Assembly (NCBI RefSeq): GCF_008119665.1
Contig: NZ_CP043046.1
Span: forward strand, 3,410,001-3,474,000
Source: Pigmentiphaga aceris
Lineage (GTDB): Bacteria > Pseudomonadota > Gammaproteobacteria > Burkholderiales > Burkholderiaceae_B
DNA length: 64,000 nucleotides
Direction: 5' to 3'
The notes beneath the pieces were generated by a model that saw nothing but the letters and a program-made list of their open reading frames with translations, searched no databases and had not been told where the DNA came from. The position numbers and the translations under genes were made by a program. Of the stretch, positions 1 through 64,000 are shown one piece after another (the first letter of the stretch is position 1; each line of letters starts with the position of its first letter).

Positions 1-172
1 CCTTGCAGAGTCGGAGCAGGAAGTTGTCCAGCCGCTGGCCGTCATGCGCTTCGTCGATTTCGACCATGCGCACGGCAGGTGCGGGGGCGCTCGCCGGGCG
101 CGGGGCGCGCGCAGCAGGCGAGGCAGGGGGGCGGGCGGAGGATTTCGCTTTGCGCAATGGGGGTGCCGTCAT
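1..172 (-). CDS. rluC: Ribosomal large subunit pseudouridine synthase C, N-terminal part (cut by window edge)
   Basis: Only the first 57 codons lie in the window, reading leftwards from an ATG at 172. The residues VEIDEAHDGQRLDNFLLR at about 36-53 are the start of the S4 RNA-binding domain typical of RluC/RluD enzymes, which isomerise specific uridines in 23S rRNA. The first 34 residues are a basic, Ala/Pro-rich extension. Divergent orientation to rne is the known arrangement in Bordetella and relatives and supports RluC over RluD. The catalytic domain is outside the window, so the assignment rests on the S4 part and the context. Confidence 0.82.
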   Translation of the reverse strand, partial: MTAPPLRKAKSSARPPASPAARAPRPASAPAPAVRMVEIDEAHDGQRLDNFLLRLCK

Positions 173-827
173 ATAATTCGTGGGCCTGATCGAGTCAGGT
201 GGGTTGGCCTTACCGCCGTCGTCGAGACGCGCCTCATGCGGCGTCTCCGCCACTGGTAGGGCAGAAAGCAGGCAGTCGGCCGGACAGACCAAAAATCAAG
301 GAAGTTCCGTCGGCGCCGCTTTCCAACAGGCCGGAATTGTACCCGCCCTCCCCACCCGGTTCTACGGGTCGTCCCGGTCGCCTGCCGACCGCGTCAGCTG
401 AATCGGTAACCGCGCAGCAAATTGCGCCCAGTCCATCCACCTGCCGCGTTCGCCATGATGCAGTCGCAGACGCCTTGCAGTCGAATCCCATTACGCTTGA
501 ACGCGGCGAAAATGCCGCGTTTGTCTGGCCCGTACAACCGTGAATTCTTACCTGTTCCTGCTGCTGCGTACGTTCACTGCCCTGCCCGCTAGACGCGGAC
601 GCAGCGCGGTGCCTGACGCGCGCACGGAAACAGCTTCATTGGTCACTACGCACTTCCCCGACCCTGCGTTTTCCGCGCCGCCCGGCACATAACCGGGCTT
701 AGATTTGCGGGGTGCGCGCCTGGCGTGCACCGGTTTTCCCACTGCTCGCGCTGTGAGCTTCATCCTTCCGTGACGGCCTGGGGCTGCACGCCAATTTTGG
801 CGCGCATGACCAAGGAGACCTTCACCC
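173..827. promoter_or_regulatory. Long rluC-rne intergenic region and rne leader with two hairpins
   Basis: About 655 bases separate the divergent rluC and rne starts. No convincing gene is seen. Two clean dyads lie on the rne side: AACGCGGC-N6-GCCGCGTT at 500-521, and GCCCGG-N7-CCGGGC at 680-698, the latter followed by a T-rich stretch. RNase E is known in enterobacteria to control its own mRNA through structures in a long 5' untranslated region, so a similar leader is plausible here (inference). I could not place a confident -35/-10 pair. Confidence 0.45.
812..818 (+). promoter_or_regulatory. Ribosome binding site of rne
   Basis: AAGGAGA lies nine bases before the ATG at 828 and fixes the start of RNase E. 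Confidence 0.8.
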
Positions 828-3800
828 ATGAAGCGCATGCTGTTTAACGCAACGCACCAGGAAGAACTGCGCGTTGCCATTGTCGATGGCCAAAAGCTTA
901 TCGACCTTGATATCGAGATCGCCGGCCGCGAACAGCGCAAAGGCAACATCTACAAAGGCGTCATCACTCGCGTCGAGCCCAGCCTCGAGGCCTGCTTCGT
1001 CAACTACGGCGAAGAACGCCATGGTTTCCTGCCCTTCAAGGAAATTGCCCGCAGCTACTTCAAGGAAGGCGTCGACGTTCGTTCGGCACGCATCCAGGAC
1101 GTACTGCGCGAAGGCCAGGAACTCATCGTCCAGGTCGAAAAGGAAGAGCGTGGCAACAAGGGCGCAGCCCTGACCACCTTCATTTCGCTGGCAGGCCGCT
1201 ACCTGGTCCTGATGCCGAACAATCCGCGTGGTGGGGGTGTGTCGCGCCGAGTCGAAGGCGAAGACCGCCAGGAACTGCGCGAAACCATGGACCAGCTGGA
1301 CATCCCCACCGGCATGAGCATCATTGCTCGTACCGCCGGGATTGGCCGCAACGTCGAAGAACTGCAGTGGGACCTGTCCTACCTGATGCAGCTCTGGACG
1401 GCGGTTGACGGTGCCGCGCGTGAAAACGCCGCCCCGATCCTGATCTACCTGGAATCCAGCCTGGTCATCCGCGCGATCCGTGACTACTTCTCGCCGGACA
1501 TCGGCGAAATCCTGATCGACACCGACGACATCGCCGACCAGGCCACCGCCTTCATGGGCGTGGTCATGCCGGACAACGTCCAGCGCGTGAAGCGTTACCG
1601 CGACGACGTGCCGCTGTTCTCGCGTTTCCAGATCGAACACCAGATCGAAACCGCATACGCGCGTACCGTGCCGCTGCCCTCGGGCGGTGCCGTGGTGATC
1701 GACCACACCGAAGCACTGGTAGCTGTCGACGTAAACTCGGCGCGCTCCACCAAGGGCAGCGACATCGAGGAAACCGCCCTTCGCACCAATCTGGAAGCTG
1801 CCGACGAAGTGGCCCGCCAGTTGCGCCTGCGCGACCTGGGTGGCCTGATCGTCATCGACTTCATCGACATGGAAGACAGCAAGAACCAGCGCGCCGTTGA
1901 ACAGCGCCTGCGTGAAGCCCTTCATTTCGACCGTGCCCGCGTGCAAATGGGCAAGATTTCCCGTTTCGGCCTGATGGAACTGTCGCGTCAGCGCCTGCGC
2001 CCGGCCCTGAACGAGGGTTCTCACATCACCTGCCCGCGTTGCAACGGCACCGGCGTGATCCGCGACACCGAATCAAGCGCACTGCAAGTCCTGCGTTTGA
2101 TCCAGGAAGAATCGATGAAGGAAAACACCGCAGCCGTGCACGCACAAGTGCCGGTTGAGGTCGCCACCTTCCTGTTGAACGAAAAGCGTGCCGACATCGC
2201 CAAGATGGAAGCCCGCCTGAAGGTCAACGTCATCCTGATCCCGAACAAGCATCTAGATACGCCGCACCATCGCCTGGAACGTCTGCGTCACGACGATCCG
2301 CGCCTGGAAAACACTCGCGCCAGCTTCGAGATGGCCGAGTCGCCCGAAACCGACTTGTCTTACCGCGCTGAAGCGCAGGAAGTGAAGCCGCGTCCGGAAG
2401 CGCTGGTCAAGGGTATTACCCCGTCGCAACCAGCGCCGGTGTCCAGCACCCCGAATCCGGTGCCGGTCGACAACGCCACGGTCGCTGCATCGCCGAAGCC
2501 GTCGCCGGCTGTTGCGGAAGCTGCTGGTGTTGGTGGTTTGTTCAGCCGATTCATGGGCTGGCTGCGTGGCACGCCGGTCGAACCGACGCCTGCACCCGCC
2601 CCGGCTCCGGTGGCCGCACCAGCAACGCGCGAGCGCGATTCGCGTGGTGGCAACCGTCGCCGTTCGGGTAATGGCAACGGCAATGGTGAATACAAGGGCC
2701 GTGGCCGTGGTGAAGGTGGCCGCGAGGGTGGTCGTGAAGGTGGTCGCAACGAAGGCCGTGAAGGCCAGGGAAATCGCGACAATGCACGTGACGGCGGTCG
2801 TGAAGGACGCGAAGGCCGTGACGGTGGTCGCGACAATCGCTCCATCGAGACTCGCGTAGCCGAAGCACGCATTGACAACGCGCGCCGCGAAGAAGCTGCA
2901 CGCGAGGAAGCTGAAGGTCGTGGCAACCGTGGCAATCGTGGTCGTCGCGAAGGCCGTGCGCCGCGCGCTGAAGGCGAAACCCGCGATATCGCATTGCCGG
3001 CAGCCGCATTGGACGCCGCCAACAACTTCGCTGACGACGCTGCGGAAGCCGCCGATGGCCGTGGCAATCGTGGTCGCCGTGGCCGCCGCGGCGGTCGCCG
3101 TGACGACGGTGCCGTGGAAGGTGCAGATGCCGACGCAACCGACACCCCGGCGGTGTTCGAACCGGTGGCAGAACGCGAAGAAGCGCAGCAACGCCGTCCG
3201 TTGGCCGATGTGTTGGCCGCCCCGACCGAACCCGGTCAGGCAGTCGATAGCGATACGGCCGTGCTGGGCAGCGAAGAAAGCGCCGCCGAGCTGGAAGGCG
3301 ATCAAGAGCGCAAGCGCCGTCGTCGTCGCGGTCGCCGCGGTCGTCGCACGGGTGAAGGTGCAGTGGAAGGCTCGGGTGACGGCGCAAATGGCCAGGAAGA
3401 TGGCAGCGACGAGTTCGAGAACGAAACCTTCGCTGACGCACCGCAAGCGGGTGCCAACACGCCGGCTGCCGCACCTGTTGCACAGGCCCTGAGCGCTCAG
3501 TCCGCTCCGGTGGCTGCTGCACCGCAGGCAGTGCCCGCCGCGCCGGTTGCGCAAGCCGTGGCAGCCCCGGTGTCGACGCCCTCGCCCGACGCAGTGGAAC
3601 ACGCTGCCCAGGCGCTGAAGTCGGCTGCCAGCTCGGTTGCCGCTGACGCACAAGCAGCGAACATTGCCGTTGCGCCTGTTATTGGTGCACCTGCTGCTAC
3701 GGCTTTTGCCGTAAATGTTGAAGCAGCACCGGCAGTCACGCCGGTTGCCGCCGCACCGGCTGTGCAAGCCCCCATCGCCCCGGCGCTGGACTTGCCCGCA

Positions 3801-4298
3801 CCGGTTGCTCAGCCGCAAGCAGCTGCCGCTGCACCCGCACCGGAAGTCGCACCGCTGGCCGTTGCTGAAGCTGCGCCTGTTGTGCCCTCCACGCACGTGC
3901 ATGAAGTCACGCCCGTGGCTGCCGTTGAACCGGCACCGGTGGCTGTGGCTGCTGCGCCGGTGGTCGAAGCACCTGTTGCTGCGCCCGCAGCCGCCGACGT
4001 GCCGGAAACCATCGTGGCACGCGTCGTGGATGCTGAAGCGGTTGCGCCTGTCGCAGCGGCTGAAGCAGCAGTTGTTGCACCGGTTGCTGCAACGGTTGTT
4101 GCAACACTCGCCCCGGTTGCCGCCAACCTGTCGGAAAGCGGTCTGCAGTTGATCCAGACCGATACCGCCAAGGTGCGCGAGGCACAGGCCAGCATCGCCA
4201 GCGCCGCGCCGGTTCGCCTGGGCCGTGCTCGCAAGGTGTCGGCACCGGTTGTCGAGACCCCGCTGGTTCAGGTCGAGACGCAGGACGAGGTCAAGTAA
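828..4298 (+). CDS. rne: Ribonuclease E
   Basis: Endoribonuclease that initiates mRNA decay and processes rRNA and tRNA precursors, at the inner face of the membrane. 1156 residues. The N-terminal catalytic half (about 1-500) begins [10 protein letters not shown] and contains the S1 RNA-binding region (about 35-120), the DNase-I-like part with the two metal-binding aspartates D301 (VDVNSARS) and D344 (LIVIDF), and the zinc link CPRC at 402-405. The C-terminal half is low-complexity: a Gly/Arg/Glu-rich segment (about 600-860) with many RGR/GRR boxes, then an Ala/Pro/Val-rich tail. This is the expected unstructured RNA-binding and degradosome-scaffold region, unusually long and Ala/Pro-rich at its end. 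The protein ends with a short basic stretch. Confidence 0.97.
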
Positions 4299-4314
4299 GA
4301 CAAGGTGTGCAGCA

Positions 4315-4351
4315 GGCTTGCAACGCGGGATTTTCAGACGCGTTGCAAGCC
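4315..4351. repeat. Perfect 13-bp inverted repeat just after rne
   Basis: GGCTTGCAACGCG (4315-4327) and its exact complement (4339-4351) enclose an 11-base loop, 16 bases after the rne stop. There is no U-tract, so it looks more like an mRNA 3' hairpin than an intrinsic terminator. Confidence 0.7.
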
Positions 4352-4354
4352 GGG

Positions 4355-4390
4355 GTAGTTGCTGGAGTAGTTGCTGGAGTAGTTGCTTCA
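4355..4390. repeat. Three tandem copies of a 12-bp unit
   Basis: The unit GTAGTTGCTGGA occurs at 4355-4366 and 4367-4378 exactly, and at 4379-4390 with its last bases changed to TTCA. It sits between the two hairpins that follow rne. Confidence 0.8.
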
Positions 4391-4419
4391 GTCGAACCAG
4401 CTACCCGCAAGCCGACCTA

Positions 4420-4442
4420 CCGGGCGATCAGTGATCGCCCGG
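4420..4442 (+). terminator. Probable terminator hairpin of rne
   Basis: CCGGGCGATCA-G-TGATCGCCCGG is an 11-bp perfect dyad (stem of about 9 with a small loop) followed by only GTTT. The GC-rich stem is right for a terminator, but the U-tract is weak. Confidence 0.5.
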
Positions 4443-4502
4443 GTTTGATCATGACGTTCATGATGTTTTACGCATGGCATTCTGTTGCCTGCCGCTTCCA
4501 CC

Positions 4503-5189
4503 ATGACCCATACGTTTGATGACACCAATGGTGCCGCGTCCCCCGGACCGGACCTGTCTGGTGCACCTACCCAGATTTCCATCGATGGCCACGTCGTTTC
4601 TGTGCTGGCCACGCTCGCTGAACCCGCATTGACGGTATTCGGCAACCTATTTACCCGCGAAGAATGTGAGGCGCTGATTGCGTCGGCCCAGCCACGTCTG
4701 GCGCGCTCGCGCACGGTGGACCGCAGCGGCGGCACGGCCGTCTCGCACGAATCCCGTACCAGCGACGGCATGTTCTTCACCCTGGGCGAGACACCGCTGA
4801 TCGACAAGTTGGAAAGGCGGATTGCTGGCCTGCTGCGCTGGCCGCTCGAACGTGGCGAAGGGCTTCAGGTCTTGCGCTATGGCCCCGGCGCGGAATATCA
4901 GCCGCACTATGACTTTTTCGATGCACAGGACGCAGGGACCGCTACGCACACCGCTGCCGGTGGCCAGCGCATCGGCACCTTGATTATCTACCTGCAAAGC
5001 CCCATCTCAGGGGGTGCCACGACTTTCCCGCAGATCGGGCTTGATGTCGCCCCCATACAGGGAAACGCGGTATTTTTTGCCTACCCACAAGCCACGCCAG
5101 CAAGCCTTACCTTGCATGCAGGCGCGCCAGTTACCGCCGGAGAAAAGTGGATTGCCACAAAATGGCTGCGTGTCAGGCGCTACGCGTAA
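4503..5189 (+). CDS. Prolyl 4-hydroxylase-like 2-oxoglutarate/Fe(II) dioxygenase
   Basis: Member of the P4Hc family, which hydroxylates protein side chains using Fe(II), O2 and 2-oxoglutarate. 228 residues from the ATG at 4503; a TTG at 4485 in the same frame is an alternative. The double-stranded beta-helix ligands are visible: H135 and D137 (QPHYDFFD), H205 (LTLHAG), and K215 (GEKWIATKW), the usual 2-oxoglutarate-binding lysine. GGATTFPQ at about 170-177 is typical of the family. Bacterial homologues act on a few cytoplasmic proteins or free peptides; the target here is unknown. It lies alone between rne and moaA, with no clear operon partner. Confidence 0.85.
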   Translation: MTHTFDDTNGAASPGPDLSGAPTQISIDGHVVSVLATLAEPALTVFGNLFTREECEALIASAQPRLARSRTVDRSGGTAVSHESRTSDGMFFTLGETPLIDKLERRIAGLLRWPLERGEGLQVLRYGPGAEYQPHYDFFDAQDAGTATHTAAGGQRIGTLIIYLQSPISGGATTFPQIGLDVAPIQGNAVFFAYPQATPASLTLHAGAPVTAGEKWIATKWLRVRRYA

Positions 5190-5329
5190 ACTGAAGGCAT
5201 GGCGGAACAAAGTCTGCTGAGAAGCCCCAGCACGGCATGGCTTGTGGTTGGTGGTTTTCCTGGTCATGCCAGGCAGCCAGACACGTTGCCGGACTGCTTC
5301 TTTTCTTACCGCCTTTGCACGGACCACTC

Positions 5330-6433
5330 TTGACCGACAGGATCATCCCGCTCGTCGACGCGCGCAGCTTGCATGGCAAGCTGCCTGCCCCTGCACGCCC
5401 GCCCGTACCGGGCGAAGTGCTGCTGGACCGGCGTGCACGGGCATTGCGCGACCTGCGCATATCCGTGACCGATCGCTGCAACTTTCGCTGCGTGTACTGC
5501 ATGCCCAAGGAAGTGTTCGACAAGGACTATGCTTACCTGCCGCATGGGTCTTTGCTCAGCTTCGAGGAAATTGCCCGGCTGTCCACGGTGTTCGCGCAGC
5601 ACGGCACGGAAAAGCTGCGCCTGACGGGTGGCGAGCCACTGTTGCGCCGTCAGGTGGAATCTCTGATCGAATTGCTTGCCAAGATCCGCACACCTGCAGG
5701 CAAGCCCCTGGACCTGACACTGACTACCAACGCATCCTTGCTGGCCCGCAAAGCACGCGGCTTGGCGGCCGCTGGCCTGAATCGGGTCACGGTCAGCCTG
5801 GATGCCTTGGACGACAAGGTGTTCCGGGCGATGAACGATGTGGACTTTCCGGTCTCGGAAGTTCTGCGCGGCATTGATGCCGCTGCGGAGGCGGGTCTGG
5901 GGCCCGTCAAGGTGAACATGGTCGTCAAACGTGGCGTCAATGACGACCAGGTCTTGCCGATGGCCCGGTATTTCCGGGGCAGCGGCCACATTCTTCGCTT
6001 CATCGAATATATGGACGTTGGCGCATCCAACGGCTGGAACCTGAATGAAGTGGTGCCTTCGCGCACGCTGATCGAACAGTTGAGTGAGATTGCGCCACTG
6101 GTGCCGGTTGCAGCTGCCTATTCAGGCGAGGTTGCCGAACGCTGGCGCTACACCGACGGCAGCGGTGAAATCGGCGTCATTTCAAGCGTGACGCAGGCTT
6201 TCTGCGGCACCTGTACGCGCGCACGGCTGTCAACCGACGGCAAGCTCTACCTGTGCCTGTTCGCAGATCAGGGCTATGACCTGAAGACCTTGTTGCGCAA
6301 CGGCGCAGATGACACGACCTTGGCTACCGCCATGGCGGGCATCTGGCAGCAACGCAATGACAACTACTCAGAGCGCCGCAGCGCCGACACCCAGCGCGCC
6401 AACAAGATCGAGATGAGTTATATCGGCGGTTGA
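5330..6433 (+). CDS. moaA: GTP 3',8-cyclase (molybdenum cofactor biosynthesis protein A)
   Basis: Radical-SAM enzyme that converts GTP to 3',8-cyclo-GTP, the first step of molybdopterin synthesis, with MoaC. From the TTG at 5330 it has 367 residues, the usual family length. The frame is open back to 5237, but the extra 31 residues (MACGWWFSW...) are not conserved-looking. It shows the SAM cluster CNFRCVYC (C50, C54, C57), GGEP, the second 4Fe-4S site C292, C295 and C309, and the C-terminal double glycine needed for activity. The gene is four bases upstream of mobA, forming a cofactor operon. Confidence 0.93.
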
Positions 6434-6437
6434 GCAC

Positions 6438-7055
6438 GTGCGTTCACCGATCCCTACCCACGATATTGCGGGCCTGATTCTGGCGGGTGGACAAGGCTCG
6501 CGCATGGGTGGCGTGGACAAGGGCTTGCAGGACTTGCATGGCCGCCCTTTGGTTGCCCATGTGCATGAACGACTGGCCGCCCAGGTGGCCACGGTGCTGA
6601 TCAGCGCCAACCGCCATCACGACCAATACCGCGCGTGGAGCAGCCAGGTGCTGCCAGACAACATTGCCGACTACCCTGGCCCGCTGGCGGGCATTGAAGC
6701 CGCATTGACAGCCCTCGCATCACAAGCCCCCGCCCTGCCCTGGCTGGCAACGGTTCCCTGCGACGCGCCTTGCCTGCCTGCCAACCTGATCGAGCGACTG
6801 GCAACGGCGGCTGCCAACCAGCAATGCCACGTCGCCATTGCCCACCACGGCGACCGCGTGCACCCAGTCTTTGCGTTGATCCACATAGACAGCCTGCCCG
6901 CACTGCGCGCCTACATTGCCACCGGGCGCAGGCGGGCCGATGGCTGGTATGCCGACCTGCCACATGCCTACGCAGACTTCAGCGACGGCAAAGACGCGTT
7001 CATCAACGTGAACACACACGAAGAACTCGCCGCGCTGAGTTCGGCTCAGAAATAA
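6438..7055 (+). CDS. mobA: Molybdenum cofactor guanylyltransferase
   Basis: Transfers GMP from GTP to Mo-molybdopterin, giving the MGD form used by DMSO-reductase-family enzymes. 205 residues from a GTG start at 6438. The nucleotide-binding motif LAGGQGSRMGGVDKGL at about 15-30 is diagnostic, and the TVPCDAPCLP segment near residue 95 holds the metal-binding aspartate. It directly follows moaA. No other moa/moe gene is nearby, so the rest of the pathway must be elsewhere. Confidence 0.92.
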   Translation: MRSPIPTHDIAGLILAGGQGSRMGGVDKGLQDLHGRPLVAHVHERLAAQVATVLISANRHHDQYRAWSSQVLPDNIADYPGPLAGIEAALTALASQAPALPWLATVPCDAPCLPANLIERLATAAANQQCHVAIAHHGDRVHPVFALIHIDSLPALRAYIATGRRRADGWYADLPHAYADFSDGKDAFINVNTHEELAALSSAQK

Positions 7056-7086
7056 AAAGGGGCTGGACCTTTGAAAGTCCAACCCC
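7054..7086 (-). terminator. Intrinsic terminator of accD (convergent with mobA)
   Basis: On the minus strand GGGGTTGGAC and GTCCAGCCCC (7077-7086 and 7059-7068, one mismatch) form a stem with an 8-base loop, followed by TTTTTATTT. It lies between the mobA and accD stops and may work in both directions. Confidence 0.75.
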
Positions 7087-7110
7087 CTCTTCCCTACCGA
7101 CTGCCTGAGA

Positions 7111-7986
7111 TCAAACAGCCGAAATCACTTCCGCCGGCTGATTCGTCAAGATCGCCAGCAGGTGCGCAATTTCCTCACGCATCTTGCGACGGTCGACGAT
7201 CATGTCGATAGCACCCTTTTCCAGCAGGAACTCGGCGCGCTGGAAGCCTTCCGGCAACTTTTCGCGCACGGTCTGCTCGATCACACGTGGGCCGGCAAAG
7301 CCGACCAAGGCCTTCGGCTCAACGATCACCACGTCGCCCATGAAGGCGAAGCTGGCCGACACACCACCCATGGTCGGATCGGTCAACACGCTGATGAAAG
7401 GCAGCTTGTTGGCCGCCAGACGAGTCAGCATGGCGTTGGTCTTGGCCATTTGCATCAGCGACAGCAAGCCTTCCTGCATACGCGCGCCGCCCGAAGCCGT
7501 CACGCAGATGAAGGGTACTTTCTGATCCAGCGCCTGCTGGGCACCACGCGCAAAGCGCTCGCCCACCACCGAGCCCATGGAGCCGCCCATGAATTCGAAT
7601 TCAAAGCAGGCAACCACCACAGGAATGGCCAGAATCGAGCCGCCCATGGCGACCAGGGCATCGGTCTCACCGGTTTGCGCCATGGCATCTTGCAGACGGT
7701 CCGGGTACTTTTTCGAGTCCCTGAACTTCAGGCTGTCGATCGGCAGCGTGCCCACGCCGATCTCGTAGCGGCCTTCGGCGTCCAGCAAGGAATCGATGCG
7801 CTCGCGCGCGCCAATGCGCATGTGGTGGTCGCACTTCGGGCAGACCTGAAGGTTCTTGGCGAGGTCGTCGCTATACAGCACGGTCTCGCAGGACGGGCAT
7901 TTGACCCACAGGCCTTCGGGTACCCGGCGTGCGGCACTGTCGGAGGTCTTGATCCGTGGGGGAAGCAGCTTATCGATCCAGCTCAT
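7111..7986 (-). CDS. accD: Acetyl-CoA carboxylase carboxyltransferase subunit beta
   Basis: With AccA it transfers the carboxyl group from biotin to acetyl-CoA, making malonyl-CoA for fatty-acid synthesis. 291 residues. The N-terminal zinc ribbon has C30, C33, C49 and C52 (KCPSC...VCPKC), and the crotonase-like core follows with GGARMQEG near residue 165. Its ATG overlaps the trpA stop by four bases (ATGA), so the two are translationally coupled. folC, a common downstream neighbour in other proteobacteria, is absent; the moaA-mobA pair converges instead. Confidence 0.96.
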
Positions 7987-8891
7987 GCGGATTTCCTTGT
8001 TTCATTGGGTGCGCTGCGCGGCGGCAACGCATCGAGCGCGTGGCGGATTGTACGCAACCACGCGCCCGCTGCGCGCGAAGCAAGCGCCGGCCAGTCGGCT
8101 TCCGGCGCATCTTTCACGGCGGTTTCAATTTCCTGGATGAGGCGCGTGCCAATTACCACCGCATCAGCAGTGCTGCCGACAGCCTGGGCACTGGCAGCAT
8201 CACGGATGCCAAAGCCCACGCCAACCGGCAAAGAGATATGTTGACGAATGTCGTCAAGACGGCGGGCAACTTCAGTCGTGTCCAGGTTGCCGGCCCCCGT
8301 CACGCCCTTGAGCGAGACGTAATACACGTAGCCTCGCGCCACTTCACCGACGGACTTGATGCGGGCCTCAGTGGAAGTGGGTGCGAGCAGGAAAATCGGC
8401 GCCAAACCGTGCTGATCGAGCAGCGCGCCGAATTCCACCGACTCTTCCGGCGGGTAATCAACCACCAGCACTCCATCGACGCCAGCATCGACTGCCTGGC
8501 GCACAAAGGCTTCCTGACCCATGCGCTCGATGGGGTTGGCGTACCCCATCAAGACCACCGGCGTTTGCGTATCGGTCTGGCGGAATTCACGCACCAGGTC
8601 CAAGACCTTGCGCAGACCCACTTTGCGCGCCACGGCACGTTCGCTGGCGCGCTGAATCACCGGGCCATCGGCCATCGGGTCGGAGAACGGAACACCGAGT
8701 TCGATGATGTCCGCGCCGGCCTCGACCAGTGCGTGCATCACCGGCACGGTGCTTTCGGGCGACGGGTCACCCGTAGTGATGTAGGGAACCAAGGCCGGCG
8801 TGCCCTTTTCCGCGCGACGCGCGAAAGCGTCGGCAATGCGGGTGGACTTGGCAGACGAGGCAGAAGCAGATGAGAACGAAGTCGCGGTCAT
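7983..8891 (-). CDS. trpA: Tryptophan synthase alpha chain
   Basis: Cleaves indole-3-glycerol phosphate to indole, which is channelled to TrpB. 302 residues. The ATG at 8891 is chosen because AAGGAG (8901-8906) lies nine bases upstream; a closer ATG at 8900 abuts it. The catalytic acids are E64 ([11 protein letters not shown]) and D75 (PMADGP). An Ala/Ser-rich 15-residue N-terminus precedes the TIM barrel. It follows trpB by 13 bases and overlaps accD by four. Confidence 0.96.
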
Positions 8892-8904
8892 GATCGACAT
8901 CTCC

Positions 8905-10104
8905 TTAGAAAGTGATGCCGGAACGTTCGCCGACGGTATGCATGTCCTTGTCGCCACGGCCGGACAGATTGACCAGCAGAATCTGGTCCGGCGACATGGT
9001 GGGTGCCAGACGCACAGCGTGCGCAATGGCGTGCGAGGACTCAAGCGCCGGAATGATGCCTTCAAGGCGGCAGCAATCATGGAAAGCGGCCAGCGCTTCT
9101 TCGTCGGTCACCGTGACGTACTCAGCGCGCGCGCTGTCCTTCAACCATGCGTGCTCGGGGCCGACGCCGGGATAGTCCAGACCCGCAGACACCGAATGGG
9201 TCTCGATCACTTGGCCGTCTTCGTCTTGCAGCACGTAGGTACGGTTGCCATGCAAGACACCTGCACGACCCAGCGTCAGGGACGCCGAGTGACGACCGGT
9301 ATCCAGACCGTCGCCAGCCGCTTCCACGCCGATCAGCTTGACGGCATCGAAGGGGATGTAGGGGTGGAAGATGCCCATCGCGTTCGAGCCACCACCCACC
9401 GCTGCGATTATCGCATCGGGCTGACGGCCGGCAGCTTCAGGCATCTGTTCGATGCACTCGTTGCCAATGACCGTCTGGAAGTCGCGGACCATCATCGGAT
9501 ACGGATGCGGGCCTGCCACGGTGCCGATGATGTAGAAGGTCGATTCCACGTTGGTGACCCAGTCACGCATGGCTTCGTTCAAGGCGTCTTTCAGCGTGCG
9601 CGAACCCGATTCAACCGGCACCACAGTGGCACCCAGCAGCTTCATGCGATACACGTTGGCGGCTTGACGACGCACGTCTTCGCTGCCCATGTAGACCACG
9701 CATTCCATGCCGTAGCGCGCCGCGACCGTGGCCGTGGCCACGCCGTGCTGGCCGGCACCGGTTTCCGCGATCACGCGGCGCTTGCCCATGCGTTTTGCCA
9801 GCAATGCCTGGCCGATGCAGTTATTGACCTTGTGCGCACCGGTGTGATTCAGGTCTTCACGCTTCAACCAGATCTGCGCACCGCCCAGCTTTTCGGACCA
9901 GCGCTTGGCGTGGTAGACGGGGCTGGGGCGGCCCACGAAGTGCTTGAGCTCGTAGTTGTATTCAGCGACGAAATCGGGGTCGTGCTGATACTTGGCGTAG
10001 GTCTCGCGCAGTTCATCGATGGCCTGCATCAAGGTCTCGGCAACGAAGACGCCACCATAGGGACCAAAGTGACCGCGCGTATCCGGAAAGTCGTAAGTGC
10101 TCAT
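8905..10104 (-). CDS. trpB: Tryptophan synthase beta chain
   Basis: PLP enzyme that condenses indole with serine to tryptophan. 399 residues from the ATG at 10104 (MSTYDFPD). The PLP lysine is K92 in [10 protein letters not shown]. The phosphate-binding GGGSNA loop near residue 234 and the ESSHA motif near residue 350 are present. About 200 bases without a gene separate it from trpF upstream, so a second promoter there is possible. Confidence 0.97.
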
Positions 10105-10300
10105 GGAATTGAAGACTCGAAAATGGGGGATTCGAAGGTGTCTTGGGGACCGCAGGCATCGGCACACTGCCGAACGTCCTGCAAGTCCGAAGACCCGGCA
10201 ATCGCGCCTTGGGTGGTCCACTTTTTGGGGCATGTCCCCAGGTGGTCAAACACCGTTGGCGCGTGGCGCGGTCAGCCTGTGGCGACCGCCAGCCCTGCCA

Positions 10301-10960
10301 TCACGTCTGCGCCTGGCGCAGCTTGTCGTCGGCCAGCCTGACTTCAGTCACGAACTCGCGTATCCGTTCCGCGGACTTGATGCCGCGGGCAGATTCCACG
10401 CCGCTACTGACGTCGACCGCCGCCGGACGTATCGCCTGGATCGCTTGCGCCACATTTGAGGCATGCAACCCACCAGACAAAACGACCGGACGAGCGCTTG
10501 CGCTGCTGACCAGTGACCAATCGAATGTTCTCCCGCTACCGCCGTATCCGTCTGAGTGGCTGTCGAACAGCCAACCGGCGGCGGAGCCATAAGCTTCGCA
10601 TGATTCTAACAAACCTGCGGCAGTATCGAGGCCCGGACCACCAACTCGGAAGGCCCGCAGGTACCGGTGGCCATAGCGTGCGCAGTCTTCTTCCAACTCA
10701 TCGCCATGGAATTGCAGCAACTCCGGCCCGACCTCACCGCGTACTGCGTCGATTTCTTCCTTGCTGGCGTTGACGAACAAGGCCACCAGATCGACAAACG
10801 GCGGAATGCGTTTACGCAACTCGGCCGCGCGCGCAACGCTGAGTGCACGTGGGCTGGGCGGGTAAAACACCATGCCGATTGCATCGGCACCAGCCTCGAC
10901 AACAGCGTCGATGTCTTCTTCGCGGGTCAGGCCGCAGATCTTGATACGGGTTCGGGTCAT
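10301..10960 (-). CDS. trpF: Phosphoribosylanthranilate isomerase
   Basis: Third step of tryptophan synthesis, the Amadori rearrangement of PRA to CdRP. 219 residues from the ATG at 10960. The N-terminus TRIKICGLTREEDI carries the catalytic cysteine (KICGLT), and DVSSGVE near the C-terminus is the phosphate-binding signature. It stands 76 bases after truA and 196 bases before trpB. trpC/trpD/trpE are not in the window. Confidence 0.95.
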   Translation of the reverse strand: MTRTRIKICGLTREEDIDAVVEAGADAIGMVFYPPSPRALSVARAAELRKRIPPFVDLVALFVNASKEEIDAVRGEVGPELLQFHGDELEEDCARYGHRYLRAFRVGGPGLDTAAGLLESCEAYGSAAGWLFDSHSDGYGGSGRTFDWSLVSSASARPVVLSGGLHASNVAQAIQAIRPAAVDVSSGVESARGIKSAERIREFVTEVRLADDKLRQAQT

Positions 10961-11036
10961 GACAGGATGATAACGTGGAGAGCGGTGTACACGCCGTTGA
11001 TCGCCGCACACCACCTCCGATCATGCATACGGCGGT

Positions 11037-11843
11037 TCAGACTCCGAACCGGATCTCATCGCTGGCATCATGCAGCGGCAAGTCGAACTCGGCGGGGTAA
11101 TCCACCCCAGTCAGATACAGGCCGTCGGGTGCAAAGGTAGGTGCCCCCTTGCGCCGATCACGGGCTGCCAGCACGTCTGCCATCCATTGGACAGATTCAC
11201 GACCGCGACCAACGTAGGTCAAGGCACCCACAAAGTTGCGCACCATGTGATGCAAGAACGCGTTGGCGGTGAAAGAGAACACCACAAAGCGCCCGCGACG
11301 CGTGATGTCCAGGCGGTGCAAGGTGCGCACGGGCGACTTGGCCTGGCACTGCGACGCGCGGAAACTGCTGAAGTCGTGCTCGCCCAGCAAATACCCTGCT
11401 GCCTGCTGCATGGCTTCAACGTCAAGCGGATAGAAACTCCATCCCGCCTTGCCCGCCCACAAGGGCGAGCGCACCTGATCTTCCAACAGCAGGTAGACGT
11501 AGGAGCGCGCACGCGCTGAAAAGCGTGCATGGAAATCGGGGGATACTTCTCGCGCCCAGCGAATGGCAATGCTGGGTGGCAGATGCGCGTTCACGCCGCG
11601 CACCCAGGCCGTGTCGGCACGCAATACGGGGGCATCCAGATGAATCACCTGCATGGCGGCGTGCACACCGGTGTCGGTGCGCCCCGCACATACGGTGGGC
11701 ACCGGCTGCCCGGCAAAGCGGGCGAGCGCGGCTTCCAGCGTGTCCTGCACCGTCAGGCCGTGGGGCTGCTTCTGCCAGCCCTGCCAGGCGCTTCCGTCGT
11801 AACTTACGCCCAGCGCGATCCTGGGCTGAACCACATCACTCAT
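11037..11843 (-). CDS. truA: tRNA pseudouridine(38-40) synthase
   Basis: Modifies uridines 38-40 of the tRNA anticodon arm. 268 residues; the catalytic aspartate is D57 in [10 protein letters not shown], and FLHHMVRN near residue 200 is a second family motif. It lies eight bases after the fimV stop, giving the conserved fimV-truA-trpF order seen in many beta- and gammaproteobacteria. Confidence 0.96.
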
Positions 11844-11851
11844 CTACCGTG

Positions 11852-13918
11852 TTACCGCAACGACGCCAGGGTCTCGCGAGCACGTTCCTGTTGGGCAGCG
11901 GTGCCGCCCTTGATGACGTCTTCGAGCAGCTCGCGGGCACCTTCCTTGTCGCCGATTTCAAGATAGGCGTCGGCCAGCTCCAGCTTGGACGCATTGTCTT
12001 CCGTCAGGTCCACGCCGACGGCGGGGTCGGGCGTGACCAACGGCGCGAACGCAGCGGTTGCCGGACGGGCAGGCTCGGGTTCAGTCTGCGGCCACTCGAT
12101 TGCCGGCTCTGCGCGCGGCGGCGTGATGGGTGCCGACGGCACAACTGGCGGCACAGCCGGTGGTACAAGCGGCGCAACCGGTGCCGGCTCGGGTACCACG
12201 AGTTCGGGCACGTCGGCCGAGCTCTTCAACAAGCGCGGCGGCTCGTCATCTTCATCGGGCTCAACAGCGGCATTACGCGCAACCGCCTCGGCCGGCACGG
12301 GCTTGTCCAGGTCGAGGTTGAAGCCGAAGTCGACCGGGCGAACCGGCGGCGCGACTTCCTCGGCATGCGCAGCCAATTCTTCTTCATCGACTTCCGTCGC
12401 ACGTACCGGTGCTGCCGGTTCAGCCCACGCCGGCGCAGCTGCCGAGGTTGCCAATGCGGCACCAGCAGCCAGCGCGCTCAGACGCTTTTCACGTCGACGG
12501 CGTGCGATCAGCAAGGCCAGCAGCAACAGGAACAGCACCGTCACCAGCGCGATGCCAATGCGTTGGGGCGTGGCAAAGGCTTGCAGACCAGATTCCGATG
12601 CATTGGCATCGGCTGCAGGCGTGGTGGTCTCGGGCTTGGCCGTGCCATCACCGACAGGCGTCTCACCAGGCGCAACTGGCGCGACTGTTTGTGCAGCAAC
12701 CGGGGCGGCGGGTGCCGGTGCAGCGGGCGCTGTCACTGCCGGACCGGCAGGGGCAGCCAAGGCCGCGGCCGATGCCGCACTTGCACGGGCTTCGGCTTCC
12801 GCCAAGGCTGCGCTTTGCACGGTCAGCAAACGCTGCATATCTGCAACATTGCGCTCAAGTTCCGTGACGCGCGATTGTGCCTCTTGCAGCGCCTTGTCCT
12901 TGGACGCGAGTTCTTCCGCAGACCGATCTGCGACGTCTTGCGCCGCGCGCACGTTGTTGCCACTTCCGCCCGTGCCGGCAGCAGCCGGGCCGGCGGCAGA
13001 CAGGCGCAGACGATCACGCTCATCAGGGGCCGGGGCAGCCTTGTCGGAGGTCGTGGCAGAGATCGTGCCCGATGCCTGTTGCGGCGTGGCCGCAGTGCCG
13101 CCACGACGCGCGGTCGCGCCGCTACGTCCGGCACGCAGGCGTTCGAATTCGGCTTGCTGGGTGGCCAGGTTGCGGCGTGCGGCAGCCTGGTCGATGCTGC
13201 GAACGGTTTCTGCATCGGGGACACGCAAGGTGGACCCGGCGCGCAAGCGGTTCACATTGCCACTGTCGAAGGCCGACGGATTGGCCTGTTGCAAGGCCAC
13301 CAGAATCTGTTCAAGGCTGGCACCGGTATAACCGATGCGTTGCGCAACACCGCTGAGCGTATCGCCGCGCGCCACACGAATCTCGGACGTGGTGGTCGCG
13401 CCGCGCAGCGGTGCCGGGGGATCGACGAAGAAGGAATACTGTCGAATGAACCGGCCGCTTGCCCAGTTCAAGTCGACCAGCAGGTCAACGACACGTGCCT
13501 CGATGGGCGCATCGGAGCTGACCCGGACCACCTTGCGGCCGTCGGGCAAGTCCGCCAGCGCGACACGCACCGAGGACAGGAAATCAGGATGATCGAGTTG
13601 GGTCTGACGATAGATCTCGGCAGGCGCAAGCGCAGCACGCAAGGACTCGGCCTCGCCAGGCTGCACCGCAGTCACTTCGATCTGGGCGCGTAGCGGCTCC
13701 CCCGAGCCCGACAACACCGTCAATCGTCCCAGGCTTGCCGCCTGGCCGGCCGAAGCCGTCAATATCCCACCCGCTGCCAATACCACCAGTGCAGCTTTGC
13801 GCACCCGCTCCGACGCCGTGGTCTCGGCCCGGTCCAACCCAAATGAATCGCGAAGCACGCCGCTTCCCCGTATTTCTTCTAATCGGCCGAACATAACATC
13901 GGGCTCATAGCTGAGCAA
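11852..13918 (-). CDS. fimV: FimV/HubP-like polar pilus-assembly protein
   Basis: Large inner-membrane protein that binds peptidoglycan and organises the cell pole and type IV pili. 688 residues. A hydrophobic segment near 43-62 ends in ASAGQAASLGRLTVLSG, the hallmark FimV N-terminus (ASLG..TV.S..G.PL.A.I). A LysM-like segment lies near 178-235 (RVARGDTLSGVAQRIG), then a coiled coil near 325-365. An Ala/Pro-rich stretch leads to a single membrane segment at about 453-471, followed by an acidic cytoplasmic tail with the C-terminal FimV/TPR motif (ELADAYLEIGDKEGARELLEDV). An ATG at 13894 is an alternative start. No pilus genes are adjacent. Confidence 0.9.
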   Translation of the reverse strand: MLSYEPDVMFGRLEEIRGSGVLRDSFGLDRAETTASERVRKAALVVLAAGGILTASAGQAASLGRLTVLSGSGEPLRAQIEVTAVQPGEAESLRAALAPAEIYRQTQLDHPDFLSSVRVALADLPDGRKVVRVSSDAPIEARVVDLLVDLNWASGRFIRQYSFFVDPPAPLRGATTTSEIRVARGDTLSGVAQRIGYTGASLEQILVALQQANPSAFDSGNVNRLRAGSTLRVPDAETVRSIDQAAARRNLATQQAEFERLRAGRSGATARRGGTAATPQQASGTISATTSDKAAPAPDERDRLRLSAAGPAAAGTGGSGNNVRAAQDVADRSAEELASKDKALQEAQSRVTELERNVADMQRLLTVQSAALAEAEARASAASAAALAAPAGPAVTAPAAPAPAAPVAAQTVAPVAPGETPVGDGTAKPETTTPAADANASESGLQAFATPQRIGIALVTVLFLLLLALLIARRRREKRLSALAAGAALATSAAAPAWAEPAAPVRATEVDEEELAAHAEEVAPPVRPVDFGFNLDLDKPVPAEAVARNAAVEPDEDDEPPRLLKSSADVPELVVPEPAPVAPLVPPAVPPVVPSAPITPPRAEPAIEWPQTEPEPARPATAAFAPLVTPDPAVGVDLTEDNASKLELADAYLEIGDKEGARELLEDVIKGGTAAQQERARETLASLR

Positions 13919-13942
13919 GCGAAGACGTAAGCCTGGCGCGCC

Positions 13943-14623
13943 TCAGGGCTCGATTGTCAGCTCTGCAGTGAAACCGTAACCCACGCCGTGATAGGTATTG
14001 ACAGGCAGCACAACTGAGGTTTCATGCATGACTTTCTGACGCAGACGTCGAACCATCGAGTCCAGGCGACGTTGGTCATAGGTCAGATAATCATCGCCGA
14101 ATGCCGCAACGATGCGCTTGCGCGACACTGGCTGCCCCTGCCCTTCGGCCAGGGTTTTCAGAAATACGAATTCCAGGCTGGTCAGGGCGACATCGATACC
14201 GCTGGGAAGCGTCAGGCGATGCGCACCGATTCGCAGACGCCAGCTGCTCGGGGCAGGCAGGCGGCGTTGCAAGGCATTGACCACGGCGGCAAGCTCATCG
14301 AGCCGAACCGGTTTGGTCAGGTAATGGTCGGCACCCAGACTGAAACCCAGCACCTTGTCGTGACTGGTCGTGCGCGCCGTAAACATGACCAAGCCGATGT
14401 CTGCGCGCTGCCGGCGCAACGACGCCACCAGGTCCAGGCCATCGCCGTCGGGCAGGCCACGGTCGATGATGGCAATATCGACGGGCGTGCGTGGATCGGC
14501 AATACGGTTCTGAAACGCCTGAATATTTCCCGCCTCGCTGACGACATGGCCCTGAGCGACTAGAAAATCGACCAATTCCTCACGCAGCTCTGCTTCGTCT
14601 TCCAACAATAATAAATGGGCCAT
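13943..14623 (-). CDS. OmpR/PhoB-family response regulator
   Basis: 226 residues from the ATG at 14623. Receiver domain at 1-115 with the acidic pair E8/D9, phospho-acceptor D54 (AIIDRGLPDGDG) and K104 (LTKPV). The C-terminal winged helix (about 130-220) has the PhoB-type ending RRLDSMVRRLRQKV ... YHGVGYGF. Residues between the domains are short. It is divergent from the histidine kinase that starts at 14758 with 134 bases between, so the pair is almost certainly a two-component system with a shared control region. The signal and targets are not deducible. Confidence 0.9.
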   Translation of the reverse strand: MAHLLLLEDEAELREELVDFLVAQGHVVSEAGNIQAFQNRIADPRTPVDIAIIDRGLPDGDGLDLVASLRRQRADIGLVMFTARTTSHDKVLGFSLGADHYLTKPVRLDELAAVVNALQRRLPAPSSWRLRIGAHRLTLPSGIDVALTSLEFVFLKTLAEGQGQPVSRKRIVAAFGDDYLTYDQRRLDSMVRRLRQKVMHETSVVLPVNTYHGVGYGFTAELTIEP

Positions 14624-14757
14624 GGGATATCCTGCGGCTGAGAAATCGCTTTTCGATGCTACGGGACGCGTTGCGTAGCGGACTGACGAATTCTGACATT
14701 GTGTGCATGGATGGGAAAATGCTTTACCCTTGATGTATCGCTGCCCCCCGCCCACCC

Positions 14758-16686
14758 ATGCCGCTTTCACTGCGCGTACTCGCCGCCGTATTCTTCTGCC
14801 TGCTTGCAGGCGGAATAAGCGCAGCGCCAATCATTGATATTGGCTCATCAAACACTCACTACGTCAGCGATGACAACGTCGGGGTATTGGTTGATTCCTC
14901 GCATGAATTAACCCTGCAAGACATCATGCGTCTTGCGCCGACGGCATTTTCAGACCAGCAAAGCCTGCAGCTGGGCTTCACCTCTTCCACGGTCTGGCTG
15001 CGACTCAACGTCTATCGCCATCTGCACGCGCCTCCAACGTGGTGGCTGGTATTCGACCAACCTTTGCTCGACCTGATCCATGTATACGTTCCCGCCAGCG
15101 ATGGTTCGTATCAGGAACGGCGCGGTGGCATTAATCTGCCCTTCGGTGCCCACGAGATTGTTTCTCGCCGCCCCGCTTTTGCAGTAGATCTGCCCGCCAA
15201 CGAAACGCAGACGATTTATGTGCGGCTGAATTCTCGCAATTCGCTGTCCACCAGCATTCAGCTGATGGAGCCCACGGCATTTTCCGCCCTGGCCATCCAG
15301 GAGGCGCTGGGCTTTGGAGCGTTCTTTGGTTTCTACGCACTTACCCTGCTCTGTTATCTGTTGTTCTGGTACTGGACACGTGAAGTGGTCAGCGGCCTGT
15401 ATCTGCTTTATCTGACCTTCGGTGCTGCCGGGGCCGTGTTGAGTTCAGGCTACTTGCAACGACAGTTGTTGCCTGACTTGCCGCTGTGTAATGTCGCCAT
15501 GATCATTCCTTTGGCCGGGGCGTTGATAACAGGCATGTTGTTCGGCATTCAGATTCTTGGCGTTCGCAAGGCTGCACCGCGCTCGGCGATGGTCATGATG
15601 GGCGCGACCTGTCTGATTACCGCCATCGGGCTGATTGCCGGCCTGATGGACATGACCCTGCTGGCCATGGTGACGCTGGAAGTCGGCTTGCTGGCAACCA
15701 TGACAGTGCTGACCGCCATCGCCATCGTGCGTGCCCTGCACCACAACCCATCGGCCTGGTTGTACCTGGCGGCATTCAGTGTGCTGCACATCGGGATGGC
15801 ACTGCGTTTCCTGCGCGACCTGGGTTTGACGCCGATCAACACCCTGAGCGAAAACGGAATCTACTTAGGTATCACGCTGCACATCCTGATGATGAGCATC
15901 GCGATTTTCTGGCGCTACGACCAACTGCGGCGCGATAAGGATCAGGCCCAGGCAGCAGCGCTGGAAGCCGATCTGCGCGCCTTGGCCGAACGCCATGCGC
16001 ATCGCGAGCAGCGGGAATTCATGGCCATGGTGTCGCACGAGTTCCGCTCGCCGCTGGCCATTATTGATCTGACGGTTCAGAACCTGATTTACAGCACGCG
16101 CGAAGAAAACGACAGCCGGGTGCCGCGTTACGCAAAAATCCAGCGTGCTGCGCAACGACTCAGCGTGCTGATGAACACCTATCTGTCGGCAGAACGCCTG
16201 GAAGATCGGAACGAGCCGCCATCCATGCGTATCTGTGACCTGACCCAGCTGCTAAGCGGTGTGCTGCTGGATCTGGACACTACCAACGGCCCCGAAGTGA
16301 AACTGGAAATCGATTCACTCGATCCGAACTTCGCCTGTGACCCGGATTCGCTGCGCATTCTGATGACCAATCTGCTGGAAAACGCGCGACGCCATTCGCG
16401 TATCGACCAGCCCGTGATTCTGCGCGTAAGCGGTCGCCAGCCCGATGCGCTGGAAGTGTCCATCGTCGATCAAGGTGAAGGCATCCCGCCCGACGAATTG
16501 CCGCGCCTGTTCCAGCGCTTCTTCCGTGGTCGTTCGGCGCAACGCCATCCGGGCGCGGGATTGGGGCTTTATCTGTGCCAGCGCATCGTTCGGCAGCACG
16601 GTGGCGAGATCAAGGTCTTCAGCGAACTTGGCAAGGGCACAGAATTCCGGGTGTGGCTGCCGAAGCGGGAAATACCTGAAGTTTGA
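14758..16686 (+). CDS. 7TMR-DISM sensor histidine kinase
   Basis: 642 residues. Signal peptide at about 1-23 (ending SAAP), a periplasmic DISMED2 beta-sandwich at about 30-175 (SSTVWLRLNV, WWLVFDQPLLD), then seven membrane helices at about 180-390. A cytoplasmic kinase core follows, with H-box histidine H427 (MVSHEFRSPLA), N-box LLENARRH, G1 VDQGEGIP and G2 GAGLGLYL. DISMED2-7TM modules are thought to sense carbohydrates or other periplasmic ligands. The partner is the divergent response regulator. The kinase lacks a receiver or Hpt domain, so it is a simple phosphodonor. Confidence 0.9.
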   Translation: MPLSLRVLAAVFFCLLAGGISAAPIIDIGSSNTHYVSDDNVGVLVDSSHELTLQDIMRLAPTAFSDQQSLQLGFTSSTVWLRLNVYRHLHAPPTWWLVFDQPLLDLIHVYVPASDGSYQERRGGINLPFGAHEIVSRRPAFAVDLPANETQTIYVRLNSRNSLSTSIQLMEPTAFSALAIQEALGFGAFFGFYALTLLCYLLFWYWTREVVSGLYLLYLTFGAAGAVLSSGYLQRQLLPDLPLCNVAMIIPLAGALITGMLFGIQILGVRKAAPRSAMVMMGATCLITAIGLIAGLMDMTLLAMVTLEVGLLATMTVLTAIAIVRALHHNPSAWLYLAAFSVLHIGMALRFLRDLGLTPINTLSENGIYLGITLHILMMSIAIFWRYDQLRRDKDQAQAAALEADLRALAERHAHREQREFMAMVSHEFRSPLAIIDLTVQNLIYSTREENDSRVPRYAKIQRAAQRLSVLMNTYLSAERLEDRNEPPSMRICDLTQLLSGVLLDLDTTNGPEVKLEIDSLDPNFACDPDSLRILMTNLLENARRHSRIDQPVILRVSGRQPDALEVSIVDQGEGIPPDELPRLFQRFFRGRSAQRHPGAGLGLYLCQRIVRQHGGEIKVFSELGKGTEFRVWLPKREIPEV

Positions 16687-16845
16687 TTGATGGGACTTGG
16701 TGCTGAGGCTCGGTGCTGAAGTTTGGTGTCGAAAGTTGGTCTGCTGACGTTTGCCTTGCCAAACGTGCCATGCGAATCGACATCGCACGTTCAGCAAGCC
16801 AGGCGACGCATTGCGCAATCGCCTGCCTGCCTCACAGCGACTCGC

Positions 16846-17568
16846 TCAGTGCGAACCGCCCAGATACGCAGCCTTGACGGCCGGATCGGTTTTCAACTGC
16901 TCTGCCGGCCCGTGCACCGAGATATGCCCGTTCTCCAGCACGTAAGCGTAATCGGCAACATTCAACGCCGCCGCCGCAAACTGCTCCACCAGCAACATCG
17001 TGACGCCCTGCTCCTTCAAGCGCGCAATGATGCGGAACACTTCTTCCACCAGAATCGGTGCCAAGCCCATTGACGGCTCATCAAGCAAGACCAGTTCAGG
17101 GTTGAGCATCACGGCGCGGGCCATGGCAAGCATTTGCTGCTCGCCACCAGACAAGGTCCCGGCCAATTGCAGCCGGCGTTCCTGCAGACGCGGGAACAAG
17201 TCCATGGCACGCTCCAAGTCTGCCTCGATGTCGCCACGCGGGCGGCTGCCCGTGTAGCGCGGGAAGGCCCCCAGACGCAGGTTGTCGACCACGGACAGCG
17301 TGGCAAACACCCGCCGCCCTTCCGGCGAGTGCGCCAGGCCCAGACGCGCAATGCGATGCGGCGGCAATTGTTCGATGCGCTTGTCCCCCAGCGTGATCTG
17401 GCCTGCGGTGGCCTGGATCATGCCGGAAATCGCACGCATGGTTGTCGTCTTGCCAGCGCCGTTGGAACCGATCAGCGTGACCACCTTGCCTTTGGGCACG
17501 TCGATATCGATGCCGTGAAGCACCTTGACCTTGCCGTAACCGGCTTCGAGTTGTCGAATCGAAAGCAT
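16846..17568 (-). CDS. livF: Branched-chain amino acid-type ABC transporter ATP-binding protein LivF
   Basis: 240 residues. Walker A GSNGAGKTT at 34-42, the LivF-type YGKVKVLHGI start, signature LSGGEQQM near 139, Walker B LVLLDEPSMGLAP near 160, and H-loop ending LLVEQ. It powers uptake together with the LivMG fusion and LivH. It is the last gene of the livH-livMG-livF set, ten bases after livMG. Confidence 0.93.
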   Translation of the reverse strand: MLSIRQLEAGYGKVKVLHGIDIDVPKGKVVTLIGSNGAGKTTTMRAISGMIQATAGQITLGDKRIEQLPPHRIARLGLAHSPEGRRVFATLSVVDNLRLGAFPRYTGSRPRGDIEADLERAMDLFPRLQERRLQLAGTLSGGEQQMLAMARAVMLNPELVLLDEPSMGLAPILVEEVFRIIARLKEQGVTMLLVEQFAAAALNVADYAYVLENGHISVHGPAEQLKTDPAVKAAYLGGSH

Positions 17569-17578
17569 CTGATCGTTC

Positions 17579-19516
17579 CTATACCGTCGCGCCGCCGAGG
17601 TAGGCGGTAATGACTTTTTCGTTGGACTGGATCTCGGCGGGCAAGCCTTCGGCGATTTTCTGGCCGAAGTCGAGCACCGACACCGTGTCGCAGGTGCTCA
17701 TCACCACGTCCATGTGGTGTTCGATCAGGATCAGCGTAATACCGTGATCGCGCACCTTGCGGATGATGGCCAGCAGTTCCTTGATGTCGGGTGCGGTCAA
17801 GCCGGCAGCCGGCTCATCAAGCAGCAACAGCATCGGGTCGAGCGCCAGCGCACGCGCGATTTCCAGCAGGCGCTGCTTGCCATAAGGCAGGTTGCGCGCC
17901 TCTTCGTCGGCCAGGTCGCCCAGCCCGACAAAGTTCAGCAAGCCAAGCGCACGGGCACGTGCTGCGCGCTCTTCGCGCTTCCAACGCGGCCCCTTGATGG
18001 CGACCTCGGCCAGGTTGCTGTCGAAGGTGTGGTGCAGACCCACCAGCACGTTTTCCAGCGCCGTCATTTCACCGAACAGCTGCACATTCTGGAAGGTCCG
18101 TGCGATACCGGCCGAGGCAATGTCGGCAGGCGGCAGACCCACCACCGACTTGCCCACGAATTCGATTGCTCCAGCCGTGGGCACATAAATGCCGGTCAGC
18201 ACGTTCAGCATCGTGCTCTTGCCCGAGCCGTTCGGCCCGATCAGGCCGTGAATGGTGCCGCGACGCACGGTCAGATCGACCTCGTTCAGGGCACGCAGGC
18301 CACCGAACTGCATCAGCGCACCCTTCACGCGCAGCAGCTCTTCGCCACCCGAACGTGCGGCCACGCTGATGGCGTCGTCTTGCGCCACGGCATTGATCGA
18401 CGAGCTGAGCGCAGTGGGCTTGGCGCTGCGGCGTGGCATCAACAGATTGCGCACGAAACCGACAATGCCATCAGGCAGGTAGTACACGACAAACAGGATC
18501 AGCAGACCGAAGATCGACAGACGCCAGTCGGTCATGCCCTTCAGCCAGTAGGCCAGCACCGTCAACAGAATCGTGCCGACCACGGGCACGGCCACGCGTT
18601 GAACGGTGGTCGCCCCCCGAGCCAGCGCAACCGCCGCGCCGCCCGTCACCAGAATCGCCAATGTCAGCGCAATGATGCGGAACAGCGCGATGTCGTCCAG
18701 CAGCTTGGGCAGGATCACGATGATCGCTGCGCCCAGCAAGGCTCCGGTGCGGGTCTTGCGACCGCCCATGATGATGGCCAGCAGGAACAGAATGGTCAGT
18801 TCGAAGTTATAGGTGTTGGGCGAGATGTACTGCTCGGAATACGCATACAGCGCACCCGACAAGCCGGCGAAACCAGCGCTGATCACGAAGGCGTAAACCT
18901 TGTAGCGATATACCGATACGCCCATGCAATCAGACGCGATCGAGCTGTCACGCAAGGCCTGGAAGGCACGGCCAAGATGCGAACGCAGGATGCGGTGCAC
19001 CACGATCAGGCTGATCACCAGCAGCACCGCCACCAGCCAGAAGTACTCCTGCTTGTTCAGAACGTGACCACCGATCGAGGGCTTGGGGATCTTGATGCCC
19101 AGCGGCCCTTCGGTCATGAAGGTCATTTCGTTGATCAGGATCTGGATGATCGTACCGAAGGCCAACGTCACCATGGCCAGGTATGGCCCGGTCACCCTTA
19201 AGGCTGGCAAAGCCAGAATGGCCCCGAATGCGGCCGTCAGGAGCACCGCCGCAGGCAGGGTGACCCAGAAGGGTGCACCCAGGTGAAAGAACAGCACACC
19301 GGCCGTATACGAGCCGATGCCGAACAGGCCGGCATGGCCGAGCGAGACTTGCCCGGTGTAGCCGACCACGATATCAAGACCGAACAACAGGATCGAATAG
19401 ATCATGATGGTTTCGGCCAGGTGGATGTAATAGGCGTTGCCAGCCACCAGCGGGAACGCCGCCAGCGCCCCCAGCCCGAGCACTACCGCAGTGATACGTA
19501 CAGGAGTCATCGTCAT
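17579..19516 (-). CDS. Fused LivM permease and LivG ATPase of a branched-chain amino acid-type ABC transporter
   Basis: 645 residues, twice a normal subunit. Residues 1-360 are the LivM permease, with about ten hydrophobic segments and the family motif GYTGQVSLGHAGLFGIGSY near 52-70. A hydrophilic linker follows at about 365-395, then the LivG-type ATPase: LRALNEVDL, Walker A GPNGSGKS at about 426-433, LivG-specific ARTFQNVQLF, LPYGKQR signature region, Walker B MLLLLDEPAAGL and EHHMDVVM. The ATG overlaps the livH stop (ATGA). LivMG fusions are known in several betaproteobacteria. One polypeptide brings a membrane domain and its ATPase together in fixed ratio. Confidence 0.93.
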   Translation of the reverse strand: MTMTPVRITAVVLGLGALAAFPLVAGNAYYIHLAETIMIYSILLFGLDIVVGYTGQVSLGHAGLFGIGSYTAGVLFFHLGAPFWVTLPAAVLLTAAFGAILALPALRVTGPYLAMVTLAFGTIIQILINEMTFMTEGPLGIKIPKPSIGGHVLNKQEYFWLVAVLLVISLIVVHRILRSHLGRAFQALRDSSIASDCMGVSVYRYKVYAFVISAGFAGLSGALYAYSEQYISPNTYNFELTILFLLAIIMGGRKTRTGALLGAAIIVILPKLLDDIALFRIIALTLAILVTGGAAVALARGATTVQRVAVPVVGTILLTVLAYWLKGMTDWRLSIFGLLILFVVYYLPDGIVGFVRNLLMPRRSAKPTALSSSINAVAQDDAISVAARSGGEELLRVKGALMQFGGLRALNEVDLTVRRGTIHGLIGPNGSGKSTMLNVLTGIYVPTAGAIEFVGKSVVGLPPADIASAGIARTFQNVQLFGEMTALENVLVGLHHTFDSNLAEVAIKGPRWKREERAARARALGLLNFVGLGDLADEEARNLPYGKQRLLEIARALALDPMLLLLDEPAAGLTAPDIKELLAIIRKVRDHGITLILIEHHMDVVMSTCDTVSVLDFGQKIAEGLPAEIQSNEKVITAYLGGATV

Positions 19517-20391
19517 ACCTTTTTGATCGCGGTCTTGCCGAACAGGCCGGCTGGTTTCACTGCGAGCACCAGCAGCAGCAGTACGAGTCCGGGTACGTCC
19601 TTGTACCCGGTAGACAGATAGAAGCCGGTCGTGGTCTCGGCCACGCCCAGGATCACGCCCCCGACCACCACGCCCATGCCGCTCGACAGGCCACCAATGA
19701 TCGCGACGGCGAATGCCTTCAGGCCCAGCACCGCGCCCATGGTTGCGCCGGTCAGCGTAAGCGGCGCGATCAGCACGCCGGCAAAGGCTGCGGTCAAGGA
19801 CGACAGGCCGTACGAGAACGTGATGACGATGCCCGCGTTGATACCCATCAGGCCAGCTGCGTCACGGTCGTTCGATGTGGCGACCACGGCCTTGCCGTAG
19901 ATGGTCTTGCGGTTGAACAATTCGACGGCCAGCATCAGCGCAATCGCACCGCCAACCACCAGGATTTCCATCGGCAGCACGTTGGCACCCAGCACCTTCA
20001 ACGGTGCTTCGGGCAAGGGCGACGGGAAGGTCAGGTCGTCACGACCCCAGACGTTCTCGGCCACGTTCTTGAAGATGATGCCCAGCGCAATGGTGGACAT
20101 GATCCAGCCGAATTCCGACTTGGTCTTGATGGCGGGGCGCACCGCAATGCGCTCGACGAACGCGCCTTGCAGGAAGCCGAACACACACACCAGCGGAATC
20201 ATCAACCAGTAGTTCAGGCCAAGCCGATCGACCAGCGTGAGGCCAACCAGCGCGCCCAGCATCAAGGCATCGCCCTGGCCGAAGTTAAGGGTGCCGGATG
20301 TGGCAAATGTGAGCTGGTAGCCAAAGGCAATGACCGCGTAGATCATGCCCAGCGCAATCCCGCTGAATATCAGCTGCGTCAGGATTTCCAT
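19513..20391 (-). CDS. livH: Branched-chain amino acid-type ABC transporter permease LivH
   Basis: 292 residues with about eight membrane segments. The N-terminus ILTQLIFSGIALGMIYAVIA and the GTLNFGQGD motif near 34 are diagnostic of LivH. It is the first gene of the membrane/ATPase part of the transporter and is separated from the binding-protein gene by 178 bases that include a terminator. Confidence 0.93.
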   Translation of the reverse strand: MEILTQLIFSGIALGMIYAVIAFGYQLTFATSGTLNFGQGDALMLGALVGLTLVDRLGLNYWLMIPLVCVFGFLQGAFVERIAVRPAIKTKSEFGWIMSTIALGIIFKNVAENVWGRDDLTFPSPLPEAPLKVLGANVLPMEILVVGGAIALMLAVELFNRKTIYGKAVVATSNDRDAAGLMGINAGIVITFSYGLSSLTAAFAGVLIAPLTLTGATMGAVLGLKAFAVAIIGGLSSGMGVVVGGVILGVAETTTGFYLSTGYKDVPGLVLLLLVLAVKPAGLFGKTAIKKV

Positions 20392-20513
20392 CTGTGATTC
20401 CTAGAGATGCCGAACCGGCCTAACTGACTGCGCACAGAAATTCCCCCGAGCGTGTGGCTTCGTGATGACGTCGCCGGCCGAGGGGTGCTTTTGTCTTGGG
20501 ATAACTCGGAGAC

Positions 20514-20549
20514 AAAAAACTGCGCCAGGCAGTTTTCCCTACCTGGCGC
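20514..20549 (-). terminator. Intrinsic terminator after the binding-protein gene
   Basis: On the minus strand GCGCCAGG-N12-CCTGGCGC (20542-20549 and 20522-20529) is followed by six T (20514-20519). It lies 20 bases beyond the stop of the periplasmic binding protein and before livH. It probably makes the binding protein more abundant than the permease subunits, which are then reached by partial read-through or their own promoter. Confidence 0.85.
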
Positions 20550-20569
20550 GTGTCGTGGTGTTGCGAAAG

Positions 20570-21784
20570 TTATTTGCTGGCGGTCTTGGCGCGGACCGGA
20601 TTCTTCTGGTCATCCGGGTAGGCGTAGACCACCTTGCCGCCCTTGACCTCACCGAACACCGGAATGTTGGCGGTGATGGCGTCGTGGTCGGTGGCGCTGA
20701 ACGGCTTGTCGTAGGTGGTCACGACGCCTTCGACCTTGGTCTGCAGGTTTTCAAGCGCCTGACGAATTTTCTCGCCATCGGTCGAGTTGGCCTGCTTGAT
20801 GGCGGCGGCCAGCAGCAGGATCGAGTCGTAGCCCTGGGCAGCCGACACCGGTGAGTCGATGCGATCGTTCTTGGGCTTGAAGGTGGCGAGGTAGGAATCG
20901 ATGAACGCCTTGCGCTTGGGCGTGTTCGGTTCCTGGATGAAGGTCTGCGGCATGCGCGCGCCGTCACCGTTGGCACGGGCATTGTCGATGTAGTTGGCCA
21001 TCGACAAGGTCCAGCTGCCGATGATTGGCACCTTCCAGCCAAGCTTGGCCATGCCGTTGGCGATCTGTGCCAGTTCGGGACCGATGCCATAGGTCAGCAC
21101 GGCTTCTGCGCCGGCAGTCTTGGCTTTCAACAACTGGGCCGTCATGTCGACGTCCTTGATGTTGAATTTTTCCACGGCTACGGCAGTGATGCCCTTGGCA
21201 GTCAGCGCTTTTTCCAGATCCTCGCGGCCGAGCTGGCCGTAGTTGGTGGAGTCAGCCAGAATCGCGACCTTCTTGAAACCACGGCGGGTGATCGCTTCTT
21301 CAACGATCATCGGGGCCTGGATCGAGTCGTGGGCAGCGTTGCGGAATACATAGCTGTTGGGGTGTTCCGGGGCCTTGAACTGGTGCGTAATCACGCTACC
21401 GGTTGCCACGTTGTTGAACACCGGAATCTTGGCTTCCTGGAAGAAACGTTGCGAGGCCAGTGCCACACCCGTGTTGATGTAGCCCACCGCAGCAGTGACC
21501 TGCTCGCGATTGATCAGCTCTTGCGCGATCTGCACGCCGCGTTCGTTCTTGGCTTCGTCGTCGCGCTCGACCAGTTGCAGCTGGCGACCAAGCACACCAC
21601 CAGCCTTGTTGACCTCTTCGGCAGCCAGGCGCACACCATCCCGCATGCTTACGCCCATCGACGAAGACCCGCCGGTGAACGGCCCGATCACACCTATCTT
21701 GATCGGGTCGGCGGCATATGCAGCGCTTGCACCAGCCAGGGTGAGCGCAATTGCGCCGGCAAGGGTTTTCAGTCGAATTTGCAT
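20570..21784 (-). CDS. livJ: Periplasmic substrate-binding protein of a branched-chain amino acid-type ABC transporter
   Basis: 404 residues. Signal peptide at 1-24 with cleavage after AYA (ASAAYAADPIKIG), then a type I periplasmic-binding fold (Peripla_BP_6). GPFTGGSSSMGVSMRDGVRLAAEEVN is the typical start, with a Ser-rich ligand loop. This family binds leucine/isoleucine/valine but also aromatic acids, amides, urea or dicarboxylates, so the substrate is not fixed by sequence alone. The divergent GntR/FCD regulator, which senses an organic acid in known cases, hints at a carboxylate. It is the first gene of the transporter transcription unit. Confidence 0.9.
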   Translation of the reverse strand: MQIRLKTLAGAIALTLAGASAAYAADPIKIGVIGPFTGGSSSMGVSMRDGVRLAAEEVNKAGGVLGRQLQLVERDDEAKNERGVQIAQELINREQVTAAVGYINTGVALASQRFFQEAKIPVFNNVATGSVITHQFKAPEHPNSYVFRNAAHDSIQAPMIVEEAITRRGFKKVAILADSTNYGQLGREDLEKALTAKGITAVAVEKFNIKDVDMTAQLLKAKTAGAEAVLTYGIGPELAQIANGMAKLGWKVPIIGSWTLSMANYIDNARANGDGARMPQTFIQEPNTPKRKAFIDSYLATFKPKNDRIDSPVSAAQGYDSILLLAAAIKQANSTDGEKIRQALENLQTKVEGVVTTYDKPFSATDHDAITANIPVFGEVKGGKVVYAYPDDQKNPVRAKTASK

Positions 21785-21915
21785 TGCGTGTCTCCGCTTG
21801 GGTGTTTGTAGTTCGAATTGCGTGGACGAGCGGCGTGCGCGATATCGTCAGAACGGATCGCAACGGTCACGGAAAATCACGGGAAGCGGTGATGAAACAC
21901 CGTCGATTGATATGA

Positions 21916-21929
21916 TTGGTCCAGACGAA
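21916..21929. promoter_or_regulatory. Candidate GntR-type operator half-dyad
   Basis: TTGGTCCAGACGAA between the divergent binding-protein and GntR genes is an imperfect palindrome (TTnGTC-N2-GACnAA) resembling the TnGT...ACnA sites bound by FadR-subfamily regulators, but with four instead of three central bases. Confidence 0.35.
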
Positions 21930-21966
21930 AAAAATATAGGGGGTCGGCCGGATCAGCGTCAACGGC

Positions 21967-21984
21967 TTATCGGGGAGCCGATAA
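21967..21984. promoter_or_regulatory. Perfect 7-bp dyad before the GntR gene
   Basis: TTATCGG-GGAG-CCGATAA, centred about 60 bases upstream of the GntR-type start. It could be an operator or a leader hairpin. Confidence 0.4.
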
Positions 21985-22035
21985 TGGGAGTTACCCTCGC
22001 CAGCGATCTATTTACGCGACATCCGCATATTCATC

Positions 22036-22803
22036 ATGTCGTTTACCCGACTTTCCAGACCACTTTCGGCACCGGCCACCCAGCCTTTTGCCCCCCTGCC
22101 CCCGTTTTCGCCACAACGATTGCCCGACCTGATCGTGCAGCGGATCAAGCAACGAATTGCCAGCGGTGAACTCGGGCCGGGCGATAAACTGCCCACCGAA
22201 CGAACGCTCGCAGCCCAGTTGCAGGTATCACGCACATCCTTGCGCGAAGCCTTGGGGCGCATGGCCTCTGAGGGCTATCTGCGCATGGGTGGGCGCGACG
22301 GCATTCGGGTGTGCGACCTGAGCGCCGCGACCGTGGCATCGCCGCTGGCGGGCCTGCTGGCAGCCGATCCCGACCGGAGCATGGACATTCTGGAAGTTCG
22401 GCTGGCGCTTGAAACGGTGGCCACCGTATATGCAGCCGAACGCGCAACGGCTGCCGACCATGCGCGCATTCGCCTGGCATTCGATGCGCTTCAGCGCGCG
22501 ACTGTCCAATCGACTACGCAATCATCAGGCCCCGAATTGGTGCATTTTGATTTGGATTTTCATTTTGCGATTGCCGAGGCTACCCACAACGTGGCACTGA
22601 TCCACGTGATGCACGGCATGCACAATCTGATTCTGGAATCGATGCAGATCACGCATCGGCATATGAATTACGACACCGAAGCCGAGCGTGAATTGCAAAG
22701 TCAGCACGAGGCCTTGTTTGTCGCGATATTGCGTCGAGACCCGACCGCTGCGCGTGCCGCGTCCGATGTGCACCTGGCTTATGTAAAAAAACTATATGGA
22801 TAA
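22036..22803 (+). CDS. GntR-family (FadR/FCD) transcriptional regulator
   Basis: 255 residues. Winged-helix domain at about 25-100 (LPDLIVQRIKQRIASGELGPGDKLPTE, SRTSLREALGRMASEGYL) and an all-helical FCD ligand domain at about 115-250. The metal-binding set of FCD proteins is suggested by the DLDFHFAIAEATHN segment near 175 and later histidines. Such proteins usually repress an adjacent uptake or catabolic operon and release DNA on binding a carboxylate. It is divergent from the binding-protein gene across 251 bases, so control of the liv-type transporter is the natural inference. Confidence 0.88.
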   Translation: MSFTRLSRPLSAPATQPFAPLPPFSPQRLPDLIVQRIKQRIASGELGPGDKLPTERTLAAQLQVSRTSLREALGRMASEGYLRMGGRDGIRVCDLSAATVASPLAGLLAADPDRSMDILEVRLALETVATVYAAERATAADHARIRLAFDALQRATVQSTTQSSGPELVHFDLDFHFAIAEATHNVALIHVMHGMHNLILESMQITHRHMNYDTEAERELQSQHEALFVAILRRDPTAARAASDVHLAYVKKLYG

Positions 22804-22923
22804 TATTTTCGGCCTTTTTCTGACCAATGGTGATTCAGCAATTAACAGAAGAACGATTATTTTCCACTGCAAAATATATGCAGTTAGGCAAGGTAGTCGA
22901 AAAATGCAATTTTTACTGTCGAT

Positions 22924-22955
22924 AAAAAAAGGCCGTCAGGCTTGCGCTGACGGCC
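22924..22955 (-). terminator. Intrinsic terminator of the dienelactone-hydrolase-family gene
   Basis: On the minus strand GGCCGTCAG-N7-CTGACGGCC (22947-22955 and 22931-22939) is followed by TTTTTTT (22924-22930). It also faces the end of the GntR-type gene and may serve both. The flanking 22800-22930 stretch is clearly more AT-rich than its surroundings. Confidence 0.85.
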
Positions 22956-22983
22956 TGCTTGCCGCAAGGCTTTTCGACCAAGA

Positions 22984-23871
22984 TCAGCCCAGGTATTTCC
23001 TGAACCACGCGATGGTTCGATCCCACGCAAGCTTGGCGGCCGCCTCGTCGTAACGCGGCGTGGAATCGTTGTGGAAGCCGTGGTTCACGCCAGGGTAGAT
23101 GTAGGCCTCATAGGTCTTGCCAGCGGCCTTCAGCGCGGCTTCATAGGCCGGCCAGCCCTTGTTGATGCCTTCGTCCAGTTCGCCGTAGTGGATCAGCAAT
23201 GGTGCCTTGATCCGGGCAACGTCTTCCGCCTTGGGTTGGCGTCCGTAGAACGGCACTGACGCTGCCAGCTCAGGATAGGCAACCGCGGCTGCGTTCGACA
23301 CGCCCCCACCGTAACAAAAGCCCGTGATGCCGACCTTGCCATTGGTCTGCGCAGGCAGCATCAGGTATTCGATGGCGGCAAAGAAGTCGTTCATCAATTT
23401 TTCGGGGTCGATCTTGGCTTGCAGCTCCCTGCCCTTCTCGTCGTTGCCCGGATAACCGCCCACTGAACTCAGGCCGTCTGGTGCCAGCGCAATGAAGCCC
23501 GCCTTGGCAACGCGACGCGCAACGTCTTCGATGTAGGGGTTCAAGCCTCGATTTTCGTGGACCACCACCACGCCCGGCAAGGGGCCGGTGGCCTTCGCGG
23601 GCCGAACCAGGTAACCACGCACCGTGCCGTGCCCCTTGGGCGAGGGATAGGTGATATAGCTGGCGGTGATGTCCGGGTCGGTGAAGGAAATCTGCTGTGC
23701 CATCGCGTAGTCGGGCATCAGGGACGCAAGCACGGCCGTGGCGGTCAGGCCGCCCAGGGCCAGCTTGCCGGCACGGTCGAGAAAGTCGCGACGGCTGATC
23801 TTTCCATGCACGTAGTAGTCGTAGAGTTCAAGAATCGCAGGGTCGAAATCTTTGGCGGTAAGGCGGGCCAT
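22984..23871 (-). CDS. Tat-exported dienelactone hydrolase family protein
   Basis: 295 residues from the ATG at 23871, preceded by GAAGGAGAACGT; the frame runs eight codons further. The N-terminus carries a twin-arginine signal ([17 protein letters not shown] at about 25-41) and a hydrophobic stretch ending AMA. The alpha/beta-hydrolase core has the DLH-type nucleophile cysteine in GFCYGGG and a GYPGN segment. The triad partners are the Asp of GELDEG and the His of NHGFHND. Family members hydrolyse dienelactones or other esters; YghX-like Tat-exported versions have no established substrate. It is a single-gene unit bounded by terminators. Confidence 0.88.
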
Positions 23872-23986
23872 ACGTTCTCCTTCGATGCACACCATGAACT
23901 GCAGGGCGTCGCCAAGCAGGCGGCTTGCTCAGACAACCGGCAGGTGAAAGTCAGAACGAGCATAAAGCAGGGAAAGAAAATCGGCG

Positions 23987-24014
23987 AAAAAAAACCGACC
24001 ACGAGGGTCGGTTT
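23987..24014 (-). terminator. Intrinsic terminator of the leu-asd operon
   Basis: Minus-strand AAACCGACC-N5-GGTCGGTTT (24006-24014 and 23992-24000), continued by a run of T, 26 bases after the asd stop. Confidence 0.88.
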
Positions 24015-24039
24015 CTTCAGTGCGGGAAACGGCTGGAAA

Positions 24040-25164
24040 TTACAGCTCGCCCAACACGATGCGCAGCATGCGACGCAGCGGTTCAGCGGCACCCCACAGC
24101 AGCTGGTCACCCACGGTGAACGCGCTGAGGTAGTCCGGGCCCATCGACAGCTTGCGCAAACGGCCCACCGGGATGTTCAGCGTGCCGGTGGTAGCCACCG
24201 GGGTCAGGTCACGCACCGACGCTTCGCGCGTGTTCGGCACAACCTTGGCCCACGGGTTGTTATTGCGCAGCATGTCTTCGATCTCATCAAGCGGCACGTC
24301 TTTCTTCAGCTTGATGGTCAATGCCTGGCTGTGGCAGCGCATGGCACCGATACGGATGCACAGACCGTCGATTGGGATGATGGGCGAAGCGCCGTCACCG
24401 CGACCCAGGATCTTGTTCGTTTCGGCCTGGCCCTTCCACTCTTCCTTGGACATGCCGTCGCCCAGATCCTTGTCGATCCAGGGAATCAGGTTGCCCGCCA
24501 GCGGCACGCCGAAGTGCTCGGTCGGCAGCGTACCGCTTTGCTGCTTGCCGAGAATCTGGCGGTCGATGTCCAGAATGGCAGATGCGGGGTTGTCGAGCAG
24601 GCCCTTCACTTCCGCATTCAGCAGGCCGAACTGGGTCAGCAGTTCACGCATGTGCTGCGCGCCGCCGCCAGATGCTGCCTGGTAGGTCTGGGTGGTCATC
24701 CATTCGACCAGGTCGTGCTGGAACAAGCCGCCCAGGCCCATCAACATGCAGCTGACGGTGCAGTTGCCGCCGATGAAATCCTTGCCGCCCTTGGCCAGGG
24801 AAGCGTCGATCACGGCACGGTTGACCGGGTCGAGCACGATCACGGCGTCATCTTTCATGCGCAGCGCGCTGGCCGCGTCGATCCAGATGCCGTCCCAACC
24901 GCCGCCGCGCAGCTTCGGATACACCTCGTTGGTGTAGTCGCCACCTTGTGCGGTGATGATGATCGGCAATTTGCGCAGCGCGTCGATGTCGTACGCGTTT
25001 TGCAGCGGGCCTGCGCCCGGTGCCCACGACGGTGCAGCGCCACCAGCATTGCTGGTAGAGAAGAACACCGGCTCGATCAACGCGAAGTCACCTTCATCGC
25101 GCATGCGTTGCATGAGGACCGAACCGACCATGCCACGCCAGCCAACCAGACCGACAGCTTTCAT
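24040..25164 (-). CDS. asd: Aspartate-semialdehyde dehydrogenase
   Basis: Makes aspartate semialdehyde for lysine/diaminopimelate, threonine and methionine synthesis. 374 residues. The start at 25164 is preferred because AAAGGA lies six bases upstream; the ATG at 25170 abuts it. N-terminal NADP-binding [14 protein letters not shown], catalytic C135 (GGNCTVSCM), and the later His in [10 protein letters not shown]. This is the longer gram-negative type. It follows leuB by 72 bases and ends in a terminator. Its usual downstream neighbour fimV is 10 kb away in this window. Confidence 0.95.
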
Positions 25165-25236
25165 TTCCATTCCTTTGTTATCGCGGATTTTTCCCGGCGC
25201 GGCTCGCACCGGGAAAGCGCGACACGCCGAACTGAC

Positions 25237-26310
25237 TTACAGGGCTTTCAGCACCGCATCGCCCATGGCGGCGGTACCGATCTTAGTGGTGCCGGTCTCG
25301 AAAATATCGGCCGTGCGCAGACCTTGCGACAGCACTTTTTTCACAGCGGCTTCAATACGGTCGGCTTGCGCCGGTTTGTTCAGCGAGTAACGCAGCATCA
25401 TCGCGGCCGACAGAATGGTCGCCAGCGGGTTTGCAATGTCCTTGCCTGCAATGTCGGGGGCCGAGCCGTGGCTGGGCTCGTACAGGCCCTGGCCACCGTC
25501 GTTCAACGCAGCCGAAGGCAGCATGCCGATCGAACCGGTCAGCATGGCCGCCAGGTCCGACAGAATGTCGCCGAACATGTTGCCGGTAACAATCACGTCG
25601 AACTGCTTGGGTGCGCGTGCCAGTTGCATGGCGGCGTTGTCGACGTACATGTGCGTGAGTTCGACGTCGGGGTATTCCTTGCCGACTTCGGTGACGATGT
25701 CCTTCCAGAACTGGAAGGTTTCCAGCACGTTGGCCTTGTCCACGCTGCACAGCTTGCGGCTGCGCTTGCGAGCGGTCTCGAAACCGACACGCGCGATGCG
25801 GCGGATCTCGGATTCCGCATAACGCATGGTGTCGAAGCCTTCGCGCTCGCCAGCGAACGGGCCGTCCGGCGAGGTGCGAACACCACGCGGCTGACCGAAA
25901 TAGATGTCACCCGTGAGTTCACGGATGATCATGATGTCCAGGCCCGACACGATCTCGGGCTTGAGCGACGATGCGTTCGCCAGTTCCGGGTACAGAATGG
26001 CCGGACGCAGGTTGGCGAACAGCTTCAGCGACTGACGCAGACCCAGGATCGCCTGCTCGGGACGCAGACGGCGTTCGAGCGAGTCGTACTTCCAGTCACC
26101 GACGGCACCGAACAGCACGGCGTCGGACGCTTGCGCAAGCGCCAGCGTTTCGGGCGGCAGCGGGTGGCCGGCGGCTTCATAGGCGGCACCGCCAACCGGT
26201 GCCTGGTCGATCTCGAAAGATTCGCCCAGCGCGGTCAGCACACGGACGGCCTGTTCGATGATCTCGGGGCCGATACCGTCGCCGGGAAGTACTGCGATCT
26301 TTTGGGTCAT
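25237..26310 (-). CDS. leuB: 3-isopropylmalate dehydrogenase
   Basis: Third step of leucine synthesis, NAD-dependent oxidation and decarboxylation of 3-isopropylmalate. 357 residues. N-terminal [14 protein letters not shown], the family signature [20 protein letters not shown] near 245-265, and HGSAPDIAG. It is 27 bases after leuD within the leuC-leuD-leuB-asd unit. Confidence 0.97.
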
Positions 26311-26337
26311 GGGATAGCGTAAGAAAGAAGGAAGACT

Positions 26338-26988
26338 TTACAGGATGGGACGGGCGTCGAGCCACGGATGGCGCGCCAGGCGCTCTGCTTCGAAATTGCG
26401 GATCTTGTCCGAATTGCGCAGCGTCAGGCCGATTTCGTCGAAACCGTTGACCATACAGTACTTGCGGTGGCCAGTGATATCGAAGGACAGTTCACGGCCG
26501 TCTGCCGGGATCACGACCTGACGTTCCAGATCGATACGCAGGCGATAACCGACAAAAGCACGCACTTCGTCGAACAGGCGCGAGATTTCCAATTCCGACA
26601 ACACGATCGGCAGCAAGCCGTTCTTGTAGCAGTTATTGAAGAAGATGTCGGCAAACGACGGCGCAATCACAGCACGGAAACCGTACTGGTCCAGTGCCCA
26701 GGGCGCGTGTTCGCGGCTCGATCCACAGCCGAAATTCTTGCGCGCCAACAACACCGACGCACCTTGGTAACGCGGCTGGTTCAGCACGAAGTCCGGGTTC
26801 AGCGGACGGCGGCTGTTGTCCATGCCGGGTTCACCGTGGTCTTTGTAGCGCAGTTCATCGAACAGGTTCGGGCCGAAGCCCGTGCGCTTGATCGACTTCA
26901 GGAATTGCTTGGGGATGATCAGGTCGGTGTCGACGTTTTCGCGATCGAGCGGGGCGACCAACCCGTCATGGACGGTAAACGATTGCAT
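26338..26988 (-). CDS. leuD: 3-isopropylmalate dehydratase small subunit
   Basis: With LeuC isomerises 2- to 3-isopropylmalate. 216 residues. The substrate-contact motif [15 protein letters not shown] near 85-99 and [12 protein letters not shown] near 19-30 are diagnostic. 15 bases after leuC. Confidence 0.97.
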
Positions 26989-27003
26989 GATGGCTCCTGG
27001 GGA

Positions 27004-28407
27004 TCAGCGGAAGTTGCGCACGTCGACGAAGTGACCAGCCACGGCAGCCGCAGCGGCCATGGCGGGGCTGACCAGGTGCGTGCGACCGCCCTGCCCTTGC
27101 CGACCTTCGAAGTTGCGGTTGGACGTGGATGCACAGCGCTCGCCCGGCTCCAGCCGGTCGGCGTTCATGGCCAGGCACATCGAACAGCCGGGATCACGCC
27201 ACTCGAAGCCCGATGCCACGAAAATCTTGTCCAGACCTTCGCGTTCGGCCTGCGCCTTCACCAGACCGGAACCCGGCACGACCATGGCCAGACGCACGTT
27301 CGACGCCACACGCTTGCCACGCACCACGGCAGCTGCCGCGCGCAAATCTTCGATGCGCGAGTTGGTGCAGGAACCGATGAACACCTTGTCGATACGGATA
27401 TCAGTGATCGCCATGTTGGGCTGCAGGCCCATGTATTCCAGCGCGCGTTCCATGCCGGAGCGGCGCACTTCATCTTTTTCGCGTTCCGGATCCGGCACAC
27501 GACCGGTGACCGGCAGGACCATTTCGGGCGAGGTGCCCCAGCTGACTTGGGGGCTGATATCGCGGGCGTTGATTTCGACCACGCGATCGAATTGCGCACC
27601 CGGATCGCTGACCAGCGTGCGCCAGTAGGCAACGGCCTGATCCCACAGCACGCCGGTGGGCGCGAACGGGCGACCGCGGAAATACTCGATGGTTTTGTCG
27701 TCGACGGCGATGATGCCGGAACGAGCACCCGCTTCAATCGCCATATTGCTGACGGTCATGCGGCCTTCGATCGACAGGCCTCGCACGGCGCTGCCTGCGA
27801 ATTCGATGGCGCTGCCATTTCCGCCTGCCGTGCCGATCACGCCGATCACGTGCAGGACCAGATCCTTGGCGGTGACGCCGGCCGGCAGATCGCCTTCGAT
27901 CTTCACCAGCATGTTCTTGGACTTCTTGGTCAGCAGCGTTTGCGTGGCAAGCGTGTGCTCGACTTCAGAGGTACCAATACCAAAGGCCAGTGCACCGAAT
28001 GCACCGTGCGTGCTGGTGTGCGAGTCGCCACAGACAACCGTCATGCCCGGCAGGGTTGCGCCCTGTTCCGGTCCGATCACGTGCACGATCCCCTGGCGGT
28101 GATCGTTCATGCGGAATTCGTTGATGCCGTAGTTGCTGCAATTGGCGTCGAGCGTATCGACCTGCAGACGCGACACCGGGTCTTCAATGCCTTCAGCGCG
28201 CTTGGTGGTCGGTACGTTGTGGTCGGCCACAGCCAGATTGGCACTGATCCGCCAAGGCGCACGGCCGGCGATCTTCAGCCCTTCGAACGCCTGCGGGCTA
28301 GTGACCTCGTGCAGCAGGTGACGGTCGATGTAAAGCAAACAGGTACCGTCGGGCTCCTGGTGGACGACGTGTGCGTCCCAGAGCTTGTCGTAAAGGGTCT
28401 GTGCCAT
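27004..28407 (-). CDS. leuC: 3-isopropylmalate dehydratase large subunit
   Basis: Aconitase-family subunit carrying a 4Fe-4S cluster. 467 residues. The cluster cysteines are visible in [11 protein letters not shown] and [10 protein letters not shown], with [19 protein letters not shown] near 128-146. It heads the leuC-leuD-leuB-asd operon. leuA is not in the window. Confidence 0.97.
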
Positions 28408-28749
28408 GATTCCAGCTTGAGCTTTTGAGGGCGTGGTCAGGGCAGACCCAACGGGTGCGCTGCAGCGTCTGTGCCAAGATGTTGGCCGTCTTTTCAGTCA
28501 GCCGTGTTGGCAAACCACTTGGCTGGGGCGTCTCCTTTTGGGAGAGTTCCCCTGCAACACCTGCACGCTAGTTCGCAATTGTGCGTACTTAACGTTCGCG
28601 CCGGGCTCATGCCGGGTGACCGCACCCGTGAATGGAGCTCTTGATTATGCCATAGCAGTACGTAACAACCGTGCCTGGGCCACCATACGGCACCACACAC
28701 GGTCGAGACGAACGCTTAACAGCACTGAAAGTGTGCGTTCGGGCACCGA
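28408..28749. promoter_or_regulatory. Region upstream of leuC
   Basis: 342 bases between the metal-permease stop and leuC, both minus-strand. The leuC promoter should lie here. A -10-like CATAAT (complement of 28644-28649) is visible, but no matching -35. No leader peptide rich in leucine codons, no attenuator and no terminator for the preceding gene were recognised. Confidence 0.3.
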
Positions 28750-29622
28750 TCAGGCACGCAAATGGCGCAGATGCAGCCAGCGCCACACCATGCCGCCATG
28801 CGAGCCGAAAAAGAGCGACACGGCGTATTGCACGCCCGCAGTCAACACGATGGCCGGGCCGGACGGCAGGTTGAAGTGATAGGACAGCAAGAGGCCGCCA
28901 TAAGCCGAGAACAGCGCGATCAGCATCGCCACGCCAAGCAGGCCCGGCAAGCGACGCGCCCACAGGCGCGCGGTGGCGGCAGGCAACATCATCAGCCCCA
29001 CGGCCATCAAGGTGCCCAATGCCTGAAAGCCAGCGACCAGGTTCAGCACCACCAGGATCAGGAACACCAGGTGCGCAAACGCCCCGCCGCCGCCCATGGC
29101 ACGCAGAAAATCGGTATCGAAGCTTTCGACCACCAACGGGCGATACAGCACTGCCAAGGCAATCAGCGTGATGCTGGCAACGCTTGCCAGGAACATCAGG
29201 GCCAGGTCATCAACGGCCAACACCGTGCCGAACAGAATGTGCATCAGGTCGACATTGCTGCCCCATTTGGACACCAGCAACACACCAACAGCCAATGAGA
29301 TCAGGTAGAAGGCAGCAAAACTTGCGTCTTCACGCATCTGCGTGCCGCGGGTGATCAGCCCGGCACCCAGCATGACCACCAGGCCAGCGATCAGACCGCC
29401 AATGCTCATCGCGGTCAGCGACAAGCCGAACAACAGAAAGCCGATGGCGGCACCAGGCAGCACCGCGTGGCTGAGCGCATCGCCCACCAGGCTCATGCGT
29501 CGCAGCACCAGGAACACGCCGACGGGCGCGCAGCCGAAGGCCAGCGCCAGGCAGCCGACCAGCGCGTAGCGCATGAACGAAAATTCAATGAAAGGCTGCC
29601 AGAGCAGCGCGTAAAGCGTCAT
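28750..29622 (-). CDS. Metal (zinc/manganese-type) ABC transporter permease, ABC-3 family
   Basis: 290 residues from the ATG at 29622, which overlaps the ATPase stop (ATGA). About eight to nine hydrophobic segments; RRMSLVGDALSHAVLPGAAIGF near 41-62 is the characteristic ABC-3 (ZnuB/MntB/AztB) loop, and GTLMAVGLMMLPAATARLWA near 215-235 another. It forms the membrane channel for Zn(II) or Mn(II) import. The binding-protein gene normally found beside such a permease is missing here. Confidence 0.9.
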   Translation of the reverse strand: MTLYALLWQPFIEFSFMRYALVGCLALAFGCAPVGVFLVLRRMSLVGDALSHAVLPGAAIGFLLFGLSLTAMSIGGLIAGLVVMLGAGLITRGTQMREDASFAAFYLISLAVGVLLVSKWGSNVDLMHILFGTVLAVDDLALMFLASVASITLIALAVLYRPLVVESFDTDFLRAMGGGGAFAHLVFLILVVLNLVAGFQALGTLMAVGLMMLPAATARLWARRLPGLLGVAMLIALFSAYGGLLLSYHFNLPSGPAIVLTAGVQYAVSLFFGSHGGMVWRWLHLRHLRA

Positions 29623-30398
29623 GGACGACCGGCAATAGGGGAAGAAACAGTGGCCACGGCATCGGGCCCGTCGATATCGCAGATCGGCGCATGGCCAGTC
29701 CACGTGGGCGTCATGCCATTGGCACGCAACAAGTTGGCAGGCGTCAACACGGCAGCGGTATCGCCCCAACCGATGCACTCACGTGCCATCAGCAGTGTCT
29801 GCGGGAAATGCCGGCGAACCTGTTCCATGTCGTGCAGTACCGCGATGACCGTGCGTTGCTCGCGACGCCAGTTCTGCACCACGGCAAGCAAGTCATCCGT
29901 GGTCTTGGCATCCAGTGAGGTGAACGGTTCATCAAGCAAGATGACCCGCGCATCCTGAACCAGCAAGCGCGCAAACAGAACGCGCTGAAACTGCCCCATC
30001 GACAACTCGTCGACATTGCGCGGCGCAAAGCCCGCCAAGCCGACGACATCAAGCTTGCGCTCGGCAGCCAGTCGCGCCTCGCGCGAGACGCCACGGAACC
30101 AGCCCGAGGAATGCCAGTGCCCGAGCGTGACCACGTCACCCACGGTGAGCGGGAAACTGCGGTCAAGCGAGGACTGTTGCGGCAGATAACCGATATCGCG
30201 CGGACGCAAGCCCGCCAGATCGATGCGACCATCAGAGGCCGGCAAAAGACCGACCAGCGACTTCAGCAAGGAGCTTTTGCCAGCCCCGTTGGGACCAACA
30301 ATAGCGGTCAGTTCACCCGGGACAAAGCTGCCACTGACGTGATGCACGACCGGATGCCGCCGATAGGCGACGGTGAGATTTTCAAGACGGATCGGCAT
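29619..30398 (-). CDS. Metal (zinc/manganese-type) ABC transporter ATP-binding protein
   Basis: 259 residues. Walker A GPNGAGKSS near 34-42, Q-loop YLPQQSSLD, signature LSMGQFQRVLFARLL near 132-146 (LSMGQ in place of LSGGQ, common in ZnuC/AztA-like ATPases), Walker B VILLDEPFTSLD near 155-166, H-loop VLHDM. The C-terminal 50 residues are a short domain without histidine clusters. It lies three bases after the histidine-rich peptide gene and overlaps the permease. Confidence 0.9.
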   Translation of the reverse strand: MPIRLENLTVAYRRHPVVHHVSGSFVPGELTAIVGPNGAGKSSLLKSLVGLLPASDGRIDLAGLRPRDIGYLPQQSSLDRSFPLTVGDVVTLGHWHSSGWFRGVSREARLAAERKLDVVGLAGFAPRNVDELSMGQFQRVLFARLLVQDARVILLDEPFTSLDAKTTDDLLAVVQNWRREQRTVIAVLHDMEQVRRHFPQTLLMARECIGWGDTAAVLTPANLLRANGMTPTWTGHAPICDIDGPDAVATVSSPIAGRP

Positions 30399-30401
30399 AG
30401 G

Positions 30402-30722
30402 TCAGCCCGCAATCGCCCACACGACAGCCAGCCACAGGCAGACCAGCATCGGTGCCACCAGCAACAAGCGCTGGAACACCGACAGAGAGAGCACGCTCCA
30501 GGCCATGTGTGCAGCCGGAGCCGGTGCCACATGGACGTGATGCGTGGCATGTTGCACATGGCCGGCTTGCGCACCATGCCCATGATCGTGAGCGTGATCG
30601 TGGGCATGGGTCTGAGCATGGGCATGGGCATGCGCGTGTGAATGCGAATGCCCATGGTCGTGCGAGTGTGCATCAGGCTGGGGCTTGCCAGCCTGAGACG
30701 TGTGGGTCAAGGGGTCGGTCAT
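30402..30722 (-). CDS. Histidine-rich, single-span membrane peptide of a metal transport operon
   Basis: 106 residues. Residues 19-65 contain 20 histidines, mostly as His-X repeats (HSHDHGHSHSH, AHAHAHA, HDHAHDHGHG), followed by one hydrophobic segment at about 80-104 and no further domain. The histidine part is soluble and should bind Zn(II), Ni(II), Cu or Co. The gene overlaps the M48 peptidase stop by four bases (ATGA) and is three bases before the transporter ATPase, so it is surely co-translated with both. A role as a membrane-tethered metal buffer or chaperone for the transporter is inference. I do not recognise a named family. Confidence 0.82.
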   Translation of the reverse strand: MTDPLTHTSQAGKPQPDAHSHDHGHSHSHAHAHAHAQTHAHDHAHDHGHGAQAGHVQHATHHVHVAPAPAAHMAWSVLSLSVFQRLLLVAPMLVCLWLAVVWAIAG

Positions 30723-31552
30723 TTCGGCTTATAAAGCGGCAGCACGCGCGCGGACGCTTGCTGCAGATCGGCAATACGGCTGGCTGCGGACGGATGGGTC
30801 GACAGGAATTCGGGCTGGCCTGAGCCACCGATCTTGTCCATCTTGGTCCACAAGGTAACGGCAGCGCGCGGATCGAACCCGGCACGGGCCGCCAATTCAA
30901 CACCGATACGATCAGCTTCGGTTTCGTGGGTACGGCTGTTCGGCAGATTGAAGGTGACGTCAGCCAGCTTGGACGCCATATCGGTGCTCAACTGGCTGCC
31001 GGTCACGGCGTTCAGCACATTCAGGCCAAAGCCGGTTGCCATCTGCTGCGACACGCGTTCGCGCGAGTGTTCGCGCAGGGCGTGGGCGATTTCATGGCCG
31101 ATCACTGCCGCCAGTTCATCGTCGGTGGGCTGCACTTGTTTCATGAAGCCGGTATAGACGGCGATTTTGCCGCCGGGCATGCACCATGCGTTGACTTCAT
31201 CGCTGCCGATCACATTGACTTCCCACTTCCAAGCCAAAGCGTCTTGGCGGAAGGTGCCGGTCTGTGCGATCAGGCGCTGCGCAATCGCGCGCACCCGTGC
31301 GGTTTCGGCCGCACTGGGGTTCAAGGCCGACTTGGTCTGCGCATCGGACAAGGTCTTTTGATAGAGGGTAGCGGCTTCGCCATCCAACTGTTCAGAGGAC
31401 ACCAGCGAGAACACGCGTTGCGAACGGTCGATACCGACGGTTCCCGATTGCGTGGTGTTGACGGTCTGGCAACCGGTCAGAGCAACACCGGCGAACAGCG
31501 CGGCAGCGGCCAGGCGGCGGCCGGTCAAGCGAACAGCGACATGCTTCAACAT
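30719..31552 (-). CDS. M48-family zinc metallopeptidase lipoprotein (LoiP/YcaL-like)
   Basis: 277 residues. Lipobox LTGC with C28 as the lipidated residue, so it is anchored in the envelope. The zinc-protease signature is HEIAH at 153-157, and the third ligand Glu lies in ETEAD at 210-214. Homologues degrade misfolded outer-membrane proteins. Its ribosome binding site GAGGAG overlaps the aroC stop (gap seven bases), and its stop overlaps the histidine-rich peptide gene. Being a zinc enzyme in an operon with a zinc-type importer is suggestive, but a direct link is inferred. Confidence 0.9.
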   Translation of the reverse strand: MLKHVAVRLTGRRLAAAALFAGVALTGCQTVNTTQSGTVGIDRSQRVFSLVSSEQLDGEAATLYQKTLSDAQTKSALNPSAAETARVRAIAQRLIAQTGTFRQDALAWKWEVNVIGSDEVNAWCMPGGKIAVYTGFMKQVQPTDDELAAVIGHEIAHALREHSRERVSQQMATGFGLNVLNAVTGSQLSTDMASKLADVTFNLPNSRTHETEADRIGVELAARAGFDPRAAVTLWTKMDKIGGSGQPEFLSTHPSAASRIADLQQASARVLPLYKPK

Positions 31553-31559
31553 GAACTCC

Positions 31560-32675
31560 TCAAAGGGTGGGCGATCCCGGCGCTTGGCCAGGGATCACGG
31601 GCGTGGAGACGCGGACATCGGCGCACAGCGCACGGTGTCGCAACACATGGTCGATCAAAACCAGCGCCATCAGGCTTTCGGCGATCGGCGTGGCGCGGAT
31701 GCCTACGCAGGGATCGTGCCGGCCGAGTGTCGAGACTTCAACCGGTTCTCCGGCCTTGTCGATCGACTGGCGACCGGTGCGGATGCTGGAGGTGGGCTTG
31801 ATGGCAATCGACACGGTAATGGGCTGGCCAGTGGAAATTCCACCCAGCACGCCGCCGGCGTGATTGCTGGCAAAACCAGCCGGGTTCAGCTCGTCGCCGT
31901 GTTCGCTGCCACGTTGCGCCACGCTGGCAAAACCGGCACCGATTTCCACCCCCTTGACGGCATTCAAACCCATCATGGCGTAGGCAATATCGGCGTCGAG
32001 TCGGTCATAAATGGGTTCACCCAGGCCAACCGGCACGTTCTCGGCCACGACTTCGATACGGGCACCGATGGAGTCGCCATCCCGGCGCAGTTCGTCCATA
32101 TAGGCTTCGAGCTGCGGCACGATGTCGGCGTTGGGCGCGTAGAACGGATTTTCCGGCACGGCATCCCAGCTGGCGAACGGAATTTCAATCGGGCCGAGCG
32201 CGCTCATGTAGCCGCGCACCTGCACGCCGTAATGTTCCTTCAACCACTTGCGAGCGATGGCACCGGCAGCAACCGTCGGCGCGGTCAGACGGGCCGAAGA
32301 CCGGCCACCGCCGCGCGGGTCGCGCACGCCGTACTTGTGCCAGTAGGTGTAGTCGGCATGGCCGGGACGGAAGGTCTCGGCGATGTTGCCGTAGTCCTTG
32401 CTGCGCGCGTCCTGGTTGCGGATCAGCAGTGCAATGGGCGTACCGGTGGTCACGCCCTGGTAGACGCCGGACAGAATTTCAACCTGATCGGGTTCTTGTC
32501 GTTGCGTGACGTGACGCGACGTGCCCGGACGGCGGCGATCCAATTCGAACTGAATGTCGGCTTCGGAAAGCGCCAATCCCGGAGGGCAACCATCTACCAC
32601 GCAACCGATGGCCGGACCGTGGGATTCACCAAAATTCGTGACGCGAAACAATTCGCCTAATGTGCTGCCAGCCAT
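31560..32675 (-). CDS. aroC: Chorismate synthase
   Basis: Last step of the shikimate pathway, EPSP to chorismate, needing reduced FMN. 371 residues from the ATG at 32675. Family motifs: [18 protein letters not shown] near 16-33, [11 protein letters not shown], and [11 protein letters not shown]. It is the first gene of the tight unit aroC - M48 peptidase - His-rich peptide - ABC ATPase - permease. A perfect dyad lies 27-55 bases upstream. Confidence 0.96.
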
Positions 32676-32701
32676 GGGAGATAGGCCCGGCGTTCCGGGC
32701 G

Positions 32702-32730
32702 ATGCGATAAACCAACCGGGATTATCGCAT
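32702..32730. promoter_or_regulatory. Perfect 9-bp dyad with 11-base spacer over the aroC promoter
   Basis: ATGCGATAA (32702-32710) and TTATCGCAT (32722-32730) are exact complements. The minus strand reads GATAAT at 32726-32721, a good -10 hexamer, so the right arm would overlap RNA polymerase. Half-site centres are 20 bp apart, two helical turns, as expected for a dimeric regulator. Confidence 0.55.
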
Positions 32731-32778
32731 TGCTGAAGCAACTCCGTTGCACCGGCGTCCTATTCCCTTGATTGCCCC

Positions 32779-34032
32779 CTATTGCTGGGGAGCCAGCACC
32801 TGCCAGATGCCCTGGTCGTCCCGGCACGCCACGCCTTCTGCGCGCTCGGTATTGCCATCGACAGTCACTACCTGTTCAAACACACGGCAATACCTGCCAT
32901 CTACCGCGTCGTAGGCACGGGTGGTCTGAACCGTACCGCGTGCGCCACGCAGCGACCAGGCAATGCGCTGACCAACCTGCGCTTCGCTGGCAGCAATCTG
33001 TGCGTCTTCCAGCGCTCGCTGCTGGTCGTCATCCAACTGCGACAGCAGGGGCGTGGTGATCGCCGAGAAGCCGATCCAGCGATAGGCTTCTTCATCGGTC
33101 ACGTAGCGCCCATAGCCCGGATACCAGCCGCCGTAAGGCCGCAAGATAGGCACTTCACGGTAGTAGCGGATACGCGTGTCCGGCACCTGGAACGGCCGCC
33201 CGCCCACGTAGACGTAATACAGACCACTGCGGCTGTAGCTCGGCGGGGACGAATTGATCACCACCCCGCCCGAATACACCGGCGGCGTGTAGTAACGCGG
33301 GGGTGGCGGTGGCGGCGGACGATGGTAGTAATCGGCCCCCGCCCCTTCCCAATAACCACCACGATTGTCGTAACGGTTGTCATGGCGATAGTCGGGCCAG
33401 TTGCCTCGGTTGTCGCGCCAGTCGTCGCGTCGATAGTCCCGGCGATCATCGCGCCGATATTCACGGCGGTCGTCCCGGCGATTTTCCTGCCGATACTCTT
33501 GCCGGAATTCCTGGCGACCACCGCCACCGTAAGACGGCGGATTGGGACGCGAAGGCGGCGTGTAGGCAGGCTGCGACGGACGCGACGGCTCGGGGCGGAC
33601 ATACTCCGGCGCACGTGGCGGAGGATCAGGACGGGAAAACGCACCCGAACCGCGATAGGTATCCGGACCACGCGGTGGCGGGTCGGGACGCGAGAACGCA
33701 GGTTGCGGCGCGCTTGGGCGCGGCTGGGACATGACCGGCGCAGCCGGACGCGGCGGTGGTGCAGGACGAGATGTAGCCGGCGGCGGCGGTGGTGATCCAC
33801 CACGTCGGCCACCAGGCACGCCCTGGGATTCGCCAGCCATCGGGGGCGGCGGGTCAGCCGATGAAAATGCCTGGGCGTGTGCCGAATCGTGGATTGATAC
33901 GAACGCTGCCGCCAAGGCAGCCGTCACGCAGATCAGACGCAGCGTGTGATGGCGCTCGGCCACGGCAGAGGCAGTGAGCAACGCGCCACGAGATCGGCTA
34001 TCCACCACGACGGTTTTGATATTGTTTTTCAT
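32779..34032 (-). CDS. Exported Pro/Arg-rich protein with a 17-kDa surface-antigen-like C-terminus
   Basis: 417 residues from the ATG at 34032. An extended N-region of about 30 residues precedes the hydrophobic segment (about 32-47) and an AHA cleavage site near 53. Next come three repeats of AFSxxDPPPxxP in a Pro-rich region (about 55-165), then an Arg/Asp/Tyr-rich stretch (RRDDRREYRRDDRRDYRRDD). A Tyr/Pro-rich region with YYVYVGGRPFQVP follows. The last 60 residues (VQTTRAYDAVDGRYCRVFEQ ... AEGVACRDDQGIWQV) match the pattern of the 17-kDa surface antigen/SlyB-type C-terminus, including its two cysteines. Export is likely; function unknown. Confidence 0.78.
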   Translation of the reverse strand: MKNNIKTVVVDSRSRGALLTASAVAERHHTLRLICVTAALAAAFVSIHDSAHAQAFSSADPPPPMAGESQGVPGGRRGGSPPPPPATSRPAPPPRPAAPVMSQPRPSAPQPAFSRPDPPPRGPDTYRGSGAFSRPDPPPRAPEYVRPEPSRPSQPAYTPPSRPNPPSYGGGGRQEFRQEYRQENRRDDRREYRRDDRRDYRRDDWRDNRGNWPDYRHDNRYDNRGGYWEGAGADYYHRPPPPPPPRYYTPPVYSGGVVINSSPPSYSRSGLYYVYVGGRPFQVPDTRIRYYREVPILRPYGGWYPGYGRYVTDEEAYRWIGFSAITTPLLSQLDDDQQRALEDAQIAASEAQVGQRIAWSLRGARGTVQTTRAYDAVDGRYCRVFEQVVTVDGNTERAEGVACRDDQGIWQVLAPQQ

Positions 34033-34292
34033 GTCCACCCGCCTATCGTTAATGCCGAACTCCGTCACGGCACCATGTTGCCGTGTACCTGCAGCATTGG
34101 CTGCAGATTGCAGATTACTGGCGCACGGGTGCAGACAGGATGGCGAATCCGTGAAGAAAAGTGGCGACTCTGTGGAGAATCGCACCGCGTTGATACATGT
34201 TCGCCCGACCTTTGCTGTCGTGACGCTTGCTGTCGCGTATTGCGCAGGGCCTGAGGCGGGGCCCGCATATCGCGTACCCGCCTGCTACCTCA

Positions 34293-34748
34293 TCAGGCGT
34301 GGTCGCGCTCCTCGCCCGGCCAGTCGCGGATGTAGGCCTTCAGCATGCGATTTTCGAAACCCTGGGCTTCGAGTACGGCGCGCGCCACGTCATAGAACGA
34401 GATCACACCCATCAGCATCTTGCCGTCCATCACGGGAATGTAGCGTGCGTGACGGTCGAGCATCAGGCGACGTACTTCGTTGACTTCCGTGTTGGGCGAA
34501 ATAGTGACCGGCGCATCGTCCATGATGCTGCGAATGGTGAAATCGCCAACGCTACAGTTGTTGCGCTGCAGATGGCGGATGACTTCGCGGAAGGTCAGCA
34601 TGCCAACCAGATCGCCGAACTCCATGATGACCAGCGAACCGATGTCGTTCGAGGACATATTTTCGACGGCTTCCGACACCAGCTGGTCGGGACTGGCGGT
34701 ATACAGGGTGTGGCCCTTGACCCGCAGAATTTCGCTGACTTTGATCAT
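34293..34748 (-). CDS. Protein of two CBS domains
   Basis: 151 residues from the ATG at 34748, with AGGAAA upstream. Two CBS motifs fill the chain: about 8-65 (DQLVSEAVENMSSNDIGSLVIMEFGDLVGMLTFREVI) and about 75-130 (RSIMDDAPVTISPN ... ARYIPVMDGKMLMGVISFYDV). Stand-alone CBS pairs bind adenosine nucleotides and act as energy sensors for a partner not seen here. Divergent from metY across 161 bases. Confidence 0.9.
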   Translation of the reverse strand: MIKVSEILRVKGHTLYTASPDQLVSEAVENMSSNDIGSLVIMEFGDLVGMLTFREVIRHLQRNNCSVGDFTIRSIMDDAPVTISPNTEVNEVRRLMLDRHARYIPVMDGKMLMGVISFYDVARAVLEAQGFENRMLKAYIRDWPGEERDHA

Positions 34749-34890
34749 GATTGGTTTCCTGAGGGTTTCCCGGTTTGTGGCAGCCAACAGCGGGTACATA
34801 TTGCACGCGCCTGAAGACAGATTGCCACGCCACATGGGTGCTTACATTAAGTGCATACATGGTGCTTTTACGTAGATTGTAGACCTGCCC

Positions 34891-34909
34891 GGGGCCGCCT
34901 GGAGGCCCC
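34891..34909 (+). promoter_or_regulatory. Hairpin abutting the metY start codon
   Basis: GGGGCC-N7-GGCCCC with the candidate Shine-Dalgarno GGAGG at 34901-34905 in the loop and right arm, ending one base before the ATG at 34910. If that ATG is used, initiation would require opening the stem. If the ATG at 34964 is used, this is a leader hairpin. Confidence 0.35.
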
Positions 34910-36280
34910 ATGCTAGGATTCCTGGCTCGTCGGCCAACGGCGCGCACCCACGCGCATATCTACATGCCCACTTCGTCTTCTTCACCCGCGTCGCCCTTCC
35001 CGGGTTTCGATACCTTGATGTTGCACGCGGGCGCTGCGCCCGACCCCGCAACCGGGGCACGAGCGGTACCAATCTACCTCACCAGTTCCTTTGTTTTCAA
35101 AGATTCAGACCACGCCGCATCATTGTTCAACATGGAACGCGCGGGCCACGTCTATTCGCGCATATCCAACCCCACCGTGGCGGCATTCGAGGAGCGCATT
35201 GCGGCACTCGAAGGTGGTGTCGGTGCGGTAGCCACGGCCAGCGGGCAGGCGGCGCTGCATCTGGCTGTTGCCACCTTATGCAGCGCAGGTGACCACATTG
35301 TTGCCAGTCGTAGTCTGTACGGCGGCTCGCAGAACCTGCTGCACTACACCTTGCGCCGCTTCGGCATCTCGACCACGTTTGTCGATCCGCGCGACCCGGA
35401 TGCCTGGCGCGCGGCGCTGCGCCCGGAAACCAAGCTGCTGTTTGGTGAAACGCTGGGCAATCCGGGCCTGGATGTATTGAACATTCCGGTGGTGTCCGAG
35501 ATTGCGCACAGCCACGGCGTGCCTTTGCTGGTGGATGCGACCTTCACCACGCCTTGGCTGATGAAACCGCTGGAACTCGGTGCCGACCTGGTCTACCACT
35601 CGGCCACGAAATTCATTGGTGGCCACGGCACGGTGATCGGTGGCGTGGTGATCGACGGCGGTACGTTCGATTGGGAAGCGAGCGGCAAATTCCCCACGCT
35701 GACCGAGCCTTATGACGGCTTCCACGGCATGGACTTCGCCGAGGAATCCCCCGTTGGCGCATTCCTGCTGCGTGCGCGTCGGGAAGGCTTGCGCGACTTT
35801 GGTGCCTGCATGAGCCCGCAAAGCGCCTTCCAGCTGATCCAGGGCGTGGAAACCTTGTCCTTGCGCATGGCCCGCCATGTCGAGAACACCAACAAGATCG
35901 TCGACTTCCTGGCCACTCACCCCATGGTCGGCCAGATCCGCCACCCCCGCCGGCCCGATCACCCTGATCACGAACTGGCGCAAGCACTGCTACCACGCGG
36001 CTGCGGCGCAGTGTTTGCCTTCGACATTCTGGGCACCCGCAAACAGGGCGCAGCCTTCGTTGACGCGCTGAAATGGTTCTCGCACCTGGCCAATGTGGGC
36101 GACGCACGCTCGCTGGTCATTCATCCGGCCTCGACCACGCACTTCCGAGTCCCAGATGCAGACTTGGCCAAGGCAGGCATTTCAGAAGGCACTATCCGTC
36201 TGTCCATCGGCATTGAAGATGCAAGCGACCTGATCGAAGACTTGTCACGTGCCCTGCGCGCAGCGCAAAAGGCGGCCTGA
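34910..36280 (+). CDS. metY: O-acetylhomoserine sulfhydrylase (aminocarboxypropyltransferase)
   Basis: PLP enzyme of methionine synthesis that joins sulfide to O-acetylhomoserine. 456 residues from the ATG at 34910 (GGAGG upstream); an ATG at 34964 would give 438 residues, closer to the usual length and without the odd MLGFLARRPTARTHAHIY extension. The PLP lysine is K234 (SATKFIGGHGT) in the long numbering. YSRISNPTVAAFEERIAALEGG and the insertion with EASGKFPTLTEP mark it as MetY rather than MetZ/MetB. It is followed after one base by an alpha/beta hydrolase gene. Confidence 0.92.
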   Translation: MLGFLARRPTARTHAHIYMPTSSSSPASPFPGFDTLMLHAGAAPDPATGARAVPIYLTSSFVFKDSDHAASLFNMERAGHVYSRISNPTVAAFEERIAALEGGVGAVATASGQAALHLAVATLCSAGDHIVASRSLYGGSQNLLHYTLRRFGISTTFVDPRDPDAWRAALRPETKLLFGETLGNPGLDVLNIPVVSEIAHSHGVPLLVDATFTTPWLMKPLELGADLVYHSATKFIGGHGTVIGGVVIDGGTFDWEASGKFPTLTEPYDGFHGMDFAEESPVGAFLLRARREGLRDFGACMSPQSAFQLIQGVETLSLRMARHVENTNKIVDFLATHPMVGQIRHPRRPDHPDHELAQALLPRGCGAVFAFDILGTRKQGAAFVDALKWFSHLANVGDARSLVIHPASTTHFRVPDADLAKAGISEGTIRLSIGIEDASDLIEDLSRALRAAQKAA

Positions 36281-36281
36281 C

Positions 36282-37109
36282 ATGGACATCACGCTGAACA
36301 ATCGCCGCGCCTACGCGTACACCGGCGGACGGCCTTTCGATGCCACACGACGCACTGCCGTCTTCATCCACGGCGGCCAGAACGACCATAGCGTCTGGGC
36401 GCTTCAGACACGCTGGTTTGCCCACCACGGTTGGTCGGTGCTGGCGCTTGACCTGCCCGGCCACGGCAACAGCGACGGGCCGCCCCTGACCAGCATTGCC
36501 GCCATGGCGGATTGGGTAGCCGCATGGCTGGATGCATTGGGCGTCAAGCAAGCAGCACTGATTGGCCACAGCATGGGCACCCTGATCGCGCTTGAGCTGG
36601 CCGGACGCGAAAACGCACCGGTGTCGGCAATCGCCCTGCTGGGCGCAGCCGCACCCATGGCCGTCAGCGACACCTTGCTGGCTGCTACCCGCGACAACCC
36701 CGCAGCCGCCATCGACATGATCACGGCCTGGTCGCACAGTGGCTGGGCGCAGAAGCCGCAGGCACCCGGGCCGGGCGCATATCTGAACTGGGGTGGACGC
36801 CGCCTGATGCAGCGCATTGCGGCACGTCATGGGGCAGATGTATTGCCCACGGACTTTGCGGCGGTGAGCGCCTACCAAGACGGTTTGGTGCGTGCCGAGA
36901 AGGTCCAGTGCCCTGCCCTGCTGGTGTCGGGCGGTCGTGACGTCATGACACCGCCGAAGGCCGCCAAGGCCCTGGCGGCGGCACTGCGTGATGTGAAAAC
37001 CGTGACCTTGCCGGAAGCCGGACACGCCATGATGGGTGAAGCACCGGATGCCGTATTGCAGGCGCTGGCGCAGTTCTTGAATCAGGCCGTGGCGGTTTCT
37101 GCGGCTTGA
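36282..37109 (+). CDS. Alpha/beta hydrolase
   Basis: 275 residues. Oxyanion-region HGGQND at 30-35, nucleophile S97 in GHSMG, acid D220 (SGGRDVMTP) and H248 (EAGHAMM) complete the triad. No cap-domain or substrate motif identifies the reaction. It begins one base after the metY stop, so the two are co-transcribed. A function in homoserine ester or thioester metabolism is conceivable but not shown. Confidence 0.9.
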   Translation: MDITLNNRRAYAYTGGRPFDATRRTAVFIHGGQNDHSVWALQTRWFAHHGWSVLALDLPGHGNSDGPPLTSIAAMADWVAAWLDALGVKQAALIGHSMGTLIALELAGRENAPVSAIALLGAAAPMAVSDTLLAATRDNPAAAIDMITAWSHSGWAQKPQAPGPGAYLNWGGRRLMQRIAARHGADVLPTDFAAVSAYQDGLVRAEKVQCPALLVSGGRDVMTPPKAAKALAAALRDVKTVTLPEAGHAMMGEAPDAVLQALAQFLNQAVAVSAA

Positions 37110-37129
37110 AAACGCACTGACAGCAACCC

Positions 37130-37151
37130 GGATAGCGCTTGTTCGAAGGCG

Positions 37152-37157
<6 letters not shown>
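37130..37157. terminator. Hairpin between convergent genes
   Basis: GGATAGCGC-N10-GCGCTATCC lies between the hydrolase stop and the YihY gene, overlapping the last codons of the latter. No U-tract is present, so termination is uncertain. Confidence 0.4.
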
Positions 37158-39716
<2,559 letters not shown>

Positions 39717-39744
39717 ACGTTCAAACGCTCAATCGGAAGCACTC

Positions 39745-41142
39745 ATGGCACTGCTGGACGAACTCATCCACCTTCTTGGACCCGAACACGTTTTGACCGG
39801 CGCTGACGCAGCGCCGTGGCTGACTGACTGGCGCGGCCGTTATGTCGGCAGCGCCACCGCTGTCGTGCGCCCCGCCAACACCGAAGCCGTCGCCGAAGTC
39901 GTGAAAGCGTGCGCGCGCCACGGTGCGCCCGTGGTGCCGCTGGGCGGCAACACCGGCCTGGTCGGTGGCGGTACCCCCGACAACACCGGCACCGCCGTGG
40001 TCGTGTCGCTGCAACGCATGACGCAGATCCGCTCGCTCGACACCGACAACGACACCGTCACGGTCGAAGCCGGCTGCATTCTGCAAACACTGCAACAGGC
40101 CGCCCGCGACGCCAAGCGCCTGTTCCCGCTGAGCCTGGCCGCAGAAGGCAGCTGCACCATCGGCGGCAACCTGGCCAGCAATGCCGGCGGCACCCAGGTG
40201 CTGCGCTACGGCAACATGCGCGAACTCACGCTGGGCCTGGAAGTGGTCACGCCGGAAGGCGAAATCTGGCACGGCCTGCGTGGCCTGCGCAAAGACAACA
40301 CCGGCTACGACCTGCGCGACCTGTACATCGGCAGCGAAGGCACGCTTGGCATCATCACCGCCGCCACGCTGCGCCTGTACCCGCAACCCGCCGCCAGTTG
40401 CACCGCACTGGTGGCGCTGGACTCGGTCTCTGAGGGCGTGACCCTGCTGTCGCAAGCGCGCCTGGGCTTCGGCCCGGCCCTGACCGGTTTCGAGCTGATG
40501 TCCGGTGAAAGCCTGGCACTGGTCACCCGCATCTACCCGCAACAAACCCTGCCGCTGCCCGCCTCGCCGTGGTTCGCGTTGCTGGAACTGTCGGACAGCG
40601 AAGGCCAGGAGCACGCCCGCGAGCGTTTCGAGACGGTGCTGGGTGCTGCGCTGGAATCTGGTCTGGCCAAGGATGCCGTAATTGCTGAAAGCATCGCGCA
40701 AAGCAAGGCGCTGTGGCATCTGCGCGAGAGCATTCCGCTGGCCCAGGCCGAGGAAGGCAAGAACATCAAGCACGATGTCTCGATCCCGATTTCGCGCATC
40801 CCCGAATTCGTCGAGACCACCGATGCCTTGCTGGCAGCCCGCTTCCCCGGCATCCGCCAGGTAATCTTCGGCCACCTGGGCGACGGCAACCTGCACTACA
40901 ACGTGGCTCCGCCGCTGGGTGTCGACCCTGAAGTGTTCCTGCAAGAGCAAGATGACGTGTACCAGCTGGTGCACGACAGCGTGCACGCGCACAGCGGCTC
41001 GATCAGCGCCGAACACGGCGTGGGTCAATTGAAGCGTGACGAACTGCCGCGCTACAAGAGCCAGGTTGAACTGAACCTGATGCGCAAGATCAAAGACGCG
41101 CTGGACCCGAGCGGCATGATGAATCCGGGCAAGGTGCTGTAA
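39745..41142 (+). CDS. FAD-binding D-2-hydroxyacid dehydrogenase (GlcD / D-2-hydroxyglutarate dehydrogenase family)
   Basis: 465 residues from the ATG at 39745. The N-terminal PCMH-type FAD-binding domain includes VVPLGGNTGLVGGG near 67-80 and GGNLASNAGGTQVLRYGN near 143-160. The C-terminal FAD-oxidase_C domain carries the metal-binding histidines in FGHLGDGNLHYN and the SAEHGVGQLK motif. Such enzymes oxidise D-lactate, glycolate or D-2-hydroxyglutarate and pass electrons to quinone or ETF; the substrate is not settled. A strong bidirectional terminator follows. Confidence 0.9.
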   Translation: MALLDELIHLLGPEHVLTGADAAPWLTDWRGRYVGSATAVVRPANTEAVAEVVKACARHGAPVVPLGGNTGLVGGGTPDNTGTAVVVSLQRMTQIRSLDTDNDTVTVEAGCILQTLQQAARDAKRLFPLSLAAEGSCTIGGNLASNAGGTQVLRYGNMRELTLGLEVVTPEGEIWHGLRGLRKDNTGYDLRDLYIGSEGTLGIITAATLRLYPQPAASCTALVALDSVSEGVTLLSQARLGFGPALTGFELMSGESLALVTRIYPQQTLPLPASPWFALLELSDSEGQEHARERFETVLGAALESGLAKDAVIAESIAQSKALWHLRESIPLAQAEEGKNIKHDVSIPISRIPEFVETTDALLAARFPGIRQVIFGHLGDGNLHYNVAPPLGVDPEVFLQEQDDVYQLVHDSVHAHSGSISAEHGVGQLKRDELPRYKSQVELNLMRKIKDALDPSGMMNPGKVL

Positions 41143-41178
41143 GCATTGCTGGGCGTGTCTGCTTCGGAAGACACGTAA

Positions 41179-41217
41179 AAAAAGGCGACCTGCGGATTAT
41201 CTGCAGGTCGCCTTTTT
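41179..41217. terminator. Bidirectional intrinsic terminator
   Basis: A-run plus GGCGACCTGC (to 41193), a 9-base loop, then GCAGGTCGCC plus TTTTT (41203-41217): a 15-bp perfect dyad with A- and T-tracts on both sides, between two convergent genes. Confidence 0.93.
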
Positions 41218-41252
41218 CGTTTCTGGCTTGGTGTGACCAGGCAAACAAGCGC

Positions 41253-41927
41253 CTATTCCTGCTCGGCAACATCCTTCACCAACGCACCCAACACATCTTC
41301 CACCGATACGGGCTCACCGGTCTCGGACACGCCCCACAAGCTGAAAACATTGCGAGCCAGCTGCTTGCACACATTGTTCAGCGTGGCCGGCAAACGATCG
41401 GGCACATCCGACTGCAACAGCAGCTTGCTGCTGGAAAACATGGGCACCGGCGGCAGAATGCGGTGACGATAATGCCCCATCAGACTATCGACAGCCTTGT
41501 CCGCGGCAGCGCGCGCATGGGCATTGGTCGGCCACTGGGACGGCAAGGCCCGGGCACGCGGAAAGCGCTCCAGATCGCTCATCACCGTGCGAATGTCTTC
41601 ATGCGAATCACGGAACGGCAGCAGCACCAAGTCGGCAGGTTCCGCCAACATGCGATCGGTCGCAGGCCGATTGCCACCGCCATCCACCACACCGAACCAG
41701 TCCGGCACATTGCTGATGGTACGGATCACCTTGTTCAGATTGTCCGGGCTGCGCGCATCGAAAGGCAGATACGTGCGCGACTCCTTCGACAGCTTTTCGC
41801 GCGAAATGTCGGTCAGCACGCAGACCGCGCGTTTGCCCATCAGACCAATACCGTGCGCAATCATGTGCGACAGCGTCGTCTTGCCGGTGCCACCCTTATT
41901 ACCGATGATACAAACGATCTGCGCCAT
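41253..41927 (-). CDS. Orphan ParA/MinD-like ATPase
   Basis: 224 residues from the ATG at 41927. Deviant Walker A KGGTGKTT at 11-18 with the signature lysine K11 identifies the ParA/MinD superfamily. A VVDGGGNRP segment near 83 replaces the usual D-x-P-P motif, and PADLVLLPFRDS follows. There is no ParB/MinE partner next to it and no membrane-targeting helix is obvious. It lies 215 bases after dusA on the same strand; a -10-like TATAGT lies on the minus strand at 42016-42011. Functions of such orphans include positioning of enzyme or chemotaxis clusters and plasmid remnants; here unknown. Confidence 0.85.
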   Translation of the reverse strand: MAQIVCIIGNKGGTGKTTLSHMIAHGIGLMGKRAVCVLTDISREKLSKESRTYLPFDARSPDNLNKVIRTISNVPDWFGVVDGGGNRPATDRMLAEPADLVLLPFRDSHEDIRTVMSDLERFPRARALPSQWPTNAHARAAADKAVDSLMGHYRHRILPPVPMFSSSKLLLQSDVPDRLPATLNNVCKQLARNVFSLWGVSETGEPVSVEDVLGALVKDVAEQE

Positions 41928-42142
41928 GCCTTGCGTCACCCCGAATGATGCGTGGAATCCCGCTGAGTCTGACACTAGATCACCAAGCTCAAACACGGGA
42001 ACAGGCAAGGACTATAGCCGCAACTCGACCATGGCCGCGACGCGCGTTGCATTCAGTGCTGATACGGTGTGATCGGGCAACGCTGGTGCGGCTGATGCTG
42101 GAATTGACAGACTGCCGGTCAGACCGACCAGCAGACTGACGA

Positions 42143-43186
42143 TCAAGCTGCTCGTTTGTCCTGCGCGATCGATGCCCAGGCCCGATGGAACAAACCCGGA
42201 TCGTTCGGCGCCAGCAGCTTCGGATCGGACATCATCTGACGCCAGCGCCGAGAGCCGCGCCGGCCCGTGCCGAAGCCCAGCATATGGCGAGCAATCGAGC
42301 GTACGGTGTCCCCGGCGGCCACGCGCTGCACGGCATACTCGGTCATTGCGTCAATGATCGCTTCGTCGCTCAGCACGGGTTCGCCCGGCCAGAAAAGCTG
42401 CGACAACTCGGCCAACACTTCCGGCCGGTGATACGCCTCACGGCCAATCATCACACCGTCCAGAATCGCAGTCTCGGGGGTAGTCGGCGGATTGTCCAAA
42501 CCCAGCACACCCGCGATCTGCGCCACCTGCGACAAGCCGCCGTTCAGCACAATGTCGCAATCCGGGAAATCGCGCTTCAGCTGCGCCGCCACCTCGTAAC
42601 GCAGCGGCGGAATCTCGCGATTCTCGCGCGGCGACAAACCTTTCAGAATGGCATTGCGCGCATGCACGATAAACGTCGTGCAACCAGCATCCCGCACCGT
42701 GCCCACGAAATCGCGCACAAAGCCATACTCCACCACCTTGTCGATGCCGATGCGATGCTTGACCGTCACCGGAATCGACACGGCATCCCGCATGGCCTTG
42801 ACGCCATCGGCCACGGTATTGGGCTCTGCCATCAGACAGGCACCGAATGCGCCCTTCTGCACACGCTCCGACGGGCACCCGCAATTCAGGTTGACCTCGT
42901 CATACCCCCACTGCTCGCCCAGCTTCGCCGCCATGACCAGCGCTGGCGTCTCGCTACCGCCGATCTGTAGTGCGATCGGATGTTCGACTTCATCGAAATC
43001 CAGGTGGCGCGGATGTTCGCCGTGCTGAAGCGCACCGGTGGTGACCATCTCGGTGTACAGCAAGGCACGCGGCGCAAACAGGCGATGGAAGAAGCGGCAA
43101 TGCCGGTCAGTCCAGTCCATCATCGGGGCGACGCTAAGCTGCCGCGACAAGGCGGCAGGCAATGAATGTTGTTGGTTTGTCATCAT
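42143..43186 (-). CDS. dusA: tRNA-dihydrouridine synthase A
   Basis: FMN enzyme that reduces uridines 20/20a in the tRNA D-loop. 347 residues from paired ATGs at 43186/43183. VAPMMDWTDRHCRFFHRLF at 19-37, catalytic C102 (NLNCGCPS), and NGGLSQ near 245 are DusA-specific. dusA is a known integration site for some phages, but no integrase is adjacent. Confidence 0.95.
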   Translation of the reverse strand: MMTNQQHSLPAALSRQLSVAPMMDWTDRHCRFFHRLFAPRALLYTEMVTTGALQHGEHPRHLDFDEVEHPIALQIGGSETPALVMAAKLGEQWGYDEVNLNCGCPSERVQKGAFGACLMAEPNTVADGVKAMRDAVSIPVTVKHRIGIDKVVEYGFVRDFVGTVRDAGCTTFIVHARNAILKGLSPRENREIPPLRYEVAAQLKRDFPDCDIVLNGGLSQVAQIAGVLGLDNPPTTPETAILDGVMIGREAYHRPEVLAELSQLFWPGEPVLSDEAIIDAMTEYAVQRVAAGDTVRSIARHMLGFGTGRRGSRRWRQMMSDPKLLAPNDPGLFHRAWASIAQDKRAA

Positions 43187-43614
43187 GTGGGCCGCAGTCA
43201 GGCGGCCGTTTTCCTGCGTATTGAACGTTCGCGCATCTCTGCGCTGCCAAGCCCGCAAGCGTGACAGCGGCAGACGGCATGCAAAACGGCGGGTAAGCAC
43301 CGGATGCGGATCACCCGATAGCTTAACTCATGCCTGTATATGGCCTGGAACAGCGCTCACGTGAATGACCGCTCCGCCCGTCTTCCCAGCCGTCTTGGCA
43401 AACTGCGACCGGCCAAAGGAATTCGACAAACCCAATCGCTTGAACCGTGCACTACGCAGCCAATGCCTCGAATCATCCTGCGCCTATAGCACTTTCGAGG
43501 CTATGTGCCGCCAGACATTTTGCCTAGACTGGATGGCAGCATATTCACGCCCCCATGTGGAATCACGGTCCCAGCTGTGTTCACAGCGGCCAACAACTCC
43601 TGCCCATAAACACC
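43187..43614. other. 428-base region between dusA and the DUF1622 gene
   Basis: Holds the divergent promoters of both genes. A 7-bp dyad CCTCGAA-N21-TTCGAGG (43466-43500) frames a TATAGC-like box. No open frame here resembles a known protein. Confidence 0.4.
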
Positions 43615-43974
43615 ATGTTCGAACACACAGAACACTTCGTCCGCCTGAGCGTGGAATGGCTTCGTCTTGGCGTTGAGGCACTCGGTGCGGTCGTCATCTT
43701 GTTTGGCCTGCTGGCCACGCTGCGGGTGTTGTTCAGAAAATTCACTGGCGACCAGGAAGTCGGCTTCGGCAAGGCACGCATCACCTTTGCGCGTTACCTG
43801 ACCTTGGCACTTGAACTCCAATTGGCGGCCGACATTCTGTCGACATCGGTATCCCCAAGCTGGGACCAGATCGGCAAGCTGGCGGCGATTGCCGTGATCC
43901 GTACCGCGCTGAATTTCTTCCTCACGCAAGAAATGAAGGAAGAAGAACGAAATCCCGGCAAGACGATTCCCTGA
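43615..43974 (+). CDS. DUF1622 family membrane protein
   Basis: 119 residues from the ATG at 43615. Hydrophobic segments near 18-38 (GVEALGAVVILFGLLATLRVL), 62-75 and 88-105, with TFARYLTLALELQLAADILSTS and IRTALNFFLTQEM, the conserved DUF1622 core. Function unknown; such genes occur beside stress and envelope genes. Confidence 0.85.
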   Translation: MFEHTEHFVRLSVEWLRLGVEALGAVVILFGLLATLRVLFRKFTGDQEVGFGKARITFARYLTLALELQLAADILSTSVSPSWDQIGKLAAIAVIRTALNFFLTQEMKEEERNPGKTIP

Positions 43975-44277
43975 ACCGAAAGTCCGTCACGACCGTTTGG
44001 ATTAATCCCAAAAACTGAACGAATAAACCACATCACCAAGCCACCCCCAGTAAGCGCCCCGAGTAAGCCACACTCAAACGCACTCCCCTTTTTTGCTCAA
44101 GCAATGAAGGGCGACATGGCTGTGCACCGGCACGCGCCATCTCTTCCAACAAACAAAACCCGCGTTATTGCTCGCTTCAGCGCCGATGAGCGCTGATCTT
44201 CGCTTGCTTGGCACGTCCTTTGCCAAGCCCAGGATTCGCGTTAAGCCATCCGGCTGGCGTAAGTCCTGGAGAAAACG
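43975..44277 (+). promoter_or_regulatory. 303-base control region of the alcohol dehydrogenase operon
   Basis: Carries the sigma-54 promoter at 44208-44223 and, 12 bases upstream of it, the perfect dyad CAGCGC-N6-GCGCTG (44178-44195). The remainder (43975-44170) is AT-richer and would be the place for IHF and activator sites; none can be named with confidence. Confidence 0.5.
44208..44223 (+). promoter_or_regulatory. Sigma-54 (RpoN) promoter
   Basis: TTGGCACG-TCCT-TTGC matches the -24/-12 consensus TGGCACG-N4-TTGC completely, with GG and GC 12 bases apart. The predicted start is near 44235, about 43 bases before the alcohol dehydrogenase ATG. Confidence 0.85.
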
Positions 44278-45447
44278 ATGAGAGCACTACGCTGGCACGG
44301 CAAGCACGATATTCGTTGCGACAACGTGCCCGACCCGAAGATCGAACATCCGCGCGATGCCATCATCAAGATGAGCGCTTGCGCAATCTGTGGTTCTGAC
44401 CTGCACCTGTTCGACGGCTTCATGCCGGGCATGAAATCCGGCGACATCATGGGTCATGAGTTCATGGGTGAGGTTGTGGAGGTGGGCAAGCACAACAAGG
44501 CGCTGAAGGTAGGCGATCGCGTGGTCGTGCCGTTCACCATTACCTGCGGTGAATGCGATCAGTGCAAGCGCGGCAATTTCTCGGTCTGCGAGCGCAGCAA
44601 CCGCAACAAGGACTTGGCGGCCAAGGCATTTGGACACACCACTGCAGGCCTGTTCGGCTATTCCCATTTGACGGGTGGTTATCCGGGCGGCCAGGCCGAA
44701 TATGTGCGTGTGCCGTTTGCAGACAAGACGCACATCAAGATTCCCAATGGCCTGAGCGATGAGCAGGTGCTGTTCCTGGGCGACATTTTCCCCACGGGCT
44801 GGCAAGCCGCTGTGCAGTGCGATATCGAGCCGACTGACACGGTCTGCATCTGGGGTGCCGGCCCGGTCGGGCAGATGGCGATTCGCAGTGCGGTATTGCT
44901 GGGGGCCAAGCAGGTGATTGTGATCGACCGTGTGCCTGAACGCCTGAGCATGGCTGTTGCAGGCGGTGCGATCCCGATCAATTTCGACAATGAAAGTGTG
45001 ATTGATCGCTTGATGGAACTGACGCAGGGCAAGGGGCCTGAGAAGTGCATCGACGCAGTGGGCATGGAATCGCATGCAACCGGCACGGTCGATGCCATGT
45101 ATGACCGCGTGAAGCAGGCCGTGATGCTGGAAAGCGATCGGCCGCATGTGCTGCGCGAAATGATCTATGTGTGCCGGCCGGCGGGGACGCTGTCGGTACC
45201 TGGCGTGTACGGCGGCCTGATCGACAAGATTCCTTTCGGTGCGGCAATGAACAAGGGCCTGACCTGGCGCATGGGGCAGACGCACGTGAACCGTTGGAGC
45301 GAGGACTTGCTGCGCCGGATTCAGGAAGGTCAGATCGACCCATCTTTTGTGATCACCCACACCGTATCGATGGAGGAAGGTCCGGGCATGTACAAAACCT
45401 TCCGCGACAAGCACGACGGCTGCATCAAAGTCGTCATCAAACCCTAG
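44278..45447 (+). CDS. Zinc-dependent alcohol dehydrogenase, formaldehyde-dehydrogenase-like
   Basis: 389 residues of the MDR superfamily. Catalytic zinc ligands C38 (CAICGSDLH), H60 and E61 (GHEFMG); structural zinc cysteines C90, C93, C96 and C104. The Rossmann motif is [13 protein letters not shown] near 183-195. An insertion with [26 protein letters not shown] places it with glutathione-independent formaldehyde/alcohol dehydrogenases. It is the first gene after a sigma-54 promoter, has GGAG before the ATG, and is followed after six bases by an unidentified gene. Confidence 0.92.
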
Positions 45448-45453
45448 GAGGCC

Positions 45454-46062
45454 ATGATGCATACGCGTGATTCACAACACAGATCGACAAACCGGCCTCG
45501 TAACCCGCCGCCTGCAACAACGAAGATTGCGCGTGGCCTGGGCTGGTTCAGCATTGCGCTGGGCGTGGCCGAGATCGTGATGCCACGCACCGTGGCACGG
45601 CTGTGCGGCATGCAGGAAAACGAGCGGCTGGTGCAGGCATATGGTCTTCGTGAGATTGCTGTGGGCATCGGCATTCTGTGTGCACGCGACCCGCGCCCAT
45701 GGTTGTGGGCACGGGTGGCGGGCGATGCACTGGATGCCGGCACCTTGGTCACGCAGGTGGATTCGCGCGACAAACAGGCGGTACAGCGCGGTGATGTCGC
45801 CTTGGCCAGCGTGGCTGCGATCACAGCGCTTGACGTATACACCGCGCAAACCTGGAAGCCCTTGTCGGTTGACCAACAATCGGCCTACGACTACAGCGGC
45901 CGTGTAGGCATGCCGCAGTCACCTGACCGGATGCGCGGCTTGGCAAGACGCGACTTCAAGGTGCCGCGTGACATGCGTACGCCCGAGGCCTTGCGTCCGT
46001 GGCCCACGGCACCGCAGCCAGGCTCGACCCAGCCCGATGCTGGCCCGTTGACCATTGCTTGA
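45454..46062 (+). CDS. Unidentified protein with hydrophobic central part, downstream of alcohol dehydrogenase
   Basis: 202 residues from the ATG at 45454 behind AGGAGG. The first 24 residues are polar and basic. Two or three moderately hydrophobic segments follow (GLGWFSIALGVAEIVMP at 28-44, GLREIAVGIGILCA near 64-77, VALASVAAITALDVYTA near 116-132). The tail of about 70 residues is Pro/Arg-rich. I do not recognise a family. The tight spacing to the dehydrogenase suggests joint transcription from the sigma-54 promoter. Confidence 0.75.
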   Translation: MMHTRDSQHRSTNRPRNPPPATTKIARGLGWFSIALGVAEIVMPRTVARLCGMQENERLVQAYGLREIAVGIGILCARDPRPWLWARVAGDALDAGTLVTQVDSRDKQAVQRGDVALASVAAITALDVYTAQTWKPLSVDQQSAYDYSGRVGMPQSPDRMRGLARRDFKVPRDMRTPEALRPWPTAPQPGSTQPDAGPLTIA

Positions 46063-46161
46063 GGATTGGCGCGACTGAAGCCTGAATGTTGACGCGCGGG
46101 CTTGCAATCGAGTTCGCACACCGTGCGGTCAACCGCCCCACCCCACACCCGGAGCACCCTT

Positions 46162-46566
46162 ATGTCCTTAAGTGCGGCCCTTGCCCGCTACAAGCGCATC
46201 GCCGAATTTGCCGCCTCACGTGTCGGCGATTACACAGAGCTATGCGCGCTGGAGCTGGCGACCTACCGAAACGCGCTGGTGTCGATGATCTCGGCCTATG
46301 TCGCCATGATTTTCTGCGCGATCTTTGCGCTCGGCTTTTTCTCACTGGCAGTACTGGTGTCATTCTGGGACAGCGACTATCGGGTGATTGCCGCATGGAG
46401 CATTTTTGCCGCATGGCTGGTGCTCGCAGTGCTTGCATTCGTGATCGCGCGCAAGAGCGCCCCCGATGCCGCCCCGCAATCGATATTGAGCCAGCAGATC
46501 AAACTCGACCTCGACACTATCAAGGGAAATTATGAATACGACGACCGCATCGATTCGACGCGATAG
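46162..46566 (+). CDS. Phage-holin-like (YqjE-type) membrane protein
   Basis: 134 residues from the ATG at 46162 (GGAG upstream). An amphipathic N-terminus rich in charged residues is followed by two membrane helices at about 48-70 and 75-97 (IFCAIFALGFFSLAVLVSFW, AAWSIFAAWLVLAVLAFVIA), then a polar tail. This is the pattern of the YqjE/holin-superfamily-III proteins that occur with YqjD and YqjK and are tied to ribosome-membrane and stress functions. It overlaps the next gene by 35 bases. Confidence 0.75.
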   Translation: MSLSAALARYKRIAEFAASRVGDYTELCALELATYRNALVSMISAYVAMIFCAIFALGFFSLAVLVSFWDSDYRVIAAWSIFAAWLVLAVLAFVIARKSAPDAAPQSILSQQIKLDLDTIKGNYEYDDRIDSTR

Positions 46567-46807
46567 CCTGTTGATCCGTATGGCAATGGATCGCCAGCAC
46601 TTGGCCACGGCCCTGGCGCGCACGCCCCGGCTTACGACCGCGAGTTTTGTTGATCCCGCCACGCGAGATTGGCTGATGACGGCAGCGTTGTGGGGCTTGA
46701 GCGCGCTGAAGCTGCCCGCTTTTGTGAAGGTGCCCTTGCGCAGCGCGGCCTCGATTTCCTTGCGAAATCGTGTGGCAGCGTTGATGAACTCAGGGCCGCG
46801 CGCCTAG
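46532..46807 (+). CDS. Small YqjK-like protein
   Basis: 91 residues from the ATG at 46532, with AAGGGA upstream inside the end of the preceding gene. N-terminal polar helix (SIRRDSLLIRMAMDRQHLATAL), then a hydrophobic C-terminal part (MTAALWGLSALKLPAFVKVPLRSA). Position directly after a YqjE-type gene fits YqjK. It overlaps the convergent LysR gene by 18 bases. Confidence 0.65.
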   Translation: MNTTTASIRRDSLLIRMAMDRQHLATALARTPRLTTASFVDPATRDWLMTAALWGLSALKLPAFVKVPLRSAASISLRNRVAALMNSGPRA

Positions 46808-47710
46808 CTTGGAAGGCGGGACTTGCGAACCCGCCACCAACTGCGCAACCAGTTCACCCACATACGCGGGCAACTCATCAAGCTGACGCATGCACACCAC
46901 CAGTTTGCGCGCCGCCCACGGGTCGGACAAGGCAATGCGCCGGATCTTCATGGTCTTGGCGCATCGTATTGCAGCAGCTTCGGGCACGATGCCAATGCCG
47001 ATACCCAGTTCGACCATGCGACATAGCGCGTCGAAATTGCGCAGTCGCACCCGGTAGTGAAACTGCCGGCCATCACGTCGTGCGTGTGCGGCCAAGTGCG
47101 CTTGCAGTGCACTGCCTTCCACCAGACCGACGAAGTCGAAGTCGATCAGCTCGGCAAGCGCTACGCTTCGACGCCCTGCCAGCACGTGTGAACGGGGCAC
47201 GACCAGCGTCAACCGGTCGGGCCTGAACGGCAGCGTTTGCAGTCCGCTCAGATCGACACTGTCTGCCACGATGCCCAGATCGCAGGTACGCATGCGCACG
47301 GCATCCACGATGTCCTGACTGCTTCGCTCTTCGAACTCGATAGAAATGCGCGGGTGTGCCGCCAGGAAACCTTCGATTGCAGCAGGCACGTGTTCGCTCA
47401 GTGCGGCGGTATTGCACAAGATCCGCACATGGCCTTTCAGGCCCCTGCCATACTCGCCCAGGTCATCACGCATCCGCTCCATTTGCGACAGCACGGTACG
47501 GGCATGGTGCAGCAAGGTATGGCCTGGCGCGGTCAGTTGCACACCTTGTTTGGCACGTGTCATCAGCGGCATGCCCAGCATGTCCTCCATGGCGCGTACG
47601 CGCGCACTTGCCGATGCCAAGCTCATGTGTGAACGACTTGCGCCGCTGGTAATGGTGCCGGCTTCGGCAATGTGCAGGATCAGCTTCAGATCGGTCAGGT
47701 CGAAACGCAT
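46790..47710 (-). CDS. LysR-family transcriptional regulator
   Basis: 306 residues from the ATG at 47710 (MRFDLTDLKLILHIAEAG). Winged helix at 1-60 with SHMSLASASARVRAMEDMLGMPLMTR, then the periplasmic-binding-like effector domain at 90-295. It is divergent from the TauE/SafE permease gene across 116 bases that contain an 8-bp dyad, so it probably controls that permease and itself. The effector is unknown. Confidence 0.92.
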   Translation of the reverse strand: MRFDLTDLKLILHIAEAGTITSGASRSHMSLASASARVRAMEDMLGMPLMTRAKQGVQLTAPGHTLLHHARTVLSQMERMRDDLGEYGRGLKGHVRILCNTAALSEHVPAAIEGFLAAHPRISIEFEERSSQDIVDAVRMRTCDLGIVADSVDLSGLQTLPFRPDRLTLVVPRSHVLAGRRSVALAELIDFDFVGLVEGSALQAHLAAHARRDGRQFHYRVRLRNFDALCRMVELGIGIGIVPEAAAIRCAKTMKIRRIALSDPWAARKLVVCMRQLDELPAYVGELVAQLVAGSQVPPSKLGARP

Positions 47711-47750
47711 CCTGCAACCGTAGCACGGGCGAGTAGTTGAATCATCATTC

Positions 47751-47773
47751 ATCCTCAGCCCAGGACTGAGGAT
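47751..47773. promoter_or_regulatory. 8-bp dyad between LysR and TauE/SafE genes
   Basis: ATCCTCAG-N7-CTGAGGAT, a perfect inverted repeat in the divergent intergenic region, centred 52 bases from the LysR start and 65 from the permease start. It does not fit strict T-N11-A but is the best candidate LysR binding site. Confidence 0.6.
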
Positions 47774-47826
47774 GGATCTGCCAATCGCAGCTGTTCAGCC
47801 GCCCTGGCACTCGCCAGAATGCCGGC

Positions 47827-48567
47827 ATGGACACCGCTACCCTCTTACTCGCCGCCTTGGTCTTTCTGCTTGCTGGCACCGTCAAAGGTGTCGTGGGCCT
47901 GGGCCTGCCCACCATTGCGATGGGGCTTCTCGCGCTGGGCATGCCGCCAGCCACTGCGGCTGCCCTGCTGCTGGTGCCGTCTTTCGTGACCAACGTTTGG
48001 CAGATCGCGCCGTTCAAAGGGATTGGTGTCCTGTTGCGCAGGCTTGCCCCGCTGCTGATCGCGGCCAGTGTCGGCACGATTGCCGGGGGACTGGTATTCG
48101 GTGCACCGGCTGGCACCTGGGCCTCGCTTGCGCTTGGCATCACCTTGGTTTTGTACGCCGTCTGGGGGTTGGCTGGCCGCCAGTTTCGCGTTGCCGAAAA
48201 ACATGAAGCTTGGACAGGTGTATTAGTGGGCTTGGTCACGGGCGTAGTGACTGCCGCCACCGGCGTATTCGTGGTGCCCGCCGTGCCCTACCTGCAGGCG
48301 CTTGGCCTGTCGAAGAACACCTTGATTCAGGCAATGGGTATTTCGTTCACGGTCTCCACGCTTGCGCTAGCAGCAATGTTGAGCGGCACCGGCAGCCTGA
48401 GCTTGCCAACGATCCTGTCTTCACTGCTGATGCTGTTGCCTGCGTTGCTGGGCGTGGAAATCGGCAAGCGTATTCGCCATCGCATGTCGCCTGCCACCTT
48501 CCGGCTGTGTTTCCTGCTCGGCCTGGCTGCACTGGGTAGCTACATGGTGTATCGGGCGATGGGATGA
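47827..48567 (+). CDS. TauE/SafE family sulfite/organosulfur-type permease
   Basis: 246 residues with about eight membrane segments in two homologous halves: GTVKGVVGLGLPTIAMGLLALGMPPATAAALLL near 17-49 and GLVTGVVTAATGVFVVPAVPYLQALGL near 134-160. Family members export sulfite, sulfoacetate or similar anions. The divergent LysR protein is its probable regulator. Confidence 0.9.
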   Translation: MDTATLLLAALVFLLAGTVKGVVGLGLPTIAMGLLALGMPPATAAALLLVPSFVTNVWQIAPFKGIGVLLRRLAPLLIAASVGTIAGGLVFGAPAGTWASLALGITLVLYAVWGLAGRQFRVAEKHEAWTGVLVGLVTGVVTAATGVFVVPAVPYLQALGLSKNTLIQAMGISFTVSTLALAAMLSGTGSLSLPTILSSLLMLLPALLGVEIGKRIRHRMSPATFRLCFLLGLAALGSYMVYRAMG

Positions 48568-48578
48568 CGCCTTTCAGC

Positions 48579-48603
48579 AAAAAAAAGCGGCCCGCAGGCC
48601 GCT
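48579..48603 (-). terminator. Intrinsic terminator of the DUF378 gene
   Basis: Minus-strand AGCGGCC-N4-GGCCGCT (48597-48603 and 48586-48592) followed by eight T. It sits between the convergent permease and DUF378 genes and can act on both. Confidence 0.85.
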
Positions 48604-48622
48604 CCGTACATCGCATCGACGT

Positions 48623-48880
48623 TCACAGGCGGTGTCGTCCGCCAAGCCGGGTCAACAGATAGATGCCGTACACCGCGGACAGCCCGACCAGCAGGTAAAC
48701 GGCGCGGCTCAACCCGCTGTCGGGACCGAACAGGCTGGCCACCAGGTCGATCCGGAAGGCACCAACCAGCCCCCAGTTCAGGCCTCCAACGATCATCAGG
48801 ATCAACGCGATCCAACCGGCAACCGAAATGGGAGCAACATCAGCGCGCATACTGCCGGGGTGTGTGGAATCAATAGGCAT
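48623..48880 (-). CDS. DUF378 family small membrane protein
   Basis: 85 residues from the ATG at 48880, with GAGGA seven bases upstream. GWIALILMIVGGLNWGLVGAF at 22-42 is the DUF378 signature, followed by a second membrane helix with SRAVYLLVGLSAVYGIYLL. Function unknown; often found with stress proteins. Confidence 0.9.
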   Translation of the reverse strand: MPIDSTHPGSMRADVAPISVAGWIALILMIVGGLNWGLVGAFRIDLVASLFGPDSGLSRAVYLLVGLSAVYGIYLLTRLGGRHRL

Positions 48881-48951
48881 GGATAGTTCCTCTGCAAGTT
48901 GTACCGGGCAGATGCGCCGGTGCATTCACCTGCGCAGACACCATGCCTGCC

Positions 48952-49039
48952 ATGCATCGCCACATCAGTTCTGACTAACACCTGAATTTCGGTACATTCT
49001 TCCCGAGTTTCACCGCCCTGCTGGTGCGTGGCGATGCAT
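48952..49039. repeat. 12-bp perfect inverted repeat, arms 64 bases apart
   Basis: ATGCATCGCCAC at 48952-48963 and GTGGCGATGCAT at 49028-49039, in the gap between the DUF378 and second Hsp20 genes. A dyad of this size at this distance is about what chance allows once in such a window. Confidence 0.5.
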
Positions 49040-49081
49040 AACTTGCCTCACACGAGTTTGCCTGCGCTGATGCCTCCGGAC

Positions 49082-49513
49082 TTATTCCACCGTCACCTCA
49101 ATGCGCCGTGGCTGCGCATGTGCGGCCTTCGGGATGCGCACCTCAAGCACACCTTGCACGAAAGTCGCGGCAATCTGGGATGGGTCAAGCTCTTTGCTGA
49201 GCGTGAAGCTGCGGCGATAGCGCGGCAATTGCACTTCGGCATGCCCGGCTTGCAGGCCTTGGGCGGCGGGCAATGACACCTCGCTTTCGATGGTCAGCGT
49301 ATCGCTGTCGATGCGCAGATGCAGGTGCTCTTTGTTCACGCCCGGCATGTCGGCCACCAGCAAGATGCCATTGCCATCTTCCACGACATCGACCGGCGGC
49401 AGCAGCGCGGGTTCACGCTCCTTGGCTGCACGGTCTTGCTGCGGGGCACGTTCGACGGTCTGGGTGTTGTTGTCCACGCGGTTGTCCATGCGGTTGTCCA
49501 TATGCTTGTCCAT
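49082..49513 (-). CDS. Small heat shock protein (Hsp20 family), second copy
   Basis: 143 residues; ATP-independent holdase. The N-terminus MDKHMDNRMDNRVDNN is a short polar repeat. The alpha-crystallin domain spans about 38-143 with PPVDVVEDGNGILLVADMPGV and RRSFTLSKELDPSQIAATFVQGVLEVRIPK; the terminal R-I-E-V resembles the I-x-I/V tail used in oligomer formation. It is 14 bases after the first Hsp20 gene with CGGAG as ribosome binding site. Confidence 0.93.
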   Translation of the reverse strand: MDKHMDNRMDNRVDNNTQTVERAPQQDRAAKEREPALLPPVDVVEDGNGILLVADMPGVNKEHLHLRIDSDTLTIESEVSLPAAQGLQAGHAEVQLPRYRRSFTLSKELDPSQIAATFVQGVLEVRIPKAAHAQPRRIEVTVE

Positions 49514-49527
49514 GACGATTCTCCGGA

Positions 49528-49965
49528 TTACTGAATGGCGATGCGACGCGGTTGTGCTGACTCACGGCGCTTGATGCTGATGTGCAGCACGCCATCGCGA
49601 TATTTCGCGGTGACGGCGGTCGGATCGATATCGTCGGGCAGGCTGATTACACGGCGGAAGCGGCCGGTGAAACGCTCGTTGATGTGGACCGAGCGTTTCT
49701 CGTCGCTCTCGGCGGGTTTGGTTTCACGTTGACCAGACACGGTCAGCACGCCACGGTCGAGGTTGACTTCGACCTGGGCCGGGTCAATGCCGGGTGCAAA
49801 GGCGTAGATCTCAACGGAATTCGGCGTGCCACCCACATTGATGGCGGGGAAGCCGCCACGGCCCAGGCCGCGGATGCTGGGGTACTGCTCGACGCTTTGC
49901 TGGATCTCGCGTTGCAGGCGATCGACTTCGGCAAACAGGTCTCGCGGGAACAAGGTTCGGTACAT
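49528..49965 (-). CDS. Small heat shock protein (Hsp20 family), first copy
   Basis: 145 residues. N-terminal arm MYRTLFPRDLFAEVDRLQRE, then the alpha-crystallin domain at about 45-140 (PNSVEIYAFAPGIDPAQVEVNLDRGVLTVSG, FTGRFRRVISLPDDIDPTAVTAKYRDGVLHISIKRR) and a C-terminal R-I-A-I motif. The pair of Hsp20 genes is a common two-component holdase set. The leader contains a hairpin that covers the ribosome binding site. Confidence 0.95.
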   Translation of the reverse strand: MYRTLFPRDLFAEVDRLQREIQQSVEQYPSIRGLGRGGFPAINVGGTPNSVEIYAFAPGIDPAQVEVNLDRGVLTVSGQRETKPAESDEKRSVHINERFTGRFRRVISLPDDIDPTAVTAKYRDGVLHISIKRRESAQPRRIAIQ

Positions 49966-49972
49966 GACAAAT

Positions 49973-49990
49973 GCTCCTGAATGAAGGTGC
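49973..49990 (-). promoter_or_regulatory. Candidate RNA thermometer hairpin over the Hsp20 ribosome binding site
   Basis: In the mRNA sense GCACCU-UCAUUC-AGGAGC folds into a stem of five pairs with one A-A mismatch and a 6-base loop. The right arm contains the Shine-Dalgarno AGGAG, eight bases before the start codon. Short imperfect stems of this sort melt with temperature in other small heat-shock genes (established for ROSE, fourU and Hsp17-type elements); for this one it is inference. Confidence 0.45.
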
Positions 49991-50086
49991 TGTGCACACC
50001 GGACACCGACGATTGGATGTCGAACGTCAGTCCGGAATTGCCTCGCATGTCAGCCAAATTGGTGCCCTTGATAGCTTTTCAATAGC

Positions 50087-50114
50087 CTTGAATCGGGTCG
50101 TCTCATCCCCATGT
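50087..50114 (+). promoter_or_regulatory. Sigma-32 heat-shock promoter of the cbpA gene
   Basis: CTTGAA (50087-50092), a 14-base spacer, and CCCCATGT (50107-50114) match the RpoH consensus CTTGAA-N13-15-CCCCATnT at every conserved position. It lies 53 bases before the cbpA ATG. Confidence 0.9.
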
Positions 50115-50166
50115 TTTCTGCATCAACCGGGGCGTCTGCACCACGACGACTGCTGGAGGCACAACT

Positions 50167-51180
50167 ATGGAATTCAAGGATCACTACGAAATTTTAGGTG
50201 TGTCGCACGATGCGACGACAGCGCAGATCAAGCAGGCTTTTCGCCGCCTGGCGCGCAAATATCATCCCGACGTCAGCCAGGAAAAAGACGCGGCGCAACG
50301 CATGAGCGAGATCAACGAAGCCAACGCGGTCTTGTCAGATCCGGTGCGCCGGGCGGCCTATGACGAAATAGCGTGGCATCGCCATGCAGGGGCTCGCTGG
50401 GATGGCGGTGTTGATGAAAATCCGGGTGCGAATTTTCATGCGCCACCGGGATGGGATGCCGGCGCTGGATTCCCGGGCGCACGCCCGCGCGAGTCAGAAC
50501 GCGATGCGCAAGAGTTCAGTGATTTCTTCGATGCCTTGTTCGGTCGCTCGGACAACCGGTCGCGGCGAAGCGCGGCATCTGGCCACGATCGTGGCGAGGA
50601 CTTGCACGCATCGGTGAGCCTGGATCTGGCCGATGCCTGGCATGGATCGACGCGGCAGATATCGTTGCGTGTGCCCGACGATACCGGCGACTCGACGCTG
50701 AAAATCCTTGATGTGAAAATTCCCAAAGGGATTCGTGCCGGACAGCAGATCCGGCTAGCCGGACAAGGTGGCAAAGGGCGGCATGGTGCCCCTGACGGAG
50801 ACCTGCTGCTTGAGGTGAGCTTCACGCCGCACGAACGGTTCACGGTCGATGGCCGCACCCTGCGGGCGGTGCTGCAAGTCGCGCCCTGGGAGGCCGCACT
50901 GGGGGCCGTCGTGCCAGTGACCATGCCTGATGGCAGCCGGCTCAGCGTGCGTATTCCGCACGGCACCCAAAGCGGCAACACACTGACCGTACATGGCAAA
51001 GGCCTGCCCGGCCAGCCGCCTGGCGACCTGGATCTGGAGGTTCAGGTGGTGTTGCCGCCAGCCGATACGGCCGAGGCGCGCAGTCTTTACGAGACGATGG
51101 CCAAGACACTTGCGTTTGACCCACGTAGCGTCGATTCTCACGCAGGTCAGTCGGCCAAGCGAACGACGCAGAGCCGTTGA
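50167..51180 (+). CDS. cbpA: DnaJ-family co-chaperone, CbpA type
   Basis: 337 residues. J domain at 4-67 with H33-P34-D35 (KYHPDVS), the Hsp70-stimulating motif. A Gly/Arg/Phe-containing linker (about 75-140) and two beta-barrel C-terminal domains (DLHASVSLDLADAWHGS ..., KIPKGIRAGQQIRLAGQGGKG) follow, without the zinc-finger of DnaJ, which defines the CbpA class. It has a strong ribosome binding site (GGAGG) and a sigma-32 promoter, and is divergent from the Hsp20 pair. Confidence 0.94.
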   Translation: MEFKDHYEILGVSHDATTAQIKQAFRRLARKYHPDVSQEKDAAQRMSEINEANAVLSDPVRRAAYDEIAWHRHAGARWDGGVDENPGANFHAPPGWDAGAGFPGARPRESERDAQEFSDFFDALFGRSDNRSRRSAASGHDRGEDLHASVSLDLADAWHGSTRQISLRVPDDTGDSTLKILDVKIPKGIRAGQQIRLAGQGGKGRHGAPDGDLLLEVSFTPHERFTVDGRTLRAVLQVAPWEAALGAVVPVTMPDGSRLSVRIPHGTQSGNTLTVHGKGLPGQPPGDLDLEVQVVLPPADTAEARSLYETMAKTLAFDPRSVDSHAGQSAKRTTQSR

Positions 51181-51182
51181 AA

Positions 51183-51204
51183 CCGGCCGTCGGGCGACGG
51201 CCGG
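51183..51204. terminator. Hairpin between convergent cbpA and phhA
   Basis: CCGGCCGTC-GGGC-GACGGCCGG, a 9-bp GC-rich stem directly after the cbpA stop and 19 bases before the phhA stop; only GGTTT/GGTTAG follows on each side. Confidence 0.55.
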
Positions 51205-51223
51205 GGTTAGCCCAAGTGGCCTT

Positions 51224-52114
51224 TCAAACGCCCTTGCCGCCGTGGTGATAGCTGCCCGTGCCGCGCGTAATGACCCGATCCGTATCGAGCACATCACCCG
51301 GTTCAAGCTCGCGCTGCGCACTTACGCGCGCGTACAAGGGCGCAAAGTCGATATCGGCAAGCTTGAGCAGATCGTCAAGGTCATCGAGCACGAAGTAGGT
51401 TTCCTGGAAGTCGTCGATGCGATAGCGGGTGCGCATCACCCGTTCCAGATCGAAGCCCAGGCGGTTGGGCGATGCGTCATCCAAGGCAAACACGCTTTCC
51501 GTGTAGGACGACGCAATGCCCGAGCCGTAGATCCGCAGGCCACCCGGCTCGCGCACCAGCCCGAACTCCACGGTGTACCAATAAACACGGGCAAGTTTGT
51601 CCAGCACGCCCAGTTGCTTGGCGCGCAGGCCGCCCTTGCCGTAGGCCTGGATGTAGTCGGCGATCACCGGGTTCATCAGCATCGGCACATGGCCGAACAC
51701 ATCGTGGAACACGTCTGGTTCTTCCAGGTAATCCAGTTCATGTCGTCGGCGGATGAACTGCCCTGCCGGGAAGCGGCGATTCGCCAGATGATCGAAGAAC
51801 ACTTCGTCGGGCACCAAGCCGGGTACGGCAACCACTTCCCAGCCCGTGTGACGAGCCAGCACTTCGCTCAGTTCGATGAAATTCGGAATCTGATCCGGTC
51901 CGATGGGCAAGGCCTTCATGCCGTCGACAAAGGCGGTGCACGCCCTGCCGGGCAACAACGCTGATTGCCGATTGAACAAGGTGCGCCAGATGTCGTGTTC
52001 TTCGGCCGTATATGCCGCCCAGCCTTGGTCGATGGTCCAGTCGGCACGCGCGGGGCGTCCCGCGTCACCAGCTGCCAATCCGTGTTTCAGTTTTTCAGGT
52101 ACGAGGGAAGTCAT
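51224..52114 (-). CDS. phhA: Phenylalanine-4-hydroxylase
   Basis: Converts phenylalanine to tyrosine with O2 and tetrahydropterin. 296 residues, the size of the monomeric bacterial enzyme without a regulatory domain. Iron ligands H137 and H142 (FHDVFGH) and E183 (YTVEFG). The pterin 4a-carbinolamine dehydratase gene phhB, often adjacent, is absent, but folE lies 0.6 kb away. Confidence 0.95.
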   Translation of the reverse strand: MTSLVPEKLKHGLAAGDAGRPARADWTIDQGWAAYTAEEHDIWRTLFNRQSALLPGRACTAFVDGMKALPIGPDQIPNFIELSEVLARHTGWEVVAVPGLVPDEVFFDHLANRRFPAGQFIRRRHELDYLEEPDVFHDVFGHVPMLMNPVIADYIQAYGKGGLRAKQLGVLDKLARVYWYTVEFGLVREPGGLRIYGSGIASSYTESVFALDDASPNRLGFDLERVMRTRYRIDDFQETYFVLDDLDDLLKLADIDFAPLYARVSAQRELEPGDVLDTDRVITRGTGSYHHGGKGV

Positions 52115-52265
52115 AAGGAACTGCCTGTGAGCCAGATGTCCGCATCATACTGTGGCCCCTGATTGTTCACCCTGGCCATGCTGCATGACACCGCGCCGCC
52201 GTAGCGGGCACACAGACGACTATCATGTACCCCTATTGCGTCGATTCACCCTATGGAGCCCGTCA

Positions 52266-52712
52266 GTGAGCACACCTTTTGACCCCCGCAGCGAAGGCTG
52301 GTCCCCTATTTCCGGTTCTGGCTCGGGCTTTGTGGAATTGGTCGGTCCGTACTGGCAAAAAGAAAGCCCCGATGGCTTGCGCTTCGGAGTGGTGGTCGAG
52401 ACCCAGCATCTGAACATCCAGGGCCGTACCCACGGCGGCATGCTGGCCACGTACTTCGACAACGCATTGGGCTGGGCAGTCATGGACGCCACCGGCCGTG
52501 TGCCGTGTGTAACCGTGCAGTTGGGCGTGCAATTCATCGCCGGCGGCAAGCATGGCGACTTCATCGAAGCCCGCACCCGCATTGTGCGCAAGACGCGCAG
52601 CATGGTGTTTGCGGAAGGTTCGCTTTACGTCGGTGACACCGAGATCGCGACCGCATCGGGCGTATGGAAGATCATCAACGACCCGACTCCGAAACTGCAA
52701 CCGCAGGTCTGA
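52266..52712 (+). CDS. PaaI-family hotdog thioesterase
   Basis: 148 residues from the GTG at 52266; GGAG at 52256-52259 decides this start over longer in-frame options. Hotdog motifs HLNIQGRTHGGMLATYFDNALGWA near 41-64, with the catalytic Asn/Asp-type residues of the PaaI group, and TVQLGVQFIAGG. Hydrolyses an acyl- or aryl-CoA ester; the substrate is unknown. Divergent from phhA, which fits aromatic metabolism but is not proof. Confidence 0.88.
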   Translation: MSTPFDPRSEGWSPISGSGSGFVELVGPYWQKESPDGLRFGVVVETQHLNIQGRTHGGMLATYFDNALGWAVMDATGRVPCVTVQLGVQFIAGGKHGDFIEARTRIVRKTRSMVFAEGSLYVGDTEIATASGVWKIINDPTPKLQPQV

Positions 52713-52747
52713 GCCGGGTCTGGCGAGAAAACCGGATCAGCTGTGCA

Positions 52748-53311
52748 TCAACCGCGCGCAAGCGACAGGAATTCGGTCCGCAGCGCCAGATTGGTCTGCA
52801 GCTCGCCCAGCAAGGCCGAGGTCACGGTTTCTTCGCCCGGCGTGCGAATGCCGCGGCTTTCCATGCACATGTGACGGCAGCGAATCATCACGCCGACCGA
52901 CTTCGGTTGCAGGTGCTCCATCAAGGCATTCGCCACCTGGATCGTCAGGCGTTCCTGCACTTGCAGGCGCTTGGCAAAACAGTCCATCAGGCGAGTCAGC
53001 TTGGACAGGCCGACGATACGGCCATTGGGTGTGTAGCCAATGGTTGCGGTGCCGAAGAACGGTGCCAGATGATGCTCGCAATGGCTGTAGACGGGGATAT
53101 TGCGAACCATGATGAGTTCGTTGTATTCCTCGGCCCCGTCTTCGAACACCTTGAGGATTTCAGCCGGTTCCTGGCCATAGCCAGATGTCCAGTGTTGCCA
53201 TGCCTTGGCGACGCGGCTGGGCGTCTCGACCAGGCCGGGACGGCTCGGGTCTTCGCCCAAGGTCTCCAGCAGACGTCGCCAGTCGTTCTCGTTGAATTCT
53301 GTCGTGCTCAT
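52748..53311 (-). CDS. folE: GTP cyclohydrolase I
   Basis: Converts GTP to 7,8-dihydroneopterin triphosphate, the entry to folate and tetrahydropterin. 187 residues. Zinc ligands C78 and H81 (SHCEHH) and C149 (RCRHMCMESRG); the GEETVTSALLGE tail follows. Its nearness to phhA suggests it may supply pterin for that enzyme. Confidence 0.95.
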   Translation of the reverse strand: MSTTEFNENDWRRLLETLGEDPSRPGLVETPSRVAKAWQHWTSGYGQEPAEILKVFEDGAEEYNELIMVRNIPVYSHCEHHLAPFFGTATIGYTPNGRIVGLSKLTRLMDCFAKRLQVQERLTIQVANALMEHLQPKSVGVMIRCRHMCMESRGIRTPGEETVTSALLGELQTNLALRTEFLSLARG

Positions 53312-53450
53312 TAATCCAGTACCGTTTGAAAACCCCCGTCAATCTACACGATAAGCGGGAGGCGCTGGGCGAGCCCCTGCGCCGGCAAGGGCTTTGACCA
53401 AGGCCAGGGGTGCTCGACTTGCTGATTTACCGCCAGTGTCTTGGTGGCGA

Positions 53451-54773
53451 TCAGCTGGCAGCAGCGTCGGTTGACAAGCTGCTCACTGCACGCACCACCT
53501 CGGCTGCCCCAACCCGGATGCGGGAAATGGCTTCGCCTGCATCACCAGCCAGGCTGACACCCTTGCGAGCCTGGTTCGAACACTGGTCCATGCTGTCGAT
53601 TGCCGTCACGATGCTGGACTGAATGCTGTGCGTCACGCCCGATATCTGCTGGGTGGCCGATTTGGTTCGTTCAGCCAGCTTGCGAACTTCGTCAGCCACC
53701 ACCGAGAATCCCCGACCCTGCTCCCCTGCCCGCGCCGCTTCGATGGCGGCGTTCAATGCAAGCAGATTGGTCTGATCGGCGATCTGACGGATGGTCTCGA
53801 CCATGGCGTCGATTTCAACCGATTGCCCGCGCAGGATCTCCATCGCGTGTGACGAAGCCAGAATGGACTCCGCAGTCAGGCGCATCTCGGCAGCCGCTGC
53901 ACCAATGACTTCTGCCCCGTCACGCGAGGTTGCCTCGGTTTCGGCCGAGACCTTGAACGCGATGCGTGCACTGTTTTTCTCAGCCTGTTGCGCCAGCACC
54001 TGAGCGGTAATGTTGCTGGCGATCTTCACTACGCCAGAGGGGCGGCCCTGCTCGTCCAGAATCGGGTTGTAGCTGGCCTCAAGCCACACCACTTCACCGC
54101 TTTTGGTGCGGCGGTCATAGCGGCCGGATGCGAACTCGCCGGCCTTCAGGCCGCTCCACAGCTTCCCGTAGGCCGGCGACTGCACAAACCCCGGATCGCA
54201 GAACATCTTGTGCGACTGGCCCACCACCTCGTGGCGGTGATACCCCATCAACTGAAGAAAATTGTCGTTGGCACTTCGCACGGTGGCATCGAGATCGAAT
54301 TCGATGATGGCCATCGAACGATCGAACGCGGCCAGCTTTGCATGCTCCCGGCGCTCGCGTTCCACGTCATCGGTGACATCCATCGCGAAAGTCACGATGC
54401 GTGTGATGTTTCCGCTTTCATCGCGCACCGGGTTGTAGCTGGCGTCCAGCCATCGCACCGCGCCATTGCGCGCAATGCGCCGATAGCGGCCCGTGGCAGC
54501 ATCGCCCCGTGCCAGCGCCGCCCAGAACGCCGTCTCCTGCCCTGCCCCTTCTACCGCCGCATCGCACAGCACGCGATGATGTTTGCCTACCAATGCCTCG
54601 CGCTCGTAACCCACGCACGCCAGGAAGGCAGGATTTGCCTCGCACACGACGCCGTCCCGGGTGAACTCGATCATGGCGGTAGTGCGGTCGATCGCCGTGA
54701 TCAGCGCCTGTTGTGCGCGATTGTTTGCTTCGCTTTCTGCAAGACGTTGCTTAAGAGCTTTGGAAAACAACAT
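53451..54773 (-). CDS. Soluble methyl-accepting chemotaxis protein with two PAS domains (BdlA/Aer-like)
   Basis: 440 residues and no membrane segment. PAS1 at about 25-135 and PAS2 at about 150-260 each contain a W-L-x-A-S-Y-N-P PAC motif ([20 protein letters not shown]). A methyl-accepting signalling domain follows (about 290-430) with the highly conserved hairpin tip [23 protein letters not shown]. No C-terminal methyl-transferase tether is present. This layout is that of BdlA, a biofilm-dispersion sensor of Pseudomonas, and of Aer2-like cytoplasmic receptors. Flavin or haem in PAS1 is possible. No che genes are nearby. Confidence 0.92.
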
Positions 54774-55105
54774 AGAGGTCGCGTCACTTTAGCCCCGCGT
54801 GCCAGGCAGCGGGATGATTGAGGGGAACATGCTGAAGTGAGATACGCAGCAGCGTCGACATCCGATGCAGGATATTGAGATTTCTACGTACTTTTATAAC
54901 CGGACCATTATGCTGCGCAGGATCTACTAACCAGTAGGTTATTAGGTCAGATTTCGTCAGATTTGATACAGCGCAAACAATGCTCTGCTGCAACGTGGCG
55001 ATTTGCCTGCAGAACGCCATAAAAAAACCCCCGATTCTTTCGAATCGGGGGTTTTCGGCAGCTTTGTTTGCGCGGACAAACATCCGCGCAAACGGCTACG
55101 CAGCT
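54774..55105. promoter_or_regulatory. Control region of the chemoreceptor gene and typA 3' end
   Basis: 332 bases. The part 54860-54990 is AT-rich for this genome. It has a 9-bp dyad with one mismatch, CTACTAACC-AGTA-GGTTATTAG (54924-54945), next to two direct copies of GTCAGATTT (54946-54954 and 54956-54964). A TATAAA box on the minus strand near 54896 could be the -10. The typA terminator fills 55021-55055. Confidence 0.4.
55021..55055 (-). terminator. Intrinsic terminator of the rimP-typA operon
   Basis: Minus-strand AAAACCCCCGATTC-GAAA-GAATCGGGGGTTTT is a 14-bp perfect stem with a GAAA loop, extended by a T-run. It is 50 bases after the typA stop. Confidence 0.95.
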
Positions 55106-56926
55106 TTATGCCGCGTCGCGGCTGGCACGCTTGCGCTCGTGCTCTTTCAGGTGACGCTTGCGCAGACGGATGCTCTTCGGCGTGACTTCGACCAGTTCGT
55201 CGTCAGCGATGAATTCCACTGCGTATTCCAGCGACATCTGAATGGCAGGCACCAGGCGCACGGCTTCGTCGGTACCCGAAGCGCGAACGTTGGTCAGCTG
55301 CTTGCCCTTGATCGGGTTCACAACCAGGTCGTTGTCACGGCTGTGAATGCCGATGATCATGCCTTCGTACAGGGCTTCGCCCGGCTTCACGAACATGCGG
55401 CCGCGATCCTGCAGCTTCCACAGTGCGTAGGCCACGGCATCGCCGTCGTCCTGGCTGATCAGCACGCCGTTGTGACGCTCGCCCAGGCCGCCGTCGCGGG
55501 CCGGTGCGTAGTCGTCGAACACGTGGGAGATCAGGCCGGTACCACGGGTCATGGTCAGGAACTCGCCCTGGAAACCGATCAGGCCACGGGCCGGAATACG
55601 GTATTCCAGACGCGTGCGGCCCTTGCCGTCGGACGCCATGTCCAGCAGCTCGCCCTTGCGACGGCCCAGCTCTTCCATCACGCCGCCTTGGTGGCCGTCT
55701 TCGACGTCCACGGTCAGCAGTTCGAACGGCTCGTGCTTGACACCGTCAACGTCCTTCATCACCACGCGCGGACGCGACACGGCCAGCTCGTAGCCTTCGC
55801 GACGCATGTTTTCCACCAGAATCGTCAGGTGCAGTTCGCCGCGACCCGAAACTTCGAAGATGGTGTCGTCGCCGGTGTCCTTGACGCGCAGGGCCACGTT
55901 CGACTTCAGTTCACGGTCCAGACGCTCGCGCAGCTGACGGCTGGTCACGAACTTGCCTTCACGGCCTGCCAGCGGCGAGGTGTTCACGCAGAAGTTCATG
56001 GTCAGCGTGGGCTCGTCGACCTTCAGCATCGGCAGCGCTTCGGGCGCTTCCGGGGCCATCACGGTGGCACCGATGCCCACTTCTTCAATACCGTTGATCA
56101 GCACGATGTCGCCGGCTTCGGCTTCATCGACGATCACACGTTCCAGACCTTGGAACTTCAGGACCTGGTTGATGCGACCCTTGATCGGTGCGCCTTCCGG
56201 GCCGAACTTCACGATCACGTCCTGCAGCGACTTCACGCGGCCACGGGTGATACGGCCAACGCCGATCTTGCCGACGTAGGTCGAGTATTCCAGCGACACG
56301 ATCTGCAGTTGCAGCGGGCCGTTCGGATCGTCGTCACGTTGCGGGACTTTGTCGATGATGGTCTGGAACAGCGGCTTCATGTCGCCATCACGCACGCTTG
56401 CGTCATGACCGGCATAGCCGTTCAGACCCGATGCGTAGATCACGGTGAAGTCGAGTTGTTCTTCAGTGGCACCCAGCTTGTCGAACAGGTCGAAAGTCTG
56501 GTTGATCACCCAGTCAGGACGTGCGCCCGGACGGTCGACCTTGTTGATCACGACGATCGGCTTCAGGCCCAGGGCCAGTGCCTTGCGCGTCACGAAACGG
56601 GTCTGGGGCATCGGGCCTTCGACCGCGTCCACCAGCAGCAGCACGCCGTCAACCATCGACAGCACGCGCTCGACTTCACCGCCGAAGTCCGCGTGTCCCG
56701 GGGTGTCGACGATGTTGATGTGCACGCCTTCGTATTCCACGGCACAGTTCTTGGCCAGAATGGTAATCCCACGCTCTTTTTCAAGATCGTTGGAGTCCAT
56801 CACGCGCTCGGTCAGCGCCTGGTTGTCACGGAAAGTGCCAGCTTGACGCAGCAGCTGGTCCACCAGCGTGGTCTTGCCATGGTCGACGTGGGCAATGATA
56901 GCCACGTTGCGCAATGCGCGAGTCAT
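55106..56926 (-). CDS. typA: Ribosome-associated GTPase TypA/BipA
   Basis: 606 residues. Translational GTPase with G1 [10 protein letters not shown] near 11-20, G2/G3 [10 protein letters not shown] and [12 protein letters not shown], and G4 NKVDRPGA near 128. Elongation-factor-like domains II, III and V follow, then the BipA-specific C-terminal domain ([20 protein letters not shown]). It acts in 50S assembly and low-temperature or stress translation. The ATG overlaps the truB stop by four bases. Last gene of the operon. Confidence 0.97.
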
Positions 56927-57822
56927 GTCGTTTCCTTCAAAGAAATCACTCGGTCAGGCAGCAGCCAGCCATCTTGCCAGCGCGCCGTACCCAAAAAGTC
57001 GTTGTCCGGTCCGTGCACCCGGAGTCGCTCAGCTTTCACGTCGGGTGCCGTCAGCTGCTGCCCATGCCCGAAACGGGCGGCGTCGCTGGCGTCAAGCTGC
57101 ACAATCGGCAGCTCGGAAATCAGCGACTCGATCGGCAGCAGGGCATCGGTCGCACGCGGCAAGGCTTCCAGCGCCTCTAGCGTAATCGCCTGCTCGATCG
57201 AAAAACCGGCCGTGCGGCTACGCCGCAAAGCCGTCAAATGTGCACCGCAACCCAACGCGCGCCCGATATCCTGGGCCAGCGTGCGGATGTAGGTTCCCTT
57301 GCTGCACGACACATCGATCACTGCCCGCATCCCGTCAAAGGACACCAGGCGAATCTCGAAGATCGTGATCGTGCGCGGCTCGCGTTCAAGGACAATGCCC
57401 TCGCGCGCATACGCGTACAGCGGTTTGCCGTCGCGCTTGAGTGCCGAATACATCGGCGGAATCTGGTCGATTCTGCCTATGAAACGTGACAGTACGTCGT
57501 TCAGTTGTTCAAGCGAGACGTTCACTGCCGCCGTCGAGACGGTAAGACCGGTATTGTCGCCGGTCTCGGTCTCTTCACCCAGCATGACTTCAGCCAGGTA
57601 GGACTTGTCGGCGTCGAACATGCCGGCAGAGAACTTGGTCGCTTCGCCAAAACACAAAATCATCAGACCCGTCGCAAACGGATCCAAGGTGCCGGTATGA
57701 CCGCCCTTGCGGGCGTTCAGTATCCGACGCGCCCGTTGCAGCACGTGGTTGCTGGACAAGCCGATCTGCTTGTCCATGACCAACACGCCGTCGAGCGGCA
57801 AACCGCGCTTTGAAGCACCCAT
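56923..57822 (-). CDS. truB: tRNA pseudouridine(55) synthase
   Basis: 299 residues. Makes Psi55 in the T loop of tRNAs. Catalytic D47 in [29 protein letters not shown] near 170 and a C-terminal PUA-type region. It follows rbfA by 37 bases and overlaps typA. Confidence 0.97.
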
Positions 57823-57859
57823 CGCTTATCTTCCGCCTATCGCAGAAAGCAGTACGGCC

Positions 57860-58306
57860 TTAGCCGCGACCACCCTCTTCCGGGTTCGGCTTACGGCCCG
57901 GATCGTTGTCGGGAAGCTCGGCAGGTACATCATCGGCCAACACGCCCGGCGTGTTGGCCTGTCCGATCAGTTCGGCCAGCGCCATGCCCTGCGACATGCG
58001 CAGGTCATGCTGGAAATGCAGCGTCGGCACGGTATGAATGTGCAGGCGCTTGAACAACAGAGAATGCAACCAGCCCGCCTTGTCGCGCAGGGCAGACTCG
58101 GCGACTTCCGGCGTGGCACCCATGACGGTGAAATACACCTTGGCATGGGCGTAGTCGGCGGTCAGATCCACGCCCGTAAGCGTGATCAGACCGGCCCGCG
58201 AGATGTCCAGCTCTTGCTGGATCATCACGGCCAGATCCTTCTGGATCTGATCGGCGAGCCGCATGTTGCGGCCGCCCGGGACATTGGTTTTTTTGTGACG
58301 GCTCAT
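57860..58306 (-). CDS. rbfA: 30S ribosome-binding factor A
   Basis: 148 residues. KH-type fold assisting 16S rRNA 5'-end maturation. [18 protein letters not shown] near 16-33, [10 protein letters not shown] and the PTLHFQHDL motif are diagnostic. The last 25 residues are an acidic/basic low-complexity tail. 15 bases after infB. Confidence 0.95.
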
Positions 58307-58321
58307 TGTGATCGGCGCGCC

Positions 58322-61195
58322 TTACAGCGTACGCGCCACTTCCTTCACTTCGAACACTTCCAGCTGGTCGCCCACCTGGATGTCGTTGTTGTTCTTCAAG
58401 GTGATACCGCAATCGAAGCCCATCTTCACTTCCTTCACGTCGTCCTTGAAGCGGCGCAGCGATTCGAGTTCGCCAGTCCACTGGACCACGTTGTGACGCA
58501 ACAGACGGACTTGCGAGCCACGACGCACCAGGCCATCGAGCACCATGCAACCGGCAATGTTGCCGACGCGCGATACCGAGAAGATCTCGCGGATCTCGAC
58601 CATGCCGATGATCTCTTCGCGCTTCTCCGGTGCCAGCATTCCCGACATTGCTGATTTGATCTCGTCGACAGCATCGTAAATGATGTTGTAGTAGCGCAGA
58701 TCCACGCCGTTGTTCTCGGCGATCTTCTTGACGGTCATGTCGGCACGCACGTTGAAGCCGATGATGACCGCCTTCGATGCGATGGCCAGGTTCACGTCGC
58801 TTTCCGAGATGCCACCCACGGCGGCGTGCACAACCTGCACACGCACTTCGTCGGTCGACAGCTTGGTCAGAGACTGCACCAGTGCTTCCTGCGAACCCTG
58901 CACGTCGGTCTTGACGATCAAGGCCAGCGTCTGCGTGCCTTCGCCAATGTTGTCGAACATGGTTTCGAGCTTGGCGGCCTGTTGGCGTGCCAGCTTGACG
59001 TCGCGGAACTTGCCCTGACGGAACATGGCGATTTCACGCGCCTTGCGCTCGTCGCTCAGCACGATCAGTTCGTCACCAGCCGACGGCACTTCGGTCAGAC
59101 CCTGAATCTCGACCGGAATCGAAGGACCTGCTTCCGTGATCGGCTTGCCGATTTCGTCGATCATTGCACGGACACGGCCGAAGCTTGCGCCAGCCAGCAC
59201 CACGTCGCCACGCTTGAGCGTGCCGCTTTGCACCAGAATCGTTGCCACCGGACCGCGACCCTTGTCGAGACGGGCTTCGATGACCAGACCCTTGGCGGAA
59301 CCATCTACCGGGGCCTTCAATTCCAGCACTTCAGCTTGCAGCAACAGGTTTTCGAGCAGGTCGTCGATACCGGCACCGGTCTTGGCCGACACTTCCACGA
59401 AGGGAGAATCGCCACCGTACTCTTCCGGCACAACCTGTTCAGCAACCAGTTCCTGCTTGACGCGCTCGGGGTTCGCACCCGGCTTGTCGATCTTGTTGAC
59501 CGCCACCACGATCGGCACGCCTGCGGCGCGCGCATGGTGAATGGCTTCCTTGGTCTGGGGCATCACGCCGTCGTCGGCAGCCACCACCAGAATCACGATG
59601 TCGGTTGCCTTGGCACCACGAGCACGCATGGCAGTGAACGCCTCGTGACCCGGGGTATCCAGGAAGGTAACCATGCCGCGTTCGGTTTGCACGTGGTACG
59701 CACCGATGTGCTGCGTAATACCACCAGCTTCGCCTGCGGCAACCTTGGCGCGACGGATGTAATCCAGCAGCGAGGTCTTGCCGTGGTCAACGTGACCCAT
59801 GACGGTCACGACCGGTGCACGCGGCAACAGGGTCAATTCTGCTGCCGGCGTTTCGTCCAGGAATGCTTCCGGATCGTCCAGCTTGGCAGCCACTGCGGTG
59901 TGACCCAGGTCTTCGACCAGAATCATCGCGGTGTCTTGATCCAGCACCTGATTGATGGTGACCATCTGGCCCATCTTCATCAGGGCCTTGATCACCTCGG
60001 CAGCCTTCACGGCCATCTTGTGAGCCAGATCGGCCACGCTGATGGTTTCCGGCACGTGAATTTCACGCGCGATGAATTCTGCCGATTGCTGCGGAGCCTG
60101 TTGCTGACCACCGCGACCACGACCACCCTTGCCACCACGCCAACCGTCACGGCTGGTGCCCGACGAGGCATCGCCACGCGTCTTGAGTGCTTTCTTGCGG
60201 GCAGCATCTTCCGACCAGGTCGAAGCGACCTGGGCCGTCTTGATGACCTTCTTGCCCGGTGCTGCAGGCTTGTCGTCCTTCTTCGCAGGCGCTGCTTCAC
60301 CCGGCTTTGCAGCGGGCTTGTGCAGAGTGCCGGCGATCGGGGCGGCAGGCGCAGCAGGTGCCGGCGCAGGGGCGGGAGCCGGTGCGTGCATGACCTTGCG
60401 CGGACGATTCAACATCTCGCGCAGGGCAGCAGCTTCGTCTTCTGCCTTCTGACGGGCCTTGTTGCGGTTTTCGGCAGCCTTTGCATCGGCAGCGCGCTTT
60501 TCCTCGACTGCCTTGCGGGCAGCGTCAGCCTTGGCACGTGCTTCATCGTTCTTCGATGCAGCGGCAGCAGCCTTGCTATCGGCAGCAGCGGAAACACCGA
60601 CATCGGCGTTCGCTTCACGCGACTTGGCGGCTGCTTCGGCAGCCTCACGCGCTTCACGTGCAGCCTGTTCGGCAGCAGCGGCAGCGGCACGAGCCTGCTC
60701 TTCAGCTTCACGCACACGGGCTTCCGCCTCGATGCGTGCTTTTTCCTCGATTTCCTGGCGCTTGCGCTCTTCCTGCTCGGCCGCCAGCGCACGCGCTTCG
60801 GCCTCGCGGCGAGCGGCGTCTTCGGCCTCGGTAGATACCGGCACTTCGTCTTCCGCCGGCAGCGACGCACCAGCCTCGACTTCGCCACCTTCGGCGTTGT
60901 CGCGCTTGATGAACGTGCGCTTCTTGCGGACTTCAACCTGAATGGTGCGGGCACGACCGGTTGCATCGGCCTGTTTGATTTCCGACGTCTGCTTACGGGT
61001 GACCGTGATCTTTTTCTGGACCTCGGTTGCACCGTGCGCGCGGCGCAAGGATTCGAGCAGTTGTGCCTTGTCGCTTTCAGTGACGGCGTCGTCGACCGAC
61101 TTGATGCTTACGCCGGCAGCGCGCAGCTGATCCAGCAGCACATTGGCAGGCAGTTTCAGCTCGGTAGCGAACTGGGCGACAGTGTTACTCGACAT
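58322..61195 (-). CDS. infB: Translation initiation factor IF-2
   Basis: 957 residues from the ATG at 61195 ([16 protein letters not shown]). The IF2_N domain at 1-55 is followed by a long Ala/Glu/Arg-rich helical linker (about 100-400) and a second IF2_N-like part. The GTPase has G1 GHVDHGKTS at 467-475, DTPGHEAF and NKIDKPGA, then domains II-IV ending in the fMet-tRNA-binding C2 domain. It brings initiator tRNA to the 30S subunit. 40 bases after nusA. Confidence 0.97.
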
Positions 61196-61235
61196 TCGTT
61201 TCTCTTCCCCGGTGACTGATCGATCGATGATGGGC

Positions 61236-62714
61236 TCAGGCCTGTTCGAACCAGTGCGCACGCGCACGTACGATCAAGGCCTTGGCCGCTTCTTCATCGA
61301 TACCGGTCAGTTCGATGAGTTCGTCGACCGCGAGGTCGGCGAGTTCATCGCGTGTGTGGACATTGCCTTCGGCCAACTTGGTCGCAAGCTCACTCGTGAC
61401 GCCATCAAGCGACAGCAGATCCTGCGCGGTCTCGACTTCTTCTTCCTTGGCGATGGCCTCGGTCAGCAGAGCGTTGCGCGCGCGGGTACGCAATTCGTTG
61501 ATGGTGTCTTCATCGAAGGCTTCGATTTCGAGCAGTTCTTGGATCGGCACATAGGCGATCTCTTCCAGCCCGGTAAAACCTTCGTCGATCAGGATGCTGG
61601 CGACTTCTTCGTCGACGTCGAGTCGACTGATGAAGGCGTCGAGGAGGCCCTGACGCTCCTGCTCATGCTTGGCCTGGCTTTCGCCCGGCGTCATGATGTT
61701 GATTTGCCAACCGGTCAGCTCGGACGCCAGGCGCACGTTCTGACCGCTACGGCCGATGGCAATCGCGAGGTTGTCCTCGTCGACCACCACGTCCATGGCG
61801 TGTTTGTCTTCGTCTACCACGATCGACTGCACGTTCGCGGGTGCCAGGGCACCGATCACGAACTGCGCCGGATCTTCCGACCACAGCACGATGTCGACCT
61901 GTTCGCCGCCGAGTTCGTTGCGCACGGCCTGGACGCGCGAACCGCGCATGCCCACGCAAGTGCCGATCGGATCGACGCGACGGTCATGAGCGATGACGGC
62001 GATCTTGGCGCGCACGCCCGGATCGCGCGCTGCGCCCTTCAATTCCAGCAGGCCCTGCTCGATCTCGGGCACTTCGTTTTCGAACAGCTGACGGATGAAG
62101 TCAGGTGCCGAACGCGACAGGATCACTTGTTGACCACGTGCCTGACGGTCGATACGCAGCAGGAAAGCACGCACGCGATCGCTCACGCGCAGGTTTTCCT
62201 TGGGGATCATTTCCGAGCGCGGCAGGCGTGCTTCCACCTTGCCGATTTCGATGATGGCATCACCCTTGTCCATGCGCTTGATCGTGCCGGACACAATGGA
62301 TTCGCCACGCTCGAGGAAATCATTCAGGAGCTGTTCGCGTTCAGCGTCGCGGATGCGTTGCAGAATGACCTGCTTGGCAGCCTGCGCGCCGATACGACCG
62401 AATTCGATCGGTTCGAGCGGCTCTTCAATGAAGTCGTCGACGTTGACGTCCGGTGCTTCGTCGCGTGCGTCCGACAGCAGGGTCTGCTGATCGGGCAGTT
62501 GCAGACCAGCTTCGTCGGGCACGACTTGCCAGCGACGGAATGCTTCATGGTCGCCATTGTCGCGATCGATAGATACGCGGATGTCGACGTCTTCTTTGTA
62601 GAGCTTCTTCATGGCGGACGCCAGCGCGCTTTCAAGCGCACCGAACACCACGTCGCGCGTGACATTCTTCTCACGTGCCAACGCATCCACCAACAACAGA
62701 ATCTCGCGGCTCAT
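61236..62714 (-). CDS. nusA: Transcription termination/antitermination factor NusA
   Basis: 492 residues. N-terminal RNA-polymerase-binding domain (1-130), S1 domain (about 135-200), KH1/KH2 (about 205-345, [20 protein letters not shown] and [18 protein letters not shown]), and acidic AR repeats at the C-terminus. The ATG overlaps the rimP stop. Confidence 0.97.
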
Positions 62715-63238
62715 CGCTTTTTGCCCCTGAAATTCAGAACCGGATCCAGCTTGGCGCGCTCGACTTCATCGAGTGCAAACCGCAACACCTGGATCTCGCC
62801 TGCTTTTACTTCGAATTCGATGCCGAACACTTCGGCTCCCTGACCGACCATGCCGCCAGCCGTTGCGGGCTCGGCGACGACTTCAGTCGTCTCATCGGCA
62901 TCTGGAAGAACCAGCGTGCCGGTAAATACTTTGCGACCGTTGAAAGCGGCACGCAATTTGATCTCTACACGCTCACCCACGAAACGCACGAAGTCGCGCG
63001 CACGGCGCAGCGGACGATCGGTGCCGGGCGAGCCGACTTCAAGCCGTGCGTAATCGAGGTTCTCGACTTCGAATACGCGCGACAGCTGTTTCGATACCGC
63101 TTCGCAATCTTCGATACGTACGCCTTCCGGACGATCGATGGTGACCCGCAGCAAACCCTGGGGCGCGCGTTCGATATCTACCAGCTCGACGTCCAGCCCG
63201 ACGAGGGACTGCTCGGTAAGCGCAAAAAGATCTGCCAT
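62711..63238 (-). CDS. rimP: Ribosome maturation factor RimP
   Basis: 175 residues from the ATG at 63238 ([23 protein letters not shown]). The N-terminal alpha/beta domain has [30 protein letters not shown], then the [18 protein letters not shown] motif and an SH3-like C-terminal domain. It binds the 30S subunit during assembly and heads the operon. The frame continues upstream, but nothing conserved lies before this ATG. Confidence 0.95.
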
Positions 63239-64000
63239 GTGCTGAATAAACCTGCCTGTCGTTGAAACCTGAGTTGATCCGGGACTGCCCCGGCCGGCAT
63301 GCAGCTGAGCCGCACCGCCACGCCACACAGGCGCAGGAAACTCAGGCTCGCAGCAAACTGAAAAAACAAATAAAAAAGGGCTGTACTGTCCAGCCCTTGT
63401 ACGCCACCAAATGGCATCACGATCGGATCATGGCTGGCGCTTGCGCCAAGCCGTCGCCGCGGCGCCAGGGCTGCGGCAACTGTGGCAAGGACATGAACTG
63501 CAAATGCTGCACGTATCGTCACTGCCGACACCTGCCCTGCGATTCAACATCTTCACCACCACCGGCATCATTCGCCGGTCATTGCGCGGAATCCCGGTCA
63601 CCATGGTGAGAGCCATGGTCCGGCCAACCCGGCTGATGAAACATCAACCGTGCGCTGAACACCTTCCGAGCGATGGGGCCGACATTCTCGACCACACCAA
63701 AAGTGCCCTGCAGCATCAATTCCGCCGCCCTACCCCACGTCGTACGGCCCGGACACACCTTGCGGCTACGCCCTGAAACGACAACGCTGTACCACCTGCA
63801 TACCGCTTGTTGCCGTCTTGCCGATCTTCGATCGTTGGCTGATTCGGCTTGACCTGATTTCGTCTACCCGAAACCTGCATTCACTCAGTCACAACAACTG
63901 CTGATTGAACACTGGTCCCGAATACACGCATCCCGAACACTGATCCATTCCCAGTCACCACATTCATGTGGCGACCTGACAGAACAAAATCAAGTCTTGC
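63239..64000. other. Region upstream of rimP without an identifiable gene
   Basis: Should contain the rimP operon promoter near 63240-63370. A terminator for a minus-strand transcript lies at 63372-63398. The open frame 63411-63776 (+, 121 residues, start MASRSDHGWRLRQAV) and the shorter frames around it match no family I recognise and have no good ribosome binding site. 63780-64000 is AT-richer and looks non-coding. No tRNA fold was recognised. Confidence 0.4.
63372..63398 (-). terminator. Intrinsic terminator upstream of rimP
   Basis: Minus-strand AAGGGCTG-N7-CAGCCCTT (63391-63398 and 63376-63383) followed by TTTTTTATTT. It marks the end of a transcript entering from beyond 63400 and isolates the rimP operon from it. 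Confidence 0.8.

Follow-up and report, generated by a model that had tools for sequence, protein, structure and literature searches.

The His-rich peptide encoded in the window, the whole 64,000-nucleotide stretch of Pigmentiphaga aceris DNA analysed here, is by profile match an extended member of a conserved microprotein family, with one membrane span, that accompanies Zni/Azt-type zinc importers. The explanation that best accounts for the whole, to which we assign a probability of roughly 0.78, is a split Zni/Azt-type importer with an orphan binding protein and with the microprotein as a tuning subunit; this estimate is held jointly with the claim that the microprotein, along with the ATPase and the permease, is a standard component of importers of this type. 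The best reading of the microprotein is that of an accessory subunit with a predicted function, and positions 28750-30722 would encode the membrane part of the zinc ABC importer, lying between aroC-M48 and leuC (Table 1). The coordinates bear out the five genes, order and gaps of the original prediction, which was made from the letters alone: from aroC to the permease the intergenic gaps are 7, -4, 3 and -4, all genes are on the minus strand, and four of the five match Pfam families (chorismate synthase, Peptidase_M48, ABC_tran and ABC-3).

Table 1. Genes of the row, and the two parts of the small protein, in positions of the window
Feature	Position	Strand	Basis or remark
aroC, chorismate synthase	31560-32675	-	Pfam/NCBIfam; host gene of insertion
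M48 metalloprotease, lipoprotein-type signal	30719-31552	-	Pfam Peptidase_M48; host gene of insertion
Small single-span protein, 106 aa, His-rich version	30402-30722	-	Microprotein family member
His-rich tail, residues 19-65, 20 His in 47	30528-30668	-	Varies among ten database relatives
Conserved core, residues 76-106	30405-30497	-	Alignment of 17 members
ATPase subunit	29619-30398	-	Pfam ABC_tran; closest NCBIfam model AztA
Permease subunit	28750-29622	-	Pfam ABC-3; closest NCBIfam model AztB
leuC	27004-28407	-	Downstream border of inserted cassette

A conserved microprotein upstream of the ATPase

The translated peptide agrees with the His count and the single membrane span first noted for it: its 106 residues include 22 His, of which 20 fall within residues 19-65, and the only hydrophobic stretch is at the C-terminus, where AlphaFold2 predicts one helix (residues 82-105, blocks of mean pLDDT 93-97; residues 1-60 at 52-62). 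Arg85, Leu96, Trp97 and Trp102 are invariant across 17 aligned members, and among ten database relatives (84-112 aa) the helix is nearly constant and the tail variable. A family model built without the window peptide matched it at E<0.001, and in the whole-genome profile search it was found at E 3.0e-7; Pfam and NCBIfam returned no family for it. That the peptide belongs with the importer, as had been proposed, is supported. The original prediction missed that the membrane segment represents a conserved family general to this importer type.

In the profile search the microprotein lay directly upstream of the ATPase in 100/101 Zni/Azt-type importer loci, a count that includes the window and two duplicate pairs and was obtained with a model trained on 94 of these cores, and the same profile had no match elsewhere at E<0.1 among 36,569 segments. 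The duplicates (L091, from the contig of L042, and L127, from the contig of L046) were kept in the 97/101 and 100/101 counts and the associated His counts, and were left out of the cross-validation, dN/dS, permease-identity/profile set, topology, Zur-box and overlap counts; L110, with its ATPase at a contig end, was left out of the topology/His-tail, Zur-box and overlap counts. Cross-validation recovered 59/78 adjacent microproteins at E<0.001, with none elsewhere, and 76/78 at E<1, with two elsewhere. Training on Rhizobiaceae only recovered 25/86 at E<0.001 and 57/86 at E<1, a low yield attributable to the fast divergence of such short sequences. Six new loci (L200-L205) all had their best match in place (E 4e-10 to 0.16), the weak one being L203 (0.16 in one search, 0.75 in another), and the microprotein was directly upstream of the importer ATPase in 28/30 genomes; of the 28 whole-genome matches at E<=0.001, 27 were beside an importer and one (G052) was not.

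The microprotein was found beside none of 15 Mnt/Znu-type control loci and in none of the 10 rows of the AztABCD clade, and the profile search did not detect it at L213 and L215, where the permease is present. Searches of Pfam, NCBIfam and PDB gave no credible match, those to solved structures being at chance level (E 0.68 and up). A tblastn search of plasmids with the Rhizobium-type microprotein gave no match although profile matches on plasmids exist, so single short queries are blind for this microprotein. Among the matches listed for open-licence papers, no title or abstract beginning dealt with any small subunit in zinc ABC importers.

Importer type and a binding protein encoded elsewhere

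The identification of a zinc-type ABC-3 importer is supported. The permease matches PF00950 (181.7 bits) and the ATPase PF00005 (87.9 bits) in Pfam; against NCBIfam the ATPase reaches 213.4 bits with AztA (cut-off 220) and the permease 264.2 bits with AztB (cut-off 280), and the ZnuB and ZnuC equivalog models are far below cut-off (82.7 of 284 and 86.4 of 306). In the permease tree, from which, as from the comparison of permease identities, L210 (negative for the microprotein in a profile search) was left out and in which microprotein presence was labelled at E<1, taking in L203 (0.75) and L223 (0.17), the window permease falls together with those of congeners and Chitinibacteraceae (SH-aLRT 100), and the AztABCD rows form another clade.

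Of 95 upstream regions, the window's own locus being left out, 45 have a Zur-box-like site that scores above the 99th percentile of the background. Neither the window cassette nor the orphan binding-protein gene nor zur showed a Zur-like box, and the best Zur-box-type site in 10 kb around the operon scores 5.6 bits, about the background 95th percentile; the genus may use a different box. A single query with Paracoccus AztD, run with no positive control, found no match in the genome. A ZIP importer is matched in 10/10 congeners and not in the window's own genome, which is the one in which the split locus stands.

The operon had been described as an importer lacking its binding protein, which is true of the operon only, because a search for a znuA homologue elsewhere in the genome, as had been suggested, found an orphan AztC/ZnuA-type gene on the same single contig. 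This gene (G000:C1:1670342-1671322) stands alone, 1.77 Mb from the operon, carries PF01297 at G000:C1:1670414-1671307 (E 6.6e-85), and scores 302.1 bits with NCBIfam AztC (cut-off 350) and 84.3 with ZnuA (cut-off 268). In a binding-protein tree of 70 rows, drawn from a selected part of the loci, its sister is the copy that the congeners have in the operon (support 99/94), and the binding-protein gene and the permease co-occur in the same 3/11 genomes of the genus. An importer without a binding protein is therefore rejected, since the orphan gene is present, orthologous and co-occurring with the permease, which it presumably serves. The binding-protein gene adjoins the permease in 19/20 relatives, and two congeners retain the one-operon arrangement, so that the split is seen in one of the three importer-bearing genomes of the genus.

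Insertion into the aroC-M48-leuC row

M48 adjoins aroC in 9/10 congeners (G010 is without a close M48), and in these nine leuC follows aroC-M48, whereas the window has the microprotein, ATPase and permease genes between M48 and leuC. The importer is absent from 8/10 congeners, and seven of those eight retain aroC-M48. The three genes appear to have been inserted between M48 and leuC, so their link to aroC-M48 is positional, and no functional link to M48 or aroC is apparent. No aroC or M48 match was found in the stretches examined around 80/80 named importer loci; among 20 relatives aroC was found in none and M48 in one (L043, where a 29% match lies some 2.9 kb away from the ORF of the ATPase). 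A functional unit with M48 and aroC is rejected because 9/10 congeners have aroC-M48-leuC and the importer loci examined elsewhere are, apart from L043, without these genes. That a mobile element brought about the insertion is not supported: no long flanking repeat is present, and the G+C content of the cassette is 61.7-63.2%, against 58.2-64.7% around it.

Alternative explanations

The small ORF might be a translated leader for coupling or regulation of the ATPase, the peptide itself being functionless: the ATPase start and the microprotein stop overlap by 4 bases in 67/96 loci (all 96 are between -7 and +9 when the in-frame ATPase start closest to the microprotein stop is used), the microprotein is the first ORF after a Zur-like box in two Klebsiella loci, and such a box lies upstream in 45/95 loci. 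What is conserved, however, is the amino-acid sequence and not position alone, with Arg present in 88/94 cores and a helix pattern of Arg-(10 residues)-Leu-Trp-(4 residues)-Trp-Ala, in which the W-W-A columns are partly imposed by the pattern that collected the training cores. The dN/dS ratio of 0.32 in frame, against 1.41 and 1.60 off-frame, indicates that the microprotein is under coding selection, and charge is distributed consistently over 96 proteins, with 2.48 positive residues per protein before the helix and 0.15 after it. Since a leader needs neither sequence conservation, in-frame selection nor a charge pattern, we regard this explanation as quite improbable. The same charges make the His tail, a variable add-on, most likely cytosolic and not periplasmic, where ZnuA works; in Chitinimonas the His run is on the N-terminus of the ATPase, a cytosolic protein, instead of on the microprotein tail. 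That the tail is nonetheless what acts, by accepting or sensing zinc in the cytosol and trans-inhibiting the pump at high zinc, with the helix a mere anchor, seems unlikely to us: His runs do recur on cytosolic ends (microprotein tails with at least five His in 16/96 members, the ATPase N-terminus in three loci and its C-terminus in five), but 80/96 members have fewer than five tail His, so metal binding cannot be the common function of the family, and it is the helix that the ten database relatives keep.

The original prediction, by which the His-rich peptide would gather periplasmic zinc, either instead of ZnuA or alongside it, and so supply the M48 protease, is hardly credible. The M48 proteins are a zinc-enzyme family, the tail is dense in His and the peptide gene overlaps that of M48 in the window; against this, the genome does encode a binding protein, found in the same genomes as the permease, which leaves a replacement by the peptide without support, the positive residues precede the helix, no signal peptide is evident by eye, and neither the named loci nor the relatives pair the importer with aroC and M48, apart from the single distant M48, while seven congeners have aroC-M48 without the importer. 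As for the metal, ABC-3 proteins include manganese and iron importers, and the zinc label could be wrong. Possible manganese transport was raised for ZniCBA (PMC10797113, in the accessible part), but published tests identify both ZniCBA (PMC10797113) and AztABCD (PMC7731109) as importers of zinc, and the best models for the window proteins are AztA, AztB and AztC. The genome also holds a separate full Mnt-type operon, and within 3.5 kb of 80 importer loci a COG0523-type GTPase is found at 34 and a Zur-like gene at 20, which makes another metal very improbable.

Predicted role and comparison with known systems

In the split importer with a tuning subunit, the microprotein helix would pack against the permease and steady or tune the complex, as KdpF, CydX and AcrZ do, its N-terminus would lie in the cytosol beside the ATPase, and a His-rich N-terminus could bind zinc leaving the transporter, buffering it or slowing the pump. 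KdpF and CydX are short membrane proteins, each associated with a larger complex that it tunes. More tentatively, and with somewhat less than even odds, we propose an overlooked fourth subunit (about 35-112 residues) of Zni-type importers in alpha-, beta- and gammaproteobacteria that would be ancestral and lost in the AztABCD branch, including the studied Paracoccus system, and whose tail in the cytosol could turn into a His-rich acceptor or sensor of zinc at the pump exit, giving buffering or trans-inhibition. Zinc importers, which bacteria need when zinc is scarce, have been studied as three-part machines. A fourth component conserved in almost every member examined of this widespread type would change the cloning, purification and structure solving of Zni-type importers; in studies of Zni operons the small ORF may have been retained or removed unknowingly.

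The ZniCBA importers of Klebsiella pneumoniae (PMC10797113) and Rhizobium leguminosarum (PMC12183173) have the same permease and ATPase type as the window importer. At the Klebsiella locus, flanked by mltB and pncC, a Zur-like box is followed by a 35-aa ORF and then the ATPase; in the accessible parts of the reports ZniCBA is described as three genes, with no mention of a small ORF (PMC10797113, PMC12183173). The window differs from it in the unlinked binding protein, the cassette within the aroC-M48-leuC row, the long His tail and the lack of a Zur-like box. AztABCD of Paracoccus denitrificans (PMC7731109, in part) supplies the best NCBIfam models for all three window subunits and belongs to the same subfamily, but all three scores are under the cut-offs and the clade of 10 rows is without the microprotein; since AztABCD works without it, the microprotein is dispensable in that branch. 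ZnuABC and MntABC share the ABC-3 superfamily and cluster A-I binding proteins with the window importer and differ in that the 15 control-locus permeases are 28-33% identical and have no microprotein beside them.

As a short membrane protein the microprotein is like AcrZ, MgtS, KdpF, CydX and LucB by description; the sequence comparison covered the Pfam, NCBIfam and PDB searches, which gave no credible match. In the accessible part of one account AcrZ and MgtS are small single-span transporter partners and LucB is the same for a mycobacterial ABC lipid importer, none of the three being described there with a zinc ABC importer (PMC10710835). Orphan binding proteins are reported elsewhere, namely the zinc SBPs of Streptococcus and Listeria ZurAM with lmo1671 (PMC7731109, in part), and the window locus resembles these cases in that its binding protein is encoded away from the permease. 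As the split locus shows, a zinc importer can have its membrane part encoded among housekeeping genes, with no Zur-like box of the usual kind.

A conserved small protein precedes the ATPase gene

The strangest item of the original prediction, a histidine-rich peptide, leads to a conserved small membrane protein. Re-reading of the window confirmed the five genes with gaps of 7, -4, 3 and -4 bases, as well as the 20 histidines claimed for 47 residues of the peptide, which carries 22 in its 106 residues, 20 of them within residues 19-65. As read in the sequence, the ATPase contains GPNGAGKSS, LSMGQFQR and VILLDEP as its Walker A, signature and Walker B motifs, and the M48 protein HEIAH and a lipobox-like LTGC. 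The window peptide has no family match in Pfam or NCBIfam; a short one-helix protein recurs directly upstream of the ATPase gene across related Zni/Azt-type loci (the ZniCBA/AztABC subfamily of zinc ABC-3 importers).

Features of the Pigmentiphaga aceris genome considered here
Feature	Sequence	Position	Strand	Remark
Permease gene	window	28750-29622	-
ATPase gene	window	29619-30398	-
Small-protein (His-rich peptide) gene	window	30402-30722	-
M48 gene	window	30719-31552	-
aroC	window	31560-32675	-
Pro/Arg-rich protein	window	32779-34092		beside aroC
Orphan binding-protein gene	genome	1670342-1671322		stands alone
Mnt-type operon	genome	4.436-4.440 Mb		complete
Partial ABC-3 match (L008)	genome	3306350-3306781		another open frame
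zur-like, COG0523 GTPase, dksA	locus L064	2942-5172		617 kb of the genome

We compared 101 loci (20 from relatives within the order, 80 named loci and the window), two pairs of which share a contig. In 97, an ORF terminates near the ATPase start with W-x(3-5)-W-A/S/T near its end; the tryptophan spacing is exactly four residues in all 94 distinct cores, with an arginine at one position in 88/94 and a leucine preceding the first tryptophan in 88/94. At L046/L127, the open frame of the small protein, found with the whole-genome profile, has only 30 residues and was missed by this pattern. A profile of the 94 cores placed the protein in 100/101 loci at E<0.01, the lone miss being a locus whose ATPase is at a contig end, and its best off-site match reached E 0.16 among 36,569 six-frame segments. 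Because most of the 101 loci had trained this profile, out-of-sample tests were run. At E<0.001, 0.01, 0.1 and 1, respectively, training on 20 cores (order-level loci and window) recovered 59, 64, 69 and 76 of 78 named loci with 0, 0, 0 and 2 off-site matches, training on 74 named cores recovered 16, 18, 19 and 21 of 21, and training on 13 Rhizobiaceae recovered 25, 35, 44 and 57 of 86 with 0, 0, 0 and 1 off-site matches. A profile trained without the window detected the window protein at E<0.001, and six additional loci (L200-L205) all had their top match in place (E 4.1e-10 to 0.16).

The protein is specific to this importer type. When 61 whole genomes were searched with profile A2, 27 of the 28 matches at E<=0.001 adjoined an importer, the other lying elsewhere (genome G052), and 28 of the 30 genomes with a permease at least 46% identical had a match in place (E<=0.00124); in G029 and G024 it was seen with a larger profile (E 3.8e-6 and 0.16). 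None was found at 15 Mnt/Znu-type loci, comprising 14 from related genomes and P. aceris's own Mnt operon.

The small ORF is a gene under coding selection: over the 30-codon core, dN/dS was 0.32 in frame versus 1.41 and 1.60 in the two alternative frames, as estimated from 116 non-independent pairs of loci. In 67/96 loci, a four-base overlap joins its stop to the ATPase start, and the stop-to-start distance ranges from -7 to +9 in all 96, using the in-frame start nearest the stop. A protein search returned 278 relatives at E<=1; among the 120 listed, source names were "hypothetical" or "uncharacterized", with the exception of three stray ones. Comparison of 17 members with Pfam, NCBIfam and PDB gave no credible match (best E 0.15, 0.019 for one member, and 0.68, respectively). 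This small, conserved and apparently unnamed membrane protein accompanies a widespread type of zinc importer; its existence, position, specificity and coding selection are established, and we infer a subunit role.

Topology, ancestry and upstream box

Lysine plus arginine averages 2.48 in the stretch immediately ahead of and entering the core versus 0.15 past the helix (96 proteins), and by the positive-inside rule the N-terminal tail would lie in the cytosol. That tail carries at least five histidines in 16/96 proteins; a histidine run is found instead on the ATPase N-terminus in three Chitinimonas loci (L093, L094 and L042), and on its C-terminus in five loci. Because the helix hardly differs between the window peptide and ten of its database relatives, although their tails vary in length and histidine number, and because few tails are His-rich, the helix appears to be what is conserved, with a His-rich tail as an optional cytosolic addition that may bind zinc.

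A permease tree of 140 rows, built by a quick method with SH-aLRT support only, separates the 15 Mnt/Znu controls from the remainder (100). Of its 13 rows lacking the small protein, ten group as a single clade (100), nine bearing the NCBI names aztA and aztB and six having AztD annotated in the fetched stretch; the other three are the truncated L110, the long-branch L215 and L213, which has no ATPase annotated next to its permease. Since the negative clade is nested within rows that carry the small protein, adjoining four (98) that include the weak match L223, the simplest reading is a single loss of an ancient component in the AztABCD line. It was not found at L210, an AztABCD locus on a Klebsiella plasmid.

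The commonest upstream 10-mer, present in 19/95 regions, forms one half of the palindrome TATGTTATAACATA, which we take to be a Zur box; its matrix scored 45/95 upstream regions above the 99th percentile of 413 background windows, and matrix scoring revealed no such box at the window cassette, the orphan binding-protein gene or the zur gene. In both records of the Klebsiella ZniCBA locus, the box is followed after 16 bases by a 35-residue ORF (E 9e-8 and 4e-9), which in K. aerogenes is annotated as uncharacterised protein VDZ62730.1 and shares four bases with the start of the ATPase gene. According to the accessible parts of the reports, this locus is flanked by mltB and pncC (PMC10797113) and a Zur motif lies 153 bp upstream of zniC (PMC12183173), a spacing with space enough for a 40-codon ORF; those parts of both articles mention no such ORF.

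A positional neighbourhood and a split binding protein

As originally written, the five-gene finding mostly reflects a positional neighbourhood and a split binding protein. In nine of the ten other genomes of the genus, aroC and M48 are adjacent and leuC follows 177-348 bases on, the tenth (G010) having no close M48; in the window, the importer and small-protein genes sit between M48 and leuC, with a four-base overlap between the M48 stop and the first of them, the small-protein gene. Co-occurrence of the five genes was not borne out in other genomes: neither aroC nor M48 was matched in the stretches fetched for the 80 named loci, and among the 20 relatives only L043 has an M48 match, distant (29%) and about 2.9 kb from the ATPase ORF. 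Their grouping in the window is positional. At its C-terminus, the Pro/Arg-rich, secreted-looking protein neighbouring aroC weakly matches the 17 kDa antigen family (PF16998), with a score below cut-off.

The importer had also been said to lack a binding protein, which holds for the operon and not for the genome (single contig, 6.17 Mb). The suggested search for a znuA homologue elsewhere found two ZnuA-family proteins, one inside the Mnt-type operon and the other an orphan of AztC/ZnuA type with a His-rich loop and binding-site-like histidines read in its sequence (GDAHVFQP, DPHAWQ, SHDAF). The best NCBIfam models for ATPase, permease and binding protein are AztA, AztB and AztC, every score lying below its cut-off. 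Permease and orphan-type binding protein are present in the same 3/11 genomes of the genus, and in the other two of these three, binding protein, ATPase and permease share one operon. Because a tree of 70 binding proteins places the orphan as sister of these one-operon copies (99/94), the likeliest history is the splitting of an ancestral operon, which left the binding-protein gene orphaned.

A binding-protein gene adjoins the permease in 19/20 relatives, the remaining locus being interrupted by a contig end, and in 74/80 named loci. Two of the six exceptions (L113 and L160) lie less than 2 kb from a contig end; L124, L134, L145 and L146, with no contig end close, lack a binding-protein match within 3.5 kb, and therefore unlinked binding proteins may exist at other Zni/Azt-type loci too.

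The ZIP family (PF02535) has no match in the P. aceris genome versus at least one in each of the ten congeners, and thus the split importer may be the chief zinc importer recognised in this genome, as far as ABC-3 and ZIP families were searched. A fourth ABC-3 match (L008) is weak and partial (21.8 bits, cut-off 20.1). At L064, a zur-like gene, a COG0523 GTPase gene and dksA stand in a row, with importer genes absent within the 6.5 kb read; the same trio adjoins the importer in many relatives.
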